Below, piece by piece: positions 1 to 64,000 of a DNA stretch of 64,000 nt. A program made the translations under genes and the position numbers. Position 1 is the first letter of the stretch, and each line of letters begins with the position of its first letter. The notes beneath the pieces were generated by a model. It was not told the origin of the DNA. It did not search any database and saw only the letters and a list, made by a program, of their open reading frames with translations. The stretch lies in the NCBI RefSeq assembly GCF_014653785.1, contig NZ_BNAS01000006.1:310001-374000 (forward strand), read 5' to 3'. Source of the stretch: Promicromonospora soli. Its GTDB lineage: Bacteria; Actinomycetota; Actinomycetes; Actinomycetales; Cellulomonadaceae.

Positions 1-234
1 CGGTGGATTCACGGAGACACCCGGCGGCGTGTCACCATCGGCGTGAGGGCCGGGCCGCGGGCGGCGCGAGCGGAGACGCTGCGCGGTGACCCAGCAGCCG
101 ATCGGAGCGCCCTGGCCCGGGCTGCCTGCCTCACGGGGCGGTCGTCCGACGTTCGACCGGTCCTGGGGCCGGCCGCGGGCGTGGCAGGGAGCTCTGCGCC
201 GCAGTCGCGGTACAGATGCAGCGAAGGAGGAGAT

Positions 235-2394
235 GTGGCACGACCAGGCCAACGCCGGTCCGGTCGCGCGCGGACAGGGTCCGGCGCCCAGCGCCGTCGC
301 GCCCCGCGACCCGCCGAGCAAGGGATCATCCCGGTGCTCGCGGAGGTGACTCGCGAGGTCGACGGCGCCGTGCGGCGACCGCCGACGCGCGCCGCGGTGC
401 GCACGAAGTTCCAGGTCGTCGCGCTGCTCATGCGGCAGGAGCGGGCCCGCGTAAGGGTCGACGGCGCCCTGACAGAGTCCCAGCGGGCCAAGCAGCTCAA
501 GCGGCTCGACGAGGTGGCGACGCTGCTCGCAAGGATCGCTGCCCGGGACACGTCGCTGCTCGAGCTGCTCGCCGAGGATGCCCGCGTCTCCGACGCGGCC
601 CGCGCCTTCATGGCGACCGTGATGCGCGCCGGCGGACTGGAGCCGCCCGAGGAGCCCCCGCCGGCCGCGCCGGCCGCGCCAGTGCCCGGTGCTGAGAAGC
701 GGGTGGTGCCCCGCTCGGTGATCTCGCGCCAGCTGGCGAACCCGTTCCTCGCCCCGGACTTCGAGGCCGCGGCCGAGCGGCTGGCTCCGCGGGCCCGCCG
801 ACTGGCCGGCTGGGAGCTGCTCGAGCCGCTCTTCCGTTCCTTCGAGTACGCCGGCCCCGGCGCGACCGCCTGCATGCCGCTGCCCGAGGCCCGCCCGGTG
901 TCCGCTCCCCACGGCCGGGAGCTGATGCCGCACCAGGCGCAGGTCGTCGAGGCCGCGGCCCGCGGGCATCGCACCTTCCTGCTCGCCGACGAGCCCGGGC
1001 TCGGCAAGACCGCCCAGGCACTGCTGGCCGCCGAGGTGGCCGACGCCTACCCGCTGCTGGTCGTGGTGCCCAACGTGGTGAAGACGAACTGGGCGCACGA
1101 GGTAGGGATGTGGACGCCGCGGCGTCGGCCGACGGTGGTCCATGGCGACGGCGAGCGGGTCGACGGGTTCGCGGACGTCGTGATCGTGAACTACGAGCTC
1201 CTGGACCGGCACGTCGGCTGGCTCGGTGACCTCGGGTTCCGCGGCATGGTCGTCGACGAGGCGCACTTCATCAAGAACAAGAGCTCCCAGCGATCCCAAC
1301 ACGTGCTGGCCGTCTCCGAGCGAATCCGCGCCCGGACCGCCCGGCCGCTCCTGATGGCGCTCACCGGCACCCCGCTGATCAACGACATCGAGGACTTCCG
1401 AGCAATCTGGCAGTTCCTCGGGTGGATCGACGACACCAAGCCGGTCGCCGCGCTGCTGACCGCCCTCGAGGGCACCGAGCTCACCCCGGCCGACCCGGGG
1501 TTCTACGCCGCCGCCCGGGCCAGCGTGATCGACATGGGCATCGTGCGCCGCCGCAAGGTCGACGTGGTCGCCGACATCCCCGCCCGCCGGGTGGCGGACC
1601 TGCCGGTCGAGCTCGATGGCGCGGTGGGCCGCTCGATCCGTGCCGCCGAGGCCGCGCTCGCCCGCCGTCTGGTCGGTCGCTACCGGTCCGCCGTGGAGGC
1701 GCGCGCCGACGACGTCGTCGTGGACGGGGTCGACCTCGACCTCGCGCGCCGGGTGGCGGCGGCGGAGCTGAAGGACTCGAGCTCTCGGGCCGGTGGCGAG
1801 AACGTGTTCACGATGGTCCGCCGGATCGGCCAGGCCAAGGCCGGGCTGGCCGCCGACTACGCCGCGCAGCTGGCCCGCAACGTCGGCAAGGTGGTGTTCT
1901 TCGCCAAGCACGTCGACGTGATGGATCAGGCCGAGCAGACCTTCGCCGATCGCGGCATCGGCTACGCCTCGATCCGCGGCGACCAGACGCCCAAGGTGCG
2001 CGAGAAGAACCTCGCCGCCTTCGTCAACGACCCCGACGTGTCGATCGTGGTGTGCTCCCTGATGGCCGCCGGAGTGGGGCTCAACCTTCAGGTGGCCTCC
2101 AACCTGGTGCTGGCCGAGCTGTCCTGGACCGCCGCCGAGCAGACGCAGGCCATCGACCGGATCCACCGGATCGGCCAGGCCGAGCCCGTCACCGCTTGGC
2201 GGATTATCGCCGCCCAGACCATCGACTCCACGATCGCCGAGCTGATCGACAGCAAGTCCGGGCTGGCCGCCAGGGCACTGGACGGGGCGGGCGACGACGA
2301 CGTCGCGTCATCCACGGACGTTCAGCTCGAAGCTCTCGTGGCGCTGCTCACCGACGCGCTCGCCGCCGAGCATCAGGGCGAGACGGAGTCCTGA
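235..2394 (+). CDS. SNF2-like DEAD/DEAH-box helicase
   Basis: 719-residue superfamily 2 ATPase. Visible motifs are Walker A GLGKT near residue 255, VVDEAHF near residue 340, LTGTPLIND shortly after, and the SNF2-type motif VI QAIDRIHRIGQ near residues 638-648, so both RecA-like lobes are present. SNF2 proteins translocate on double-stranded DNA and remodel protein-DNA complexes. The first ~200 residues are Arg/Ala-rich and match no domain I recognise. The GTG start at 235 is chosen because AAGGAGG lies just upstream (224-230); an open frame continues back to 43 but is pure Arg/Ala/Pro. No nuclease, methylase or other defence partner is seen on the visible side; the left neighbour is outside the window. 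The stop overlaps the convergent MerR gene by 22 bases. Function beyond ATP-dependent DNA translocation is unknown. Confidence 0.85.
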   Translation: MARPGQRRSGRARTGSGAQRRRAPRPAEQGIIPVLAEVTREVDGAVRRPPTRAAVRTKFQVVALLMRQERARVRVDGALTESQRAKQLKRLDEVATLLARIAARDTSLLELLAEDARVSDAARAFMATVMRAGGLEPPEEPPPAAPAAPVPGAEKRVVPRSVISRQLANPFLAPDFEAAAERLAPRARRLAGWELLEPLFRSFEYAGPGATACMPLPEARPVSAPHGRELMPHQAQVVEAAARGHRTFLLADEPGLGKTAQALLAAEVADAYPLLVVVPNVVKTNWAHEVGMWTPRRRPTVVHGDGERVDGFADVVIVNYELLDRHVGWLGDLGFRGMVVDEAHFIKNKSSQRSQHVLAVSERIRARTARPLLMALTGTPLINDIEDFRAIWQFLGWIDDTKPVAALLTALEGTELTPADPGFYAAARASVIDMGIVRRRKVDVVADIPARRVADLPVELDGAVGRSIRAAEAALARRLVGRYRSAVEARADDVVVDGVDLDLARRVAAAELKDSSSRAGGENVFTMVRRIGQAKAGLAADYAAQLARNVGKVVFFAKHVDVMDQAEQTFADRGIGYASIRGDQTPKVREKNLAAFVNDPDVSIVVCSLMAAGVGLNLQVASNLVLAELSWTAAEQTQAIDRIHRIGQAEPVTAWRIIAAQTIDSTIAELIDSKSGLAARALDGAGDDDVASSTDVQLEALVALLTDALAAEHQGETES

Positions 2395-2774
2395 GCCACA
2401 GCCTGGTCGAGCGAGGACGGGCATGACTGCCCGTCCGGGTGCGTAGCGAGACGGATCAGCATGTCGAGTCGCCGTCCCGCATCCTGCAGGACGGCGGCCT
2501 TCGCTTCGATCTGGGCACGCTCGTCGAGCAGGCGAGTCAACAGCTCCGGCCCGACCTCGCCGGCATCGATGGCGGGCAGGAGGGTCACGATCAGACGACT
2601 TCCGAGGCCGGCCTGGTAGAGCTCCTGGATGAGCCGTACACGATCCGCGGCCGACTCCTCGTAGACGCGTTGACTGCTGGACGTGCGCTGGGAACGCAGC
2701 AGGCCCTGCTCCTCGTAGTAACGCAGGGCGCGCGTGCTGACTCCGGCCTTGTCGGCCAGCTCCCCGATGCGCAT
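2373..2774 (-). CDS. MerR family transcriptional regulator
   Basis: 133-residue regulator. The N-terminal winged helix-turn-helix is clear (MRIGELADKAGVSTRALRYY, then EEQGLL and an Arg-rich RVY strand), followed by a dimerisation helix rich in Leu and Glu. MerR proteins bind a dyad in an over-long promoter spacer and twist the DNA on effector binding. The ATG at 2774 follows AAAGGAG; a start five codons upstream is less likely. The C-terminal tail has one Cys (QSCPSSLD) and no multi-Cys metal site, so a small organic effector is more likely than a metal. It is divergent from an SDR oxidoreductase with a perfect inverted repeat between them, so it probably controls that gene and itself. The effector cannot be read from the sequence. 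Confidence 0.9.
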   Translation of the reverse strand: MRIGELADKAGVSTRALRYYEEQGLLRSQRTSSSQRVYEESAADRVRLIQELYQAGLGSRLIVTLLPAIDAGEVGPELLTRLLDERAQIEAKAAVLQDAGRRLDMLIRLATHPDGQSCPSSLDQAVAQDSVSP

Positions 2775-2816
2775 CGTGACTCCTTTCACACGTGGTGCCG
2801 CCCGTCGGGACTTGCC

Positions 2817-2834
2817 CTTGACGTCAACGTCAAG
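2817..2834. promoter_or_regulatory. Probable MerR operator (8+2+8 inverted repeat)
   Basis: Perfect dyad CTTGACGT-CA-ACGTCAAG in the 114-base gap between the divergent MerR and SDR genes. It carries a TTGACG -35-like hexamer on each strand, as expected for MerR-type dual control. No -10 element is clear enough to fix the start site. The binding role is inferred from position and symmetry. Confidence 0.65.
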
Positions 2835-2888
2835 TCCTAGCGTAAGCGGCGCGAGGGAGGCGGAGACCTCCCCACGGAGGGAATCATC

Positions 2889-3605
2889 ATGGACATTGCC
2901 GGATCCACCGCTCTCGTGACCGGTGCCAATCGCGGAATCGGTCGGCGCTTCGTCGACGAGCTGCTGGCTCGGGGAGCCAAGACGGTCTACGCCGCCGCTC
3001 GCCGCCCGGAGCTGATCGACGCGTCCGACCCGCGGGTCACGCCGTTACGCCTGGACTTGCTGGACGAGAGATCGATCGCGGCTGCCGCCGCGGCTGCGCA
3101 GGACGTCACGCTGCTGGTCAACAACGCGGGAATCGCGACCGGAGCGCAGCTTCTGACCGACGACCTGGACGAGGTCCGGCAGGACCTGGAAACTCACCTG
3201 TTCGGTACGCTCCGGGTCATCCGCGCCTTCGCTCCACACCTCGCCTCCAACGGAACAGGAGCGATCGTGAACGTCCTGTCCGTGCTGTCATGGGTCGCCA
3301 CCCCTCAAGGGTCGGGGTCCTACTCCGTGGCGAAGGCCGCCGAGTGGAACATGACCAACGGCGTGCGCGTCGAGCTCGCGGCTCAGAACATCCTCGTCCA
3401 GGGGGTGCACCTGGGTGCCGCCGACACCGACATGATGGCGGGACGCGATGCCCCGAAGATCGACCCGGTCGATGTCGCACGAGCCAGCCTGGACGGCGTC
3501 CAAGCCGGGGCCATCGAGGTGCTGGTCGACGACTCCAGCCGCTTCGTCAAGGCAGCTCTCTCGGCTGACCCCGCGCAGCTCTACGGACCGCCGTCCGGGA
3601 ACTGA
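2889..3605 (+). CDS. SDR family NAD(P)-dependent oxidoreductase
   Basis: 238-residue classical short-chain dehydrogenase/reductase. Seen: the nucleotide-binding TGANRGIG near residue 13, the NNAG motif near residue 77, and the catalytic Tyr-x3-Lys as YSVAK near residue 145, preceded by an active-site Ser region. The length is typical of the family. GGAGG sits seven bases before the ATG. Substrate cannot be deduced; such MerR-linked SDRs often act on reactive carbonyls or xenobiotics (family knowledge, not seen here). It lies divergent from the MerR gene across the 2817-2834 dyad and converges on the small basic protein gene six bases away. Confidence 0.9.
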   Translation: MDIAGSTALVTGANRGIGRRFVDELLARGAKTVYAAARRPELIDASDPRVTPLRLDLLDERSIAAAAAAAQDVTLLVNNAGIATGAQLLTDDLDEVRQDLETHLFGTLRVIRAFAPHLASNGTGAIVNVLSVLSWVATPQGSGSYSVAKAAEWNMTNGVRVELAAQNILVQGVHLGAADTDMMAGRDAPKIDPVDVARASLDGVQAGAIEVLVDDSSRFVKAALSADPAQLYGPPSGN

Positions 3606-3611
3606 GCGCCC

Positions 3612-3944
3612 TCACGCCTTGAAGATGTGCCGGCGGATCGAGGCGGCATTCGAGAAGATCCGGATCCCGAGCACCACCACGACAGCCGTGGACAGCTGCC
3701 CGCCCACACCGAGCTGGTCACCGAGGAACACGATGAACGCGGCCACCAGCACGTTCGACAGGAACGACACGAGGAACACCTTGTCGTCGAACAGCCCGTC
3801 GAGCATCGCGCGCAGCCCCCCGAACAGGGCGTCCAGCGCGGCCACCACCGCGATCGGCAGATAAGGCTGCAGCATCAGCGGGACGGTGGGCTCCAGCACC
3901 AGGCCGGCCACCACACCGATCACGAGCCCGACGATCGCGATCAT
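3612..3944 (-). CDS. Small basic family membrane protein (DUF1290/Sbp)
   Basis: 110 residues with three hydrophobic stretches (about 2-20, 24-42 and 56-92) and a basic C-terminus ending RRHIFKA. It matches the small basic protein family found beside DUF881 genes and pgsA-like genes in Actinobacteria and Firmicutes. Its biochemical role is unknown, although the conserved context near cell-division and envelope genes suggests an envelope function. Its ATG overlaps the DUF881 stop (ATGA), so the two are probably translationally coupled. Normally a second DUF881 gene and an FHA-domain gene follow; here the operon ends and a convergent SDR begins. Confidence 0.85.
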   Translation of the reverse strand: MIAIVGLVIGVVAGLVLEPTVPLMLQPYLPIAVVAALDALFGGLRAMLDGLFDDKVFLVSFLSNVLVAAFIVFLGDQLGVGGQLSTAVVVVLGIRIFSNAASIRRHIFKA

Positions 3945-4960
3945 CCGTTGTCCTCCTCGGAGCGGTCCTCTGTTGTGTTCCCGGACGGCGTTTCCCCGGA
4001 TGTCGTGTGCCCGGGTCCTGGATCCCCGGACGGAGTGGTGTGCGCCGACCGCAGCGTCGGGGAGCGCGCACCCGGCAGGTACATCCCCTCGCTCGTGGTC
4101 ACCTCGTTCTGGATGTCGTACTCCGCGCTCAACAGCTGCAGGAACCCCAGCCCCGCCGACCGCGCGAACTCCACCTGCATCTCGTCCGGGTCACCCACGG
4201 CCTCGATCGTGTACGTCGGACCGTTCAACGGCTGCAGGTCCACCAGGATCGCGTCACCCGCGTTCCGGATCGCCGACAACGACGTCAGCCGCTCGTCGTT
4301 CACCGCCACCGCCTCCGCGCCCGCCGCCCACAGCTCGTTGACGACGAACTGCACGTCCGCGTCCCGTACCCGCGACTCCGCCGGCGCATCACCCGGCTCG
4401 ACCAGACCACCGCCCGAACCGTCCGTCAGCTTCACCACCATGCCCGGACCCCGCACCGGGACGGCACCGTTGACCAGCCGGTCCAGCCGGTTCACCTCCA
4501 GCAACGCCGACGGCAACAGCCCACCACTCTGCAGACCGTCCACCTCCGCACCCAGCTCCGCCGAACGCTCCGACAGGGCCTCCACCTCGGCACTACGCTC
4601 CTGGATCTGCTCCATCAGCACCGTACGGCCCTTGGCGACCGAGGGCTGCGGCGCTCGCAGCTCCCGCACCGCCACCGTCGTCGCCGTACCGAGCAGGGCC
4701 GCCACCAGCAACAACACGACCAGGCTCGGCGCGCGGCGTGCCGACTTCTCCCCCGCCTCCGCACGACGCTGCGCCATCTGCGCGTACCCCGGGTCCAGCG
4801 GGCGGTCGGTCACCTCGCGCAGGAGCGTCATCGACTCGTCGGGACGCCGCCCCGACGTCGTGCCCGGTGATCCTGTGTCCGGCGCTTCCGTGCCCTGTGA
4901 TCTTGTGCCCTGTGATCTCGTGCCCTGCGTAGCACCCGCCGCCGGTCCCGGCGCGGTCAT
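3941..4960 (-). CDS. DUF881 family membrane-anchored protein
   Basis: 339 residues: a disordered N-terminus with tandem GTRSQ repeats (residues 13-27), one transmembrane helix at about 79-98, a coiled-coil stretch at about 108-145, the globular DUF881 domain (RGPGMVVKLTD, NELWAAGAEAVAVNDERL), and a Thr/Ser/Gly-rich tail. DUF881 proteins are extracytoplasmic and of unknown function. The ATG at 4960 overlaps the stop of the upstream phosphatidyltransferase (ATGA overlap). The N-terminal repeat is a 15-base tandem (around 4891-4926), so its copy number may vary between strains. The middle gene of a three-gene overlapping operon. Confidence 0.85.
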   Translation of the reverse strand: MTAPGPAAGATQGTRSQGTRSQGTEAPDTGSPGTTSGRRPDESMTLLREVTDRPLDPGYAQMAQRRAEAGEKSARRAPSLVVLLLVAALLGTATTVAVRELRAPQPSVAKGRTVLMEQIQERSAEVEALSERSAELGAEVDGLQSGGLLPSALLEVNRLDRLVNGAVPVRGPGMVVKLTDGSGGGLVEPGDAPAESRVRDADVQFVVNELWAAGAEAVAVNDERLTSLSAIRNAGDAILVDLQPLNGPTYTIEAVGDPDEMQVEFARSAGLGFLQLLSAEYDIQNEVTTSEGMYLPGARSPTLRSAHTTPSGDPGPGHTTSGETPSGNTTEDRSEEDNG

Positions 4961-5511
4961 GCCGCCGCCGCCAGCTTGCGCACCTGCGCCACGTACTGCA
5001 GCCCGGCCAGCCAGTACAGGCCCACGCCCCACCAGGTGAACGCCCAGCCCACCACGTGCGCACCGGCGCCGACCCAGCCGGGCACCTCCGCGAGCAGCAG
5101 CAGCGGGAACGCGTACAGGAGGGCGAACGTCGCGACCTTGCCGACCAGCGTCACGTTCAGCGTCCCGTACCCCCGACGAGCCAGGATCGGCACCGTCACC
5201 GCCAGCAGCACGTCACGCGCCACGATCGCGATCACCAGCCACAGCGGCACCACCTCGCGCCAGGCCAGGCCGATCAGCGTCACGAAGATGAAGAGACGGT
5301 CCGCGAACGGATCCAGCATCTGCCCCAGGCGCGTCACCTGGTTCAGCCGACGGGCCAGCACACCGTCCAGCCAGTCCGACACGCCGGAGACCGCGAGCAC
5401 CAGCAGCGCCCAACCGTCCTCGCCTACCACGATCAGGACGGCGAAGACCGGCACGAGCGCCAGCCGCACCAGGCTGATCATGTTGGGCACGGTCAGGACC
5501 CGGGAGCTCAT
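4957..5511 (-). CDS. CDP-alcohol phosphatidyltransferase (PgsA-like)
   Basis: 184-residue integral membrane enzyme with the CDP-alcohol phosphatidyltransferase signature D-x2-D-G-x2-A-R-x8-G-x3-D-x3-D, seen as DWLDGVLARR then GQMLDPFADR near residues 47-74. The family transfers a phosphatidyl group from CDP-diacylglycerol to an alcohol such as glycerol-3-phosphate, inositol or a cardiolipin precursor; the acceptor is not decidable here. Several hydrophobic helices flank the motif. The ATG at 5511 has GGAG five bases upstream. The same position before DUF881 and Sbp is occupied by pgsA2 in M. tuberculosis. It is the first gene of the operon. Confidence 0.88.
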   Translation of the reverse strand: MSSRVLTVPNMISLVRLALVPVFAVLIVVGEDGWALLVLAVSGVSDWLDGVLARRLNQVTRLGQMLDPFADRLFIFVTLIGLAWREVVPLWLVIAIVARDVLLAVTVPILARRGYGTLNVTLVGKVATFALLYAFPLLLLAEVPGWVGAGAHVVGWAFTWWGVGLYWLAGLQYVAQVRKLAAAA

Positions 5512-5977
5512 CTCCGCTCCAGTGGACACGCACACCGCCCTTGCTCACGCCGGTTCGTCTCGGCCGCCATACTACGGGGCGACCGTTGCGTATACGCACG
5601 GCACGCCGCGCCGAGCGTCCCCCACAACCCAGTGTCAACCCGGCCCCTGCCGTGCCGCCAACCCGACCGCCAACCCGGTGCCGGCCGTGCCGCGGAACCG
5701 CCCTGACCTCGCCGTCCGACCACCCGTCAACCGGTCTCACCACGCACGACATCACCCGCGTGCTGCAAGTCACGCTCCCTGCCTCTGTGCTGAAGGCGCT
5801 CGCAGCCGATAGGGTGGTGCCACATCCCCTTGGAGTTCGTCGTCTTCCCGTGTGTGCACGCAAAGTGCGAGACAGGCCCGCAGCCTCGGTTGCGGGGAAG
5901 GTGTTTCGGGAGCAAGCGACGCGAGGGTCCTCACCTCGGCCCTGACTCCCTCACGACGACGAACGGTGCATCACTGC
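5512..5977. other. 466-bp non-coding region before the RNA helicase
   Basis: No convincing coding frame. The right half is probably the long 5' leader of the DEAD-box helicase gene: it includes a 6-bp stem (CCCGCA at 5877-5882 with TGCGGG at 5891-5896) and other short dyads. Long autoregulatory leaders are known for cold-shock RNA helicases. I could not place a promoter with confidence for either flanking gene. The left part must hold the promoter of the phosphatidyltransferase operon. Confidence 0.4.
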
Positions 5978-7975
5978 ATGTCTATCGACACCCATGACCT
6001 GATCGCGCCTGCTGAGCAGGACATCGAGCTGGTCACCGCCGACTCCGGCGACCGGACGGCCCCCGAGGTCGCCACCACTTCTGAGGCCACGATCTCTGAG
6101 GCCACTGCCTCCGCGGAGGTCACCCCCGAGGTCGCCGAGCCGGCCCCGGCGCTCGAGCCCACCGGCCCGACGTTCGCGAGCCTCAACCTGCCCGCGCCGC
6201 TCATGGCCGCGGTCGACGCGCTCGGCTTCGTGACGCCGTCGGCCATCCAGGCCCGCGCGATCCCCGAGCTGCTGGCCGGCCGGGACATCACCGGCGTCGC
6301 CCAGACCGGTACCGGCAAGACCGCCGCGTTCGGCCTGCCGCTGCTCGCCGCCGTCGACCCGAAGCTGCGCAAGGTGCAGGCCCTTGTCCTGGCACCCACC
6401 CGCGAGCTCGCCATGCAGGTTGCCGACGCCATCGAGTCGTTCGCGTCCCACCTCGACGACGTCCGCGTCCTGCCCGTCTACGGCGGCGCCCCCTACATCC
6501 CCCAGCAGCGCGCCCTGCGCGACGGCGTCCACGTCGTCGTCGGCACCCCCGGCCGCATCAAGGACCACCTCGACCGCGGCGCCCTCAAGCTCGACGACAT
6601 CCGCTTCCTCGTCCTCGACGAGGCCGACGAGATGCTCCGCATGGGCTTCGCCGAGGACGTCGAGGAGATCTTCGGCCAGGCACCCACCAAGCGCCAGGTC
6701 GCCCTCTTCTCCGCGACCATGCCCCCGGCCATCCGCAAGGTCGCCGACCACCACATGACCGACCCCGTGCAGATCGCCGTCACGCGGCAGGCCTCCACCG
6801 TCACGGCCGTGCGCCAGACGTACGCCGTGGTGCCGTTCCGCCACAAGGTCGGCTCGCTCGCTCGCGTCCTGTCGACGTCCGACGCCGACGCCGCGATCGT
6901 CTTCACCCGCACCCGTGGTGCCGCCGAGGACGTGGGCTCCGCCCTCATCGAGAAGGGCATCTCAGCCGCCACCATCTCCGGTGACGTGGCGCAGAAGGAG
7001 CGCGAGAAGATCGTCGAGCGGCTCCGCTCCGGCGCCCTCGACGTGCTCGTCGCGACCGACGTCGCCGCCCGTGGCCTCGACGTGGACCGCATCGGCCTGG
7101 TCGTGAACTTCGACGTCCCCGGCGAGCCCGAGGCGTACGTGCACCGCATCGGCCGTACCGGCCGCGCCGGCCGTACGGGCGAGGCGCTCACGTTCGTCAC
7201 GCCGCACGAGCGCGGCAAGCTGCGCAGCATCGAGCGCACCATCCGCGCCCAGCTCGAAGAGGTGGAGATCCCCTCCCCCCGGGACGTGTCGGCCCACCAG
7301 GTCAAGCGCGCGCTCGGCAAGGTCGAGGCCCGGCGCGAGGCCGGCCGCCTCGAGATGTACACCGAGATGATCCGCGAGTACGCGCAGGAGACCGGCACCG
7401 ACGCGGTCGAGATCGCTGCCGCCATGGCGGCGCTCGCCGTCGGCGACGACGGCCCGCGTGCCCGTGCGGAGCAGGAGGAGTACGAGCGCGAGCGTGCCGA
7501 GGCCAAGTCCGCCGCGGCCCGGCGCACCACGCGAGACGGCGACCGGCACGACCGGACGGGTGACCGTTCCCCGCGCGGCCGCGCCGACGCCGAGCGCGGC
7601 ATCCGCCGTCCGGCCCGCGGCACGCGGTACCGCATCGCCGTCGGGCACACGCACGGCGTGCAGCCGGGCGGGATCGTCGGTGCGCTGACCGGCGAGGGTG
7701 GCATCACGGGGGCTGATGTCGGCAAGATCGACATCTTCGGCAGCTTCTCGCTGGTGGACATCATCGCGCCGCTGGACAACGACGCGCTCGACCGCCTGGC
7801 CCGCGCCCGTGTGGCCGGCAAGCCGCTGCGCATCACGCTGGACCGCGGTCCGGCACGTACCGGCGGCGACCGGGACCGGGCTCCGCGCACGGGTGGCGAC
7901 CACCGCCGCCCTGACGGCGAGCGCGGCCCGCGTGGCCGTGGCCCGGCCCACTGGGAGGCCCGCAGCAGCCGCTGA
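5978..7975 (+). CDS. deaD: DEAD-box ATP-dependent RNA helicase (DeaD/CsdA type)
   Basis: 665 residues. After a ~60-residue acidic Thr/Ala/Glu-rich leader come the Q motif (SAIQARAIPELL), Walker A AQTGTGKT, the DEAD box LVLDEADEML, SAT, and motif VI HRIGRTGRAG. The C-terminus carries a DbpA-like RNA-binding domain (YRIAVGHTHGVQPGGIVG) and an Arg/Gly/Asp-rich tail. These enzymes unwind short RNA duplexes in ribosome assembly and mRNA decay, particularly in the cold. The ATG at 5978 is chosen because homology begins after it; no strong Shine-Dalgarno is visible, and the gene has a long leader. Monocistronic, with a large hairpin repeat just after the stop. Confidence 0.93.
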   Translation: MSIDTHDLIAPAEQDIELVTADSGDRTAPEVATTSEATISEATASAEVTPEVAEPAPALEPTGPTFASLNLPAPLMAAVDALGFVTPSAIQARAIPELLAGRDITGVAQTGTGKTAAFGLPLLAAVDPKLRKVQALVLAPTRELAMQVADAIESFASHLDDVRVLPVYGGAPYIPQQRALRDGVHVVVGTPGRIKDHLDRGALKLDDIRFLVLDEADEMLRMGFAEDVEEIFGQAPTKRQVALFSATMPPAIRKVADHHMTDPVQIAVTRQASTVTAVRQTYAVVPFRHKVGSLARVLSTSDADAAIVFTRTRGAAEDVGSALIEKGISAATISGDVAQKEREKIVERLRSGALDVLVATDVAARGLDVDRIGLVVNFDVPGEPEAYVHRIGRTGRAGRTGEALTFVTPHERGKLRSIERTIRAQLEEVEIPSPRDVSAHQVKRALGKVEARREAGRLEMYTEMIREYAQETGTDAVEIAAAMAALAVGDDGPRARAEQEEYERERAEAKSAAARRTTRDGDRHDRTGDRSPRGRADAERGIRRPARGTRYRIAVGHTHGVQPGGIVGALTGEGGITGADVGKIDIFGSFSLVDIIAPLDNDALDRLARARVAGKPLRITLDRGPARTGGDRDRAPRTGGDHRRPDGERGPRGRGPAHWEARSSR

Positions 7976-7986
7976 CGCGCGGCCCT

Positions 7987-8090
7987 CGAGGTAGAACCAG
8001 GGCGAGATAGAACTCTGGCGAAGTAGAACTGCACCTGCTGCAGTTCTATCTCGCCAGAGTTCTATCTCGCCAGAGTTCTACTTCGGCGAA
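7987..8090. repeat. Six-copy AGTTCTA hairpin repeat array
   Basis: Three direct copies of a ~16-base unit with core CGA(G/A)(A/G)TAGAAC (starting near 7987, 8003 and 8020) are followed by three inverted copies (near 8039, 8054 and 8071). Together they can fold into one long hairpin: a ~29-base arm with two mismatches around the loop CCTGC (8033-8037). The final inverted copy contains the stop codon of the adjacent PH-domain gene. It sits between convergent genes, so it may terminate transcription from both sides, but it lacks a T tract. It looks like a REP-type element. Confidence 0.85.
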
Positions 8091-8575
8091 GGGGGGCCGG
8101 GTTCCGGGGCCTCGCCCAGCTCGGAGATGAGCGCCACCAGGCGGCGGGCCTCGGCCATGCCGTGCTCGCCGTCGGCGCGCTGGATGCCCATGACGGCGAG
8201 CACGTCGCCGTCGGCCAGGTCGAGGTGCACCCAGGGGTCGTTGGGCCCGAACCGGACGGTGATGATCTCGGCCCAGGCCAGGCGGCGGGTCGTGGCGTAG
8301 TTGACGACGGTGAGCCCGGTCGGGTCCGGGATCGCCCGCACGGCGCCGAACCGCCAGGCGATCACGGCGCCCAGCAGCCCGAAGACGATGATCGCTATCC
8401 GGTTGGCGGTGTCCGCGCCGTCGCCGGTCGCGGCCAGCGCGACGAACGTGCACCCGCCCGCGGACAGCAGCGCGAGCCCGTACGCCGTCGGCGTGCCGAA
8501 GCGGCCGCGAAAGGTACGGAAGCGGTCGTCGCTCCGGCCGTGGCCGGTGGCGCTCCGGCTCGTGTCCGCACCCAT
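8078..8575 (-). CDS. PH-domain membrane protein
   Basis: 165 residues. Two hydrophobic helices lie near residues 32-50 and 60-76, followed by a bacterial PH-like fold (GLTVVNYATTRRLAWAEI, then WVHLDLADGDVLAVMGIQ). The family is common beside hisG in Actinobacteria, but its role is not established. The stop codon lies inside the hairpin repeat. Only five bases separate it from the hisG stop-side boundary, and the genes point the same way with hisG downstream in map order but upstream in transcription, so co-transcription with hisE-hisG is likely. Confidence 0.75.
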   Translation of the reverse strand: MGADTSRSATGHGRSDDRFRTFRGRFGTPTAYGLALLSAGGCTFVALAATGDGADTANRIAIIVFGLLGAVIAWRFGAVRAIPDPTGLTVVNYATTRRLAWAEIITVRFGPNDPWVHLDLADGDVLAVMGIQRADGEHGMAEARRLVALISELGEAPEPGPPSPK

Positions 8576-8580
8576 GGGGC

Positions 8581-9444
8581 TTACATCCGGGAGGCGTGGA
8601 TGGAGGTCACGATGATGGCGCGCGCCCCGACGTCGTACAGCGCGTCCATGATCCGGTTGGTGGCGCTGCGCGGGACCATGACCCGCACGGCGCGGGCGTC
8701 GCTGTGGTGCTGCAGCGAGACCGTGGGGGACTCCTTGCCGGGTGTGATCGCCACGGCCTCCTCGAGGCGGTCCGCGGGGACCACGTAGTCCATGAGGACG
8801 TACTCGCGGGCGGTGATCACGCCCTCCAGGCGGCGGGTCAGGATGTCCAGGCCTGCGGGCTGTTCGGCCTCGGACTGCCGGATCAGCACGGCCTCGGAAC
8901 GCAGGATCGGGTCGCCGAACACTTCCAGGCCCGCGGCCCGCAGGGTGGTGCCGGTCTCCACGACGTCGGCGATGACGTCGGCGACGCCGAGCCGCACGCT
9001 GGACTCCACCGCGCCGTCCAGGTGCACGATCGCCGCGGGCTCGATGCCCTGCTTCGCCAGGTGCTGGGCCACGAGCGTGGTGTACGACGACGCCACGCGC
9101 CGCCCGGCGATGTCGCTGACCTGGGTGACCGGGTCGCTCAGGCCGGGTCCGGCGGGTGCCGCGTACCGGAACGTGGAGCGGGCGAACCCCAGGCCGAGGT
9201 GCTCGACGGCGTCCGCGCCGGAGTCGAGCATCAGGTCGCGGCCGGTGATGCCGACGTCGACCGTGCCGGTGCCCACGTAGACCGCTACGTCGCGGGGGCG
9301 CAGGAAGAAGAACTCGACGTCGTTCTCGGGGTCGGCGAGCACGAGCTCACGGGTGTCGCGGCGCTGACGGTAGCCCGCCTCGCGCAGCATCTCGGAGGCG
9401 GGCGCGGACAGGGCACCCTTGTTGGGGACGGCGATGCGCAGCAT
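8581..9444 (-). CDS. hisG: ATP phosphoribosyltransferase
   Basis: 287 residues, long form. HisG condenses ATP with PRPP in the first committed step of histidine synthesis and is feedback-inhibited by histidine. Seen: the N-terminal [16 protein letters not shown], the substrate-loop region [20 protein letters not shown], the PRPP-loop-like [18 protein letters not shown], and a C-terminal regulatory ACT-like domain ending SIHASRM. The long form needs no HisZ, and none is present. The start MLRIAVPN is chosen by homology; an open extension upstream runs through a repeat. It follows hisE across a ~100-base gap that holds an inverted repeat. Confidence 0.95.
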
Positions 9445-9492
9445 GTGGTTGGTTCCTCTCTGGGGTGTACGACGGGTCTGAGTGCGAGGTCC

Positions 9493-9538
9493 GGGTCTCG
9501 ACGGGCTCGACAACTGCTGGTCGAGCTTGTCGAGACCC
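9493..9538. repeat. Inverted pair of the dispersed GTCTCGAC/GCTCGAC repeat
   Basis: Two 19-base arms (9493-9511 and 9520-9538, two mismatches, 8-base loop) between hisE and hisG. Each arm matches the short repeat found in one orientation inside priA, coaBC and pyrF. It could form a hairpin in the his mRNA but has no T tract. Confidence 0.85.
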
Positions 9539-9547
9539 GCAACCCCG

Positions 9548-9811
9548 CTACAGATGCGTGTACACGTCCTCGAGGGTCAGTCCCTTGGCGACCATCAGGA
9601 CCTGCAGGTGGTACAGGAGCTGCGAGATCTCCTCCGCGGTCTCGCTGTCCGACTGGTACTCGGCCGCCATCCACACCTCGGCGGCCTCCTCCACGACCTT
9701 CTTGCCGATCGCATGGACGCCGGCGTCCAGCTGGGCCACGGTGCCGGAACCCGCGGGACGGGACTCGGCCTTCTCGGTCAGCTCGGCGAACAGGGTCTCG
9801 AAGGTCTTCAC
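9548..9811 (-). CDS. hisE: Phosphoribosyl-ATP pyrophosphatase
   Basis: 87 residues, typical for stand-alone HisE. It hydrolyses phosphoribosyl-ATP to phosphoribosyl-AMP, the second step of histidine synthesis. The MazG-like metal-binding helices are visible: [14 protein letters not shown] and [14 protein letters not shown], with the expected Glu/Glu-Asp-type acidic pairs, and the terminal [13 protein letters not shown]. The start is GTG at 9811, which gives the standard [11 protein letters not shown] beginning. hisI is not fused and is not in this window. It precedes hisG, as is usual in Actinobacteria. Confidence 0.95.
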
Positions 9812-9875
9812 GGGCTCAGCCTAGTCGGGGCCCGGGAGCCCGACCCGCCGCCGTCCACGGTGTGGTTATGTCGCG

Positions 9876-10523
9876 CTATGGTGCGGGCCACTTCTTCGGC
9901 AGCGTGCTGTCCGCCGTGGGGGTCAGGACGCCCTGATACGGCGTGATCAGGCGGGGACTCGAGCTGCCATCCTCGGCGTCGTCGGCACCGGACAGCAGGA
10001 CGATGACCGTGCCGTCCGCGGCGCCGCGACCGGTGGCCGGGTCCAGCGGGTCCCCCTCGGGATACGGGTTGTCGCCGCTGCACGTCTCCGGCGTCGAGAC
10101 GACGGCGATCCGCTCCCCCGCCGAGACCACGAGCTCGGGCGGCGGCTCGAACCCGCCCCGGGGCGGGTCGGGCCGCTCGAGCACCTCCTCGACGTCGAAC
10201 ACCCAGCGGTTGGAGTCGACGCCGAACACCTGCTCCGTACCGTCCTGCTCGACCACGGTCCCCCGGAGCACCGCGCCGGCGTCGGCCGCCGCCTCGAGCG
10301 GGGTCTCGAAGAAGACCCAGTCCACGCACGCTACGCCGGGCGACCCCAGCGGCTCTTCCGCCATGGGGTCGGTCGTCGTCACCGGGCTCCCGGACGGGTC
10401 GCCGCTCCCGCCGGGGTTTCCGGACGGGTTCGCGGACGCGCATCCCGCGACCCCGGCCACCATGGCCAGGGCGAGGGTTGAGACCAGCGCTGATGCCGGC
10501 CGTCGAGCAGGTGAGGTTCTCAT
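9876..10523 (-). CDS. Putative lipoprotein, unknown function
   Basis: 215 residues. A signal sequence with a hydrophobic core (about residues 10-24) is followed by a lipobox ending VAGC at about residue 28, then a Gly/Ser/Pro-rich linker with GNPGGSGDPSGS repeats. The remaining ~150 residues contain two Cys (ACVDW, ETCSGD) and β-type sequence (VLRGTVVEQDGTEQVFGVD); I recognise no family. It is probably lipid-anchored on the outer face of the membrane. It lies between hisE and ribH in the same orientation with no obvious functional link. The ATG start lacks a strong ribosome site. Confidence 0.75.
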   Translation of the reverse strand: MRTSPARRPASALVSTLALAMVAGVAGCASANPSGNPGGSGDPSGSPVTTTDPMAEEPLGSPGVACVDWVFFETPLEAAADAGAVLRGTVVEQDGTEQVFGVDSNRWVFDVEEVLERPDPPRGGFEPPPELVVSAGERIAVVSTPETCSGDNPYPEGDPLDPATGRGAADGTVIVLLSGADDAEDGSSSPRLITPYQGVLTPTADSTLPKKWPAP

Positions 10524-10562
10524 ACCTCGTCAATGTGGCCGAGTCGCCCGTTCTTGCAGGGG

Positions 10563-11036
10563 TCAGGCCGGCACCAGGCCGCGCAGCGTCACCGCCGTCG
10601 CGACCGCGGCCTCCACCGCCTCCGCACCCTTGTCCTCCCGGGAGCCCGCCAGCCCCGCACGGTCCAGCGCCTGCGCCTCGTCGTCGCACGTCAGCACGCC
10701 GAACCCGACCGGGACCCCGGTGCGCACGCTTACGTCCGTCAGGCCCGACGTCGCCGCCGAGCACACGTACTCGAAGTGCGGCGTCCCGCCCCGGATCACG
10801 ACCCCCAGCGCCACGACGGCGTCCGCTCCCATCGCGGCGGCGCGTGCCGCCGCCACCGGCAGCTCGAACGAGCCCGGCACCCGCACCTCCGTCCAGGCCG
10901 CCCCCGACTCCGCCAGCGCCCGCCGGGCACCGGCCAGCAGCCCGTCCATCACCTGCTCGTGCCAGCTCGCCGCGACCACGACCACGCGCAGCCCCGTACC
11001 GTCGACGGTCACCTTCGGTGCTCCAGCCCCGCTCAT
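10563..11036 (-). CDS. ribH: 6,7-dimethyl-8-ribityllumazine synthase
   Basis: 157 residues. RibH condenses the ribityl-pyrimidinedione with dihydroxybutanone phosphate to give lumazine, the penultimate step to riboflavin, and usually forms an icosahedral 60-mer. Seen: [12 protein letters not shown], the substrate-binding [28 protein letters not shown] and [12 protein letters not shown]. The ATG at 11036 overlaps the ribBA stop (ATGA), indicating translational coupling; an alternative ATG lies two codons upstream. It is the last gene of ribD-ribE-ribBA-ribH, under the FMN riboswitch. Confidence 0.96.
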
Positions 11037-12586
11037 GCGCACGCTCCCTCGTCCTGGTTCAGGTCCAGCTGGTTGTCCAGCTCCTTCAGGTCCAGCTCAG
11101 CTCGGTCCAGCTCAGCTCTGTCCAGCTCACCGACGTCCAGCCGGTCGATGCGGTGCCCGAGCACCGCCCGCTTGGTCTCCAGGTACCGGTGGTTGTGCAG
11201 ACCGCGCCCCACCACCAGCCCCCGCCGCCCGACGACGTCCGTACCCGCCTCACGCAGGCCCGTCACCTTCTCCGGGTTGTTCGTCAGCAGGGTCACCCCG
11301 TCCAGCCCGAGGTCCGCCAGGATCGCCGACGCCGCGCCGTACTCCCGCGCGTCCACCGGCAGCCCCAGGTCCTCGTTCGCCTGGACCGTGTCCCGGCCGG
11401 TGTCCTGCAGCGCGTACGCCTGGATCTTCGCCGCCAGGCCGATCCCCCGGCCCTCGTGCCCCCGCAGGTACACCACGGCACCACCCTCCGCGGCCACCGC
11501 CCGCAGCGACGCCTCCAGCTGCGGACCGCAGTCGCACCGCAGGGAGCCCAGCGCGTCGCCCGTCAGGCACTCCGAGTGCACCCGCACCAGCCTGCCGTGC
11601 GCCGACGCAGGTACCGGCGCCTCCCGCCGCGGGCCGGACAGCCGTGCCGGCATCAGCGCGAGGTGCTCCGCATCCGAGAGCAGATCCCGGTACGCCACCA
11701 CCCGGAAGTCGCCGTACCGCGTCGGCAGCGACGCCTCCGCGACCCGGTGCACCCGGGCGGGCAGGACGCCGTCGGACCCGGCGGGCTGGTCCGGCGTACC
11801 GGCGAGCGGCGCCGGGCTGTCCAACGGCGTCAGGCTGTCCAACGGCACAGGGTCGTACACCAGACGCCACGCCACCAGATCGGCCACCGTCAGCACCACC
11901 AGCCCCGCCTCCTGCGCCAGCACCCGCGCCTCGGCCAGACGCATCACCGCACCGTCATCCCGCACCAGCTCGGCGATCGCACCCACCTCACCCAGATCCC
12001 CGCCGACACCACCCGCGAGCCGCACCAGGTCCACCGCGGCCTCCGTGTGCCCCGCACGCTCCAGCACCCCACCCGGCCGAGCCCGCAACGGCAGCACATG
12101 TCCCGGCCGGATCAGGTCCCGCGCACCCGACGCCGGGTCACCCAGCACCCGCAACGTCCGCGCCCGGTCCGCCGCAGAGATCCCGGTCGTCACACCCACC
12201 GCCGCATCCACCGACACCGTGTACGCCGTACCCCGCGGATCCTCACTCCGCTCCACCATCAACGGCAGCTCAAGCGCATCCGCCCGATACCCCGGCATCG
12301 GCGCGCACAGATACCCCGACGAATGCCGCACCGCCCACGCCACCCACTCAGCCGACGCGGCGCTCGCGGCGAAGATCACGTCCACCTCGTTCTCCCGGCC
12401 CTCGTCGTCCGCCACCAGGACCGGGCGGCCGGCGGCGAGCTCGGCGAACGCCCGCTCCACGAGGCCGGTCTTCATCGCGCCGGTGTCCACCAGGCCGGTC
12501 TCCATCGCGTCGGTGTCGATCGCGTCCGTTGCGACAACGTCCGTCCCCGCGGCGCTCGCGGTGCTCACCGTGCTGTCCGCGCTCAT
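11033..12586 (-). CDS. ribBA: Bifunctional DHBP synthase / GTP cyclohydrolase II
   Basis: 517 residues. The N-terminal half is 3,4-dihydroxy-2-butanone-4-phosphate synthase ([30 protein letters not shown], then [16 protein letters not shown]). The C-terminal half is GTP cyclohydrolase II, with its zinc site seen as [18 protein letters not shown] and the GTP-binding [10 protein letters not shown]. It supplies both precursors of riboflavin. The ATG at 12586 overlaps the ribE stop. Oddities: a repeated Thr-Asp/Met-Glu-Thr-Gly N-terminus ([19 protein letters not shown]), a Pro-rich insert between domains ([16 protein letters not shown]), and a repeated [13 protein letters not shown] tail. All look like small in-frame tandem duplications. 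Confidence 0.95.
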
Positions 12587-13281
12587 CGGGCGGCCCCGTT
12601 CGTCAGGACGGTCACCGGGTCGGTCGCGTCCGTACCGGCCGCGGCCGGCGCCGTCGTCCCGGTAACCATGAGCCGTTCGACATACTTCGCGAGCACGTCG
12701 ACCTCGACGTTGACGACGTCGCCCGGGGTGAGGCCGCCGAGCGTCGTCGCGGCGAGCGTGGTCGGGATGAGCGACACCCCGAAGCCGTCGTCCGACACCC
12801 AGGTCACGGTGAGCGAGACCCCGGACAGGGCCACGGAACCCTTCTCGGCGACGTACCGCGTCAGGGCGGCGGGCGCGGCGAGCTCGAGGTCGTCCCAGCG
12901 CGGCCCGGGCGTGCGCCGCACCAGCGTCGCGACGCCGTCGACGTGCCCCTGGACCACGTGCCCGCCCAGCCGTCCGTTCGCGGGCAGGGCACGCTCCAGG
13001 TTCACCCGTGCGCCCGGGAGGAGGCCACCGAGCGACGTGCGGCTCAGGGTCTCCGGCATCACCTCCGCGACGAACGCGCCGTCCGCCACCGACGTGACGG
13101 TCAGGCACACGCCGTCGACGGCTATCGAGTCGCCGGGACGGGCGTCCGACGTCGCGAGCGGGCCGGCGACGGTCAGGACGGCGTCGGGCGAGGTGCCGGT
13201 CGCAGCGCCGGCCCCGGCGTCGCCGCCCGGCCGGTCGAGCGCGACGACGGAGCCGAGCTCCTCAACGATTCCCGTGAACAT
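12583..13281 (-). CDS. ribE: Riboflavin synthase, alpha subunit
   Basis: 232 residues with the internal duplication typical of the enzyme: MFTGIVEELGSV at the start of barrel 1, DSIAVDGVCLTVT, GGHVVQGHVDGVA, then barrel 2 with KGSVALSGVSLTVT. It dismutates two lumazines into riboflavin and a pyrimidinedione. Length is slightly above the usual ~200-215 because of an inserted GGDAGAGAATG loop near residue 20 and an Ala/Thr-rich C-terminus. Start and stop both overlap neighbours (TGATG with ribD, ATGA with ribBA), so the operon is tightly coupled. Confidence 0.96.
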   Translation of the reverse strand: MFTGIVEELGSVVALDRPGGDAGAGAATGTSPDAVLTVAGPLATSDARPGDSIAVDGVCLTVTSVADGAFVAEVMPETLSRTSLGGLLPGARVNLERALPANGRLGGHVVQGHVDGVATLVRRTPGPRWDDLELAAPAALTRYVAEKGSVALSGVSLTVTWVSDDGFGVSLIPTTLAATTLGGLTPGDVVNVEVDVLAKYVERLMVTGTTAPAAAGTDATDPVTVLTNGAAR

Positions 13282-14435
13282 CAGATCTCCTCCTGGGTGG
13301 GCTGGTGGGTGGGCCGACCGGTCTGGGCAGAGTCGGCGGGCTGGGTGGCCTGGACGGGCTGGGCGGGCCGGGCGCGGCGCGCGACCATGAGCACGTCGTC
13401 GCCCAGCCGGGTCACTTCATGGGTGGCGAACCGTGCGGCCTCGCCGATGGTGGTGACGCCGAGGTCGCCGACGGCGGTGGCTCCCGCGCCGAGCAGCACC
13501 GGCGCGACGTAGGCGTGGAGCTCGTCCACGGCGTCGGCGGCCAGCAGGGCCGTCGCCAGAGTGGGGCCGCCCTCCACGAGCAGGTGGCGCACCTCCCGGA
13601 GGCCGAGCGCCCTGAGCGCGGCGTCGAGGTCGTCCCCGGCCAGGTGCAGCAGTGGCCCGCCGGGCCCGCGCAGACGGGCGTCGTCGGGTATGGGGCGGCG
13701 GCCGAGCACCACCCGCAGCGGCTGGTGCTCGAAGAGGCCGCCGTCCGCCGTGCGCGCGGTGAGGGACGGGTCGTCGGCAAGGACGGTCCCGGAGCCGACG
13801 GCGATCGCGTCGACCTGTGCGCGGATCGTGTGGGCGTGCGCGCGTGCCCGCGCGCCGGTGATCCAGCGGCTCGTGCCGTCCGCGGCAGCGACCCGGCCGT
13901 CGAGGCTGGTCGCGAGCTTGAGGGTGACGTACGGGCGGCCGGTGCGGACCGCGTGCAGCCACATCCGGAGCAGCTTCTCGCCCTCGTCCGCGAGCACGCC
14001 CGTGGTCACCCCGACGCCGGCGGCACGGAGCCTGGCCGCGCCCCCCGTCGCCACCGGGTTCGGGTCGCTGACCGCCACGTACACGGCGGCGACGCCCGCG
14101 TCGACCAGGGCATCGGCGCAGGGCCCGGTGCGGCCCTGGTGGGCGCACGGTTCGAGCGTCACGACCGCCGTCGTGCCCCGCGGGTCGATGCCTCGCGAAC
14201 GGGCGTGGGCCAAGGCCGCCACCTCGGCGTGCGGCGTGCCCGCTCCGCGATGGAAGCCCTCGCCGACCGTGCGGCCGCCCGGGTCCAGGAGCACGCAGCC
14301 GACGCGCGGGTTCGGTCCGTGCGCCGGGCCCAGCTCGGCCAGCGCGAGGGCGCGGCGCATGGCGGGCTCGACCGCGCGCGGTCCGGTGGGTGCTCCCACG
14401 TACGCCGCAGCGCTGACGTGCGGTGCCTGGTTCAT
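13281..14435 (-). CDS. ribD: Bifunctional riboflavin deaminase/reductase
   Basis: 384 residues. The N-terminal cytidine-deaminase-like domain shows the zinc motif HAEVAAL and PCAHQGRTGPCADAL; the C-terminal reductase domain shows TLKLATSLDGRVA and LLVEGGPTLATALL. It converts the GTP cyclohydrolase product to the ribitylamino-pyrimidinedione in two steps. A ~25-residue Gln/Pro/Thr-rich tail (QPVQATQPAD) follows the last conserved strand. The ATG has a GGGGAGG ribosome site, which is part of a hairpin (14444-14466). First gene of the rib operon and the direct target of the riboswitch. Confidence 0.95.
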   Translation of the reverse strand: MNQAPHVSAAAYVGAPTGPRAVEPAMRRALALAELGPAHGPNPRVGCVLLDPGGRTVGEGFHRGAGTPHAEVAALAHARSRGIDPRGTTAVVTLEPCAHQGRTGPCADALVDAGVAAVYVAVSDPNPVATGGAARLRAAGVGVTTGVLADEGEKLLRMWLHAVRTGRPYVTLKLATSLDGRVAAADGTSRWITGARARAHAHTIRAQVDAIAVGSGTVLADDPSLTARTADGGLFEHQPLRVVLGRRPIPDDARLRGPGGPLLHLAGDDLDAALRALGLREVRHLLVEGGPTLATALLAADAVDELHAYVAPVLLGAGATAVGDLGVTTIGEAARFATHEVTRLGDDVLMVARRARPAQPVQATQPADSAQTGRPTHQPTQEEI

Positions 14436-14440
14436 GCCGT

Positions 14441-14466
14441 CCTCCCCGAGCTTCGGCGCTCCGGGG
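14441..14466 (-). promoter_or_regulatory. Shine-Dalgarno hairpin of ribD
   Basis: The ribD ribosome site GGGGAGG (complement of 14441-14447) overlaps the right arm of a hairpin: CCCCGGAGC pairs with GCTCGGGG with one bulged G, around a 6-base GCCGAA loop. This lies ~100 bases after the FMN aptamer and could hide the ribosome site when FMN is bound. Translational rather than terminator control is inferred; no T-rich terminator is evident. Confidence 0.5.
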
Positions 14467-14563
14467 GTTGGACGACGGTACGCGGACCGAGGGCCACGAA
14501 GGCCCCGCCCGCGCGCACGACGTCACGGCGTCACACGCCCAGGGGACGGCGGCGCCGCACGTG

Positions 14564-14686
14564 TTCCTCCCATCCGGACTTTCACCGTCGGTCCTGGAGT
14601 TCCACCAGATCAACCGGCCCTCCTCGCGGAGGAACGCGGGTCGCGGACTGTAACCGCCGGCTCGGAATTACACCGACCCCGGAGCA
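14564..14686 (-). promoter_or_regulatory. FMN riboswitch (RFN element)
   Basis: Read on the minus strand, the aptamer shows the conserved blocks of the class: GGTGTAATTCCGAGCCGGCG, then GGTTACAGTCCGCGACCCGC, a variable P-helix, CTGGTGGAACTCCAG, and the hallmark GACGGTGAAAGTCCGGATGG followed by GAGGAA. FMN binding turns off riboflavin biosynthesis genes. It lies directly upstream of ribD in the correct orientation. The closing helix P1 uses the CACGTG pairs at its ends. The mechanism downstream is probably translational (see the hairpin at the ribD start). Confidence 0.96.
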
Positions 14687-14750
14687 CGTGTGTGCGTACT
14701 GCTGCCAGTCAGCATGCCACAACCCGGGGCGCCGTCAGGCATGGTCTGCG

Positions 14751-15416
14751 TCACACCCGGCGCCGAGCCATGCCTCCCACCCTGCGACGCCGGATCAGCC
14801 ACTCGGCGAAGGCCACGTTGATGACCCACGCCGCGACCATCCCGGTCGTGTAGGCCACCGTGCTCATGGTCCCGACGATCGCCGTGTACGGCCCGAGCAG
14901 CAGCGCCTGCGTCCCGGCGCCCATCGCCAGTGCGTAGGCCCGCATCATCCACGCCGGATGGTTCACGAAGTCGCGCCGCAGCGCCGCCCGCACGCCCAGG
15001 ACGATCGACGCGGCCATCGCCGTGCCGACCACGTAGCGCGCCGCGTTGACGACCATGTTGTCGTGGGCCGGCAGGTCGTAGAACGCGGTCATCCAGAGGC
15101 CGGTCAGCGCGACGCCCAGTCCCGCCGGGGCAAGGACTCGTCCGGCCAGCCGGTGCCAGCGACGCCGGCGCAGGCTCGGCACGAACTGGAACGCACCGAG
15201 CATGCTGAACGTCATCACGCAGACGATGTGCACGACGACGGGCAGCGGCTGGGTCACGAAGCGCGCGTTCTCCGCGGTGACCACCGGGTCGGAGGCCAGC
15301 TCGGCGAGCCGCACGGAGCCGGCGAGGGCCGGGACGGCCGACAGGAGGAGCAGCCCCGCTGGTGCGAGCCACTCGCGGCGGCCGACGGGCTTGATCATCG
15401 CCTTGGAGGTTGTCAT
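14751..15416 (-). CDS. DUF2306 family membrane protein
   Basis: 221 residues with about six to seven hydrophobic helices and the DUF2306-type pattern: His residues in HIVCVMTFSMLGAFQF, WHRLAGRVLAPAG, HDNMVVNAARYVVG and NHPAWMMRAYALAMG. The regularly placed His and Trp-Met-Met-Arg residues resemble haem- or quinone-binding membrane proteins, but the function is unknown. The ATG at 15416 gives MTTSKAMIKPVGRREW; an earlier in-frame start is less likely. A 10-mer upstream (AAAGTACGAG) recurs upstream of the adjacent two-component operon, so this gene is a likely target of that system. Confidence 0.8.
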   Translation of the reverse strand: MTTSKAMIKPVGRREWLAPAGLLLLSAVPALAGSVRLAELASDPVVTAENARFVTQPLPVVVHIVCVMTFSMLGAFQFVPSLRRRRWHRLAGRVLAPAGLGVALTGLWMTAFYDLPAHDNMVVNAARYVVGTAMAASIVLGVRAALRRDFVNHPAWMMRAYALAMGAGTQALLLGPYTAIVGTMSTVAYTTGMVAAWVINVAFAEWLIRRRRVGGMARRRV

Positions 15417-15465
15417 GTGCCGAGCGTGCCCGGCCGGGTGCGGGCTGGTCATGGGCCCGTGGACC

Positions 15466-15494
15466 GGTCTCGTCCTGGCCGAAAGTACGAGACC
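15466..15494. promoter_or_regulatory. Possible response-regulator operator
   Basis: Inverted repeat GGTCTCGT (15466-15473) / ACGAGACC (15487-15494) with a 13-base spacer, 50-78 bases upstream of the DUF2306 start. It includes AAAGTACGAG (15482-15491), which also occurs 41-50 bases upstream of the histidine kinase start (17484-17493). Binding by the adjacent LuxR-type regulator is inferred from position only. Confidence 0.4.
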
Positions 15495-15527
15495 TGGGCC
15501 GCGACGAGAACCGGGACCGTAGCCAGG

Positions 15528-16211
15528 TCAGGAGCGCCCGGGCCGAACCCGACCCGTGTCGTACGCCCAGAGCGCGACCTCGACCCGGTTGCGCGCCCCC
15601 AGCTTGGTCATCAGGTTCGCGACGTGCGACTTCACCGTGCTGAGCGTGACGAACAGCTCGCGCGCGATCTCGGTGTTGGTCCGCCCGCGCGCCACGGCCA
15701 GCAGGACTTCCTCCTCACGCACCGTCAGCGGGTCCAGGGGCTGGGCCGGTACGCCGGTGGGCCCGGCGTCGGCGAACGCCCGCAGCAGGCGCGTGGTGAC
15801 GCTCGGCGCGATGAGCGCGTCCCCGGTCGCAGCGGCCCGGACGGCCTGGGCCAGGAGCGCGGGACCGGCATCCTTGAGCAGGAACCCCCGCGCTCCCGCG
15901 CGCAGCGCCGCGTAGACGTACTCGTCCAGGTCGAACGTCGTGATCACGACGACGGCGAGCGGGTCCGCGACGTCCGGGCCGGAGAGCAACCGGGTCGCCT
16001 CGATGCCGTCGACGTGAGGCATGCGGATGTCGAGCAGGCTGACGTCCGGGCGCAGCCGCCGCGCGAGCTCGACCGCCGCGCGGCCGTCGGCCGCCTGGCC
16101 GACCACCTCGATACCGGGCTCCGAGCTCAGGATCATGGTGAGGCCGGTGCGGACGATCTCCTGGTCGTCCGCGACGAGCACCCTGATGTTCTCGACGTTC
16201 TCTCCGGTCAT
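15528..16211 (-). CDS. NarL/LuxR family response regulator
   Basis: 227 residues: a receiver domain with the acidic pocket DDQ near residue 16, phospho-acceptor Asp in LLDIRMPHVDG, Thr in VVITTFD, Lys in FLLKDAG, followed by a LuxR helix-turn-helix (LTVREEEVLLAVARGRTNTEIARELF and KSHVANLMTKLG region). It acts as a phosphorylation-dependent DNA-binding protein. Its ATG overlaps the kinase stop (ATGA), so the two are translated together. Likely targets are its own operon and the DUF2306 gene next to it. Confidence 0.95.
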   Translation of the reverse strand: MTGENVENIRVLVADDQEIVRTGLTMILSSEPGIEVVGQAADGRAAVELARRLRPDVSLLDIRMPHVDGIEATRLLSGPDVADPLAVVVITTFDLDEYVYAALRAGARGFLLKDAGPALLAQAVRAAATGDALIAPSVTTRLLRAFADAGPTGVPAQPLDPLTVREEEVLLAVARGRTNTEIARELFVTLSTVKSHVANLMTKLGARNRVEVALWAYDTGRVRPGRS

Positions 16212-17443
16212 GCCGGCCGGCCCGCCCGGGGCGCTCGCGGCGCCCCCGACAGCGGGAGGACTGCTTCGACGGTCCAGCCGCGCGCGGCTGGTTGTTCTCC
16301 GTTGGGTCCCAGCCCTGTGCCTGTATCCGCACCCGTACGCAGCCCCGCCTCCAGCGTGCCGCCGAGCAGCGCGGCGCGTTCACGCATCCCGGCCAGCCCG
16401 AACCCGTCGCGAGCCGGACGTGCCGGCGCGTCCCCGTCGTCGGTCACCTGGAGCCGGACGTCCTTGCCGGCGACGGTGACGCGGACGGTGATCCGGGTGG
16501 CGTGACGGGCGTGGCGGCGGGCGTTGGTCACCGACTCCTGGGCGACGCGGTGCACCGCGGCGCCGACAGCCGCTGGGACGCGTGCGGGGTCGCCCTCCAG
16601 GACGACCTCGACGGGTGGCGGCCCGGTGTCGGCAAGGCGTTCGACGTCGGCGATGGTGGGGCCGGGGGCGAGCTCGGTTGTCGCGCCCTCCGCGTCGGGC
16701 TCATCGGGGTGCTCGTCGGCGCGCTCGTCTGAGCGGAGGACGCGGACCAGGGTGCGCATCTCGGCCAGGGCGCGGGTGGCCTCGCCCTCGATGACCCGCA
16801 GCGCGTCGGCCGCGGCGTCGGGATCGGTGCGGGACATCGCGAGCCCGGCCTGCGCACGGACGGCCACTGCCGAGACGTGGTGCCCGACGACGTCGTGCAG
16901 CTCCCGTGCCAGGCGCTCCCGTTCGAGCAGCACCACCTTCTCCCGCTCCCGCCGACGCACTCCGGCGCGGTAGCGGAACGCCAGGCCGAGCGAGAAGGCC
17001 GCGCCGAGGATGAGGGCGCCCACGCCGACGTCCGAGAGCGTGAGGAAACCGAGCGCGGCGTTGGCGCCCACCTTCGCGAAGACCAGGGCCGCGCCGAGCA
17101 CCATGGCACGCCCGCTCCCCCACCGGAACAGCGCGTACGGCAGGACCAGCATGAACACGTTGCTGGCGAGGTCCAGCTCCCGGTCCAGGATCAGCGCAGG
17201 CACGGTCGAGGCGACGAACGCGATCGTGACCATCAGCAGCGGGTGCGTACGGCGCCACAGCAGGGTCGGAGCGAGTACGACGACGGTGGCGACCTCCAGC
17301 CAGCGCCCCGAGACGTCCGGCCGTGCGAACCCCTCGATCACGGCGCCGGCCATGACCAGGCCGACGAGCACCCAGTCCCGCCACACCCGCACCGGTGGGT
17401 CGGCGGGCCGCGGTTCGTCCCAGACCGAGCGGATGGCGGACAC
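16208..17443 (-). CDS. Sensor histidine kinase (HisKA_3 type)
   Basis: 411 residues. Four to five N-terminal transmembrane helices (about 25-160) lack a large external sensor loop, suggesting intramembrane sensing. The HisKA_3 box carries the phospho-His in ERLARELHDVVGHHVSAVAV (residues ~175-195). The HATPase domain has the N box ESVTNARRHA, the G1 motif DDGD and G2 GFGLAGMRERAALLGG. An acidic insert (DERADEHPDEPDAEG) and a Gly/Thr-rich loop (RTGADTGTGLG) are low complexity. The GTG start has a weak GAGG upstream. Signals to the overlapping LuxR-type regulator; the stimulus is unknown. Confidence 0.93.
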   Translation of the reverse strand: MSAIRSVWDEPRPADPPVRVWRDWVLVGLVMAGAVIEGFARPDVSGRWLEVATVVVLAPTLLWRRTHPLLMVTIAFVASTVPALILDRELDLASNVFMLVLPYALFRWGSGRAMVLGAALVFAKVGANAALGFLTLSDVGVGALILGAAFSLGLAFRYRAGVRRREREKVVLLERERLARELHDVVGHHVSAVAVRAQAGLAMSRTDPDAAADALRVIEGEATRALAEMRTLVRVLRSDERADEHPDEPDAEGATTELAPGPTIADVERLADTGPPPVEVVLEGDPARVPAAVGAAVHRVAQESVTNARRHARHATRITVRVTVAGKDVRLQVTDDGDAPARPARDGFGLAGMRERAALLGGTLEAGLRTGADTGTGLGPNGEQPAARGWTVEAVLPLSGAPRAPRAGRPA

Positions 17444-17530
17444 GGCCTCATGGTACGAGGGCCGGTTGGGCCGCCGGATCGGGCAAAAGTACGAGCCGAG
17501 CTCCCCGCGTCAGGGTTGCTGGTGAGGTTT

Positions 17531-17573
17531 GCGCACGACGTGGGGCGTCGTGCGGCGCTTGGCACACTTTTTT
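17531..17573 (+). terminator. Hairpin followed at a distance by T6
   Basis: GCACGACG (17533-17540) pairs with CGTCGTGC (17546-17553) around TGGGG; a TTTTTT run lies 14 bases further on (17568-17573). The gap is too long for a standard intrinsic terminator, and on this strand no gene precedes it closely. It lies in the 254-base gap between the kinase start and the rpe stop, so it may instead be an operator. Weak call. Confidence 0.3.
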
Positions 17574-17603
17574 ACGCATGCAAACTATGGTCCACTTCGA
17601 GAA

Positions 17604-17647
17604 CGCGATCCGGCATGGTTCCGGACCGGAATGCATGCCGGATCGCG
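17604..17647. terminator. 44-bp near-perfect palindrome after rpe
   Basis: Arms CGCGATCCGGCATG (17604-17617) and CATGCCGGATCGCG (17634-17647) are perfectly complementary, and the spacer itself is nearly palindromic (TTCCGG-A-CCGGAA), so almost the whole 44 bases can fold. It lies 50 bases beyond the rpe stop, in line with a factor-independent stop for rpe, but no T run follows on the minus strand. A protein-binding cruciform is the alternative. Confidence 0.5.
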
Positions 17648-17697
17648 TGGTGGAAGCGGACCTTCCTCCGGCCTGTCCAGCGCGAACCGGCCCGCCG

Positions 17698-18360
17698 TCA
17701 GTGGGTGTGCTTGCTCGCCAGCTCGCGGAGCGCGGCGATCTCGGCCGGGATGTCCTCTGCCCCGTACACCGCCGAGCCCGCGACGAAGACGTTCGCTCCG
17801 GCGTCGGCTGCCCTCTCGATCGTGTCCCGGGACACTCCCCCGTCGACCTGGATCCACACGTCGAGCCCGGACTCGCTGACGGCCTGCCGGGCGCGCCGGA
17901 TCTTCGGGAGCGTGCCCTCGATGAACGACTGCCCGCCGAACCCCGGCTCGACAGTCATCACGAGGATCATGTCGACCTCGGCGAGCAGGTCGAGGTAGGG
18001 CTCCACGGGCGTCGCCGGCCGCAGCGCCACCCCCGCCCGCGCCCCCAGGCGGTGCAGCTCGCGGGCCAGGCGGACGGGTGCCTGCGCCGCCTCCGCGTGG
18101 AAGGTGACCGACGCCGCCCCGGCCTCCGCGAACCCGGGCGCCCACCGGTCGGGGTCCTCGATCATGAGGTGCGCGTCGAGCGGGACCGGCGACACTTTCG
18201 CGAGCCGCTCGAAGATCGGCAGCCCCAGCGTCAGGTTCGGCACGAAGTGGTTGTCCATGACGTCGACGTGCGCGTAGTCGGCGGAGGCGATCCGGCCCAG
18301 GTCGCGCTCGAGGTTCGCGAAGTCGGCGGACAGGATGCTGGGGGCGATGAGTGCTGCCAT
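17698..18360 (-). CDS. rpe: Ribulose-phosphate 3-epimerase
   Basis: 220-residue TIM barrel that interconverts ribulose-5-phosphate and xylulose-5-phosphate in the pentose phosphate pathway. Seen: [13 protein letters not shown], the metal/catalytic [37 protein letters not shown] and [11 protein letters not shown], so the catalytic Asp pair and metal-binding His residues are intact. The ATG at 18360 ([10 protein letters not shown]) is chosen by homology; no strong ribosome site is visible. In M. tuberculosis rpe joins rsmB and ribD directly; here accessory genes separate it on both sides. Confidence 0.96.
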
Positions 18361-18412
18361 GATGCCAGCGTAGGGCCCCATTCTTCGCGCCACCGACAGG
18401 CAGGGAGCAACG

Positions 18413-18841
18413 ATGATCCCCGAGGTGAACTACTGGGCGGTGATCCTGGCCACGCTGTCCACGCTGGTCGTGGGTTCGATCTGGTACACGCCCAAGGCGT
18501 TCGGCAACCGCTGGATGCGCCTGGCGAAGGTGGACCCCCAGGCCGCGAGGGCCGCAGGGATCTGGCCCATCGTCGTGACGGTCATCGTCAGCTTCCTGAC
18601 GGCCTGGGTGCTCGCCGGAGCCGTCTACATCTCGTGGGAGTTCTACCAGGGCAGCTTCGTCACGGCAGCGATCGTGACCGCGGTCCTGCTGTGGATCGGG
18701 TTCACGGCCGCCCGCATCATCACGCACGACGCGTTCGAGGGCCGCCCGGCCGCACTCACGACGCTGAACCTGGCGCACGAGCTGGTCACGATCCTGGTGA
18801 TGGCAGTGATCATCGGGGTGTGGCCGCCGGCGGGCGTGTGA
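18413..18841 (+). CDS. DUF1761 family membrane protein
   Basis: 142 residues with four hydrophobic helices (about 8-25, 52-72, 84-102, 118-138). The N-terminal pattern [20 protein letters not shown] followed by [10 protein letters not shown] is characteristic of DUF1761. The family has no established function. AGGGAG seven bases before the ATG supports the start. It is divergent from rpe across 52 bases, so the two share a promoter region. It is the first gene of the ~4-kb accessory patch between rpe and rsmB. Confidence 0.8.
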
Positions 18842-18848
18842 CGGTCCG

Positions 18849-18990
18849 TCAGCCACTCGGTGTGACCAGCCCGCTCTCGTAGGCGACCACGACCTGGACC
18901 CGGTCCCGCAGGTCGAGCTTGGTCAGGATCGGTTCGTCGTTGGTCACCTCGACCACGAGGGAGGACGGCGGTTCGGTACGCACCACCCCG
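18849..18990 (-). pseudogene. Kinase/response-regulator fusion remnant
   Basis: A minus-strand frame ending at 18849 reads ILTKLDLRDRVQVVVAYESG and then LVTPSG, which is the C-terminal end of a LuxR-type response regulator. Directly upstream in the same frame is SSLVVEVTNDEP, which resembles the ATPase-domain strand of a histidine kinase. The receiver, the phosphorylation site and most of both proteins are missing. The simplest reading is a deletion that joined a kinase to the tail of its downstream regulator, leaving a non-functional scrap. The left boundary of the kinase part is uncertain. Confidence 0.6.
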
Positions 18991-19003
18991 CGGGTGTGGC
19001 GCT

Positions 19004-19456
19004 CCCGGGGCGTACCGCACGGCGTTGGCGCTCTCGGACACTTCGGCTCGTCCAGCGATCACCGCGGACGAGCAGGAGAACAGCACGGTCGCCATCATGA
19101 CCGGCCTGATCGCCCTGCTCGCCACCGCGCTGTGCGCGGTCACAGCGCTCGGCGTGCTCAAGTCGCTCGGCATGACGCCGCGGCAGGTCCGGACCATGGT
19201 CGTCGTGTCGACGGTGCTGGTCGGCCTTGCCGCGGGGCTCCTGGCGGTCCCGGCAGGTACCGCCCTGCACTCGACAGTGATGCCCGCCATGGGCGACGCC
19301 GCACAGTCGGGCCTCCCCACATCCGTGCTGGACGCGTTCCGGCCGGCCGAGCTCGTCGCCCTCGCGGCGAGCGGCGTGGTCCTCGCGGTGCTGGGTGCGC
19401 TCCTCCCGGCGGGCTGGGCCGCTCGGACGAGTGTGGCGGCGGCGCTGCGAGCCTAG
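19004..19456 (+). pseudogene. Truncated FtsX-like ABC permease remnant
   Basis: The last ~145 codons resemble the C-terminal membrane domain of an FtsX/MacB-type permease: VAIMTGLIALLATALC, SLGMTPRQVRTMVVVST, then the final helix ALGALLPAGWAARTSVAAAL. The N-terminal two-thirds is absent and no start or ribosome site is visible. Family members usually read LGVLN...LGVLKSLGMTPRQ with ~16 residues between the two LGVL blocks; here only one remains (TALGVLKSLGMTPRQ), suggesting a deletion between short direct repeats. It abuts, head to head, the kinase/regulator remnant, as in the common ABC-exporter/two-component arrangement. Confidence 0.6.
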
Positions 19457-19607
19457 TGACACCGCAGCGGGAGCGCTTGGGCGACCGCTGCGCCGGCCTG
19501 GGCCTGATGGAGGGACGACTCAACTCGAAGACGGAGTCATCGTGCTTGCATCAGACCCAGTCCGGTTCAGACACCCGAACCGCGACATCAGCCGAACGGC
19601 CATCTCG
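19457..19607. other. 151-bp gap between FtsX remnant and nuclease gene
   Basis: No coding frame with recognisable homology and no clear terminator. This is where an immunity gene would be expected directly downstream of a contact-dependent toxin gene; none is visible on either strand. Composition shifts here from the local high GC to the lower GC of the nuclease 3' end. Confidence 0.4.
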
Positions 19608-22010
19608 CTAGGGGATCAGACAAGAACTCGTCCCGTTGTTAGTGACACGGAAGCCGAAACTGGGCCCTCCTGCAGTAACCCAGTGCTCTATCGGCAGCAC
19701 AATAAATTTCTCATCGTTACCCACCGCGCACTTCTTAAAGAAGCCATTGATGTCAGTTCCCTGAGAAGTCTCCTCTCCTTTCGGAACAATTTGACGAGAA
19801 GCCGTGATGCCCGAAAGGTCGACAGCCTGGTCCGTAGCCCAGAAGGGGAACTCATCACACACGTCTCCAAAAGGTTTAGGATCGCAAGGATTCGGCCGAA
19901 ACTTCACAAGGTTGAACCACTTATGGTTGTAGCCCTCTGCTTTAGCCTTGCTTCCACCTATGCTTCGTGCCGGGTAGTGCCACTGATACCGCTCAACGGG
20001 CCACGTTGAGCCAGTATTGAACATGGCATTGACAATATGCTCTCCGGTCTTAGGCATGGACGCGCCCGTGTAGTTCTTAGCGCCGGGGACGTAAACGGCG
20101 AACTCCGACTTGCACCCGTCAAAAGTCGCACCATTACCGCCCTGCTGCACGGAGCACGCGATGTCGATCATCCTCTTCAGCGCCACGTCATTGGCGCTTG
20201 CCCACCCGAAGGAGAGATTGTCCCGCCTAGCTATCTGGTTCGTGGTCTTTATTACTTCGCCGTACATCTGCAGGCTATTGTAGAACTCGCCATTCGACAG
20301 CCCCCAGTTGTCAAAGGCTTCGAAGTCTGTCGAGGCGTCGATGGGATACTCGAGAAGGCCGGCAGTGCCGAGTTCTTCCTCGAAGAGGAGCGCCAGAAGG
20401 ACTCCGAGAGCGGCGGCGCCGCCCACGGCCGCGGCCGAAACACCGATGGCCGATGCAGCGACGACGACTGTTCGTACCAGCACGGGCCTGGGTGCCACGT
20501 CCACAACGGCTGCCACTTGCGCTACGGGTGCGAGCACCAGGGCGCATGCACCGTCATGGCACCAGCTGACCGACTCGACCTGAACCGAACTCGTACCCAC
20601 GTTTTCAGCGTCGTCGAGCGACGAGATCACCGGGCCTCCCCCAGGAGGAGCAAGCGCGCGAAGGACACCGGTCAGGTCGTCCACGCACTCAACGATCTGG
20701 TCGCCGGACAAGGGTATAAAGGCGTCAAGGCACGAGCTGTCCTGAACGGTGTGGCAGCCCGCGAACACCTCGCTGCTACCCGTCGGCAGGGACACGCCGG
20801 CACGCGCGTCAGGCGCGACGTAGAAGGCGCCGCCCATTGCCGCGCATCGCGAACCTTCCGTAGCGATGAGCGCCCTCATCTTCGGGGGCACTACCTCCTC
20901 GCTGGTCGTCGTAGTGAACGAGCCCCGCATGGTCCGCTCCAGGGCGCCATCTTCCCCCAGCACTTCGACCCGGACCACATAGAGGGTTCCCTCCTCAAGG
21001 GGTGCGATCGGATAACCGATCACGTCCTGCGTCGTGCAAGGGATCGCAGGATCGCCGTTCTCGTCCTCGCAGAACTGGTCCCGGTCGAAGCTCTCGTACG
21101 ACCGCTCGTTGAGGAACACGCGGTAGCTGGCGTCCGCGGGATCATCCGCGTCCCAGAATGCGTTGGCACCGCCTTCCTCCACCTCGAAGGTGAGATCACC
21201 ATCAGACGGCGGCGGTGGCGATGACGCCTCAGTGGTGAAGGACACTGTGGCCGGCGTTGTCGAAATGTTGCCAGCCAGGTCGATGGCCACCACCGACACC
21301 GTGTGGGAGGTGGACGGTTCCAGCCCCGTGATCGTGTACGAGCGCGTGTCGACGGTAGACCGCTCCGGACTTCCGCCATCGACGGTGACCTCGTATCCAG
21401 CAAGGCCGTAATTGTCAGACGCGGCGCCCCACGTCACGGTGGCACCGGTCGAGCTGACGTCACCCACGGCAAGGCCGGGCACGTCGCTCGGTGGGATCAG
21501 GTCGACCACCGTGAAGTCGCGAAGAACCCTCGCGGATCGCTTGGGGTCGCGCTCGGCGCGGGCACAGATCGTGTTCTCGCCCAGGTGTGGCGGGCGCAGA
21601 GTCGTGGACCAGGACTGCGACCAGGCCGCCTCGCCCTCCGGCGGTGGGCCAAACGTGAAGTCCGACGCCGTCACCTCTTCGTCCGAGACGCCAACCATCG
21701 TCGCGTGCTTGTGCAGGATGCCATTGATCGCGATCTCGCCCCGTTCGTCGACCGCGACCTCCTCTTCGCTCGCGGGATGATCGACGCGGAGCCGGATCGA
21801 GCCGTGATTCTCTTCCGGCACGGTCATGTCGGTACACGCACCGTTCAACTGCCGCTGCTCCTGGGGCTCTTCGACCTCCGCAGCAGCTCTGACCTCCGCG
21901 GCTGCTTCGACGCCCTCGGCAGTCTCGGGACTTACCCACACGCCGTAGATGACAAGTGAAAACACAAGAGCAGTGCCCAACAAGGCCCCGCCAAGATATC
22001 GATGACGCAT
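19608..22010 (-). CDS. FN3 surface protein with C-terminal NucA/NucB-type nuclease domain
   Basis: 800 residues. In order: an N-terminal transmembrane/signal helix (about 7-24), a β-rich domain (about 50-165), a fibronectin type III domain (about 172-258, VTWGAASDNYGLAGYEVTVD), a second FN3-like domain (about 270-368), a Cys-containing region, a strongly hydrophobic Ala/Val segment (about 514-545), and a C-terminal domain with VCDEFPFWAT near residue 717 and SQGTDINGFF further on. The latter pattern is that of the secreted DNases NucA/NucB (family CDEYPFAST). Likely an exported DNase acting outside the cell or on a neighbour. The 3' end is lower in GC: 28 of 60 at 19681-19740, against 37 of 60 at 21181-21240 in the FN3 part. 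ATG at 22010 follows GGGGGAG; a GTG four codons upstream is possible. Confidence 0.75.
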   Translation of the reverse strand: MRHRYLGGALLGTALVFSLVIYGVWVSPETAEGVEAAAEVRAAAEVEEPQEQRQLNGACTDMTVPEENHGSIRLRVDHPASEEEVAVDERGEIAINGILHKHATMVGVSDEEVTASDFTFGPPPEGEAAWSQSWSTTLRPPHLGENTICARAERDPKRSARVLRDFTVVDLIPPSDVPGLAVGDVSSTGATVTWGAASDNYGLAGYEVTVDGGSPERSTVDTRSYTITGLEPSTSHTVSVVAIDLAGNISTTPATVSFTTEASSPPPPSDGDLTFEVEEGGANAFWDADDPADASYRVFLNERSYESFDRDQFCEDENGDPAIPCTTQDVIGYPIAPLEEGTLYVVRVEVLGEDGALERTMRGSFTTTTSEEVVPPKMRALIATEGSRCAAMGGAFYVAPDARAGVSLPTGSSEVFAGCHTVQDSSCLDAFIPLSGDQIVECVDDLTGVLRALAPPGGGPVISSLDDAENVGTSSVQVESVSWCHDGACALVLAPVAQVAAVVDVAPRPVLVRTVVVAASAIGVSAAAVGGAAALGVLLALLFEEELGTAGLLEYPIDASTDFEAFDNWGLSNGEFYNSLQMYGEVIKTTNQIARRDNLSFGWASANDVALKRMIDIACSVQQGGNGATFDGCKSEFAVYVPGAKNYTGASMPKTGEHIVNAMFNTGSTWPVERYQWHYPARSIGGSKAKAEGYNHKWFNLVKFRPNPCDPKPFGDVCDEFPFWATDQAVDLSGITASRQIVPKGEETSQGTDINGFFKKCAVGNDEKFIVLPIEHWVTAGGPSFGFRVTNNGTSSCLIP

Positions 22011-22078
22011 CGGCTCCCCCACCTCAAGTCATGCGCTGCACCACCCCCCTTGGGCCGGCTGGCCCAACCATGCCGCTC

Positions 22079-22225
22079 TTACGTTGTCGCAAGCAACGAA
22101 AGTGTGGCGAGCAGCACATCACCACTGAGGAGGCGGTCGACGACCATGGGCATACGGCAGAGCCAGCCATTCGCGAGGTACACCGCCCGAGGTGTCCGCT
22201 GTTCTCGATCACCCTCGGACATCAT
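22079..22225 (-). CDS. Possible 48-residue protein upstream of the nuclease gene
   Basis: An in-frame ATG at 22225 opens 48 codons reading MMSEGDREQRTPRAVYLANG and then WLCRMPMVVDRLLSGD, ending ATT-stop at 22079. The frame also stays open upstream of the ATG for at least 12 codons (AREVVNVSADR). No family is recognised and the ribosome site is weak. It lies 68 bases ahead of the nuclease gene on the same strand. It may be a small partner, the remnant of a longer gene, or chance. The remaining bases between rsmB and the nuclease hold nothing else I can identify. Confidence 0.25.
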   Translation of the reverse strand: MMSEGDREQRTPRAVYLANGWLCRMPMVVDRLLSGDVLLATLSLLATT

Positions 22226-22273
22226 GCGATCCGCCGAGACGTTCACAACCTCGCGAGCCAGTAGAGCTAGGCC

Positions 22274-23794
22274 CTACGCCGTGCGCCGCAGCAGCGTCAG
22301 GTGCATCGCGTCCGTGCCGTGCACGTGCGGCCACAGCTGCACGTCGTCGCGGTCCGACAGCGGGATCTCGTCCGCGGCACCCGCACGCATCACCGAACGC
22401 ACCGCGGCAGGGGTGTCCAGCCGCTCGACGTCGGCGCGCTTCTTCAGCACGTCGGAGACCACGAGCTGCGTCTCGGCGAGGTGCGGCGAGCACGTCACGT
22501 ACGCCACCACTCCCCCGGGCCGCACGGCGTCCAGTGCGGAGGTGAGCAGCTCGCGCTGCAGCCCGGTCAGCGCGGCGAGGTCCGACGGCGTCCGCCGCCA
22601 CCGGCTCTCCGGCCGACGGCGCAGCGCGCCCAGGCCGGTGCACGGTGCGTCGACGAGCACGCGGTCGTACGCCCCCGGCTCGTCGGCGCCGACCTCACGT
22701 CCGTCGCCGGTCCGGACCTCCTCGACCACGCCGTCGGGCAGCGCCGCCAGGGCGTTGGCGACCAGGCGGGCGCGGTGCGGAGCCACCTCGTTGGCGACCA
22801 GCGTCGCACCTCGTTCGGCGGCCAGTGCGGCCAGCAGGGCGGCCTTGCCGCCCGGGCCGGCGCACAGGTCGAGCCAGCGCCGGTCGCTGCCCTCCAGGGG
22901 CACCCCGGCAAGAGCGAGCGTCACGAGCTGGGAGCCCTCGTCCTGCACGCCCGCGAGCCCTTCACGGATCGCGGGAATCCCGGATGGGTCCGACCCTTCC
23001 AACCGCAGCGCGGTGGGCGCCCAGCGGCCGGCGACCAGGTCGACGTCGCCCCAGGCGGCCTCGTCGGACACGTCGACCAGCCCGGGCCGCGCCACCAGCG
23101 TCACGCGCGGTGAGACGTTGTCCGCGGCCAGCAGGTCGCCGATCTCGTCCACGCTGCGCCCGTTGCCGAGCAGCGCCTCCCGCATGGCGCGGGCGATCCA
23201 CAGCGGGTGCGACTCGGTGGCGGCCAGGCCGGTCAGGGCGTCGGGCGCCTCCTTCTCGAGGATCGACAGCCACTCGTCGAGCGGGCGCTCCGACACCCGG
23301 CGCAGCACCGCGTTCACCATCTGCGCCGGTCCTGCCCCCACGCGGTTGCGCGCCAGCCCGACCGTCTCGGAGACCGCCGCATGCACGGGCACGCGCATGC
23401 CGAGCAGCTGGTGGACGCCGAGCCGCAGCACGTCCAGCAGCGCCGGGTCCAGCCCCGGCAGCGGGCGGTCCACGCAGGAAGACAGGATGGCGTCGTACCG
23501 GCCGCGGAGGCGCAGCGTGCCGTAGGTGAGCTCGGTCGCGAAGCCGGCGTCGCGACCACGGATGTGCCGCTCGCGCAGCAGCGGGGGCAGCACCAGGTTC
23601 GCGTACGCGTCCGACTCGTCGACCTCGCGCAGCACGTCGAAGGCCGCCATCCGGGACGGGTCGGTGCGCTTGCGACGCTCCGACGGCGCCTGCGACGTGG
23701 ACGACCTGTCGCCGCGCGACCGAGCAGCGCTGCGCTCGCGACCTCGAGAGTTCCGGCGTGGATCGTCCTGGCGCGGGTGGGGGGTGTTCGACAC
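22274..23794 (-). CDS. rsmB: 16S rRNA (cytosine-967-C5)-methyltransferase
   Basis: 506 residues. A ~50-residue Arg/Ser-rich leader precedes a NusB-like RNA-binding domain (MAAFDVLREVDESDAYANLV, ~48-180) and a SAM-dependent m5C methyltransferase domain: LDLCAGPGGKA, VANEVAPHRA, DAPCTGLG with the Pro-Cys motif, and the catalytic VTCSPHL. It methylates C967 of 16S rRNA. Start GTG at 23794. It sits 49 bases after fmt in the same direction, the fmt-rsmB order found across Actinobacteria. In relatives rpe follows directly; here the 4-kb nuclease patch intervenes. Confidence 0.94.
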   Translation of the reverse strand: MSNTPHPRQDDPRRNSRGRERSAARSRGDRSSTSQAPSERRKRTDPSRMAAFDVLREVDESDAYANLVLPPLLRERHIRGRDAGFATELTYGTLRLRGRYDAILSSCVDRPLPGLDPALLDVLRLGVHQLLGMRVPVHAAVSETVGLARNRVGAGPAQMVNAVLRRVSERPLDEWLSILEKEAPDALTGLAATESHPLWIARAMREALLGNGRSVDEIGDLLAADNVSPRVTLVARPGLVDVSDEAAWGDVDLVAGRWAPTALRLEGSDPSGIPAIREGLAGVQDEGSQLVTLALAGVPLEGSDRRWLDLCAGPGGKAALLAALAAERGATLVANEVAPHRARLVANALAALPDGVVEEVRTGDGREVGADEPGAYDRVLVDAPCTGLGALRRRPESRWRRTPSDLAALTGLQRELLTSALDAVRPGGVVAYVTCSPHLAETQLVVSDVLKKRADVERLDTPAAVRSVMRAGAADEIPLSDRDDVQLWPHVHGTDAMHLTLLRRTA

Positions 23795-23843
23795 TCCCTG
23801 ATCCTACGTGGGCGGCCGGCCCGCGCCCGCGTCCCGCCTCGCC

Positions 23844-24797
23844 TCAGCCGGCCACACCGACGCCGCCCAGCACCAGGCCCGCCTCGACGAGCGCGCGCCC
23901 GCCGCCGCGGGCCCAGTCGGGCGCCGGCATCGCCTTCTTGCCGACGGGCCGCACCTCGCCGAGCGCGACGGCGTGCGTCGCCGTCCCGACCAGGACCTCG
24001 TGCTTCAGCGCCCGCACCTCGCCGGCCCTCAGGTCGGTGACCTCGGGGCGCGGCGAGACGGGCCCGAGGCCCAGCCGCGAGCCGTCCGGCAGCACGGTCC
24101 AGGCGCCCGGCGCGGGCGTGCAGCCGCGCACCAGGCGGTCGATCGCGAGCGCCGGGTCGGTCCAGGCCACGCGGGCGTCGTCGGTGGTGAGCTTCGCGGC
24201 GACGGAGACGCCGTCGGCGGGCTGGGGCTGCGGCTGGAGGGTGCCGTCCTCGAGGGCGTCGAGGGTGGCCACGAGCAGCTCGGCGCCCGAGACCGCTAGG
24301 CGGCCGAGGAGGTCGCCGGCCGTGTCGGTGGGCCGGATGGTCTCCGTGGCCGTGCCGAGCACGGGGCCGGTGTCCATGCCCTCGTCGAGCAGGAACGTGG
24401 TGGCGCCGGTGACCTCGTCGCCTACGATCAGCGCGCGCTGCACCGGGGCGGCGCCGCGCCAGGCGGGCAGCACGGAGAAGTGCAGGTTTATCCAGCCCAG
24501 GCGGGGCACGGAGAGCACGGCGGGCCGCAGGATGTGGCCGTAGGCGACGACGGGGGCGGCGTCGATCTCCAGCCCGCGCAGCATCGCGACGAACTCGTCG
24601 CCGCGCGGGACGTCCGTGATGACCCGGATCCCGGCCTCCTCGGCCCGGGCGCGCACGGGGCTCGGCGTGAGCTTGCGGCCGCGGCCCGACGGCGCGTCGG
24701 CGCGGGTCAGGACGGCTACCACCTCGTGGCGCGAGCCGAGCAGGGCCTCCAGCGAGGCGACGGCGGGTTCGGGTGTTCCTGCGAAGAGAAGACGCAC
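23844..24797 (-). CDS. fmt: Methionyl-tRNA formyltransferase
   Basis: 317 residues. It formylates initiator Met-tRNA with 10-formyltetrahydrofolate. Seen: [18 protein letters not shown], the basic loop [11 protein letters not shown], the catalytic region [20 protein letters not shown] (Asn, His and the SLLP-type signature with Phe-Ser in place of Pro-Ser), and [15 protein letters not shown]. The C-terminal β-barrel tRNA-binding domain follows. The start is GTG at 24797, which places the first strand correctly. Heads a two-gene unit with rsmB. Confidence 0.95.
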
Positions 24798-24923
24798 CGG
24801 GTCAGTCTAGGTATGGGCCGGCCCGGCGGCGTGTTGAACGCGGCGTGTTGTACGGGCCGTGCAAGCGTCGTGGCCCTCGGCACAGAGACGCTGTAGCTGC
24901 TCGTACCCGGTCGGAGGACCACC

Positions 24924-25670
24924 ATGCGTCGCACCATGTTCGCTACGCCGGTCACCAAGCCGGTCGTCAGGCCGGTCGTCAGGCCGGTCGTCGCGCTGCT
25001 CTCCGGTGCCCTCTTCTCCGGAGGCCTGCTGGCGGGATGCGGTGCCGAGACGGGCGGCGCCGGTGACTGCGGAACCGTCTCGGGTGGCACCGGATTCGCC
25101 GAAGTGCTCGCCATGTCCGCGCCGCTTGCCGACTACGCCTTCTATCCCGAGACGGTCACAGCCGCCCTGCCGTCGGTCCGGTACGTCATCGACGGGGGTG
25201 ACGCGCATGCCTCCGAGCTGGCGGCCACCGGGCGGTTCACCGGCTGGGAACCCGGAACGCCCGACGATCCGAGCCTCGGGATGATCGACCTGACGTTCGA
25301 GGTGGACGAGGTCATCGACTCGCTGGGCGACCTGACGATGCTCGAGGGCAGCACCATCACGGTGCACATCGGCATCAGCGGTTGCGCGGACGACGACCGC
25401 GTGGCCGAGGAGCTGCTCGCGCTGGACGAGATGGTGCTGTTCCTGAACCACGTCGGCCCCGAGCCCTGGCCGCCGCCGGAGTGGGTCATAGTGTTCGGCA
25501 ACGCGTTCCTGGGCGACGTGGACGACGACGGGGTGATCACGTGGCCCGTCGCGGAGGCGATCGCGGCGAACAACCCCGACGACTCCCATCCGGAGGCCGA
25601 CGCGTCCACGCTCGACGAGCTCAGGGCGGCGGCGACGGAGGAACGCACTGTGAAGGTCTCCGCGCACTGA
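24924..25670 (+). CDS. Putative lipoprotein, unknown function
   Basis: 248 residues. The signal region carries a short repeat (VTKPVVRPVVRPVVALL) and a lipobox LLAGC at about residue 39, so it is probably lipid-modified and exported. The mature part is acidic, with predicted β-strands (IDLTFEVDEVIDSLGDLTML, ITVHIGIS) and the acidic loop DVDDDGVITW, which resembles a calcium-binding loop. No family is recognised. GGAGGACC before the ATG supports the start. Like the lipoprotein at 9876, it has a PP/W-rich segment (EPWPPPEWV), but I see no reliable homology between them. Confidence 0.75.
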   Translation: MRRTMFATPVTKPVVRPVVRPVVALLSGALFSGGLLAGCGAETGGAGDCGTVSGGTGFAEVLAMSAPLADYAFYPETVTAALPSVRYVIDGGDAHASELAATGRFTGWEPGTPDDPSLGMIDLTFEVDEVIDSLGDLTMLEGSTITVHIGISGCADDDRVAEELLALDEMVLFLNHVGPEPWPPPEWVIVFGNAFLGDVDDDGVITWPVAEAIAANNPDDSHPEADASTLDELRAAATEERTVKVSAH

Positions 25671-25717
25671 TCACGTCCGACGGCGCGGCCCCGGCGGGCC
25701 TGCTACTCGGCGACCGG

Positions 25718-26353
25718 CTACTCGGCGACCTGGAGCCCCAGCCGGCGCAGCTCCTTGCGGAGGGCCTCCGTGGTCGTGAACACCACACCGTGGAAGCCGA
25801 CGTGCCGCGCCGCGTCCACGTTCACGTCCTTGTCGTCCACGAACACGGTGCGGGCGGGGTCGACCCCGAACCGCTCGACGGCCAGCTCGAAGATGCGCCG
25901 GTCGGGCTTGGCCATGCCCTCGCGGCCGGACACGATCACGTCGTCCATCAGCCCGATCGCCGGCGCGGCGGGCGCGGCGCTGTGAAAGGTCTCGGCCTGC
26001 CAGTTCGTCAGCCCGTACAGTCGCAGCCCCAGTCCCTTCAGCTCCGCCACGAGCTCCGCCGACCCGTCGATCGGCCCGGTCAGGGACAGCTCGTAGTGCT
26101 CGACGTACCGGCGCAGGTCCTCGACGAGGTCCGGCCGCGTCCGGGCGACGCGTTCGACCAGCACCGCGTACGGCGTCCCGGCGTCGGCGGCGTGGTTGAT
26201 GTTGTCGAAGTCCACGGCGGCGAAGAACGCCTCGACGTCAGCCCGCGGCCGGCCCGCGTACGGGCCGTACGGGTCCCAGCCGACCAGGACGTTGCCGAAG
26301 TCGTACACGACGGTGTCGATAGCAAGGCCGGTTGCCGGGTCGGCATAAGTCAC
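25718..26353 (-). CDS. HAD-superfamily hydrolase
   Basis: 211 residues, subfamily IA. Motif I is VVYDFGNVLVGWD, with nucleophile Asp and the second catalytic position occupied by Gly-Asn as in YihX/sEH-type phosphatases; motif II is LTNW; motif III Lys in MAKPDRRIFE; motif IV is VDDKDVNVDAA. Members dephosphorylate sugar phosphates such as glucose-1-phosphate; the substrate is not fixed here. The GTG start at 26353 overlaps the priA stop (GTGA), so it is translated with priA. A direct repeat of CTACTCGGCGACC lies at its 3' end. Confidence 0.88.
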   Translation of the reverse strand: MTYADPATGLAIDTVVYDFGNVLVGWDPYGPYAGRPRADVEAFFAAVDFDNINHAADAGTPYAVLVERVARTRPDLVEDLRRYVEHYELSLTGPIDGSAELVAELKGLGLRLYGLTNWQAETFHSAAPAAPAIGLMDDVIVSGREGMAKPDRRIFELAVERFGVDPARTVFVDDKDVNVDAARHVGFHGVVFTTTEALRKELRRLGLQVAE

Positions 26354-28692
26354 AGCATCTCCTTCGGGTCGAGCTGCACACGGACGGTCCCGCCCTCGCG
26401 ACGCGCGGAGCGGACGGCGAGGCTCGCCCTGAGCCTACGGGCGAGCTCGTCACCCTGGGCAAGGGGTACGCGCAGCACGGTACGTACGGGCAGGTCGAGC
26501 GCCTGGACCCCGCCGCGGCTGCCCGACGCCGGTCCCCGGGCACCTGGTCCTCGCCCGGAGGACTCGGGGTCGACCTCGACCGGACCCAGCACACCCGAAC
26601 CTGTCCCCGGGTCCTCGCGCAGCCCGACCCTGCCGACGACGGCGTCCACCGCGACCCGGTCCCCCGTCACCGCGGCGACCCGCACGGCGGGCGGGAGGTG
26701 CAGCTCCGCCCGCTCGTCGAGCTCGCGCTGCGCGAAGCCTGCCGGGTCCCAGCGCACCAGGGCCTGGGTCGGGCCGGGGGCGCCGTCGCCGACGAGCAGC
26801 ACCTGCCCCTGGGGCCCGGGCCTGACCAGCGACGCGGCCGCGAGCCAGCGGTGCAGCGCCTCCGTGCCGGCTGCGAGGCCGGTGCCGCCCGTCATCACGG
26901 CCGCGTCGAGCAGGAGCGCAATGGCATACCCGCCCTCCGCGACCGGCTCGGCGCCCGGCGTCGCGACGACGAGCGCGGGCGCGGCCGGAACGGCGTCGAG
27001 CACCCCGCCCGGGGCCGACGCCGACGACAGCCGCACCGGCACACCCGTGAACGCGCGGCCCAGCTCCTCCGCGGTGCGCGCCGACCCGACACGGACCGAC
27101 CGCAGACCCGTCCAGCCGCACTCCTCGCACCGCCAGCCGCCGGCCAGCCGGCCGCACCAGGTGCACTGCGGCGCGCCGTCGGCGTGCGGCAGCCCCAGCG
27201 GGCCGTGGCAGTGGCCGCAGCGGGCCGCGACCCGGCAGCGCGAGCACGCCATGACCGGCAGGTAGCCCGACCGCGGCACCTGCACCAGCACCGGTCCCCG
27301 CTCCAGGGCCTCGCGCGCCGCGCGCCAGGCCGTGGACGGCAACCGGGCCGCGGCCGCGGCGCCGTCCCGCGCCAGCTCGACGGACGTCAGAGCCCGCACC
27401 CGCGGCGCACGGGCGCGCAGGACGTCCCGGGGCGCCGCCAGCTCGCGCGCCCAGCCCGACGCCAGCAGCGCCTGCGCCTGCACCGTCCGCCCGGGTGAGC
27501 CCAGCAGGAACGCCGCGGTCTCCCGCTCCGCGCGCAGCGCCAGGACGTCGCGGGCGTGCGGGTACGGGGCGTGCGGCTCGGCCAGGGTCTCCTCGCCGTC
27601 GCCCCACAGGACCACCAGGCCGAGGTCCGCGACCGGCGCGAACATCGCCGCCCTCGTCCCCACCACGACGCGCGCCGTGCCGCGCAGGGCACGCAGGAAG
27701 GCGCGGTAGCGGGGGGCGGGGCCGTCGTCCGCGAGCAGCCGCACGACGTCGTCCGCCCTGAAGCCCGCCCCCTCCAGCGCCGCGGTCACCCGCGCGGCAT
27801 CCCGTGCGTCGGGCACGACGACGAGCGCTCCCCGCCCGCCCGCCACGCACGACCGCACGGCCTGCGCGACGGCGGCCGCCCAGTGGGGCGTGCCCGCGCC
27901 CCTCGCCTCGGTATCGGCCTCGGTACCGGCATCAGTATCTACATTGGCGTCGGCGTCGCCTTGGGTACCGGGATCGGTGCCCACGCCCGGCAATGCCGAC
28001 CAGACGGCCCGAGGGGCCTCGCCCGCACGGATCCGGCGCAGGTACGCCTCGCCCCCGCGGTAGGGAGACCAGGCGGAGGGCTGCTGCCGCGGTGTCGTGG
28101 CGGGAGTCTCGACAGGCTCGACCGCCGTTACGGACTCGACCACCGTTACGGACTCGACCACCGCTTCCTTCTCGACGCGCGCGTGCCGAGGGGGCAGGGC
28201 CAGTCGCAGCACGTCGGCGAGCGTGCCCGCATACCGGTCGGCGACCGCCCGGCACAGCCCCAGGACCTGCGGCGTCAGGACACGCTCGCCGGACACCACC
28301 CGGCGCAGCGGCACGAGCCGGCCGTCGTGGTCGGAGGTCTCCTGGCGGGCGACGACGTACCCGGCCACGTCCTGCCGCCCGAACCGGGCCTTGATGCGGA
28401 CCCCGGGCTGGGCGTCGTCGGACATCGTGGCCGGAACCAGGTAGTCGTACGGCTGGTCGAGGTGGGCGGGCTGCAGGTCGAGCACGACCCGGGCCACCGG
28501 CAAGGTCTCGGCGATGGGGATGCCGTTGGTCTCGGCCTTGTCGAGCGGGTTCTGGCGGCCCTTGCCGCGACCGGGCCCGGCGCCCACCTCGTCCAGCCCG
28601 AGCAGCGCTCCGTCTTCCGGCGCCATGGCCTGCGGCTCTTCGTCATGCACCGCCCGACCGGCCGCTCGCGCCTGCCCCACGTCCCCGTTCAC
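26350..28692 (-). CDS. priA: Probable primosomal protein N' (PriA), helicase motifs degenerate
   Basis: 780 residues. Seen: the N-terminal 3'-DNA-binding domain (VARVVLDLQPAHLDQPYDYL), and the two zinc knuckles CSRCRVAARCGHC and CTWCG/CEECG. The helicase core lacks a GxxxxGKT Walker A, and where DEEH is expected it has WGDGEET. This inactive form is known for actinobacterial PriA, which probably acts as a structural loader in replication restart. Two low-complexity inserts lie at residues ~176-200 (VVESVTVVESVTAVEPVET) and ~245-265 (ANVDTDAGTEADTEA). GTG start with a GGGATAGGGG ribosome site; 40 bases after metK. Confidence 0.9.
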   Translation of the reverse strand: MNGDVGQARAAGRAVHDEEPQAMAPEDGALLGLDEVGAGPGRGKGRQNPLDKAETNGIPIAETLPVARVVLDLQPAHLDQPYDYLVPATMSDDAQPGVRIKARFGRQDVAGYVVARQETSDHDGRLVPLRRVVSGERVLTPQVLGLCRAVADRYAGTLADVLRLALPPRHARVEKEAVVESVTVVESVTAVEPVETPATTPRQQPSAWSPYRGGEAYLRRIRAGEAPRAVWSALPGVGTDPGTQGDADANVDTDAGTEADTEARGAGTPHWAAAVAQAVRSCVAGGRGALVVVPDARDAARVTAALEGAGFRADDVVRLLADDGPAPRYRAFLRALRGTARVVVGTRAAMFAPVADLGLVVLWGDGEETLAEPHAPYPHARDVLALRAERETAAFLLGSPGRTVQAQALLASGWARELAAPRDVLRARAPRVRALTSVELARDGAAAAARLPSTAWRAAREALERGPVLVQVPRSGYLPVMACSRCRVAARCGHCHGPLGLPHADGAPQCTWCGRLAGGWRCEECGWTGLRSVRVGSARTAEELGRAFTGVPVRLSSASAPGGVLDAVPAAPALVVATPGAEPVAEGGYAIALLLDAAVMTGGTGLAAGTEALHRWLAAASLVRPGPQGQVLLVGDGAPGPTQALVRWDPAGFAQRELDERAELHLPPAVRVAAVTGDRVAVDAVVGRVGLREDPGTGSGVLGPVEVDPESSGRGPGARGPASGSRGGVQALDLPVRTVLRVPLAQGDELARRLRASLAVRSARREGGTVRVQLDPKEML
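28106..28162. repeat. Dispersed VVEPVET repeat inside priA, with 18-bp tandem
   Basis: GTCTCGACAGGCTCGACCG at 28106-28124 is a copy of the dispersed repeat; it is followed by two exact 18-base units GTTACGGACTCGACCACC (28127-28144 and 28145-28162). All are in frame in priA and encode VVESVT, VVESVT, AVEPVET. Confidence 0.85.
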
Positions 28693-28732
28693 GCCCCTAT
28701 CCCACCACGCGCCACTGACACGCGGGCGCGGG

Positions 28733-29923
28733 TCAGAAGAGGGACTGGAGGTCTTCTACGCGGTCCGTGCGCTCCCAGGTGAAGTTGGGCAGGTCGCGGC
28801 CGAAGTGGCCGTAGGTCGACGTGGCCCGGTAGATGGGACGCAGCAGGTCGAGGTCGCGCACGATGGCGGCCGGGCGCAGGTCGAACACCTCACGGATGGC
28901 CGCCGTGATCATCTCGACGGGCACGGTCTCGGTGCCGAACGTCTCGACGTAGAGGCCCACGGGGTGCGCCTTGCCGATCGCGTAGGCGACCTGCGCCTCG
29001 CAGCGCCGCGCGAGTCCCGCGGCGACCACGTTCTTGGCCACCCAGCGCATCGCGTACGCCGCGGACCGGTCCACCTTCGACGGGTCCTTGCCCGAGAACG
29101 CGCCCCCGCCGTGCCGCGCCATGCCGCCGTAGGTGTCGACGATGATCTTGCGGCCCGTCAGTCCGGCGTCGCCCTGCGGCCCGCCGATGACGAACTTGCC
29201 GGTCGGGTTCACGAACTGCTTGGCGCCCGACCACTCGAGGCCGGCGGCCTCCAGCACGGGGGCGATCACGTGATCGGCCATCTCGACGTGGAGCTTCTCC
29301 TGCTGGACGTCGGCGTCGTGCTGCGTGGAGAGGACCACCGTGTCGACCGCGACGGGGCGGTCGCCGTCGTACCCGACGGTGACCTGCGTCTTGCCGTCGG
29401 GGCGCAGGCCCAGCACCTCGCCAGACTTGCGTACCGCGGCCAGCCGCTCGGACAGGCGGTGCGCCAGCCACCCGGCCACCGGCATGTAGGACGGCGTCTC
29501 GTCCGACGCGTAGCCGAACATGAGGCCCTGGTCGCCCGCGCCCTGGGCGTCCATGGGGTCGAGGTCGCTGGTGTCGTCCCGCATCTCGAGGGCCTTGTCG
29601 ACGCCCTGCGCGATGTCGGGCGACTGCTGCCCGATCGACACCGACACGCCGCACGAGTCGGCGTCGAACCCGATGGTCGACGACGTGTACCCGATCCCGC
29701 GCACCACCTCCCGCACGATCTGCGGGATCTCGACGTACGCCTCCGTGGTGACCTCGCCCGCGACGTGCACGAGACCGGTGGTGACCATGGTCTCCACCGC
29801 AACGCGCGACGTCGGGTCCTGTTCCAGCAATGCGTCGAGGATGGCATCGCTGATCTGGTCGCACACCTTGTCCGGATGACCCTCAGTCACGGACTCGGAC
29901 GTGAACAGACGCAGCTCGCTCAT
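28733..29923 (-). CDS. metK: S-adenosylmethionine synthase
   Basis: 396 residues, the standard length. Makes SAM from methionine and ATP. Seen: [20 protein letters not shown] with the ATP/methionine-contacting His-Pro-Asp-Lys, [12 protein letters not shown], the P-loop-like [20 protein letters not shown], and the C-terminal [10 protein letters not shown]. The ATG at 29923 ([10 protein letters not shown]) is chosen by homology, although an open frame continues upstream. No SAM riboswitch is recognisable in the 85 bases between it and coaBC, so it is probably co-transcribed from the mihF side. Confidence 0.97.
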
Positions 29924-30008
29924 GCCCACCAGCCTACGGTCTCGCACAGCGAACAGTCGATCCTGAAAGGTGAGACGGGAGTCACGGGCGGGCTCGCTGC
30001 TGGGTTGA

Positions 30009-31280
30009 TCACGGCAGAAGCTTGGCGACGGCGTCCCACAGGGCGTCCGCCACCTCGCGCTTGGACCCCGAGGCCTGCCCGACGACGTCACCGGCCCCGT
30101 CCAGGAGCGTGACCTCGTTGCTGTCGGTACCGAACCCGCGCCCGGAGCCGACGGCGTTCACCGCTATCAGGTCCGCACCCTTGCGCCGGGCCTTGGCCCG
30201 GCCGTGCTCCAGCACGCTGCCCGACGCGTCGCCCGTCTCGGCGGCGAAGCCCACCACCACCTGGTCGGGCCGCAGCCGCTCGTGGGCCAGCTCCGCGAGG
30301 ATGTCCGGGTTCTCGACCAGCTCGATGGGCGCGGGGCCCTGCCCCGGCACCTTCTTGATCTTGGCGTCGGGTGTGACGGCGGGGCGGAAGTCCGCCACGG
30401 CGGCGGCCATCACCACGACGTCCGCGTCCGCGCCCGCGGACCGGACCGCCTCGCGCAGCTCCGCGGTGGACTCGACCCGGACGACGGAACACGCCCGCGG
30501 TCCCGAGACGACCTGGTCGGTCACGTCCTGGGCGAGGTTCGCCGCAACCAGGGTCACGTCAGCGCCCCGCGCGGCAGCCGCCCGCGCGAGCGCGACGCCC
30601 TGCCGGCCGCTGGACCGGTTGCCGATGAACCGCACCGGGTCGATGGCCTCCCGGGTGCCGCCCGCAGAGACGACGACGCGCCGGCCGGCCAGGTCCTGGG
30701 TCTCGACAGGCTCGACCACCGGGGGGCGGGCGCTGGGCTGGGTATCGACGAGCGAGGGATCGACCAGCGAGAGCGCCTCGCGCGCGATGTCCTCCGGGTC
30801 GGGCAGCCGCCCGGGGCCGGTGTCCGTGCCGGTCAGCCGGCCCGAGGCCGGCTCGATCACGTGCACCCCCCGCTCACGCAGGGTGGCCACGTTCGAACGG
30901 GTCGCCGGGTGGTCCCACATCTCGGTGTGCATCGCCGGGGCGAACACCACCGGGCAGCGGGCAGCCAGGAGGGTGGTGGTCAGCAGGTCGTCGGCGAAGC
31001 CCGCAGCGGCGCGCGCCATGAGGTCGGCGGTGGCCGGGGCGACGATCACGAGGTCGGCGCCCTGCCCCAGCGCGACGTGCTGCACGCCGGGCACGTCGTC
31101 GAACACATCGGTGCTGACCGGCTCGCCCGACAGCGCCTCGAACGTCGGGGCACCGACGAACTCGAGCGCTGCGCGCGTGGGGATCACACGCACGGCATGC
31201 CCCTGCTCACGCAGCAGGCGCAGCAGGAGCACCGCCTTGTACGCGGCGATCCCACCACTGACGCCGAGCAGGATCCTCAT
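30009..31280 (-). CDS. coaBC: Phosphopantothenoylcysteine decarboxylase / synthetase
   Basis: 423 residues. The N-terminal CoaC flavoprotein domain has [11 protein letters not shown] with the catalytic-type His region, the PAMHTEMW motif and [12 protein letters not shown]. The C-terminal CoaB domain has [20 protein letters not shown] and AAAVADFRP with the lysine-rich KIKK. Together they turn phosphopantothenate plus cysteine into phosphopantetheine for coenzyme A. The inter-domain linker carries VVEPVETQ, encoded by the dispersed repeat at 30698-30720. ATG at 31280 by homology. Between rpoZ and metK as in M. tuberculosis dfp. Confidence 0.96.
30698..30724. repeat. Dispersed VVEPVET repeat inside coaBC
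   Basis: Copy of GGGTCTCGACAGGCTCGACC (continuing ACC and a short G run), in frame on the complement as VVEPVET, located in the linker between the CoaC and CoaB domains. Confidence 0.9.
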
Positions 31281-31350
31281 GGGTGACAGCCCTTCGACAC
31301 GCTCGACGACAAGCCGATGTGCACGCTCAGGAACCGCGCGTCCGGCCCGG

Positions 31351-31686
31351 TCAGCCCGGGAAGTCGGGCAGCGGCTGCTCAGCCTTGGCGGCCGCGGCGG
31401 CGTCGGCCTGCGCCTGGACCTCCGCCGGGTCGACCTCTTCGATCGTGAGGAGGCCCTGCGTGATCTCGCGCATCGCGATGGAGAGCGGCTTCTCCTGGTT
31501 GCGGGTCTCGACGAGCGGGCCCACGTTCTCCAGGAGGCCCTCGTTGAGCTGCGAGTAGTAGGCGTTGATCTGACGGGCGCGCATGGACGCGTACAGCACG
31601 AGGCCGTACTTCGAGTCGATACGCTCGAGCAGCTCGTCGATCGGCGGGTCGGTGATGCCCTCGGGGGCGGCGACGGTTCCGGCCAT
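31351..31686 (-). CDS. rpoZ: RNA polymerase omega subunit
   Basis: 111 residues. Omega helps fold and assemble the β' subunit. Seen: [20 protein letters not shown] with the conserved Arg-Ala-Arg-Gln-Ile-Asn that follows, and [20 protein letters not shown]. The N-terminus ([10 protein letters not shown]) and the Ala-rich tail are actinobacterial in style. ATG with GGAG seven bases upstream. The 117-base gap to gmk holds no obvious element. Part of the conserved mihF-gmk-rpoZ-coaBC-metK order. Confidence 0.96.
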
Positions 31687-31803
31687 GGTGAAGCTCCAGA
31701 AGTCTGAGTGATGGGGGAAGTCCGAGGGACGAGTCTACCTGCTCCGTCGCCCGGAGAGGGCAGGCGAAACGCCCGGACGGCCGACGCGCAAGCCGGCGAC
31801 CTG

Positions 31804-32412
31804 CTAGCCGGCGACGGCTGTGGTGGAACCCACACCCATCACGGAGACCAGCGCGTCCGTGGCACGGTGCACGTCGTCGTTCACGATGGTGACGTCGAAC
31901 TCCTTCTCGGCCGCGAGCTCTACCCGCGCTGTGGCCAGCCGGCGCTCACGCTCCTCAGAGTCCTCGGTGCCGCGTCCGACGAGCCGGCGAACCAGCTCGT
32001 CAAAGCTCGGCGGGGCGAGGAAGACGAACCGGGCCTCCAGGCCCGAGGCCGTCACCGCATCACGCACCTGGCGCGCGCCCTGGAGGTCTATCTCCAGGAG
32101 CACGGGCACCCCGGCGGCGAGCTTCTGCTCGACCGGCCGCCGCGGCGTCCCGTACCGGTTACGACCGTGCACCACGGCCCACTCGAGCATCTCGCCGGCA
32201 GCGACCATGCGGTCGAACTCCTCCGGCGACACGAACAGGTAGTGCACTCCGTCCACCTCGCCCGGGCGCGGCGACCGGGTGGTCGCCGACACGGAGAGCC
32301 AGACCTGCGGATAGCGGTCCCGCACATCGGCGGAGACCGTGCCCTTGCCCACGGCGGTGGGGCCTGCGAGCACAGTCAGCCGTGCGGGTTGTGTCGTACT
32401 GATCTCAGCCAA
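31804..32412 (-). CDS. gmk: Guanylate kinase
   Basis: 202 residues. Phosphorylates GMP to GDP. Seen: P-loop [29 protein letters not shown] (GMP-binding region), [15 protein letters not shown], and [12 protein letters not shown]. No ATG lies near the expected N-terminus; the TTG at 32412 inside the end of mihF gives [19 protein letters not shown], which fits the family, whereas the next in-frame GTG would cut into the first strand. The overlap with mihF suggests coupling. Confidence 0.93.
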
Positions 32413-32716
32413 ACCTCTCGATGAGCGCCGCCGTCTGGTGCGGTCCGAGGCCTCGGACGCGGCGGGTCTCGGCGATCCCGATCTCTTCCATGATCGCCCT
32501 GGCCTTAACCTTACCGACCCCCGGCAGCGACTCGAGCAGCGAGACGACCTTGAGCTTGCCGACGACGTCGTCCTTCTGGCCCGCCTCGATGACCTCCCGG
32601 AGGGAGCCCTGCGAGTACTTGAGCTTGTTCTTGATCTCTGCCCGCGCGCGTCGCGCCTCGGCTGCCTTCTCGAGTGCTGCTGCACGCTGCTCGGGTGTGA
32701 GGGGTGGTAGTGCCAC
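32405..32716 (-). CDS. mihF: Mycobacterial-type integration host factor (mIHF)
   Basis: 103 residues. Actinobacterial nucleoid protein that binds and bends DNA; needed for integration of some phages and for chromosome organisation. Seen: the N-terminal basic helix [20 protein letters not shown] with [13 protein letters not shown]-type charge, and the H2TH motif [22 protein letters not shown] at 32716, with AGGTGA upstream, gives the family start [10 protein letters not shown]. First gene of the mihF-gmk-rpoZ-coaBC-metK-priA run, so the promoter should lie in 32717-32930. Confidence 0.95.
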
Positions 32717-32930
32717 GCAAGTCACCTACTCGTCTCTCGACCGGTTTCCTGACTAGGACATCCGGTCCTCGCTCGGGCCGGATGCCCAAGTCCGTGACCT
32801 GGTCCGCAACCGGTCTGGTGTGAACTGCTGCATCGAAAGTAGCCACCGCCTCTGTGCTCGGCAATCGCAGGGCGCCACTTCGTGAAAACTCATGCAGAAG
32901 CGTGATTGTGCATTTAGTACATTTCACACC
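32717..32930. other. 214-bp promoter region of the mihF operon
   Basis: No coding frame. It is noticeably less GC-rich near 32880-32930 (runs such as CATTTAGTACATTTCACACC), as expected of a promoter. I could not choose one -35/-10 pair with confidence. Confidence 0.4.
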
Positions 32931-32965
32931 AAAGCGCCCTCGATCGATACGATCGAGGGCGCTTT
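32931..32965. terminator. Terminator hairpin after the pyr operon
   Basis: Perfect 15-bp stem: AAAGCGCCCTCGATC (32931-32945) and GATCGAGGGCGCTTT (32951-32965) around GATAC. It lies 28 bases beyond the pyrF stop and separates the pyr operon from mihF. The A/T ends give a short U run in either direction. Confidence 0.75.
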
Positions 32966-32992
32966 GTCCCGTAGGCGAGATCGAGCGGAAGT

Positions 32993-33966
32993 TCAGTCGC
33001 GCAGCGCTTGCGTCGCCTCCCGCGCGGCCGCGCGTGCGGCGCTCACCAGCGCTTCCGGGTCCGGACCAGCGGCCAGCACCGCGCGGGACGACGACGCCAG
33101 GACGTTCCGCCGGGCATCCCCGAACGTCGTCGCGAGCTCGCGCTCCCCCGCGCCCTGCGCACCCACTCCCGGGGCCAGCAGCGGGCCGTTCACGGCCACC
33201 AGATCCGTCCCCGTGGCACCCACGGCGTCGCCGATCGTCGCACCCACCACTAGCCCGACCGAGCCCATCGGCTCCGCGCCCGCGTTGAGCACCGCCGCGT
33301 GCGCCGCCATGAGCGCGGCGACCGAGACGCCGTCGTGCCCGCCGTCGGCCCTGTCACCGCTGCCGGGCGCGCCCGCGGCGCGCTGGACCGCGTGCTGCAC
33401 CTCGAAGCCCTCCTTGTTGGAGGTGAGGCACAGCACGAACAGCCCGCGGCCGGTGGCCGCGGCCAGCTCGACCGCGGGTTCCAGCGAGCCGAACCCGAGG
33501 TAGGGCGACACCGTCAGGGCGTCCCCGGCCAGGGGCGAGCCGTCCGCGAGGAACGCCTGGGCATAGGCGCCCATCGTCGAGCCGATGTCGCCGCGCTTGG
33601 CGTCCACGATCGTCAGCGTGCCCGTGCTGCCCGTGCCGCTGCCGGAGCCACCACCCGGACCGGCGGCGCGGGCCGCCGCGATGACCTCCTCGAGGACGGC
33701 GAGGCCGCGCGAGCCGTGCCGCTCGTAGAACGCGGACTGCGGCTTGAACGCCGCGACCCTGCCCCCGAGCGCGTCCACGACCCGCAGGGAGAACTCACGC
33801 AGGCCGTCGACGTCGTCAGGCAGACCCCAGGCCCTCAGGAGCGCAGCGTGCGGGTCGATGCCCACGCACAGCGGGCCGTGCTCGTCCATCGCGGCGGCCA
33901 GCCGCGCTCCGAACGGCTCGGGTCGGGTCTCGACAGGCTCGACCACCGGGGCAGGCTCGGCGCCGG

Positions 33967-33970
<4 letters not shown>
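32993..33970 (-). CDS. pyrF: Orotidine-5'-phosphate decarboxylase
   Basis: 325 residues, the type 2 (longer) form. It makes UMP from OMP. Seen: [32 protein letters not shown], the catalytic Lys-Asp array as [29 protein letters not shown] and LVVGATIGD. Length is above the common ~280 because of a repeat-derived N-terminus ([11 protein letters not shown]) and Gly/Ser linkers ([12 protein letters not shown]). GTG at 33970 overlaps the carB stop (GTGA). Last gene of the pyr operon, followed by a strong hairpin. Confidence 0.95.
33925..33950. repeat. Dispersed VVEPVET repeat at the pyrF N-terminus
   Basis: GGGTCTCGACAGGCTCGACC at 33925-33944, continuing ACCGGG. On the coding strand it encodes VVEPVETR, residues ~7-14 of PyrF, before the first conserved strand. 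Confidence 0.9.
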
Positions 33971-37385
<3,415 letters not shown>

Positions 37386-37386
<1 letters not shown>

Positions 37387-38681
37387 CAGTGGTTCTCCTC
37401 GGTGTTGATCTGGGCTGCTGAGTGCGGGGACTTGATGGCAGGCGGCCACGCCGCGGGGTTCGTCATGAGGCCGACGAACCGGTCGAACAGGTAGGCGGCG
37501 TCGTGCGGGCCGGCCGCGGCCTCGGGGTGGTACTGCACGGAGAAGGCGGGCAGGTCGAGGCAGGTCAGGCCCTCGACCACGCGGTCGTTCAGCCCGACGT
37601 GGGAGACGACGACGCGGCCGTACCGGCCGCCGTCGTGCGGGGCGGCCGAGCCTTCCTCGTCCAGCGGCGCGTCGACCGCGAAGCCGTGGTTGTGCGCGGT
37701 GACCTCGACCTTGGCGGTGGTGCGGTCGAGCACGGGCTGGTTGATGCCCCGGTGCCCGTAGCCGAGCTTGTAGGTGCCGTAGCCGAGCGCACGGCCCAGG
37801 AGCTGGTTGCCGAAGCAGATGCCGAAGAACGGGATCCCGCGGTCCAGGACCGCGCGCAGGAGCTCGACCTCGTGGCCGGCGGCGCCCGGGTCGCCGGGGC
37901 CGTTGGAGAAGAATACGCCGGTGGGCGTGCCGTCGTCGGGCAGGGCGGCCTCGACGTCGGCGATGGTCGAGGACTGCGGCACGACGACGACGCGCACGCC
38001 GCGCTCGGCGAGGCGGACCGGCGTCATGGTCTTGATGCCGAGGTCGACGGCGACCACCGTGGCGATCGGGGCCTTGCCCGCCCCGTACTCCGCGGGGTTC
38101 ACGGTGGCCGGCTCGACCGTGTAGGCCTCGGTGGTGGAGACCTCCCGGGCCAGGTCGGCGCCCGCCATCTGCGGGGACGCCTGTACCTCCGCCACGAGCT
38201 CCTCGACGGGGCGCGGGTAGCCGCCCCGGACCAGGTCGTCGCCGGAGAAGATGCCGGCGCGCATCACGCCCTCCTCGCGCAGGCGGCGGGTCAGGGCGCG
38301 GGTGTCGACGTCGGAGATACCGACGATGCCCTGCCCGGCGAGCTCCTCGCCGAGCGAGTGCTGCGCGCGCCAGCTCGAGACCCGGCGCGCGGGGTCGCGG
38401 ACGACGTAGCCGGAGACCCAGATCCGGTCCGACTCGGGGTCCTCGTCGTTCACGCCCGTGTTGCCGACGTGCGGGGCCGTCATGACGACGATCTGCCGGT
38501 GGTAGGACGGGTCCGTCAGGGTCTCCTGGTAGCCGGTCATGCCGGTGGAGAAGACGATCTCGCCGAACGTGGTGCCGGTGGCGCCGTACGCCCGGCCGCG
38601 GTAGGTGGTGCCGTCCTCGAGGACGAGTGCTGCAGATGTAGCTGCGGGGGTCGTAGCTGGGGGTGTCATCGAGATGGTCAC
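37386..38681 (-). CDS. carA: Carbamoyl-phosphate synthase, small subunit
   Basis: 431 residues. The glutaminase partner of CarB. Seen: [16 protein letters not shown], the N-terminal [29 protein letters not shown], the nucleophile elbow [10 protein letters not shown] (Cys) and HNHGFAVDA, with the catalytic His-x-Glu as [13 protein letters not shown] at 38681 overlaps the upstream stop and has GGAGG in place, giving [11 protein letters not shown]; the ATG four codons later is an alternative. An Ala/Thr-rich leader of ~15 residues precedes the fold. Confidence 0.96.
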
Positions 38682-39331
38682 CGGGCCTCCTGCTGGTGCG
38701 GGTGCTGCTGAGGGTCGTGCTCGGGATACTGGTGGGCCTGCTGGCCGGCGTACTGCCCGGGATGGGCCTGCGGGGGCTGCTGGGCCGCGAGCAGGTACCG
38801 GACGGCGTCCACGAGGCCGCCGCGGTCCTCGGCGCGCCGCGTGCGCAGGCCGGTGTCGACCAGCGCCGCCGCGACGCCGTCGGCCTCCGGGACGGCCCAG
38901 GTGATGACGACGAGGCCGTCCGCGCCGACGTACTTGCCCGCCATGCCCGGGGCCAGGCCCGCGCTGCGGATGGCGGTCACGGGCACCCACAGGTCGTCGG
39001 CGCCGTCGCGCTCGACCAGGACGCCGCCGGCGTGCACGGACACGACAGCACGCGACCGGTCGCCCAGGCCGTGCGCGCCGACGCGGGCGAGCCAGTCGCC
39101 GTGGAGCGTGGTCGAGACGTAGACCGCCTCCAGCGGGCCGAACCGCACGGGCCCCACGCCATCGGCCCAATCGGAGCCGGCACCGGGCGCCGCGTTCGTT
39201 CCGGGCACAGCGGGGGGCGCCGGCACGAGGGTGGTGGTGCGCTGCGCGAGCCGTCGTCGGCCGATGAGGGTCACGTACAGCACCAGGAAGACCGCCAGGG
39301 CGACCAGCACGGCGATGGCCAGGATCTTCAT
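38678..39331 (-). CDS. PH-like membrane protein of the pyr operon
   Basis: 217 residues. One N-terminal transmembrane helix (about 3-23) is followed by a cytoplasmic β-rich domain ([37 protein letters not shown]) and a Gln/His/Pro-rich tail ([17 protein letters not shown]). An equivalent gene (Rv1382) sits between pyrC and carA in M. tuberculosis and is described only as an export or membrane protein. Its start overlaps the pyrC stop and its stop overlaps carA, so it is made with the pathway enzymes. Perhaps an operon-specific membrane tether; that is speculation. Confidence 0.8.
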
Positions 39332-40730
39332 CGGGTGGCTCCTTCGAACGCGGGTGCGCCTGCGGCGCGGTCGACGGCAGCGCGGTCGACGACCACGCCG
39401 TCGAGCACCGTGGCCCGGCCACGCAGGAACGTCGCGACGACGCGGCCCGGCAGCTCCATGCCGCCGAACGGCGTGTTGCTGCTGGCCGTGACCTGGGTGC
39501 GGCCGTCGATCGCGCGGGTGGCGGCCGGGTCGACCAGGGTCAGGTTGGCGGGCTCGCCGACGGCGACCGGGCGGCCCTGGCTCGCCGGGCCCTCATCGAT
39601 CCGGCCGATCCGGGCGGGGTTCTCCGAGAGCACGCGGGCGACGTCGGCCCAGGTCATGCGGCCGGTGTCGACCATGGTCTGCTGCACGACGGACAGCGCG
39701 GTCTCCAGGCCGGTCATGCCGAACGCGGCCGACGACCACTCGCAGTCCTTGTCCTCCACCGGGTGCGGCGCGTGGTCGGTGGCGACGATGTCGATGGTGC
39801 CGTCGGCCAGGCCCTCGCGGACCGCCTCGACGTCCTTCGCGGTGCGCAGCGGCGGGTTCACCTTGAACACCGGGTCGTAGTCGCGGGCGAGGTCGTCGGT
39901 GAGGACCAGGTGGTGCGGCGTCACCTCGGCGGTGACGTTGATGCCGCGGCCCTTGGCCCAGCGGACGATCTCCACCGAGCCGGCCGTGGACAGGTGGCAC
40001 ACGTGCAGGCGGGAGCCCACGTGCTCGGCCAGCAGCACGTCGCGGGCGATGATCGACTCCTCCGCGACCGCCGGCCAGCCCGTCAGGCCGATCTGCGCGG
40101 ACACGATGCCCTCGTTCATCTGTGCGCCCTCGGTGAGGCGCGGCTCCTGCGCGTGCTGGGCCACCACACCGTCGAACGCCTTGACGTACTCCAGCGCGCG
40201 GCGCATCAGGACCGGGTCGTGCACGCACTTGCCGTCGTCGGAGAAGACCCGCACGCGGGCGGCGGAGTCCGCCATGGCGCCCAGCTCGGCGAGCCGCTCG
40301 CCGCCCAGGCCCACGGTCACCGCGCCGACTGGGTGCACGTCCGCCCAGCCCGCCTCCTGGCCCAGCCGGTACACCTGCTCGACGACGCCCGCGGTGTCCT
40401 GCGTCGGCGTCGTGTTGGCCATGGCGTGCACAGCGGTGAAGCCGCCCGCGGCGGCGGCCCGGGTACCGGAGAACACCGTCTCGGCATCCTCCCGGCCGGG
40501 CTCACGCAGGTGGGTGTGCAGGTCTACCAGCCCGGGCAGCAGGACCAGACCTGTCCCGTCGCTGCCCGTCCCGTCGCTGCCTGCCGGGATCTCGGTGGCA
40601 CCGTCCGGCACCTCGACCGTGCCGGGGGCGCCGATCGCGGCGATCACGCCGTCCGCCAGCACGACGTCGACCGGGTCCGTGCCGTAGGGACGTACCCCAC
40701 GCAGGACGTAGGCCTGAGGTGTCGGGGTGC

Positions 40731-40734
<4 letters not shown>
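39328..40734 (-). CDS. pyrC: Dihydroorotase
   Basis: 468 residues, class I. It closes carbamoyl-aspartate to dihydroorotate. Seen: the zinc-binding [15 protein letters not shown], the carbamylated-Lys region, [22 protein letters not shown] with the catalytic Asp, and NPARIGRI. An N-terminal insert [11 protein letters not shown] reflects a short tandem repeat. The GTG at 40734 overlaps the pyrB stop (GTGA). Its position after pyrB is standard; in some organisms the two form a complex. Confidence 0.96.
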
Positions 40735-42486
<1,752 letters not shown>

Positions 42487-42599
42487 AGGGAGTCTGACAG
42501 TCCCCACCATAACGCCCTGGACACGTGCCGGACGCCGGAGCCCCCGCCCTCCCGAAGGGGCGTTGCTCACACCAGGGCTGACGGCCACCCTGCAGGAGC

Positions 42600-42720
42600 T
42601 CGGTCGGATGCAACGCACTCCCAACCCAGTTCGGTCGCATGCAACGCACTCCCAACCCAGTTCGGTCGGTTGCCTCGAGATCGGTCAATCGGTGGACCGA
42701 TCTCAAGGCAACCGACCGAA
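42600..42720. repeat. 31-bp tandem repeat plus 26-bp hairpin arms
   Basis: Two 31-base direct units (42600-42630 and 42631-42661) sharing GCAACGCACTCCCAACCCAG are followed by an inverted repeat: 26-base arms 42661-42686 and 42695-42720 with one G-U-compatible mismatch and an 8-base loop. The TCGGTCG element recurs in every unit. It lies between the ArsR gene end and the pyr promoter. It could stop transcription of the SRPBCC-arsR unit but has no T run, and the combination of tandem and inverted copies looks like a mobile or amplifying repeat. Confidence 0.85.
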
Positions 42721-42786
42721 TTCGGCTGGGGCGCCGACGCAATCGACCGAACATGGAGCAGGCAGCGCCTCGGCCACCGGCCGGCC

Positions 42787-43239
42787 TCAGCCGCGCTCCA
42801 GCTCCTTCGCGATCGCCGCGATGCGACCCAGGCGCGCCTCCCACGCGTCCCCGATGCGCTCCAGCCGCCGGCCCAGAGCCGTCAGCTCGGCACCCAGGGC
42901 GCGGTACCGGCGCTCGCGGCCCACGATCCGCGACTCGACCAGCCCGGCAGCCTCGAGCACCGCCAGGTGCTTGGCGATCGCTTGCCGCGTGACCGGCAGC
43001 CGATCGGCGAGGGCGGACGCCGTCAGACCCGCCGCCGAGGTACCGGCGTCGGCACCGCCGCCCGGCGCGCCGGCACCTGCGGCGCTCCCTGGGCCCGCAT
43101 CGGCCAGCGCCTGCAGCACCGCCCAGCGGGTCTCGTCGGCGAGTGCGGCGAACGCGGCGACGGGCGACGCCGTGCCAGAGGCCGGCGGAGTCCCTGGGTC
43201 CGGCGGTGCTGCTGAGCCCGGCGGTGTTGCGGAGCTCAT
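42787..43239 (-). CDS. ArsR family regulator (SRPBCC-linked)
   Basis: 150 residues. The winged helix-turn-helix is clear: FAALADETRWAVLQALADAG, then LTASALADRLPVTRQAIAKH followed by LAVLEAAGLV. No metal-binding Cys cluster is seen. Regulators of this kind beside an AHSA1/SRPBCC gene form a common pair and repress their own unit. An Ala/Gly-rich loop (GSAAGAGAPGGGADAGTSA) interrupts the helices between H1 and the DNA-binding helix. ATG at 43239; a GTG overlapping the SRPBCC stop is an alternative that would add a Pro/Gly/Thr repeat leader. Twin palindromes at 43850-43913 are likely operators. Confidence 0.85.
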   Translation of the reverse strand: MSSATPPGSAAPPDPGTPPASGTASPVAAFAALADETRWAVLQALADAGPGSAAGAGAPGGGADAGTSAAGLTASALADRLPVTRQAIAKHLAVLEAAGLVESRIVGRERRYRALGAELTALGRRLERIGDAWEARLGRIAAIAKELERG

Positions 43240-43280
43240 CGGTGTTGCTGGGCCCCGCGGTGTTCCTGAGCCCGCCGGTA

Positions 43281-43754
43281 CTACCACGCGCGCGACTCGA
43301 TGTACTCGACGAGCTCGTCCAGCTCGCCGTCCCAGCCCTCGCGGTTGCCGTCCAGAGCGGCGCGCAGCGCTTCGTCGGTGTCGCCGGTGAAGCCGGTCTC
43401 GTGGACCGTGAGGTAGGTGCCGTCGTGATCGGGCTCCAAGGTGAACTCGGCCTCGGTCATGCGCTCGGGCTTTTCCGGCGACCGGCCCCAGCGGTAGGCG
43501 AGCAGACGGCCCTGCTCCACGCGCGTCACCTCGAAGGGGACCCAGCCGTAGCCCTCGAAGTGCAGCCGACCGCGTGTCCCGACGGCGAACGGTCCGCCGT
43601 CGTCGGTCTCGCAGGCGTCGCCGAACCAGCCCGCCACGTGCTCGGGCTCGGAGATCGCGCGCCAGACGGCGTCGGGCTTTGCGGCGACGCGGACGGTGCG
43701 GGTGACGGATCGGGTGTCGACGTCGATGCTGGCGCGGGGCTGGACGGTGGTCAT
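43281..43754 (-). CDS. SRPBCC (AHSA1-like) protein
   Basis: 157 residues. START/AHSA1 fold: VTRTVRVAAKPDAVWRAISE, VAGWFGDACETDDGG, LHFEGYGWVPFEVTRVEQGR, LLAYRWG, and the final amphipathic helix GWDGELDELVEYIESRAW. Such proteins bind hydrophobic ligands in a helix-grip cavity; the ligand is unknown. GGAGG before the ATG supports the start. It precedes the ArsR gene and is probably repressed by it. Confidence 0.88.
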   Translation of the reverse strand: MTTVQPRASIDVDTRSVTRTVRVAAKPDAVWRAISEPEHVAGWFGDACETDDGGPFAVGTRGRLHFEGYGWVPFEVTRVEQGRLLAYRWGRSPEKPERMTEAEFTLEPDHDGTYLTVHETGFTGDTDEALRAALDGNREGWDGELDELVEYIESRAW

Positions 43755-43784
43755 GAGGGCCTCCGAGAGTTGTGGTTACGGCCG

Positions 43785-43839
43785 GTCGAGCGGAACCGAT
43801 CGAGTGGATCCTGTCGAGCGAACCGATCGAGCTGATCCA
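43785..43839. repeat. 28-bp imperfect direct repeat
   Basis: Two copies of GTCGAGCG(G)AACCGATCGAG followed by TGGATCC or CTGATCC (43785-43812 and 43813-43839). It lies in the 267-base gap ahead of the SRPBCC gene, between its start and the operators. Confidence 0.75.
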
Positions 43840-43849
43840 GGCGATGAGC

Positions 43850-43913
43850 GCAACCGTTTGGTTGCACTTCCACCATGCACCATCGCTCTCGAATGTGCAA
43901 CCGTTGGGTTGCA
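43850..43913 (-). promoter_or_regulatory. Twin ArsR-type operators
   Basis: Two palindromes of the form GCAACC-N4-GGTTGC: GCAACCGTTTGGTTGC (43850-43865) and TGCAACCGTTGGGTTGCA (43896-43913), 46 bases apart and 96-159 bases upstream of the SRPBCC start. Similar CAACC-N4-GGTTG sites accompany SRPBCC-linked ArsR repressors. The gap also contains a (GTCGGTCCTCT)n microsatellite near 43959-43990. Confidence 0.6.
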
Positions 43914-44021
43914 CTGACCCCGGCGTTCGTCGGGGCGGCCGGTCCTGTTGCGGTCTGCTGTCGGTCCTCTGTCGGTCCTCTGTCGGTCCCCGTCGGTCCC
44001 TGCCAGTCCGCTGTCAGCCCG

Positions 44022-45302
44022 TCAGTCCCTGAGCACCGCCGCCGCCAGACCGGCCGCGACGGCCACCAGCGCGAGCACCATCCCCACCGTTCCCGGCCAG
44101 CCGGCCAGCGCGAACCCGACACCGCCCAGCCAGCCGAACACGCTCGATCCCGCGTAGTACGCCAGGTTGTAGACCGCGGCGGCCTGGGTCCGGGCGCGCG
44201 GCGCCGCGACGGGCGTCCATCCGCTGGCGACGGCATGCGCCCCGAAGAACCCCGCGGTCAGCACGACCAGGCCCGCCAGGACGAGCGGCAGCCACCCCGA
44301 CAGCGTGGCCACCACCCCGGCCGCCATCACCGCGGTCGCGGCGATCAGCACCCGGCGTCGGCCGTGCCGCACCACGAGCCGCCCCGTCCGGGCAGACGAC
44401 CACGTCCCGGCCAGGTAGGCGAGGAACACCAGGCTCAGCACGCCGGGCGACAGGCTGAAGGGCTCTGCGGCGAGGCGAAAGCCCAGGTAGTTGTAGACGG
44501 CGACGAAGCCGCCCATGAGCAGCAGCCCCTGGGCGTCGAGCACGAGCAGGCGCGGGCTGAGCAGGGCACGGAGCCGGCCGGCGCGGCCCCCCGGCGCGAC
44601 GCCGTCCGGCGAGCCATCGCCCGACGAGCCGCCGTCGGGGATCCCGCCGTCGGCCACCGGAAGCCCTGCGCCTCGCTGCCCACCGGCCCCGAGCCCACCG
44701 TCCCGAGACGCGCGGTCCCGCGGCGCCAGCCAGACGAACACGCCGGACGCGATCAGGCACGCGACCGCGACCGCGCCCACGCCGGCGCGCCAGCCGAACA
44801 GCTCGGCGATTCCGCCCGAGACGAGCCGCCCCAGGAGCCCGCCCATCGCCGTTCCCGCCACATACGTCCCGGCCGCGCGCGGGACCACCGACGCCGCGCC
44901 CGCGTCGGTGAGCATCTCGGTCAGGTAGGCCATCGCCACCGCGGGCACTCCCGCGACGAGCAGCCCCTCGACCGCGCGGCCGGCGACGAGCAGGCCGAAC
45001 GACGGAGCGAACGGGACGGCGAGCCCGACGGCCGTCGCACCGAGCATCGCGATGGTCATCGCCCGCACACGCCCGATGCGGTCGGCCACCCACGCCCAGG
45101 GCAGCACGCCTACCGCGAGGCCGAGTGTCGCGGCGGAGACGAGCAGGGCCGTCGCCGAGGCCGACGTCGCGAGGTCGCGGGCGGCGTCCGGCAGGACGGA
45201 CTGGGGCGAATAGAGCTGCGCGAACGCAGCGATCCCGGCGCCGAACAGGGCAACGAGCAGACGTCGCTCGTCGAACCGTTCAGCGCCGGGACCGGTGCTC
45301 AC
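44022..45302 (-). CDS. MFS transporter (YnfM-like)
   Basis: 426 residues with twelve predicted helices in two halves. Seen: the helix 2-3 signature GVLPWAWVADRIGRVRAMT, and RTGRLVVRHGRRRVLIAATA in the second half. The central loop is a low-complexity Gly/Asp/Ser run (VADGGIPDGGSSGDGSPDG). It resembles drug-efflux-type carriers such as YnfM; the substrate is unknown. GTG start at 45302 without a strong ribosome site. It lies between nusB and the repeat/operator region, separating the pyr and efp groups. Confidence 0.85.
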   Translation of the reverse strand: MSTGPGAERFDERRLLVALFGAGIAAFAQLYSPQSVLPDAARDLATSASATALLVSAATLGLAVGVLPWAWVADRIGRVRAMTIAMLGATAVGLAVPFAPSFGLLVAGRAVEGLLVAGVPAVAMAYLTEMLTDAGAASVVPRAAGTYVAGTAMGGLLGRLVSGGIAELFGWRAGVGAVAVACLIASGVFVWLAPRDRASRDGGLGAGGQRGAGLPVADGGIPDGGSSGDGSPDGVAPGGRAGRLRALLSPRLLVLDAQGLLLMGGFVAVYNYLGFRLAAEPFSLSPGVLSLVFLAYLAGTWSSARTGRLVVRHGRRRVLIAATAVMAAGVVATLSGWLPLVLAGLVVLTAGFFGAHAVASGWTPVAAPRARTQAAAVYNLAYYAGSSVFGWLGGVGFALAGWPGTVGMVLALVAVAAGLAAAVLRD

Positions 45303-45349
45303 GTCTGGTGCCGGCTTCCGCCGGCGCTCATGCCGGCCTCACGCGAGCC

Positions 45350-45766
45350 TCATGCCAGCAGAGTCGGCTTCAGGTCCTTGACCCTGCCGAGCAGGCCGTT
45401 CACGAAGGCCGGCGAGTCGTCCGTGGACAGGTCGCCGGCGAGGTCGACCGCCTCGTCCAGCGCGACGGCGTCCGGCACGTCGTCGTTGAAGAGGACCTCC
45501 CAGGAGCCGATCCGCAGCAGTGCGCGGTCGACGGCGGGCATGCGGTCGAGGGTCCAGCCCTGCGAGTAGGTCTCCAGCACCTCGTCGATGCGGTCGCGGT
45601 GCGCGACCACACCCTCCACGATCTCGACCGTGTACTGCGGCACTGCCGCCTCGGTGTGCGGCACTGCCACGCGGTCGGCGAGGAGCTTCAGCGGGTCGAT
45701 GCCCCGCTGCTCCGCCTCGAAGAGGATGTCGGCGGCGCGCTTGCGCGCCTTGGTGCGTGCGCCCAT
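45350..45766 (-). CDS. nusB: Transcription antitermination factor NusB
   Basis: 138 residues, all helical. Binds boxA RNA with NusE in rRNA antitermination. Seen: KARKRAADILFEAEQRGIDP, the conserved MPAVDRALLRIGSWEVLFND (RALLR..EL-type), and DEAVDLAGDLSTDDSPAFVN ending GLLGRVKD. ATG at 45766 with a weak purine-rich AGAGAGA. It follows efp in the same direction after a minisatellite. Confidence 0.96.
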   Translation of the reverse strand: MGARTKARKRAADILFEAEQRGIDPLKLLADRVAVPHTEAAVPQYTVEIVEGVVAHRDRIDEVLETYSQGWTLDRMPAVDRALLRIGSWEVLFNDDVPDAVALDEAVDLAGDLSTDDSPAFVNGLLGRVKDLKPTLLA

Positions 45767-45812
45767 GGTCTCTCTCTGCTACTGAAGCTCACTGGTGAAG
45801 CTCTGCGACTGG

Positions 45813-45866
45813 TGAAGCTCTGCGAACCTTTGAAGCTCTGCGAACCTTTGAAGCTCTGCGAACCTT
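45813..45866. repeat. 18-bp minisatellite between efp and nusB
   Basis: Three perfect units of TGAAGCTCTGCGAACCTT (45813-45830, 45831-45848, 45849-45866), flanked on the left by a 17-base variant (45796-45812) and on the right by a degenerate unit. Lies in the 137-base spacer of the efp-nusB mRNA. The unit length keeps any reading frame. Confidence 0.9.
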
Positions 45867-45903
45867 GGAAACCCTGCGAGACGTGCGAGGACGCCGCTGC
45901 GGG

Positions 45904-46467
45904 TCAGTCGGTGACGCGGCCGAGGTAGTCGCCGGTGCGCGTGTCGACCTTGACCTTGACGCCCTGCTCGAGGAACAGCGGGACCTGGATCTCCGCGCCC
46001 GTCTCGAGGGTGGCCGGCTTGGTGCCGCCGGTGGAGCGGTCGCCCTGCAGGCCCGGCTCGGTGTAGGTGATCTCCAGGACGACGGACGTCGGCAGCTCGA
46101 TGTAGAGCGGCGTGCCGTCGTTCGAGGCGAGCATGACGCTCATGCCCTCGAGCATGTAGTCCTTCGCGTCACCGACGGTCGCTGCCGGCACGGTCACCTG
46201 GTCGTACGTGTCGTTGTCCATGAAGACGAAGTCCTCGCCGTCCATGTACAGGTACTGGAAGTCGCGGCGGTCCACGTTGGCCGTCTCGACCTTGATACCC
46301 GCGTTGAACGTCTTGTCGACGACCTTCCCGGACAGGACGTTCTTCATCTTCGTTCGGACGAACGCTCCACCCTTGCCCGGCTTGACATGCTGGAACTCGA
46401 TGACCGACCAGAGGTTGCCGTCGATCCGGAGCACGGTGCCGTTCTTGATGTCGTTGGAGGTAGCCAC
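45904..46467 (-). CDS. efp: Elongation factor P
   Basis: 187 residues, three β-barrel domains. Rescues ribosomes stalled at polyproline. Seen: [20 protein letters not shown], the tip loop [12 protein letters not shown] in which the modifiable Lys is present (PGKGG), [20 protein letters not shown], and [20 protein letters not shown]. Start GTG at 46467 with AGGAAG. In this genome, with many Pro-rich linkers, EF-P would be expected to matter. It precedes nusB. Confidence 0.97.
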
Positions 46468-46595
46468 GTTCGTCTTCCTGTGTTGGTGAAGGTGTACCCA
46501 GAGCACGCCGACAGCGGGCCGGCGGCTGGGGTGTCAATCGGGGTGTCGAGCAGCAGCGGTCAAGTCTAGCGGACGGCTCAGATCTGGAGGACCGG

Positions 46596-47120
46596 TCAGA
46601 GCACGAACACGTTCATCGCGACGAGTCCCAGGAGGCCCATCGCGACCGACCAGATGAGCGAGGTGAGCGTGCCCACGACGAACCGCTCCGACGCGATCGG
46701 CTGGTCGCGCAGCTCCGCATAGCGGCCCAGGCCCTTGATCGCGACCACCACCGCTATGCCGTACGGGTAGCCGGCCAGCAGGGCCCCGGTGATCGCGAGG
46801 CGCTCCAGCAGGCCGAGCCACGCGCCGCCGCGCAGGATCGCCACGGCCTCCGGGTTCATGGTGCCCGACGGCGGCTCGCCGCCGTCTCCAGCCCCGCCCC
46901 GCGCGGGGACTCCTGACCCGTCGTCGCCCGGCTCCAGCGCCTGCGGAAGGATCGGCGGCTGGTAGCGCGCCCAGGGCAGGTCTCCCCCACTGGCTTGGCG
47001 GAGCACCCAGGGCACCACCCATGAGCCCACGACGACGCTCAGCAGCAGGGTGACCAACCAGATCGCTACCGCCCCGACCCAGCCCCACCCGTCGATGTTC
47101 TCCAGCATGTCCCAGGTCAC
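46596..47120 (-). CDS. Membrane partner of the SatD-like gene
   Basis: 174 residues with three hydrophobic segments (about 11-35, 103-128 and 145-172) and a ~65-residue Pro/Gly/Asp-rich loop (EPGDDGSGVPARGGAGDGGE). I recognise no family. It follows the SatD-like gene by 16 bases in the same direction, so the two form a unit. The start is taken as GTG at 47120 (TGAGGGG upstream); the ATG four codons later is an alternative. It may anchor or be controlled by SatD. Confidence 0.65.
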   Translation of the reverse strand: MTWDMLENIDGWGWVGAVAIWLVTLLLSVVVGSWVVPWVLRQASGGDLPWARYQPPILPQALEPGDDGSGVPARGGAGDGGEPPSGTMNPEAVAILRGGAWLGLLERLAITGALLAGYPYGIAVVVAIKGLGRYAELRDQPIASERFVVGTLTSLIWSVAMGLLGLVAMNVFVL

Positions 47121-47136
47121 GGCGTGATGATTCCCC

Positions 47137-47943
47137 TCAGCTCTTCGCGCGCTTCATCTTCTTGCGTTTGTGCGGCGGCTCTGCGACAGGCCCGGTCACG
47201 GCGTCCGGCTCGACGATCACGGAGCTGCTCAGCTCCGCGAGCAGCCGCACCACTATCGGACGTACCGCTTCCTCTTCCTGCCAGAGGGCCGCCCGGACCC
47301 GCTGGCTCACCGCCTGCTCGCTGACGTCCAGGGACCGGGCGACGATCCTCTGCCGTCCTGGTTTGTCCTCCAGCGAGGCGAGCGTATCGGCGACCTCCCA
47401 CCCTTGGGGAGTACGGCGCGCGCGAATCGCGGCGAGAAGGCGCAGCAAGGCCTCGATCTCGGCGGCCAGGTCCGGTTCGGCGGTGTTGTTGCCGTCGGAG
47501 GTTGTGTCGTCGGAAGTTGTGCCATGGCCCGGCGTGCCATGCGCTGGCTTGCGCCGGTCCGGCGCGTCCGGCTGCGGGCCCTCCACCGCTACCGACATGC
47601 CCTTGCTCCGGGACTTGGCCCGCTCCACGGCGTCGCGCGCGCGGTAGAACGCGAACCCGCGCGCCTCGCGGGACACCACGGGCAGCGGACCGTCCACCTC
47701 GCCGACGCCGATGCCGATGCTCCAACCCTGGTCGCGCAGCAGGTGAAGAGTGAGGTCGACCGCGAGCTCCGCGCCCGCCCGGCCGGCAGCGAGGATCCCC
47801 TGGACCTCGTCGCCGACCGTGCGCTCGAACGGCACAACGAGCCCCTCGCGGCCGCGGGTCAGGCGCGCGAGCTCGGCGAGGAGCTCGGGAACCCGGTCGG
47901 CCGCGTACGTCGAGCCCCGTTGGTCGATGGTCAGGACGATCAT
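47137..47943 (-). CDS. SatD-like protein with cyclase-like motifs and HTH
   Basis: 268 residues. It resembles the SatD family. The N-terminal ~115 residues show TIDQRGS (Asp7), TVGDEVQGIL (Asp45) and SIGIGVGEVDG, then GFAFYRARDAVERAK. The Asp pair about 38 residues apart and the GIG-G strand resemble class III nucleotidyl cyclases or GGDEF domains. A Thr/Ser/Asp linker (GTTSDDTTSDGNNT) leads to a helix-turn-helix (RIVARSLDVSEQAVSQRVRA) and a Lys-rich tail (HKRKKMKRAK). Family function is unknown; a nucleotide-handling or regulatory role is inference. Leaderless start at the ATG 47943 is suggested by the promoter. Confidence 0.7.
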   Translation of the reverse strand: MIVLTIDQRGSTYAADRVPELLAELARLTRGREGLVVPFERTVGDEVQGILAAGRAGAELAVDLTLHLLRDQGWSIGIGVGEVDGPLPVVSREARGFAFYRARDAVERAKSRSKGMSVAVEGPQPDAPDRRKPAHGTPGHGTTSDDTTSDGNNTAEPDLAAEIEALLRLLAAIRARRTPQGWEVADTLASLEDKPGRQRIVARSLDVSEQAVSQRVRAALWQEEEAVRPIVVRLLAELSSSVIVEPDAVTGPVAEPPHKRKKMKRAKS

Positions 47944-47949
47944 GAGTTA

Positions 47950-47978
47950 AGGCTAGAGCCTTTACGTCTTGTACTCAA
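47950..47978 (-). promoter_or_regulatory. Probable leaderless promoter of the SatD-like gene
   Basis: Minus strand: TTGAGT (complement of 47973-47978), 17-base spacer, TAGCCT (complement of 47950-47955), then the ATG six bases on. The local AT-richness stands out from the surroundings. The spacing suggests transcription starts at or very near the ATG, which would explain the lack of a ribosome site. Confidence 0.5.
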
Positions 47979-48029
47979 TGCTCTGGACTTTAGTGCCGCG
48001 GATCAAGGCTGCTGCCTTGAGGCGCTCGC

Positions 48030-48488
48030 CTACTCCCCCAGCCGTCGCGCGATCGCCGACAACGCCAGCCGGTAGGAGTCGAACCCGAACCCCGCGACGG
48101 TCCCGGTCGCGACCCCGGCCACCACGGAGTAGTGCCGGAACGACTCGCGCGTCGCCGGGTTGGAGAGGTGCACCTCGACGAGCAGCAGCCCCGCCGTGGT
48201 GACCTGGGCGGCGGCGTCGCGCAGCGCGTAGGAGTAGTGCGTGAACGCCGCCGGGTTCAGCACGACGTGCGCGCCGGCGTCGACGGCCTCGTGGAGCCAG
48301 CCGACGATCTCGGACTCGCCGTCGGTCTGTCGCACCTCGATCTCGAGGCCGAGCTCGTCGCCCCATTTTCCCGCGGAGATCTTGAGGTCTTCCATCGAGG
48401 CGTGACCGTAGATCTCGGGCTCGCGGACGCCGAGCCGGCCGAGGTTGGGACCGTTGAGCACCAGGACGCGGGGCAGTGCAGAAGCCAT
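48030..48488 (-). CDS. aroQ: 3-dehydroquinate dehydratase, type II
   Basis: 152 residues. Dehydrates dehydroquinate in the shikimate pathway. Seen: VLVLNGPNLGRLGVREPEIYG with the catalytic Tyr and Arg loop, the Asn in NPAAFTHYSYAL, and VEVHLSNPATRESFRHYSVV with the catalytic His. The ATG at 48488 gives MASALPRVLVLNGPN. In related genomes aroQ lies next to aroB and efp; here aroB is 14 kb away at the right edge. Confidence 0.96.
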   Translation of the reverse strand: MASALPRVLVLNGPNLGRLGVREPEIYGHASMEDLKISAGKWGDELGLEIEVRQTDGESEIVGWLHEAVDAGAHVVLNPAAFTHYSYALRDAAAQVTTAGLLLVEVHLSNPATRESFRHYSVVAGVATGTVAGFGFDSYRLALSAIARRLGE

Positions 48489-48546
48489 GGCCGCGAGCCT
48501 AGTAGGCGGTGGGCTGTGCTGCCGCAAACCCTGGCGCCGGCGAGAC

Positions 48547-49035
48547 TCACGCCCCGTCCGGCTCCAGGCCCTCCACCAGCAGGGTCCGCGGGCCTGGGCC
48601 GGCCTCGGCGAGCTCGTCGTGGGGGTTGGTCAGCGCGCACCGGCGCAGCGAGAGGCAGCCGCAGCCTATGCAGTCGGTCAGGTGGTCGCGCAGCCGGGAC
48701 AGCTGCTCGATCCGAGCGTCGAGGTCGTCGTGCCAGGCCTGCGAGATGCGGCGCCAGTCCTTCGCGGTGGGCGTCCGGTCGCCGGGCAGGGTGTCGAGCG
48801 CCGCGCCGATGTCGGCGAGCGGGATCCCCACACGCTGGGACACCCGGATGAACGCGACCCGGCGCAATGTCTCGCGCCGGTAGCGCCGCTGGTTGCCCGA
48901 CGTGCGCCGGCTCGTGATCAACCCCTTGCGCTCGTAGAAGTGCAGCGCCGACACCGCCACGCCGCTCCGGGCGGCGAGATCGCCGACGGTGAGCTCGTCG
49001 CGGTCCCAGGGAACGGCGGGGTTGGGTGCTTCCAT
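48547..49035 (-). CDS. soxR: Redox-sensitive regulator SoxR
   Basis: 162 residues. MerR-type DNA-binding domain ([20 protein letters not shown], then [14 protein letters not shown]) plus the SoxR [2Fe-2S] motif [12 protein letters not shown] near residues 120-131. Oxidation of the cluster by redox-active compounds activates target genes. GAGGAGG precedes the ATG at 49035; longer starts are unlikely. It is divergent from an oxidoreductase/efflux pair with a SoxR-type box between them. Confidence 0.95.
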
Positions 49036-49115
49036 GTACGGGCCTCCTCGGGCTCTCGAAGAACTGGGGCTTGCGAAGAACTGGGGCTCTCTGACTCGGC
49101 CCTTTCCAGGGGCGG

Positions 49116-49142
49116 TTGACCTCAACTTTGGTTCAGGTTAGA
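49116..49142 (+). promoter_or_regulatory. SoxR box / promoter of the oxidoreductase-efflux unit
   Basis: ACCTCAACTTTGGTTCAGGT (49119-49138) is an imperfect palindrome similar to the SoxR consensus CCTCAAGTTAACTTGAGG. TTGACC at 49116-49121 forms the -35; the -10 is near 49138-49146 (TTAGAGGAT). The gene starts at 49153, so the leader is very short. Confidence 0.65.
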
Positions 49143-49152
49143 GGATCACCGC

Positions 49153-50328
49153 ATGGACGCCATCAGACATCACTCCTTCGGGCCGCCCGAGGTCCTCACG
49201 CTCGAGCAGATCCCGGACCCCGTCCCCGGTCCCGGCGAGGTGCTCGTCGACGTGGTGGCACACGGGGTACACCTCCTCGACACCAGCACCCGCCGCGGTG
49301 AGGCGGGCGGCCCACTCCCCCTGCCGACCCTCCCGACGGTCCCAGGCCGCGAGATCGCCGGCACCGTGTCCGACGTCGGGCCTGGGGTCGATGCCTCGTG
49401 GAGGGGGCGGCGGGTGGCGGCCCATCTCGGCGCGGTGCCCGACGGCGGCGGGTACGCCCGGCGCGCCGTCGTCGTCGCCGAGAAGCTGCACCCGATCCCC
49501 GATGGCCCCGATGGCGCTCCCCTCGACCCTGCCGACGCGACAGCCATGATCGGCACGGGTCGCATGGCCGTCTACACCCTTGATATCGCGGCTGTGACCG
49601 CAGCTGACATTGTTGTCGTCACCGGTGCGGCAGGCGCGCTTGGCACACTTTTTGTGCAGGAGGCACTGCAGTCCGGCGCGCGCGTCGTCGCCCTGGCGGG
49701 CGGTGCGGCGAAGCTGAAGCTCCTCCGGGAGCTGGTGGCCGACGCTCTGCCTGGCCCACCGCCTGACGCCGCGCCTGGCCCAATGCCTGGCGGCGTGCCG
49801 GGCCAAGTCGCCGGCGCCGTTCCGGGCACAGCGCTCGACGCCGTGCCAGGCACCGGCCGCCTCGCGCTCGTCGACTACTCCGACCCCGGCTGGGTGGACG
49901 CCGCCCGCGCGGCCCTCGGGTCCTCCCCCGCGACGCTCGTGCTCGACGGCGTAGGCGGCGACCTCGGCACGGCGGCCACCGCCCTGCTGGGCACGAGCGA
50001 CGGCACGACTGACGGCGCGAGCGACGGCACGGATAACGGCGCTGCGGGCGGCCGTCTCGTCGCATACGGCTGGGCGTCCGGGGCGGCCAACCGCTACACG
50101 GCGTGGGCAGGCGCCGACCGGATCGAGTCGCCGGTCGAGGTGCGCTACGCCGTCGGCCCGGACGCTCCCCCGATGTCCGACCAGCGGCCGTACCAGGAGC
50201 GCGCGCTGGCCCGGGCGGCGTCTGGCCGGTGGCGGGTGGCAACGCACCGCGTGCCGTTCGCCGAGGCCGCCCGGGCCCACCGCGAGCTCGAGGAGCGCCG
50301 CACGACCGGCAAGGTGGTACTGGTGTGA
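49153..50328 (+). CDS. Quinone-oxidoreductase-like MDR protein
   Basis: 391 residues, zinc-independent medium-chain reductase type. Seen: PGPGEVLVDVVAHGVHLLDT, VPGREIAGTVSDVGPGVD, and the Rossmann VVTGAAGALGTLFVQEAL. The closing GRWRVATHRVPFAEAARAHR and TTGKVVLV is typical. Catalyses NADPH-dependent reduction of quinones or enones by family analogy. Two loops are expanded with short repeats: PGPMPGGVPGQVAGAVPGTA and GTSDGTTDGASDGTD. Position beside SoxR suggests induction by redox cyclers. Translationally coupled to the MFS gene. Confidence 0.88.
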   Translation: MDAIRHHSFGPPEVLTLEQIPDPVPGPGEVLVDVVAHGVHLLDTSTRRGEAGGPLPLPTLPTVPGREIAGTVSDVGPGVDASWRGRRVAAHLGAVPDGGGYARRAVVVAEKLHPIPDGPDGAPLDPADATAMIGTGRMAVYTLDIAAVTAADIVVVTGAAGALGTLFVQEALQSGARVVALAGGAAKLKLLRELVADALPGPPPDAAPGPMPGGVPGQVAGAVPGTALDAVPGTGRLALVDYSDPGWVDAARAALGSSPATLVLDGVGGDLGTAATALLGTSDGTTDGASDGTDNGAAGGRLVAYGWASGAANRYTAWAGADRIESPVEVRYAVGPDAPPMSDQRPYQERALARAASGRWRVATHRVPFAEAARAHRELEERRTTGKVVLV

Positions 50329-51794
50329 CTGTGACTCTCTCGCCCGCACAGTCCGGTGCGCAGCCCGGCGCGCTGAGCCGCGGCGCCCAACGCCTCGTCC
50401 TCACGGGGATGGTCGCGCTCTGCTCGCTCGGTGCGTTCGAGGCCCTCGCCGTGGCGACGGCGATGCCCACCATCGCCGTCGACCTGGACGGGCTGCGGCA
50501 CTACACGCTCGCGTTCGCTGTGGTCTTCGCGACGAGCGTGGTCGGCATGCTCACCGCTGGACGCTGGTGCGACCGCACCGGTCCGGCACCGGCGATGTGG
50601 ACCGGCGTGGCGCTCTTCGTGGCCGGTCTCGTGGTCGCGGGGACCGCTACCGGCATGGGCGCGCTCATCGCGGGGCGTGCTGTGCAGGGAGTCGGGAACG
50701 GGCTGTTCGGCGTGGCGCTGTACGTCTTGGTCGCCCGGGTCTTCGCCCCCGACCGCCGCCCCGCCGTGTTCTCGGCGTTCGCCGCCGCGTGGGTGGTGCC
50801 AGCGATCGTCGGGCCGGGGCTGGCCGGCCTCGTCGTGGACCACCTGGGCTGGCGCTGGGTCTTCCTCGGCGCGGCCGCGCTCACCGTCCCGGCGGCGATC
50901 CTGATGCGGCCGGGGCTGACGGCGGCGCAGGGCGGCGCGGCCGAGGCGAACGGCCTTGCTGATGCCGACAACTCCGTCGACGAAGGCCTGGAAGGCGTCA
51001 GTTCGGCGGGCGGCAGTCTTGCGGGCGACAACTCTGCGGACGGCAACTCTCCGGGCGGCGGGTCCGTGCGCGGCAGGTCCGTGGACGACGCGCCCCCAGC
51101 CACCTCCGACGCCGGCCTCGCGAGCGGCGGCCCTACGGGCGACGTCGTCGTCGGGCAAGCGGAGCGTCCACTGCTGCATGCGCTGCGCCTCGCCCTCGCC
51201 GTGCTGCGGGCCGGGCGCGGGCTGCCGGCCGTCGTGTCGGTGCGGGCGCTGGTGTCGGGGGCCTTCACGGGCGCCGAGGTGCTGCTGCCGCTGCTCCTCG
51301 TGCACGAGCGGCACCTGAGCCCAGGCGCCGCCGGGCTGATCCTGACGGTGGGGGCGCTCGGCTGGTCTGCGGCGTCGTGGGTGCGAGGGCGCAACCTGCT
51401 GCACCTGAGCCACACCGGGTATGTGCGCCTGGGCGGCGGCCTGCTCGCCCTCGGGATGGTCGGCGCGGCGGTCCTCGTGCTGCCGGGCATCCCGGCCTGG
51501 GTCGGGATGGCGTTCTGGGTGCTGTCGGGCAGCGGGATGGGCCTGGTCTACCCGACGTTGTCGGTCCTCACGCTCGAGCTCGCGCCACCGCACGAGCACG
51601 GTTCGGCGTCGTCGGCCCTGCAGGTGGCCGACGCAGTCGCCGCCGCGATCGCGTCCTCCGCGACCGGGGCGCTCTTGTGGACCCTGTACGACGTCGCGGG
51701 GCTGCCCGCGTACGCCGTCGTGCTCGGGCTCACAGGGATGCTGGCCTCCGGGGCCGTGGTCCTTGCGGGGCGGACGCGCGTCGGCAGGGCGTGA
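50325..51794 (+). CDS. MFS drug-efflux-type transporter (DHA-like)
   Basis: 489 residues, twelve or more helices. Seen: FEALAVATAMPTIAVDLDG (helix 1, antiporter type), GMLTAGRWCDRTGPAPAM, and GPGLAGLVVDHLGWRWVFL (the motif C-like proline/glycine pattern). The central loop (about residues 205-265) is a Ser/Gly/Asp repeat (SLAGDNSADGNSPGGGSV). GTG at 50325 overlaps the oxidoreductase stop (GTGA). Expected to export the oxidised or reduced redox-active compound; substrate unknown. Confidence 0.87.
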   Translation: MTVTLSPAQSGAQPGALSRGAQRLVLTGMVALCSLGAFEALAVATAMPTIAVDLDGLRHYTLAFAVVFATSVVGMLTAGRWCDRTGPAPAMWTGVALFVAGLVVAGTATGMGALIAGRAVQGVGNGLFGVALYVLVARVFAPDRRPAVFSAFAAAWVVPAIVGPGLAGLVVDHLGWRWVFLGAAALTVPAAILMRPGLTAAQGGAAEANGLADADNSVDEGLEGVSSAGGSLAGDNSADGNSPGGGSVRGRSVDDAPPATSDAGLASGGPTGDVVVGQAERPLLHALRLALAVLRAGRGLPAVVSVRALVSGAFTGAEVLLPLLLVHERHLSPGAAGLILTVGALGWSAASWVRGRNLLHLSHTGYVRLGGGLLALGMVGAAVLVLPGIPAWVGMAFWVLSGSGMGLVYPTLSVLTLELAPPHEHGSASSALQVADAVAAAIASSATGALLWTLYDVAGLPAYAVVLGLTGMLASGAVVLAGRTRVGRA

Positions 51795-51948
51795 CCGGCC
51801 GCGCGGCCTGGCCTGCGGCAGTGGTGACGGACCACTGCGGCGTCCGACCGGTCTGGGCATCTCACCGCCCTGCCGCGTCCGCCCGGCCCTGCCGGGTCCG
51901 GCCGGCCCTGCGGCTTCACCGCGCGTAGCGGCCTTGCCGGGTTGTCAG

Positions 51949-53841
51949 TCAGGCCGCCGCGGCGGGCGGCTCCACGGGCGGCTGCACGGACGGGTCCGGT
52001 GGACCGGTGCCCGACACGGGTGTCGCTTCGATGACGTCGGGCAGGCGGATGCTGTGGCCGCGGGCGTCGGTGAACGCCCACCCGGTCTGCAGCAGGACCC
52101 CGGCGGTGTCGATCCGGGCCGGTTTGCCGGTCCAGCGCATGGTGATGTCTTGCGCGTCGACGAGCTGGTGGTGGTGCCAGCACAGCAGGGCGCTGTTGGC
52201 CACGGAGGTCTGGCCGCCGTTGGCCCAGTGGGTCACGGCGTGGTGGACCTCGCACCGGGACGGCGGCTGATCACATCCGGGGTAGACGCAGTGCTGGTCG
52301 CGGGCGATGACCGCGCGGCGCATCTGCCCGGTCACGGTCCGCTGGGCGCGGCCGACGTCGAGCACCGCGCCGTCGGCGCCGAACACGATCCGGGTGACCG
52401 CGCAGTCGCAGGCCAGGCGGCGCAGCGACGCCCGGGGTGCCCTCCCGCCGGTCTCGGTGAACACCGCACCACCCGCCGACAACAGCCCGAGACCCGTGCG
52501 AGTGCCTCCACTGCCGGCAGTCCCGGTCCCGGTTCTCGTCCCCGCCGTGGTCCCGGTCTCCGGCGTCCCCGTCCCCGTCCCCGCCGTCGTCCCGGTCTCC
52601 GGCGCCCCGGTCTCCGGCGCCCCGGTCTCCGGCGTCCTAGTCTCCGGCGTCCCTGTGCGGTCCCCGCCCATCGGGCCAGCACCGGTCAGGCCGGCACCGG
52701 CGCGGCCGGTCCGCCCTGCACGGCCGGGGATGCCCTGCCCGCAGGTCAGACAGAGCCCCTCGCGGGTACGGGTGACCAGCTCGGTCCAGGACACGGTGAC
52801 GTTCAGGTGTGGCGGGATCGCGGCCCCGGGCGAGGCCTCGTTGCCGTCCAGCACCGTGCGGGCCACGTCCGCCAGGCCCTGCGCGCGGCGCTGCGCGGGC
52901 GTCCTCGTGTCCTCGGCAGCCGGTGCGCCCATGACCGCGTTGACGGCGGTGGACAGCAGCAGGCCGTGCTCGTCGGTCAGGAACCCCGCCAGGTGGTACC
53001 CGCCCAGGGTCCGCGACAGGTCCAGGAACTCGCCCGCCGCTGCCTTGTCGTCGTCCGCGTCGTCGCTGTCCGGATCGGTCACGGTCGCGAACCGGCGCGC
53101 CACCGTGCGGAACTGGTCCGCGTTCAGCGAGCCCGCCTCGCGCAGCACGAGACCCTCCCCGGTCACCAGCGTCCCGGCGGCGATCGCGTCCTGCAGCACC
53201 ACCGTGAACTGCTCGCGGGTGCGGGACCCGTCCGGGTCGTCGACGGGATCGGGAAAGTCCACCGCGACGCTCTGCACAAACAGCTCGGGACTGGTCGGCT
53301 CCCCGGTACGCGTGTCGATCAACCAGCCCAGCGCGTCCTCGCGCGTCGCACTGGTCGGCGCGACCTCCGTCATCACCCGGGCGTGATCGGCACCCAGCAC
53401 CCCCGCGACCAGCCGCTCCCGCGTCGCCGGCAGCGCCTGGGCCAGCCGGCGTGCGGTCGTCACGTCCTTGCGGGCGGTGGCCGCCGCCACGCCCTCCCGC
53501 AGGCGCAGCCACGACGTGAACGTGCGCGACATCCCGCCCGACCGCCACGACCCGTCGTCCTCGATCCGGGGCAGCAACGTGTACCGCACCCCGTCCAGCC
53601 GACCCGTCAGCCGGCGGATCCGCGCATGCGCCTCAGCCAGCCGCGCCACGCCCGGAGCGTCCCACCCGCCCAACTCCTCGGGCCCCACAAGGTTCGCCAG
53701 CTCCCCGGTAGCCCGCTCAATCCGGTCCAGCGCCTCCTCCAGCGAACCCCGGGGCGTGCCACCGGAAGCCATGCCGCTCGTCGACTGCTGCACCGGCCCC
53801 ACCCCCTGTTCGCATCCCGTTGCCACCATTGTCTCGAACAT
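51949..53841 (-). CDS. DUF222 / HNH endonuclease-domain protein (13E12 family)
   Basis: 630 residues. N-terminal DUF222 region (about 20-330: TGRLDGVRYTLLPRIEDDGS, LPATRERLVAGVLGADHARV), a low-complexity hinge made of TPETG/APETG/TTAGTGTG repeats (about 405-455), and a C-terminal HNH domain CVYPGCDQPPSRCEVHH then LLCWHHHQLVD. The HNH Cys and His residues are intact. These proteins are abundant in Actinobacteria and sometimes associated with mobile repeats (REP13E12), but activity is unproven. ATG at 53841 with GGGGAG. No intein or intron partner is seen. Confidence 0.9.
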   Translation of the reverse strand: MFETMVATGCEQGVGPVQQSTSGMASGGTPRGSLEEALDRIERATGELANLVGPEELGGWDAPGVARLAEAHARIRRLTGRLDGVRYTLLPRIEDDGSWRSGGMSRTFTSWLRLREGVAAATARKDVTTARRLAQALPATRERLVAGVLGADHARVMTEVAPTSATREDALGWLIDTRTGEPTSPELFVQSVAVDFPDPVDDPDGSRTREQFTVVLQDAIAAGTLVTGEGLVLREAGSLNADQFRTVARRFATVTDPDSDDADDDKAAAGEFLDLSRTLGGYHLAGFLTDEHGLLLSTAVNAVMGAPAAEDTRTPAQRRAQGLADVARTVLDGNEASPGAAIPPHLNVTVSWTELVTRTREGLCLTCGQGIPGRAGRTGRAGAGLTGAGPMGGDRTGTPETRTPETGAPETGAPETGTTAGTGTGTPETGTTAGTRTGTGTAGSGGTRTGLGLLSAGGAVFTETGGRAPRASLRRLACDCAVTRIVFGADGAVLDVGRAQRTVTGQMRRAVIARDQHCVYPGCDQPPSRCEVHHAVTHWANGGQTSVANSALLCWHHHQLVDAQDITMRWTGKPARIDTAGVLLQTGWAFTDARGHSIRLPDVIEATPVSGTGPPDPSVQPPVEPPAAAA

Positions 53842-53932
53842 TTGTACTCCCCGCACGTGCTATTTGAAATCTGTGGATAACTCTTTCGCGGCTGGTCTCG
53901 CGGAATGCACCCGGCCTGGCGAGGCTGTTCCC

Positions 53933-54289
53933 ATGGACGAGTTCACCGAGTACATCGCGAGCCTGGACGGCGCGGAGCGGGACGCCGTCGAGCACGTGCG
54001 AGCGCGGGCGCTCGAGCTCGTGCCCGACGCCGAGGAGGGCATGAGCTACGGCATGGCCGCCCTGCGCTACCGTGACAGCCCGCTCGTGTCGGCACATGCG
54101 TCGGCGAAGCACATCGGGCTGTACCCGTTCAGCCCACCCGCGGTCGAGGCGCTCGCGCCGGACCTGGCCGGCTTCTCGACGTCGAAGGGAACCATCCGGT
54201 TCACCCCCGACCATCCCGTGCCCGACGACGTCCTGGACCGCCTCATCCTGTTTCGCCGCGATGAGATCGACGCCATGCGCTCACGCTGA
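53933..54289 (+). CDS. DUF1801 family protein
   Basis: 118 residues. Pattern MDEFTEYIASLDGAERDAVE, EEGMSYGMAALRY, HIGLYPFSPPAVEALAPDL and GTIRFTPDHPVPDDVLDRLI is typical of DUF1801 (YdhG/YjbR-like β-sheet fold). Function is not established. ATG at 53933 has no strong ribosome site (GAGGCTG upstream). Separated from the sigma factor by a short gap holding the sigma promoter. Confidence 0.85.
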   Translation: MDEFTEYIASLDGAERDAVEHVRARALELVPDAEEGMSYGMAALRYRDSPLVSAHASAKHIGLYPFSPPAVEALAPDLAGFSTSKGTIRFTPDHPVPDDVLDRLILFRRDEIDAMRSR

Positions 54290-54331
54290 GGGCGGTGCTG
54301 AAGGGCGTGCTGAGAGCGCGCGCCGTCCCGC

Positions 54332-54358
54332 TGTCACGTTCCGTGCTCGCATCTCGTC
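54332..54358 (+). promoter_or_regulatory. ECF41-type autoregulated promoter
   Basis: TGTCACG (54332-54338), a 16-base spacer, CGTC (54355-54358). The published ECF41 consensus is TGTCACA-N16-CGTC. It lies 9 or 30 bases ahead of the two possible sigma-factor ATGs, so the sigma factor probably transcribes its own gene. Confidence 0.7.
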
Positions 54359-54387
54359 GGTGGGTCATGACGCGAGAGCATGGCCCC

Positions 54388-55647
54388 ATGACGGACCCCG
54401 ACAGCCGCCGCCTCGACGACGCCGCCCTCGGCCGCCTGCGGCCCCTTGCCTTCTCCGTGGCCTACCGGATGCTCGGCAGCGTCGCCGAGGCGGAGGACGT
54501 GGTGCAGGAGGCGCTGACGCGGGTCTCGCAGGCGGAGGACGTGCGCAACCCGGACGCGTTCGTCACCACCGTCACGACGCGGATCGCCATCGACGTGCTG
54601 CGTTCGGCGCGGGTCCGGCGCGAGTCGTACGTGGGTGACTGGCTGCCCGAGCCCCTGGTCGGTCCGATCCCGTCGAACCTGCCCGTCGCCATGGCCACCC
54701 CGCCGCCCGACACCGCCGGGCACGCCGAGCTGGCCGACGATCTCTCGACGGCGTTCCTCGTGCTGCTGGAGACCCTCACCCCGACGGAGCGCGCGGCGTT
54801 CCTGCTGCACGACGTGCTCGGCTTTCCGCACAGCGACGCCGCCGACGTCATCGGCACGAGCGAGGTCGCGGCGCGTCAGCTGGCGTCGCGTGCCCGACGC
54901 CGGATCGCGCGCCACCGCGACGACGTCGCGGATCGCGAGGCGCAGTCCAGGGCCGCGAGCGCCGTCTCCGCACGGACGGGGCGCGGGCTGAGCTGGCGGG
55001 ACAACCCCGTCAAGCAGGACGGGCACGCCAGCCCCGGCGGGCAGGACGGGCGCGACAGGCGCGACGGGCGCGAGGCTCACGAAGGGCACAGCCCGCACGA
55101 CGGGCGCGACACCCACGACGCCCACGACGCCCACGACGCCCACGACCAGCAGAGCCCGCGGGGCTGGCGGCCCCGCAGCGCAGACGACCGGGCTCGCGCC
55201 GAGCAGCTCGTGTCCCGGTTCCTGGCCGCGTGCGAGGAGGGTGAGGTGGACCCGTTCCTGGAGCTGCTCGCCCAGGATGTGGTGCTGACCGGTGACGGCG
55301 GCGGGAAGGTGCCGCCCGGGATGTCGATCTCCCGGCCCGTCGCGGGTCGCGACACGGTGGCGCGCTTGCTGGCGGGCTTCATGCGCCGTGGCGCGCCGCT
55401 GCACTTCGAGCGTGCGCTCGTGGGTGGGGAGCCTGGGCTCCTCATCGTGGCGGACGACGCCGTGGGCGGCGGTCTGCTCGGGACGTGGGCGTTCGAGATC
55501 TCGGACGGGCGGGTCGCGGCGATCCGTGGCGTGATCAACCCGGAGAAGCTGCGGCACCTGGGGCCGTTGGCCGATCTGGACCGGCTCCAGGCCGCACTGA
55601 AGGAGGCGTTGAAGGAGACGCGTCGGACGCGACGTCCCATCCGCTAG
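54388..55647 (+). CDS. ECF41-family RNA polymerase sigma factor (SigJ-like)
   Basis: 419 residues. Region 2 (LRPLAFSVAYRMLGSVAEAE, DAFVTTVTTRIAIDVLRSAR), the linker motif WLPEP (residue ~84), region 4 (LTPTERAAFLLHDVLGFPHS), then a SnoaL-like C-terminal domain with DGGGK (~302) and NPEKL (~384), the diagnostic ECF41 motifs. The C-terminal domain modulates activity in place of an anti-sigma factor. Between region 4 and SnoaL is an unusual ~65-residue linker of Asp/Gly/His repeats (HDAHDAHDAHD). Start ATG at 54388 or 54367; the promoter position would make the 54367 start leaderless. The usual COE-type target genes are not adjacent. Confidence 0.92.
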   Translation: MTDPDSRRLDDAALGRLRPLAFSVAYRMLGSVAEAEDVVQEALTRVSQAEDVRNPDAFVTTVTTRIAIDVLRSARVRRESYVGDWLPEPLVGPIPSNLPVAMATPPPDTAGHAELADDLSTAFLVLLETLTPTERAAFLLHDVLGFPHSDAADVIGTSEVAARQLASRARRRIARHRDDVADREAQSRAASAVSARTGRGLSWRDNPVKQDGHASPGGQDGRDRRDGREAHEGHSPHDGRDTHDAHDAHDAHDQQSPRGWRPRSADDRARAEQLVSRFLAACEEGEVDPFLELLAQDVVLTGDGGGKVPPGMSISRPVAGRDTVARLLAGFMRRGAPLHFERALVGGEPGLLIVADDAVGGGLLGTWAFEISDGRVAAIRGVINPEKLRHLGPLADLDRLQAALKEALKETRRTRRPIR

Positions 55648-55722
55648 CCGGCGCGCCCGCCGGCCAGCCCCGAACAAGGCGACCACCCGGCGCCCAGCCG
55701 AGTGCGTTGGCTACGCGTCCGG

Positions 55723-57129
55723 TCAGGCGTCGGCGACCGGCGCGTCCTGCACGAACCACATGAGCACGAGGCCGACGAGGACCACGGCGATGATTCCGAG
55801 GGTGCCCCAGATGGTCGCGCCCGTGGCTGCGATGGCGATGGTCCACAGGGCGCTCGACATCCAGGAGGTCGCCCGGCCGGTGGTGGCGTAGAGGCCGAAG
55901 ATCTCGGACTCCTTGCCGGCGGGTGTCACGCGGGCCAGGTAGGAGCGGGACGCCGCCTGCGCCGGGCCGACGCACCCCGACAGGACCAGTCCGCCGACCC
56001 AGTACACGATCGGACCGAGGTCGCGCAGGAAGACGACGGCGAGCCCGGCGACGACGATGATGCTCAGCGTGGTGAGGATGACTCGCCGGGGGCCGAAGCG
56101 GTCGTCGGCGCGGCCGACCAGGATCGTGCTCGCCCCGGCAACCAGGTTGGCGGCGATGCCGAAGATGATCACCTGGTCGGTGGAGAATCCGAAGCTGACG
56201 CTCCCGATGATGGCGCCGAAGGCGAAGACGCCGCTGAGCCCGTCGCGGAACACGGCGCTTGCCAGCAGGAACCAGAACGTGCGGCGCGAGGTGTGCCACA
56301 GCGCCTTGATGTCACGGAACAGCACCGGGTAGCTGGCGAAGAACCCGACCTTGGGCCGGCCCTGGGTGGGGGGTAGCTCGGGCACGAAGGCCAGGATCGG
56401 CCAGGCGAACCCCAGTGCCCAGACCGCGCAGCCGACCGCGATGACACGGTAGGCGAGGCCGTTGTCGGTGGGCATCCCCCACCAGTCCGCCGCGTTCGCG
56501 ACCACGACGAACACGAGCGCGAGGATGCCGCCCACGTAGCCGAGGCCCCAGCCGAGCCCGGACACCTTGCCGACGGTCTTCGGCGTGGCGACCGAGATCA
56601 TCATGGCGTTGTAGTTCACGCCCGCGATCTCGTTGAGCACGCTGCCCAGACCGATCATGATCGCGCCGAACACGAAGTACGCCGGGTCCGCCTCGACGAA
56701 CCAGAGCGCGAGCATGCACAGCACCATGCCGCCGGTGGCACCGGCGAGCCACGCCTTGCGGCGGCCGGTGGCGTCGGCCCGCTGGCCCAGCACGGGGGCG
56801 AGGACAAAGATGAGCACGCCGGCGAGGGTGTTCCACAGGCCGAGGCCGCTGGTCAGATCGGCCAGACCGCGCTGGTAGGCGGGGTCGTCCTTGCCGAGCG
56901 CGGCGACAGCCGGGTCAAGGAACGAGTCCGAGATCAGGTATGCGGCGGTGAACACGAAGGTGAGGATCACCGTGTTGAACGGCTGGGTCCCCCAGTCCCA
57001 CAGCGCCCAGGAGTAGACCTGTCGGCGCGGGATCCGCACGCCTTCCTGCAGCTCCAGGCCCGTCGTCGGCGGCGCCTGGGCGTCAGTCGTCAGGTCCGGC
57101 GTTTCAGGTCCGTGAGCGGCGTCGGTCAT
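55723..57129 (-). CDS. ATG22/UMF1-like MFS transporter
   Basis: 468 residues, about twelve helices. Seen: the N-terminal VYSWALWDWGTQPFNTVILT (family hallmark YDWANSAF-like), GQRADATGRRKAWLAGATGG, NYNAMMISVATPKTVGKVSG, and FRDGLSGVFAFGAIIG. The fungal relative Atg22 exports amino acids from vacuoles; bacterial substrates are unknown. The N-terminal ~30 residues are Thr/Pro-rich. Alone in its orientation between the sigma factor and the flavoprotein gene. Confidence 0.87.
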   Translation of the reverse strand: MTDAAHGPETPDLTTDAQAPPTTGLELQEGVRIPRRQVYSWALWDWGTQPFNTVILTFVFTAAYLISDSFLDPAVAALGKDDPAYQRGLADLTSGLGLWNTLAGVLIFVLAPVLGQRADATGRRKAWLAGATGGMVLCMLALWFVEADPAYFVFGAIMIGLGSVLNEIAGVNYNAMMISVATPKTVGKVSGLGWGLGYVGGILALVFVVVANAADWWGMPTDNGLAYRVIAVGCAVWALGFAWPILAFVPELPPTQGRPKVGFFASYPVLFRDIKALWHTSRRTFWFLLASAVFRDGLSGVFAFGAIIGSVSFGFSTDQVIIFGIAANLVAGASTILVGRADDRFGPRRVILTTLSIIVVAGLAVVFLRDLGPIVYWVGGLVLSGCVGPAQAASRSYLARVTPAGKESEIFGLYATTGRATSWMSSALWTIAIAATGATIWGTLGIIAVVLVGLVLMWFVQDAPVADA

Positions 57130-57245
57130 GGCCGCAGTCTGCCCGGATCTGGTGAACGGCGGGTGCCGGAGCCGGTCACGATCTCATACCGACCCACCTG
57201 CAGGAAGACGAGTCGGACGAGTCAGGCAGCGAGCCAGACGGCGAC

Positions 57246-58583
57246 TCAGACTGCGAGGTTGTGCCGCCCGATCTGCCCCGTGTCCGACACGCCCGCGAGC
57301 GCCATGGTGATGTCGAGCTCGGCCAGGATGTGCTCGGTGACGGCGCGCACGCCGTCGGCTCCCGCGAGGGCGAGGCCGTAGACCCAGGGGCGGCCCAGGA
57401 GGACGGCGTCGGCGCCGAGGGCGAGTGCGGTGAAGACGTCGGCGCCGGTGCGGATGCCGGAGTCGAACAGTACGGGAACGCCACTGCCAGGGTGCTGGCG
57501 CACCGCGTCGACCACCGGGGCCAGGGTGTCGAGGGATGCGACGGCGTTGTCGATCTGCCGCCCGCCGTGGTTGGACACGATGATGCCGTCGGCGCCGTGG
57601 TCGAGGGCGGCGCGGGCGTCGTCGGGGTGCTGGATGCCCTTGACCAGGATGGGCAGGGTGGTGCGTTCGCGCAGCCAGGCGAGGTCGGCCCAGGTGAGGG
57701 TGGAGCGGGAGAAGACGTCGAGGAACGTCTCGACGGAGGCGCGCGCGTACGGCTGGGTCAGGTTGCGCAGGGTGGGGCCGGAGTGGTGCCGGGCCATGGA
57801 CAGCAGGGCGCGGACGGCGGCGGGCGTGGGCCGGTTCGACGGCGCGGCCTCGCCGGCCGCCGCGGCGCCCCGGACCCGGGCCTCGACCAGCGCCCGAAAG
57901 ACGGGGTCGCTCAGGTACTGGGCGATGCCCTCGGCGCGGGCGAACGGCAGGTAGCCGAGGTCGAGGTCTTGGGTGCGCCAGCCCAGCACGTGGGTGTCGA
58001 GGGTGACGACAATCGCCTCGCAGCCGCTGGCCTCGGCGCGGGCGACGAACGACTCGACCAGTGCGTCGTCGGACGACCAGTAGAGCTGGAACCAGCGCGG
58101 GCTGTCCCCGAGGGCGGCGGCGGTGTCCTCCATGGGCGTGGATGCCTGGGTGGAGATGACGACGGGCAGGCCGAGGTGGCGGGCGGCGCAGGCGAGGGCG
58201 GGCTCGGCGTTGCGTGGCGCGGCTGCGCGGCCGCCTCGGCCGAGCCGGTGCTGCACGGCGACCTCCAGGGCCCCGACGGGCCCGAACAGCACGGGGGCGG
58301 GCAGGTCGCGTCCGAGCAGGGTGGTGGCCAGCGAGCGTTCGCCGACGTCGACCATCTGGCGTGGCACCGTGCGGTACCGGCCGAACGCCTCGCGGTTCGC
58401 GTCGACGGTGCGCTGGGCTCCGGCGCCGCCGGCAACATAGGACCAGGCGGTGCGGGTCATCCGGCGTCGGGCGGCGTCAGCGAGCGCATCCGGGCTGGTG
58501 GGCACCGTCGGCCGGCGGCCGTAGACCCCGTTGCTGTAGATCGAGGACTGCACTGTCCGGCCGATATTGCGCATGGCGGACAT
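57246..58583 (-). CDS. FMN-dependent α-hydroxy-acid oxidase (lactate 2-monooxygenase-like)
   Basis: 445 residues, TIM barrel. Seen: SYVAGGAG (FMN-binding Tyr), FQLYWSS, VVTLDTHVLGWRTQDLDLG, LPILVKGIQHPDDAR with the active Lys, the catalytic His in SNHGGRQID, the substrate Arg in FDSGIRTGADV and GRPWVYGLALAG. Overall it is closest to mycobacterial lactate 2-monooxygenase, which makes acetate and CO2 from lactate. About 13 extra residues (RLGRGGRAAAPRN) lie between strand β2 and helix α2 compared with relatives. The start may be the ATG four codons later. Confidence 0.85.
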   Translation of the reverse strand: MSAMRNIGRTVQSSIYSNGVYGRRPTVPTSPDALADAARRRMTRTAWSYVAGGAGAQRTVDANREAFGRYRTVPRQMVDVGERSLATTLLGRDLPAPVLFGPVGALEVAVQHRLGRGGRAAAPRNAEPALACAARHLGLPVVISTQASTPMEDTAAALGDSPRWFQLYWSSDDALVESFVARAEASGCEAIVVTLDTHVLGWRTQDLDLGYLPFARAEGIAQYLSDPVFRALVEARVRGAAAAGEAAPSNRPTPAAVRALLSMARHHSGPTLRNLTQPYARASVETFLDVFSRSTLTWADLAWLRERTTLPILVKGIQHPDDARAALDHGADGIIVSNHGGRQIDNAVASLDTLAPVVDAVRQHPGSGVPVLFDSGIRTGADVFTALALGADAVLLGRPWVYGLALAGADGVRAVTEHILAELDITMALAGVSDTGQIGRHNLAV

Positions 58584-58627
58584 CCTGTCACGCGCGTGTC
58601 ACGCGGCCGGGGACCGGCGGGACGACG

Positions 58628-60118
58628 TCACACGGCGGACTCGTCGAGCACTGTGCCCTCCCCGCCGTCGCGCGTCGCACGCAGCGCGAAGGATGCGTCC
58701 CGCACGTCGAGCTCGAGACCGACCCGGTGCGTCACCCCGTCCCGCGCGAGCTCCCAGGACAGCGTCGCCCGGGTGCCGTCCACGGCGGACGAGAAGGCGC
58801 CCCCGAACGCGGGGTGGTCACGACGCAGCCGCATCGCATCGAGCTGAGCGCGGACGACGGGGCGGGCGAGCGCCTCCTCGACCTCCGCAGGCGTGTAGCG
58901 ATGCCGGTTGACGTCCCGGCCGACGCCGGTGGCCTCGAGCAGCGCCATGTCGTTCCGGCCGGCCAGGAGCCCGACGTAGTACACCTGCGGGATCCCGGGC
59001 AGGACGAGCTGGATCAGCCGCGCCAGCAGGTAACGGCGGTCGTCGCGCCCCACTGCGTCGTAGAACGTGCAGTTCACCTGGTAGAGGTCGAGGTTCGACG
59101 CCGCGGCGCCGGTAGCGAGGCGGCTCGTCCCGTCGCTCGCGTCGTGGATGTGCTCGACGAGCGCGTCGATCTGCTCCGGGAGCAGCAGCCCGGGCTCGCC
59201 GGGACGCAGGTCGCTCGGGCCCACGTCGACGATCCCTATCCCGTCGTGCGTGTCCAGAACCGTCACGGCGTTCGTCGGACGGATGTCGAGCCAAGAACGC
59301 AGCGGCTCCAGGTCGCGAGCGTGCAGCGCGTGCAGCAGGAGGGGCGGCAGTGCGAAGTCGTAGACGAGATCGACGGTGCGCGCGATCTCGACCTGCTGCG
59401 TGTGGTGGCCGTGGATCTCCAGCAGCACGGTCGCGCCACGGGCGTGCGCGAGGTCGAGGATGCGCTGGGTGTACTTGGACGTCGAGGCCGTCATGAAGCA
59501 GTCGGTACCTGCCTCCTTGCCCGTGTACCCGACGGCGTCGAGGCGCAGCATGCTCACGCCGGCGTCGGTCAGTGCGTCGACGACCGAGGTGAGGTACTCC
59601 CAGGCCTGCGGCGTGCGCAGGTCGATGTCCACCTGGTCGGCGGTGAAGGTCGTCCACACCAGACGCCGTACACCGCCCAGGGTCATCGCCGTGAACGGCA
59701 GCCCCGGGCGAGGACGGTAGATCCGCGCCAGGTCCGCCTCGCTCGCGCCGTCGGGGAACACGGACGACAGCGTGAGGAACATCGGCGCCCACGGCGAGTC
59801 GTCCCCGCGTGTGACGACGTCCTGGAACCGGGCGGAGCGCGCGGAGACGTGATTGACGATCACGTCGCTCATGACGGTGTGGCTCTCGCCGAGCCGGCGC
59901 ACGTCCGACCAGGTGCCCAGGCGCGGGTCGACCTGAGCGTGGTCCTCGGGATCGAACCCCGCGTCGGTCCCGTCGTACGGGGTGTAGTAGGGCAGGACGT
60001 GCACCCCGGCGAAAGCGCCTGCGAGCGGGCCTTCTACGAGGGCCGTGAGGCGCGGGAGGTCGCCACCGAGGCGGTCGGCGTACGTGATGAGCTGGGGTCC
60101 GTCGGGAATCTTGGCCAT
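58628..60118 (-). CDS. Sucrose phosphorylase (GH13)
   Basis: 496 residues. Aligns well with Bifidobacterium sucrose phosphorylase: QLITYADRLGGDL, LPYYTPYDGTDAGFDPEDHA, nucleophile Asp in LRLDAVGYTGKEAGTDCFM, acid/base Glu in LLEIHGHHTQQVEIA, and the third acid in LDTHDGIGI. Splits sucrose with phosphate to glucose-1-phosphate and fructose. GAGGGACG precedes the ATG at 60118. No sugar transporter, fructokinase or LacI regulator is adjacent, so the sucrose must enter by another locus. Confidence 0.94.
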   Translation of the reverse strand: MAKIPDGPQLITYADRLGGDLPRLTALVEGPLAGAFAGVHVLPYYTPYDGTDAGFDPEDHAQVDPRLGTWSDVRRLGESHTVMSDVIVNHVSARSARFQDVVTRGDDSPWAPMFLTLSSVFPDGASEADLARIYRPRPGLPFTAMTLGGVRRLVWTTFTADQVDIDLRTPQAWEYLTSVVDALTDAGVSMLRLDAVGYTGKEAGTDCFMTASTSKYTQRILDLAHARGATVLLEIHGHHTQQVEIARTVDLVYDFALPPLLLHALHARDLEPLRSWLDIRPTNAVTVLDTHDGIGIVDVGPSDLRPGEPGLLLPEQIDALVEHIHDASDGTSRLATGAAASNLDLYQVNCTFYDAVGRDDRRYLLARLIQLVLPGIPQVYYVGLLAGRNDMALLEATGVGRDVNRHRYTPAEVEEALARPVVRAQLDAMRLRRDHPAFGGAFSSAVDGTRATLSWELARDGVTHRVGLELDVRDASFALRATRDGGEGTVLDESAV

Positions 60119-60224
60119 CGTCGTCCCTCGATCTGTCGTCGGCACTCCTGTGCGTCACTCTATGGTTCTGGGGGCGAGAGTTCTGAGGCGAGAGCTCCCA
60201 GGCGAGCAGGGTGGAGGCATTCCG

Positions 60225-61325
60225 TTGGACGAGCTGGACCGCACGGACGGAGGGGGCGGCCGCGTGGCCGGTGCCCAGGACGCGGCGTCATCGCGGGTCA
60301 GGCTTCTCTGGCGCACCGACCACCTGCTCGGCGAACCGTTCCAGGAGACCCGGCTCGGGCCGGCCACCCTGGTGCGGTACCGGCCCTCGGACGGGCCCAG
60401 AGCGCCGAAGGCCGCCGTCATCCACGTGCACGGCTACAACGACTACTTCTTCCAGGAGCACCTGGCACGCGCCTTCGCGGCGGCCGGCTACGCGTTCTAC
60501 GCCGTCGACCTCCGGGCCGCCGGGCGGTCGCTGCGGCCGGACCAGATCCCGCACTTCGTGATGGACCTGCGCGAGCAGGCGAGCGACATCGCGGCGGCCG
60601 CCCGGACCGTGCGCGCCCTGGAGCCAGGGCTGCCGCTCGTGGTGCACGCCCACTCCACGGGCGGGCTCACCGCGTCCCTGTGGGCGCACGCCCACCGCAA
60701 CGCGGCAGGGGCCCACGCCGGACCCGACGTGCTCGTGCTCGACTCGCCGTTCCTCGACCTACGGGCCCCCGAGTGGAAGCGCGGAATCGGGACTCGGGTG
60801 CTGGACTCCGTCGGACGGCTCGCCTCGACCGCCGTCGTCAGCGACGGGCCGTCCCGGTACGCCGAGCACCTGCTCGCCGCGAACGGCGGACGCTGGGAGT
60901 TCGACACGGCGCTCAAGCGGCCCGAGGGCGTACCCGGCCGGGTCGGGTGGTTCGTCGCCGTGCGGCGCGGGCAGGCGCGCGTCGCCGCCGGGCTGGAGAT
61001 CGCGTGCCCCGTGCTGCTCGCACGGTCCGACTCGTCCGGCCCGGACGAGCTCGACAACCCGCTGCTCGACGCGCAGGACACGGTGCTCGACGTCCAGCAC
61101 ATGGCCGCCCTCGGGCCGGGCCTGGGCCACGACGTCACCGAGCTCGTCGTCCCGGGCGGCGTCCACGACCTGGTGTTGTCGGCTCGTGGGCCGCGCGAGG
61201 CATACCTCGACGGCATGTTGAAATGGACGGACAGCCAGGTCGGCGCCGCGATCGGCGTCCGGGACCTGGCGCAGGACCGAGACGCAGCACCGAGACAGGA
61301 CCGAGACGTGAGGTACAGCCAGTGA
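60225..61325 (+). CDS. α/β-hydrolase (monoacylglycerol-lipase-like)
   Basis: 366 residues. α/β-hydrolase fold with AAVIHVHGYNDYFFQEHLAR (oxyanion region), nucleophile Ser in VVHAHSTGGLTASL, catalytic Asp region and the final His in VVPGGVHDLVLSARG. The HxSxG elbow resembles monoglyceride lipases and lysophospholipases. TTG at 60225 has a textbook GGAGG seven bases before it; the ATG at 60162 lacks one. A short Gly-rich N-terminus (DGGGGRVAG) precedes the fold. Its last codons overlap the GDPD gene. Confidence 0.85.
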   Translation: MDELDRTDGGGGRVAGAQDAASSRVRLLWRTDHLLGEPFQETRLGPATLVRYRPSDGPRAPKAAVIHVHGYNDYFFQEHLARAFAAAGYAFYAVDLRAAGRSLRPDQIPHFVMDLREQASDIAAAARTVRALEPGLPLVVHAHSTGGLTASLWAHAHRNAAGAHAGPDVLVLDSPFLDLRAPEWKRGIGTRVLDSVGRLASTAVVSDGPSRYAEHLLAANGGRWEFDTALKRPEGVPGRVGWFVAVRRGQARVAAGLEIACPVLLARSDSSGPDELDNPLLDAQDTVLDVQHMAALGPGLGHDVTELVVPGGVHDLVLSARGPREAYLDGMLKWTDSQVGAAIGVRDLAQDRDAAPRQDRDVRYSQ

Positions 61326-62110
61326 GCTATTTCGAGGGGCCGTTCCAGGCCCTCGCGCACCGCGGATTCGCACATGCCTCGGCCGGTACCGAGGGTCTGG
61401 AGAACTCGCTGGCGGCGTTCGGCGCCGCCGTCGACCTCGGCTACCGCTACGTGGAGACGGACGCGCACGGCACCGTCGACGGCGTGGCCGTCGCGCTGCA
61501 CGACGAGTCGCTCGACCGCACCACCGACGGCGCCGGCCTCGTCGCCGAGCTGCCGTGGTCCGAGGTGAGCGAGGCGCGCATCGGCGGCGTCGAGCCGGTG
61601 CCCCTGCTCGAGGACCTGCTGGGCGGGTGGCCCGGCCTGAGGGTAAACATCGACGTCAAGCATCGCTCCGGCATCGGGCCGGTCGCGCGGGCCATCGAGA
61701 AGACGTCGTCCTGGGACCGCGTGTGCGTCACCTCCTTCGACGTCGCCCGACGCCGCGCGACGCTCGCCAAGCTGTCCCGCCCGGTGGCGACGTCGGCAGG
61801 GCGCAAGGAGATCGCCGCCTTCCTCACCGGGGTGCGGCTCCACGTGCCGGCCCTGTCCCGGCGAGCCCTGCGCAACGTCGACGCGCTGCAGGTCCCGGTG
61901 GGCGAGGGGTCGGTCACGGTGGTCGACGTCGCGTCGATCGACGCCGCGCACGCGATCGGCAAGAAGGTGCACGTCTGGACCATCAACGAACCGGACGAGA
62001 TGGGCCGCCTGATCGACCAGGGCGTGGACGGCCTGATCACGGACCGCGCCGACCTGCTCAAGGACGTCCTGGTCGAACGAGGGCTCTGGGACCAGGGCGG
62101 CCCGCTCTAG
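61322..62110 (+). CDS. Glycerophosphodiester phosphodiesterase
   Basis: 262 residues. Seen: ALAHRGFAHASAGTEGLENS (catalytic His-Arg and metal ligands), YVETDAHGTVDGVAVALHDE (Glu-x-Asp and His), VNIDVKH, and the C-terminal VHVWTINEPDEMGRLIDQGV ending DGLITDR. Hydrolyses glycerophosphodiesters to glycerol-3-phosphate plus alcohol; the family is often cytoplasmic when, as here, no signal peptide is present. GTG at 61322 overlaps the hydrolase stop (GTGA), so a lipase-then-GDPD deacylation route is plausible. Confidence 0.94.
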   Translation: MSYFEGPFQALAHRGFAHASAGTEGLENSLAAFGAAVDLGYRYVETDAHGTVDGVAVALHDESLDRTTDGAGLVAELPWSEVSEARIGGVEPVPLLEDLLGGWPGLRVNIDVKHRSGIGPVARAIEKTSSWDRVCVTSFDVARRRATLAKLSRPVATSAGRKEIAAFLTGVRLHVPALSRRALRNVDALQVPVGEGSVTVVDVASIDAAHAIGKKVHVWTINEPDEMGRLIDQGVDGLITDRADLLKDVLVERGLWDQGGPL

Positions 62111-62835
62111 TCGCCGCCGCCCCCACCACCACCGCCACCGGAGTCGCCGCCAGACCAGCCGCCGCCACCGCCGTCGGAGCTGCCGCCAGCGCTGCCCGAG
62201 CCGGACCAGCCGGAGTCACCGCCCCAGGAGCTGCCGCCCGTCCAGCCGTCGGCGCCCGACCACGCCGACGAGCTGTCGTGCGAGCTGCCCGAGGCGCGGG
62301 AACCTGTGTTCGGCCGTTCCCCGAGGCGCGTGGTGAATGCCCACAGCGTCCCGCCGTTGGGGAGCAGGAGCCGCGCTGGGCCCTTCACGTCGGGCCCGGC
62401 GAAGAGCTCGACGGTCACGGGACCCTGCCGCAGGATCCGGGTTGGAGCCTCTTTCGCGAACAACAGGTGGAGATACCGGTGCTCCCCGCCGTGCAGGACC
62501 ACCACCGTGCGCATCGGCTGGCCTGACACCTTGCGCTGCTTGGCCACGGCGTGTCCGCGCAGCGTCAGGGACACCGCACCTCGTGCGGCCCTGTCCCAGG
62601 CGCCGTGGTTGCGCGCCTGACGCCTGACCTCGACGAAGAACACGAGCAGTCCGACGCCGGCCATGATCCCGACAACCCCGAGGAACAGCGGTGGCGCCTC
62701 GAAGCCGTCACCCCAGAAGAGCGACGGCACGACGAGCAGGCCAAGGAAGGCGAGGAAGACCAGCGGGTAGACCAAGCGACGGATGCCGCGTGCTCCCGCC
62801 GTGCGTGCGGACGGGAACCCAGGATCCGAGGTCAT
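62107..62835 (-). CDS. Membrane protein with Gly/Ser-rich tail
   Basis: 242 residues. Two transmembrane helices (about 22-40 and 52-70) are followed by a β-rich domain (GQPMRTVVVLHGGEHRYLHL, PARLLLPNGGTLWAFTTRLG) and a ~70-residue tail of Gly, Ser and Trp (GWTGGSSWGGDSGWSGSGSA). Such tails occur in TPM/DUF2207-type and several actinobacterial envelope proteins; no specific family is claimed. It converges on the GDPD gene and shares the CTAG at its stop. Confidence 0.7.
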   Translation of the reverse strand: MTSDPGFPSARTAGARGIRRLVYPLVFLAFLGLLVVPSLFWGDGFEAPPLFLGVVGIMAGVGLLVFFVEVRRQARNHGAWDRAARGAVSLTLRGHAVAKQRKVSGQPMRTVVVLHGGEHRYLHLLFAKEAPTRILRQGPVTVELFAGPDVKGPARLLLPNGGTLWAFTTRLGERPNTGSRASGSSHDSSSAWSGADGWTGGSSWGGDSGWSGSGSAGGSSDGGGGGWSGGDSGGGGGGGGGD

Positions 62836-62874
62836 GAGCTGAGGCTAATGTCCGACTCACCCCGACCGCACGTA

Positions 62875-64000
<1,126 letters not shown>

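Follow-up and report, generated by a model that had tools for sequence, protein, structure and literature searches.

Our analysis of the window, a 64,000-nucleotide stretch of Promicromonospora soli DNA, points to an actinomycete family whose exported proteins may be antibacterial and may work as toxin-immunity pairs, in which a protein with a NucA/NucB-type C-terminus would be the toxin and the product of an adjacent partner gene a new immunity protein. We put the probability of this reading at roughly 0.48. It is favoured by the occurrence of the partner beside the relatives' nuclease genes, with tight spacing and otherwise differing flanks, and also by the excess of partners over nucleases in Micromonospora (26 against 10), by lone partners, and by the remains of nuclease genes at two loci (L076 and the tail at L135). 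The copy in the window itself is without a detected partner, and an extracellular DNase is a serious rival.

Protein layout and active site

The nuclease gene is an open reading frame of 800 codons (19608..22010, minus strand, ATG at 22010) with GAGGTGGGGG upstream of its ATG. Residues are counted here from that ATG; P0001 numbering starts four codons upstream. From the N-terminus, and all on the minus strand, the protein comprises a signal peptide or signal anchor (residues 1-28, 21927..22010; highest 19-residue KD mean 2.01, within residues 5-28), a conserved N-domain (residues 58-172, 21495..21839), an FN3 domain (residues 173-264, 21219..21494), a second FN3-like stretch recognised by eye only and without a match to the fn3 model (residues 270-372, 20895..21203), a Cys-rich middle region (residues 373-490, 20541..20894), an internal Ala/Gly/Val hydrophobic segment at about residues 509-545 (core 519-545, 20376..20456; KD maximum 2.22) and a nuclease-like C-terminal part (residues 551-800, 19611..20360). 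A Pfam-A scan gave fn3 (PF00041) at P0001 183-252 with E 5e-10, above the cut-off, and DNase_NucA_NucB (PF14040) at P0001 715-775 (19698..19880, minus strand) with 34.5 bits against a cut-off of 23.8, the latter match spanning only profile positions 43-99 of 100. Residues 1-179, and with them the N-domain, had no Pfam match, nor had the Cys-rich middle, and a genome-wide search of the source genome found no second PF14040 protein. An AlphaFold model of the nuclease part was unusable (mean pLDDT 37).

The initial annotation had described a membrane-anchored FN3 protein with an internal membrane segment ahead of a NucA/NucB-like C-terminus, and had named PF14040 as the profile against which to check it. 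The two domain scores above cut-off and the hydrophobic N-terminus bear out an exported protein of this kind, export being predicted from sequence, and the internal segment is indeed present, with an equivalent in 17 of 17 family members. The term 'membrane-anchored' is one possible description: all 17 proteins have a hydrophobic N-terminal stretch, but a signal peptide that is cleaved off would fit it just as well.

The best matches to the FN3 domain were an exoglucanase model and a chitinase chain. Furthermore, a whole-protein search of the host family gave matches in 100 of 221 genomes, those listed falling in the FN3 region, the gene's own match excepted. Both results favour an extracellular DNase, secreted or surface-held, which like Bacillus NucB would degrade DNA as a nutrient or to remodel the matrix, its FN3 domains acting as spacers or in polymer binding as they do in chitinases and cellulases. 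We consider this the serious rival to the toxin-immunity reading, albeit an unlikely one. The cysteines also suit an extracellular fold. Fifteen Cys columns are conserved in 17 of 17 proteins and one more in 16 of 17; six columns lie in the middle region (17/17) and six within the nuclease part, the latter likewise invariant in four ordinary PF14040 domains. The six conserved cysteines of the nuclease part suggest that it probably folds outside the cytosol, and Cys conservation, which fits folding and acting outside cells, argues to that extent against a toxin-immunity pair.

The active site was compared with that of Bacillus NucB. PMC5758888 gives H53, D93, E94 and N117 as the residues used by BlNucB, and reports no significant nuclease activity for B. 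subtilis NucB changed at the equivalent positions, Asn to Ala included. The NucB columns were placed by aligning four ordinary actinomycete PF14040 domains to the 6ejs sequence, a weak match (E 0.17), and were carried over through an alignment of six ordinary PF14040 domains and eight family members. H658, D719 and E720, equivalent to H53, D93 and E94 of BlNucB, are invariant in all 17 family proteins. Residue 747, in the Asn117 column, is Glu, Ser, Gly, Ala or Thr and in none of the 17 is it Asn; one protein (L046) has Asn at residue 748, which would be relevant if the alignment were shifted by one. Among the other PF14040 loci of the host family the Asn motif was found by pattern in 25 of 28 and by eye in L166 and L173, while L153, an ordinary member, seemingly has Ser at this position. 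By its sequence family the window protein is nuclease-like, an atypical PF14040 member.

Since the Asn metal ligand is not conserved, nuclease activity is doubtful, which weighs against a toxin and against an extracellular DNase, as NucB needs this residue. It also raises a further explanation, that the NucA/NucB fold has been kept without catalysis as a DNA- or polymer-binding module, the partner having another role; the loss of activity in the Asn to Ala enzyme of B. subtilis points the same way. Nevertheless we regard this as improbable, given that His658, Asp719 and Glu720 are invariant, that the equally invariant E746, beside the Asn position, could act as a stand-in for the missing Asn, and that the ordinary member L153 seems to depart at the same place.

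Family, composition and the C-terminus

Twenty loci were examined, namely the window and 19 relatives (L040-L048 and L070-L079) from one Streptomyces plasmid and from Arthrobacter, Micromonospora, Actinoplanes, Streptomyces and Actinomadura genomes. Eight full-length relatives from these five genera can be aligned with the window protein over their whole length (49-58% identity) and share its architecture. Hence the combination of FN3, NucA/NucB-type domain and hydrophobic segment that the initial annotation did not recognise is real, but it is not private to the window. Members scoring E 1e-10 or better were found in one of 394 genomes sampled from the class (its own), in 10 of 151 Micromonospora genomes (one copy broken), and in four of 343 and one of 198 genomes of the genera Streptomyces and Arthrobacter; the three genus counts include seed genomes (3 in Micromonospora, 1 each in the other two), and all four score only some of the first-look candidates, so that members may be missed. 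No match was found in phages and none was confirmed in viral contigs, the plasmid matches came down to the one Streptomyces plasmid, and the phage proteins of PHROGs that match the protein do so in its FN3 region.

A recently swapped C-terminal domain had been proposed in the initial annotation, with uniform composition and conservation along the gene in relatives named as evidence to the contrary. We compared per-domain identities, trees of four parts of 17 proteins and the composition of the 17 genes. The 17 exclude two broken copies, L048 and L076, as well as L043, which is 98% identical to L042. Averaged over the eight relatives, identity to the window protein is 66% in the N-domain, 68% in FN3, 44% in the FN3-like stretch, 47% in the middle region, 35% in the hydrophobic segment and 53% in both nuclease stretches. 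Conservation thus extends over the whole gene (44-68% by domain once the signal and hydrophobic segments are set aside), with the nuclease part on a level with the middle region; judged by these alignments this is one intact family, not a recent patchwork.

The composition is not uniform. A recount reproduced exactly the earlier GC figures of 28/60 at 19681-19740 and 37/60 at 21181-21240. The nuclease gene is low in GC for its genome, and lowest at its 3′ end, and its GC3 of 0.73, compared with 0.89-0.96 for eight genes or gene pieces around it, marks it as foreign by composition, in agreement with the earlier view. Within the gene GC3 is 0.76 ahead of the last 245 codons and 0.66 in them; this shift of -0.10 is a larger fall than in any of the 16 relatives (-0.05 to +0.04), whose total GC is lower in the C-part by 0.01-0.05, only their GC3 being flat. 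Two further observations favour a swap in the window gene: the last 140 residues are nearest to L045 and L046 (55%) rather than the Arthrobacter protein L041 (51%), which is nearest in the N-part and middle, and at columns that are otherwise invariant the nuclease part has more departures than four controls do. However, all 16 relatives compared have a C-terminus of this same family, 48-57% identical to that of the window protein, which contradicts an exchange between different domain families, and no supported branch in the four-part trees moves the window C-terminus to another group. The window and Arthrobacter proteins are joined in the middle-part tree (99/96) and weakly in the C-part tree (36/91). 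We therefore consider a recent swap extremely improbable; exchange with a close, lower-GC member of the family is a possible source of the 3′ fall in GC3.

For Streptomyces and Actinomadura the N-part and C-part trees of the relatives disagree on the grouping (100/99 versus 99/96), a hint of exchange between family members. All 20 loci carry the same C-terminus, but they were found with the C-terminal part. No other C-termini were seen on the shared N-terminus in these loci, mostly retrieved in that way, and a search of plasmids with the N-terminal 179 residues gave one hit, of the same architecture. To the extent that such loci can show it, this uniformity counts against the toxin-immunity reading.

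In the window the nuclease gene lies between rsmB (22274-23794) and rpe (17698-18393). The same interval holds a DUF1761 gene (18413..18841, plus strand; PF08570, E 1.5e-23) and a short gene piece corresponding to only the C-terminal part of an FtsX permease (19025..19456, plus strand; PF02687, E 4.1e-8, profile positions 28-116 of 120), which is convergent with the nuclease gene and lies on the flank that in relatives carries the partner. Relatives of rpe and rsmB adjoin each other at the Actinoplanes locus L045. With up to six candidates scored per genome, no member of the family was found in 12 other genomes of the genus; the sole hit, in G192, spans query residues 66-131 only, and other PF14040 proteins occur in three of the 12 (G185, G186 and G189). 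The foreign composition together with this absence argues for horizontal arrival, and the gene may have been transferred into the rpe-rsmB junction without a partner, or may have lost its partner later.

A partner gene in the relatives

In 18 of 19 relatives a gene for an acidic protein of about 240 residues, starting MLDD, lies 3′ of the nuclease gene and is co-directional with it. Both genes are intact in 16 of these 18; in L076 only the nuclease gene is broken, and in L048 both are. Spacing is tight in 14 of the 16 intact pairs, where the partner begins at -1 to +16 bases relative to the nuclease stop; in L046 and L078 it begins 231 and 287 bases past the nuclease gene, respectively. All 17 partner proteins have a pI of 4.3-4.7 and none has a hydrophobic segment; they are also without a signal peptide. 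The flanks show no such constancy, no neighbour family occurring in more than four of the 15 of 19 relative loci compared (open reading frames of at least 100 codons, those overlapping the nuclease-partner pair being set aside).

No meaningful family score for the partner was obtained from Pfam or NCBIfam (17/17), and of two partners scanned PADLOC gave no family and PHROGs nothing better than E 0.24. Kinship to SUKH was considered but found no support: hhalign against a profile of 20 PF09346 sequences (from 30 loci, eight not being chosen and two too short) gave a probability of 1.3%, on a shallow partner alignment (Neff 1.9) with which distant kinship could be missed, and the Pfam scans gave no SUKH match. 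The AlphaFold model of the partner was unusable (mean pLDDT 40).

From its position and sequence properties the partner looks like an antidote or immunity protein, and we treat it as a candidate for that role. Its lack of similarity to any named family nonetheless counts against the toxin-immunity reading. So does its phylogeny, which does not track the nuclease part: the partner tree groups five Streptomyces proteins (100/98) like the N-part tree and unlike the C-part tree, and by this topology sides with the N-part. Distance correlations of the partner with the N, middle and nuclease parts (0.86, 0.89 and 0.90; 15 pairs, omitting L043 and L076) do not discriminate among the parts of the nuclease protein.

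The partner also occurs alone. Its profile matches 26 of 151 Micromonospora genomes (E 0.001), four of them only as fragments, and all 10 nuclease-bearing genomes fall within these 26, G709 being the one with a broken nuclease gene. Thirteen intact partners, from 12 genomes of which G742 has two copies, lack a nuclease gene in the stretch fetched, as judged with the full-length nuclease profile and with some stretches stopping at a contig end (L135 about 2 kb upstream). The same profile found no other C-termini near 17 partner loci; L146 gave weak FN3-type matches (E 0.006 or worse), and at L135 a 21-residue nuclease tail lies directly 5′ of the lone partner (E 0.005). In eight pairwise comparisons of lone partners dN/dS was 0.16-0.51, which indicates that they are kept as proteins. 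By eye, eight of the 13 (L137-142, L144 and L145) have common flanking genes, so that they probably stem from few independent events, and their weight for a toxin-immunity pair is reduced correspondingly. An immunity gene is expected to outlast its effector, a gene for a chaperone or secretion helper less so, and orphan immunity genes have been described (PMC12247911). An extracellular DNase leaves unexplained both these lone partners under purifying selection and the presence of a partner without export signal beside nearly all relatives.

The partner admits another explanation, that the protein is a surface sensor whose signal peptide is cleaved and whose internal segment is a stop-transfer helix, the cytosolic nuclease being restrained by the partner until a signal leads to cell suicide. 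The single hydrophobic segment between extracellular-type modules and nuclease in all 17 proteins fits such an arrangement, as does a partner without export signal. However, the nuclease part has conserved cysteines, several members carry Arg/Lys N-terminal of the segment, contrary to the topology needed, lone partners are common, and for the window copy the searches gave no partner to hold it in check. We consider a sensor very improbable.

For the window copy a search of its own genome with one partner sequence, run without a positive control, found no partner, and the partner profile gave nothing better than E 1.2 on the window and on the 17.6-kb stretch of L041. The lack of a detected partner at these two loci counts against a toxin-immunity pair and is explained at least as well by an extracellular DNase. 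In columns of residues 661-800 that are invariant in the other rows, the window departs at 7/49 and L041 at 6/49, compared with 1/50 in L045, 1/50 in L047, 2/51 in L046 and 0/49 in L079. In a post hoc test the pooled difference between partnerless and partner-bearing proteins (controls 4 of 200) gave a Fisher p of 2e-4. Comparison of the nuclease part with the rest of the same protein gave p 0.009 for L041 and 0.26 for the window; L045 and L047 depart more than L041 in most other domains. The departures in the window nuclease would fit a constraint that was relaxed or altered after the partner had gone.

Likeness to known systems and a possible mechanism

PF14040 is known chiefly for secreted and sporulation DNases. 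The window protein shares with Bacillus NucB and other PF14040 DNases the Pfam match, the His and Asp-Glu motif and an export signal, and with ordinary actinomycete members the conserved Cys pattern. It differs from Bacillus NucB in being an 800-residue modular protein with a hydrophobic segment, without the conserved Asn and with a partner in its relatives; mature BlNucB has 110 residues according to PMC5758888.

The initial annotation had drawn a likeness to polymorphic toxins. Common to both are an export signal, a C-terminal nuclease-type domain, a candidate immunity gene downstream in relatives and orphan partners, and this part of the proposal remains plausible, the partner gene of the relatives being distributed as expected of an immunity gene. 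As points of difference, no variation of the C-terminus was seen in loci mostly retrieved by that part, the partner matches no Pfam immunity family, and the window copy has no immunity gene found downstream, although 18 of 19 relatives have a candidate. We take Tox-NucA, with its residues GH, N, N and E, to be of the Anabaena/Serratia type rather than PF14040. Those residues, and Imm36, SUKH and NTF2 as immunity proteins listed for Tox-NucA, are given by Zhang et al. 2012 (PMC3482391).

Two other systems bear comparison. In contrast to the umbrella toxin UmbC, the window protein has no ALF-repeat match in Pfam up to E 1, where we presume that Pfam holds the ALF model. Streptomyces umbrella toxins are likewise exported actinomycete proteins with an immunity gene downstream of some toxin genes, but PMC11062931 describes 77 toxin families on one scaffold, against the single C-terminal family seen here. 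Bacteroidales orphan immunity genes, as described in PMC12247911, resemble the lone partners in that immunity-like genes are kept without an effector; they belong to another phylum, and the partner here fails the SUKH profile test.

In a toxin-immunity pair, the nuclease-like protein would be exported by Sec, its N-terminal modules would bind the surface of the target cell, and the hydrophobic segment would help the nuclease-like domain into the target, where it would act as a nuclease. The partner would protect the producer and its kin by neutralising this domain in their cytosol. The window copy could be harmless to its producer if it acts outside only, is countered by an unrelated gene or is diverging from a toxin role. 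The toxin and extracellular DNase readings need not exclude each other, and may each apply to different members of the family.

A more elaborate picture, which we offer tentatively and consider rather unlikely in its entirety, is that of a weapon thinly scattered among actinomycetes: one polypeptide chain, exported by Sec, with its own binding modules and entry segment and a NucB-type domain with a rebuilt, Asn-less active site, accompanied by a new acidic immunity family that persists as orphans, the window and Arthrobacter copies being escapees that lack immunity and have a drifting nuclease. FN3 and PF14040 are both already known; their union with the hydrophobic segment, the Asn change and the partner is apparently new, in that a literature search for FN3 with PF14040 and a hydrophobic segment, for the unconserved Asn and for the partner found none of them, a weak negative.

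Were the two proteins a toxin and its immunity protein, the family would represent a simple one-protein delivery design for Gram-positive bacteria together with a new immunity family, and would link PF14040 to antagonism between bacteria. With the Asn unconserved and the rest of the active site invariant, the family puts a direct question to biochemistry, and the window copy, beside which the searches detected no partner, offers a natural control for the role of the partner.

Genomic setting of the nuclease gene

The region of the window around the nuclease gene (17698-23794) was compared with the locus of an Actinoplanes relative, L045 (1176-12105). The housekeeping genes rpe and rsmB are common to the two clusters, as are fmt and priA, which were recognised by eye. 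The window gene lies between rsmB and rpe, unlike the Actinoplanes relative, which is found between a priA-like gene and a metK-like gene (the latter named by eye). That both genes lie in a similar housekeeping cluster may reflect chance or a common hot spot.

A short FtsX permease gene piece (19025-19456, + strand), which comprises only the C-terminal part of the permease (PF02687), is oriented towards the nuclease gene. It looks like the remnant of a larger permease gene.

Decay and possible exchange among relatives

In Actinomadura livida (L048, 7422-9415) the nuclease gene is broken up, with a portion absent, and the partner gene, encoding the candidate immunity protein, is present only as fragments. 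The metal-binding Asn (BlNucB N117 column) is apparently replaced by Ser also in L153, an ordinary PF14040 protein from the host's family.

The trees of the N-terminal and nuclease-like C-terminal parts conflict, with good support on both sides, over the placement of L040/L077 and of L047. This conflict suggests that C-terminal parts have been exchanged inside the nuclease family, in Streptomyces or Actinomadura.
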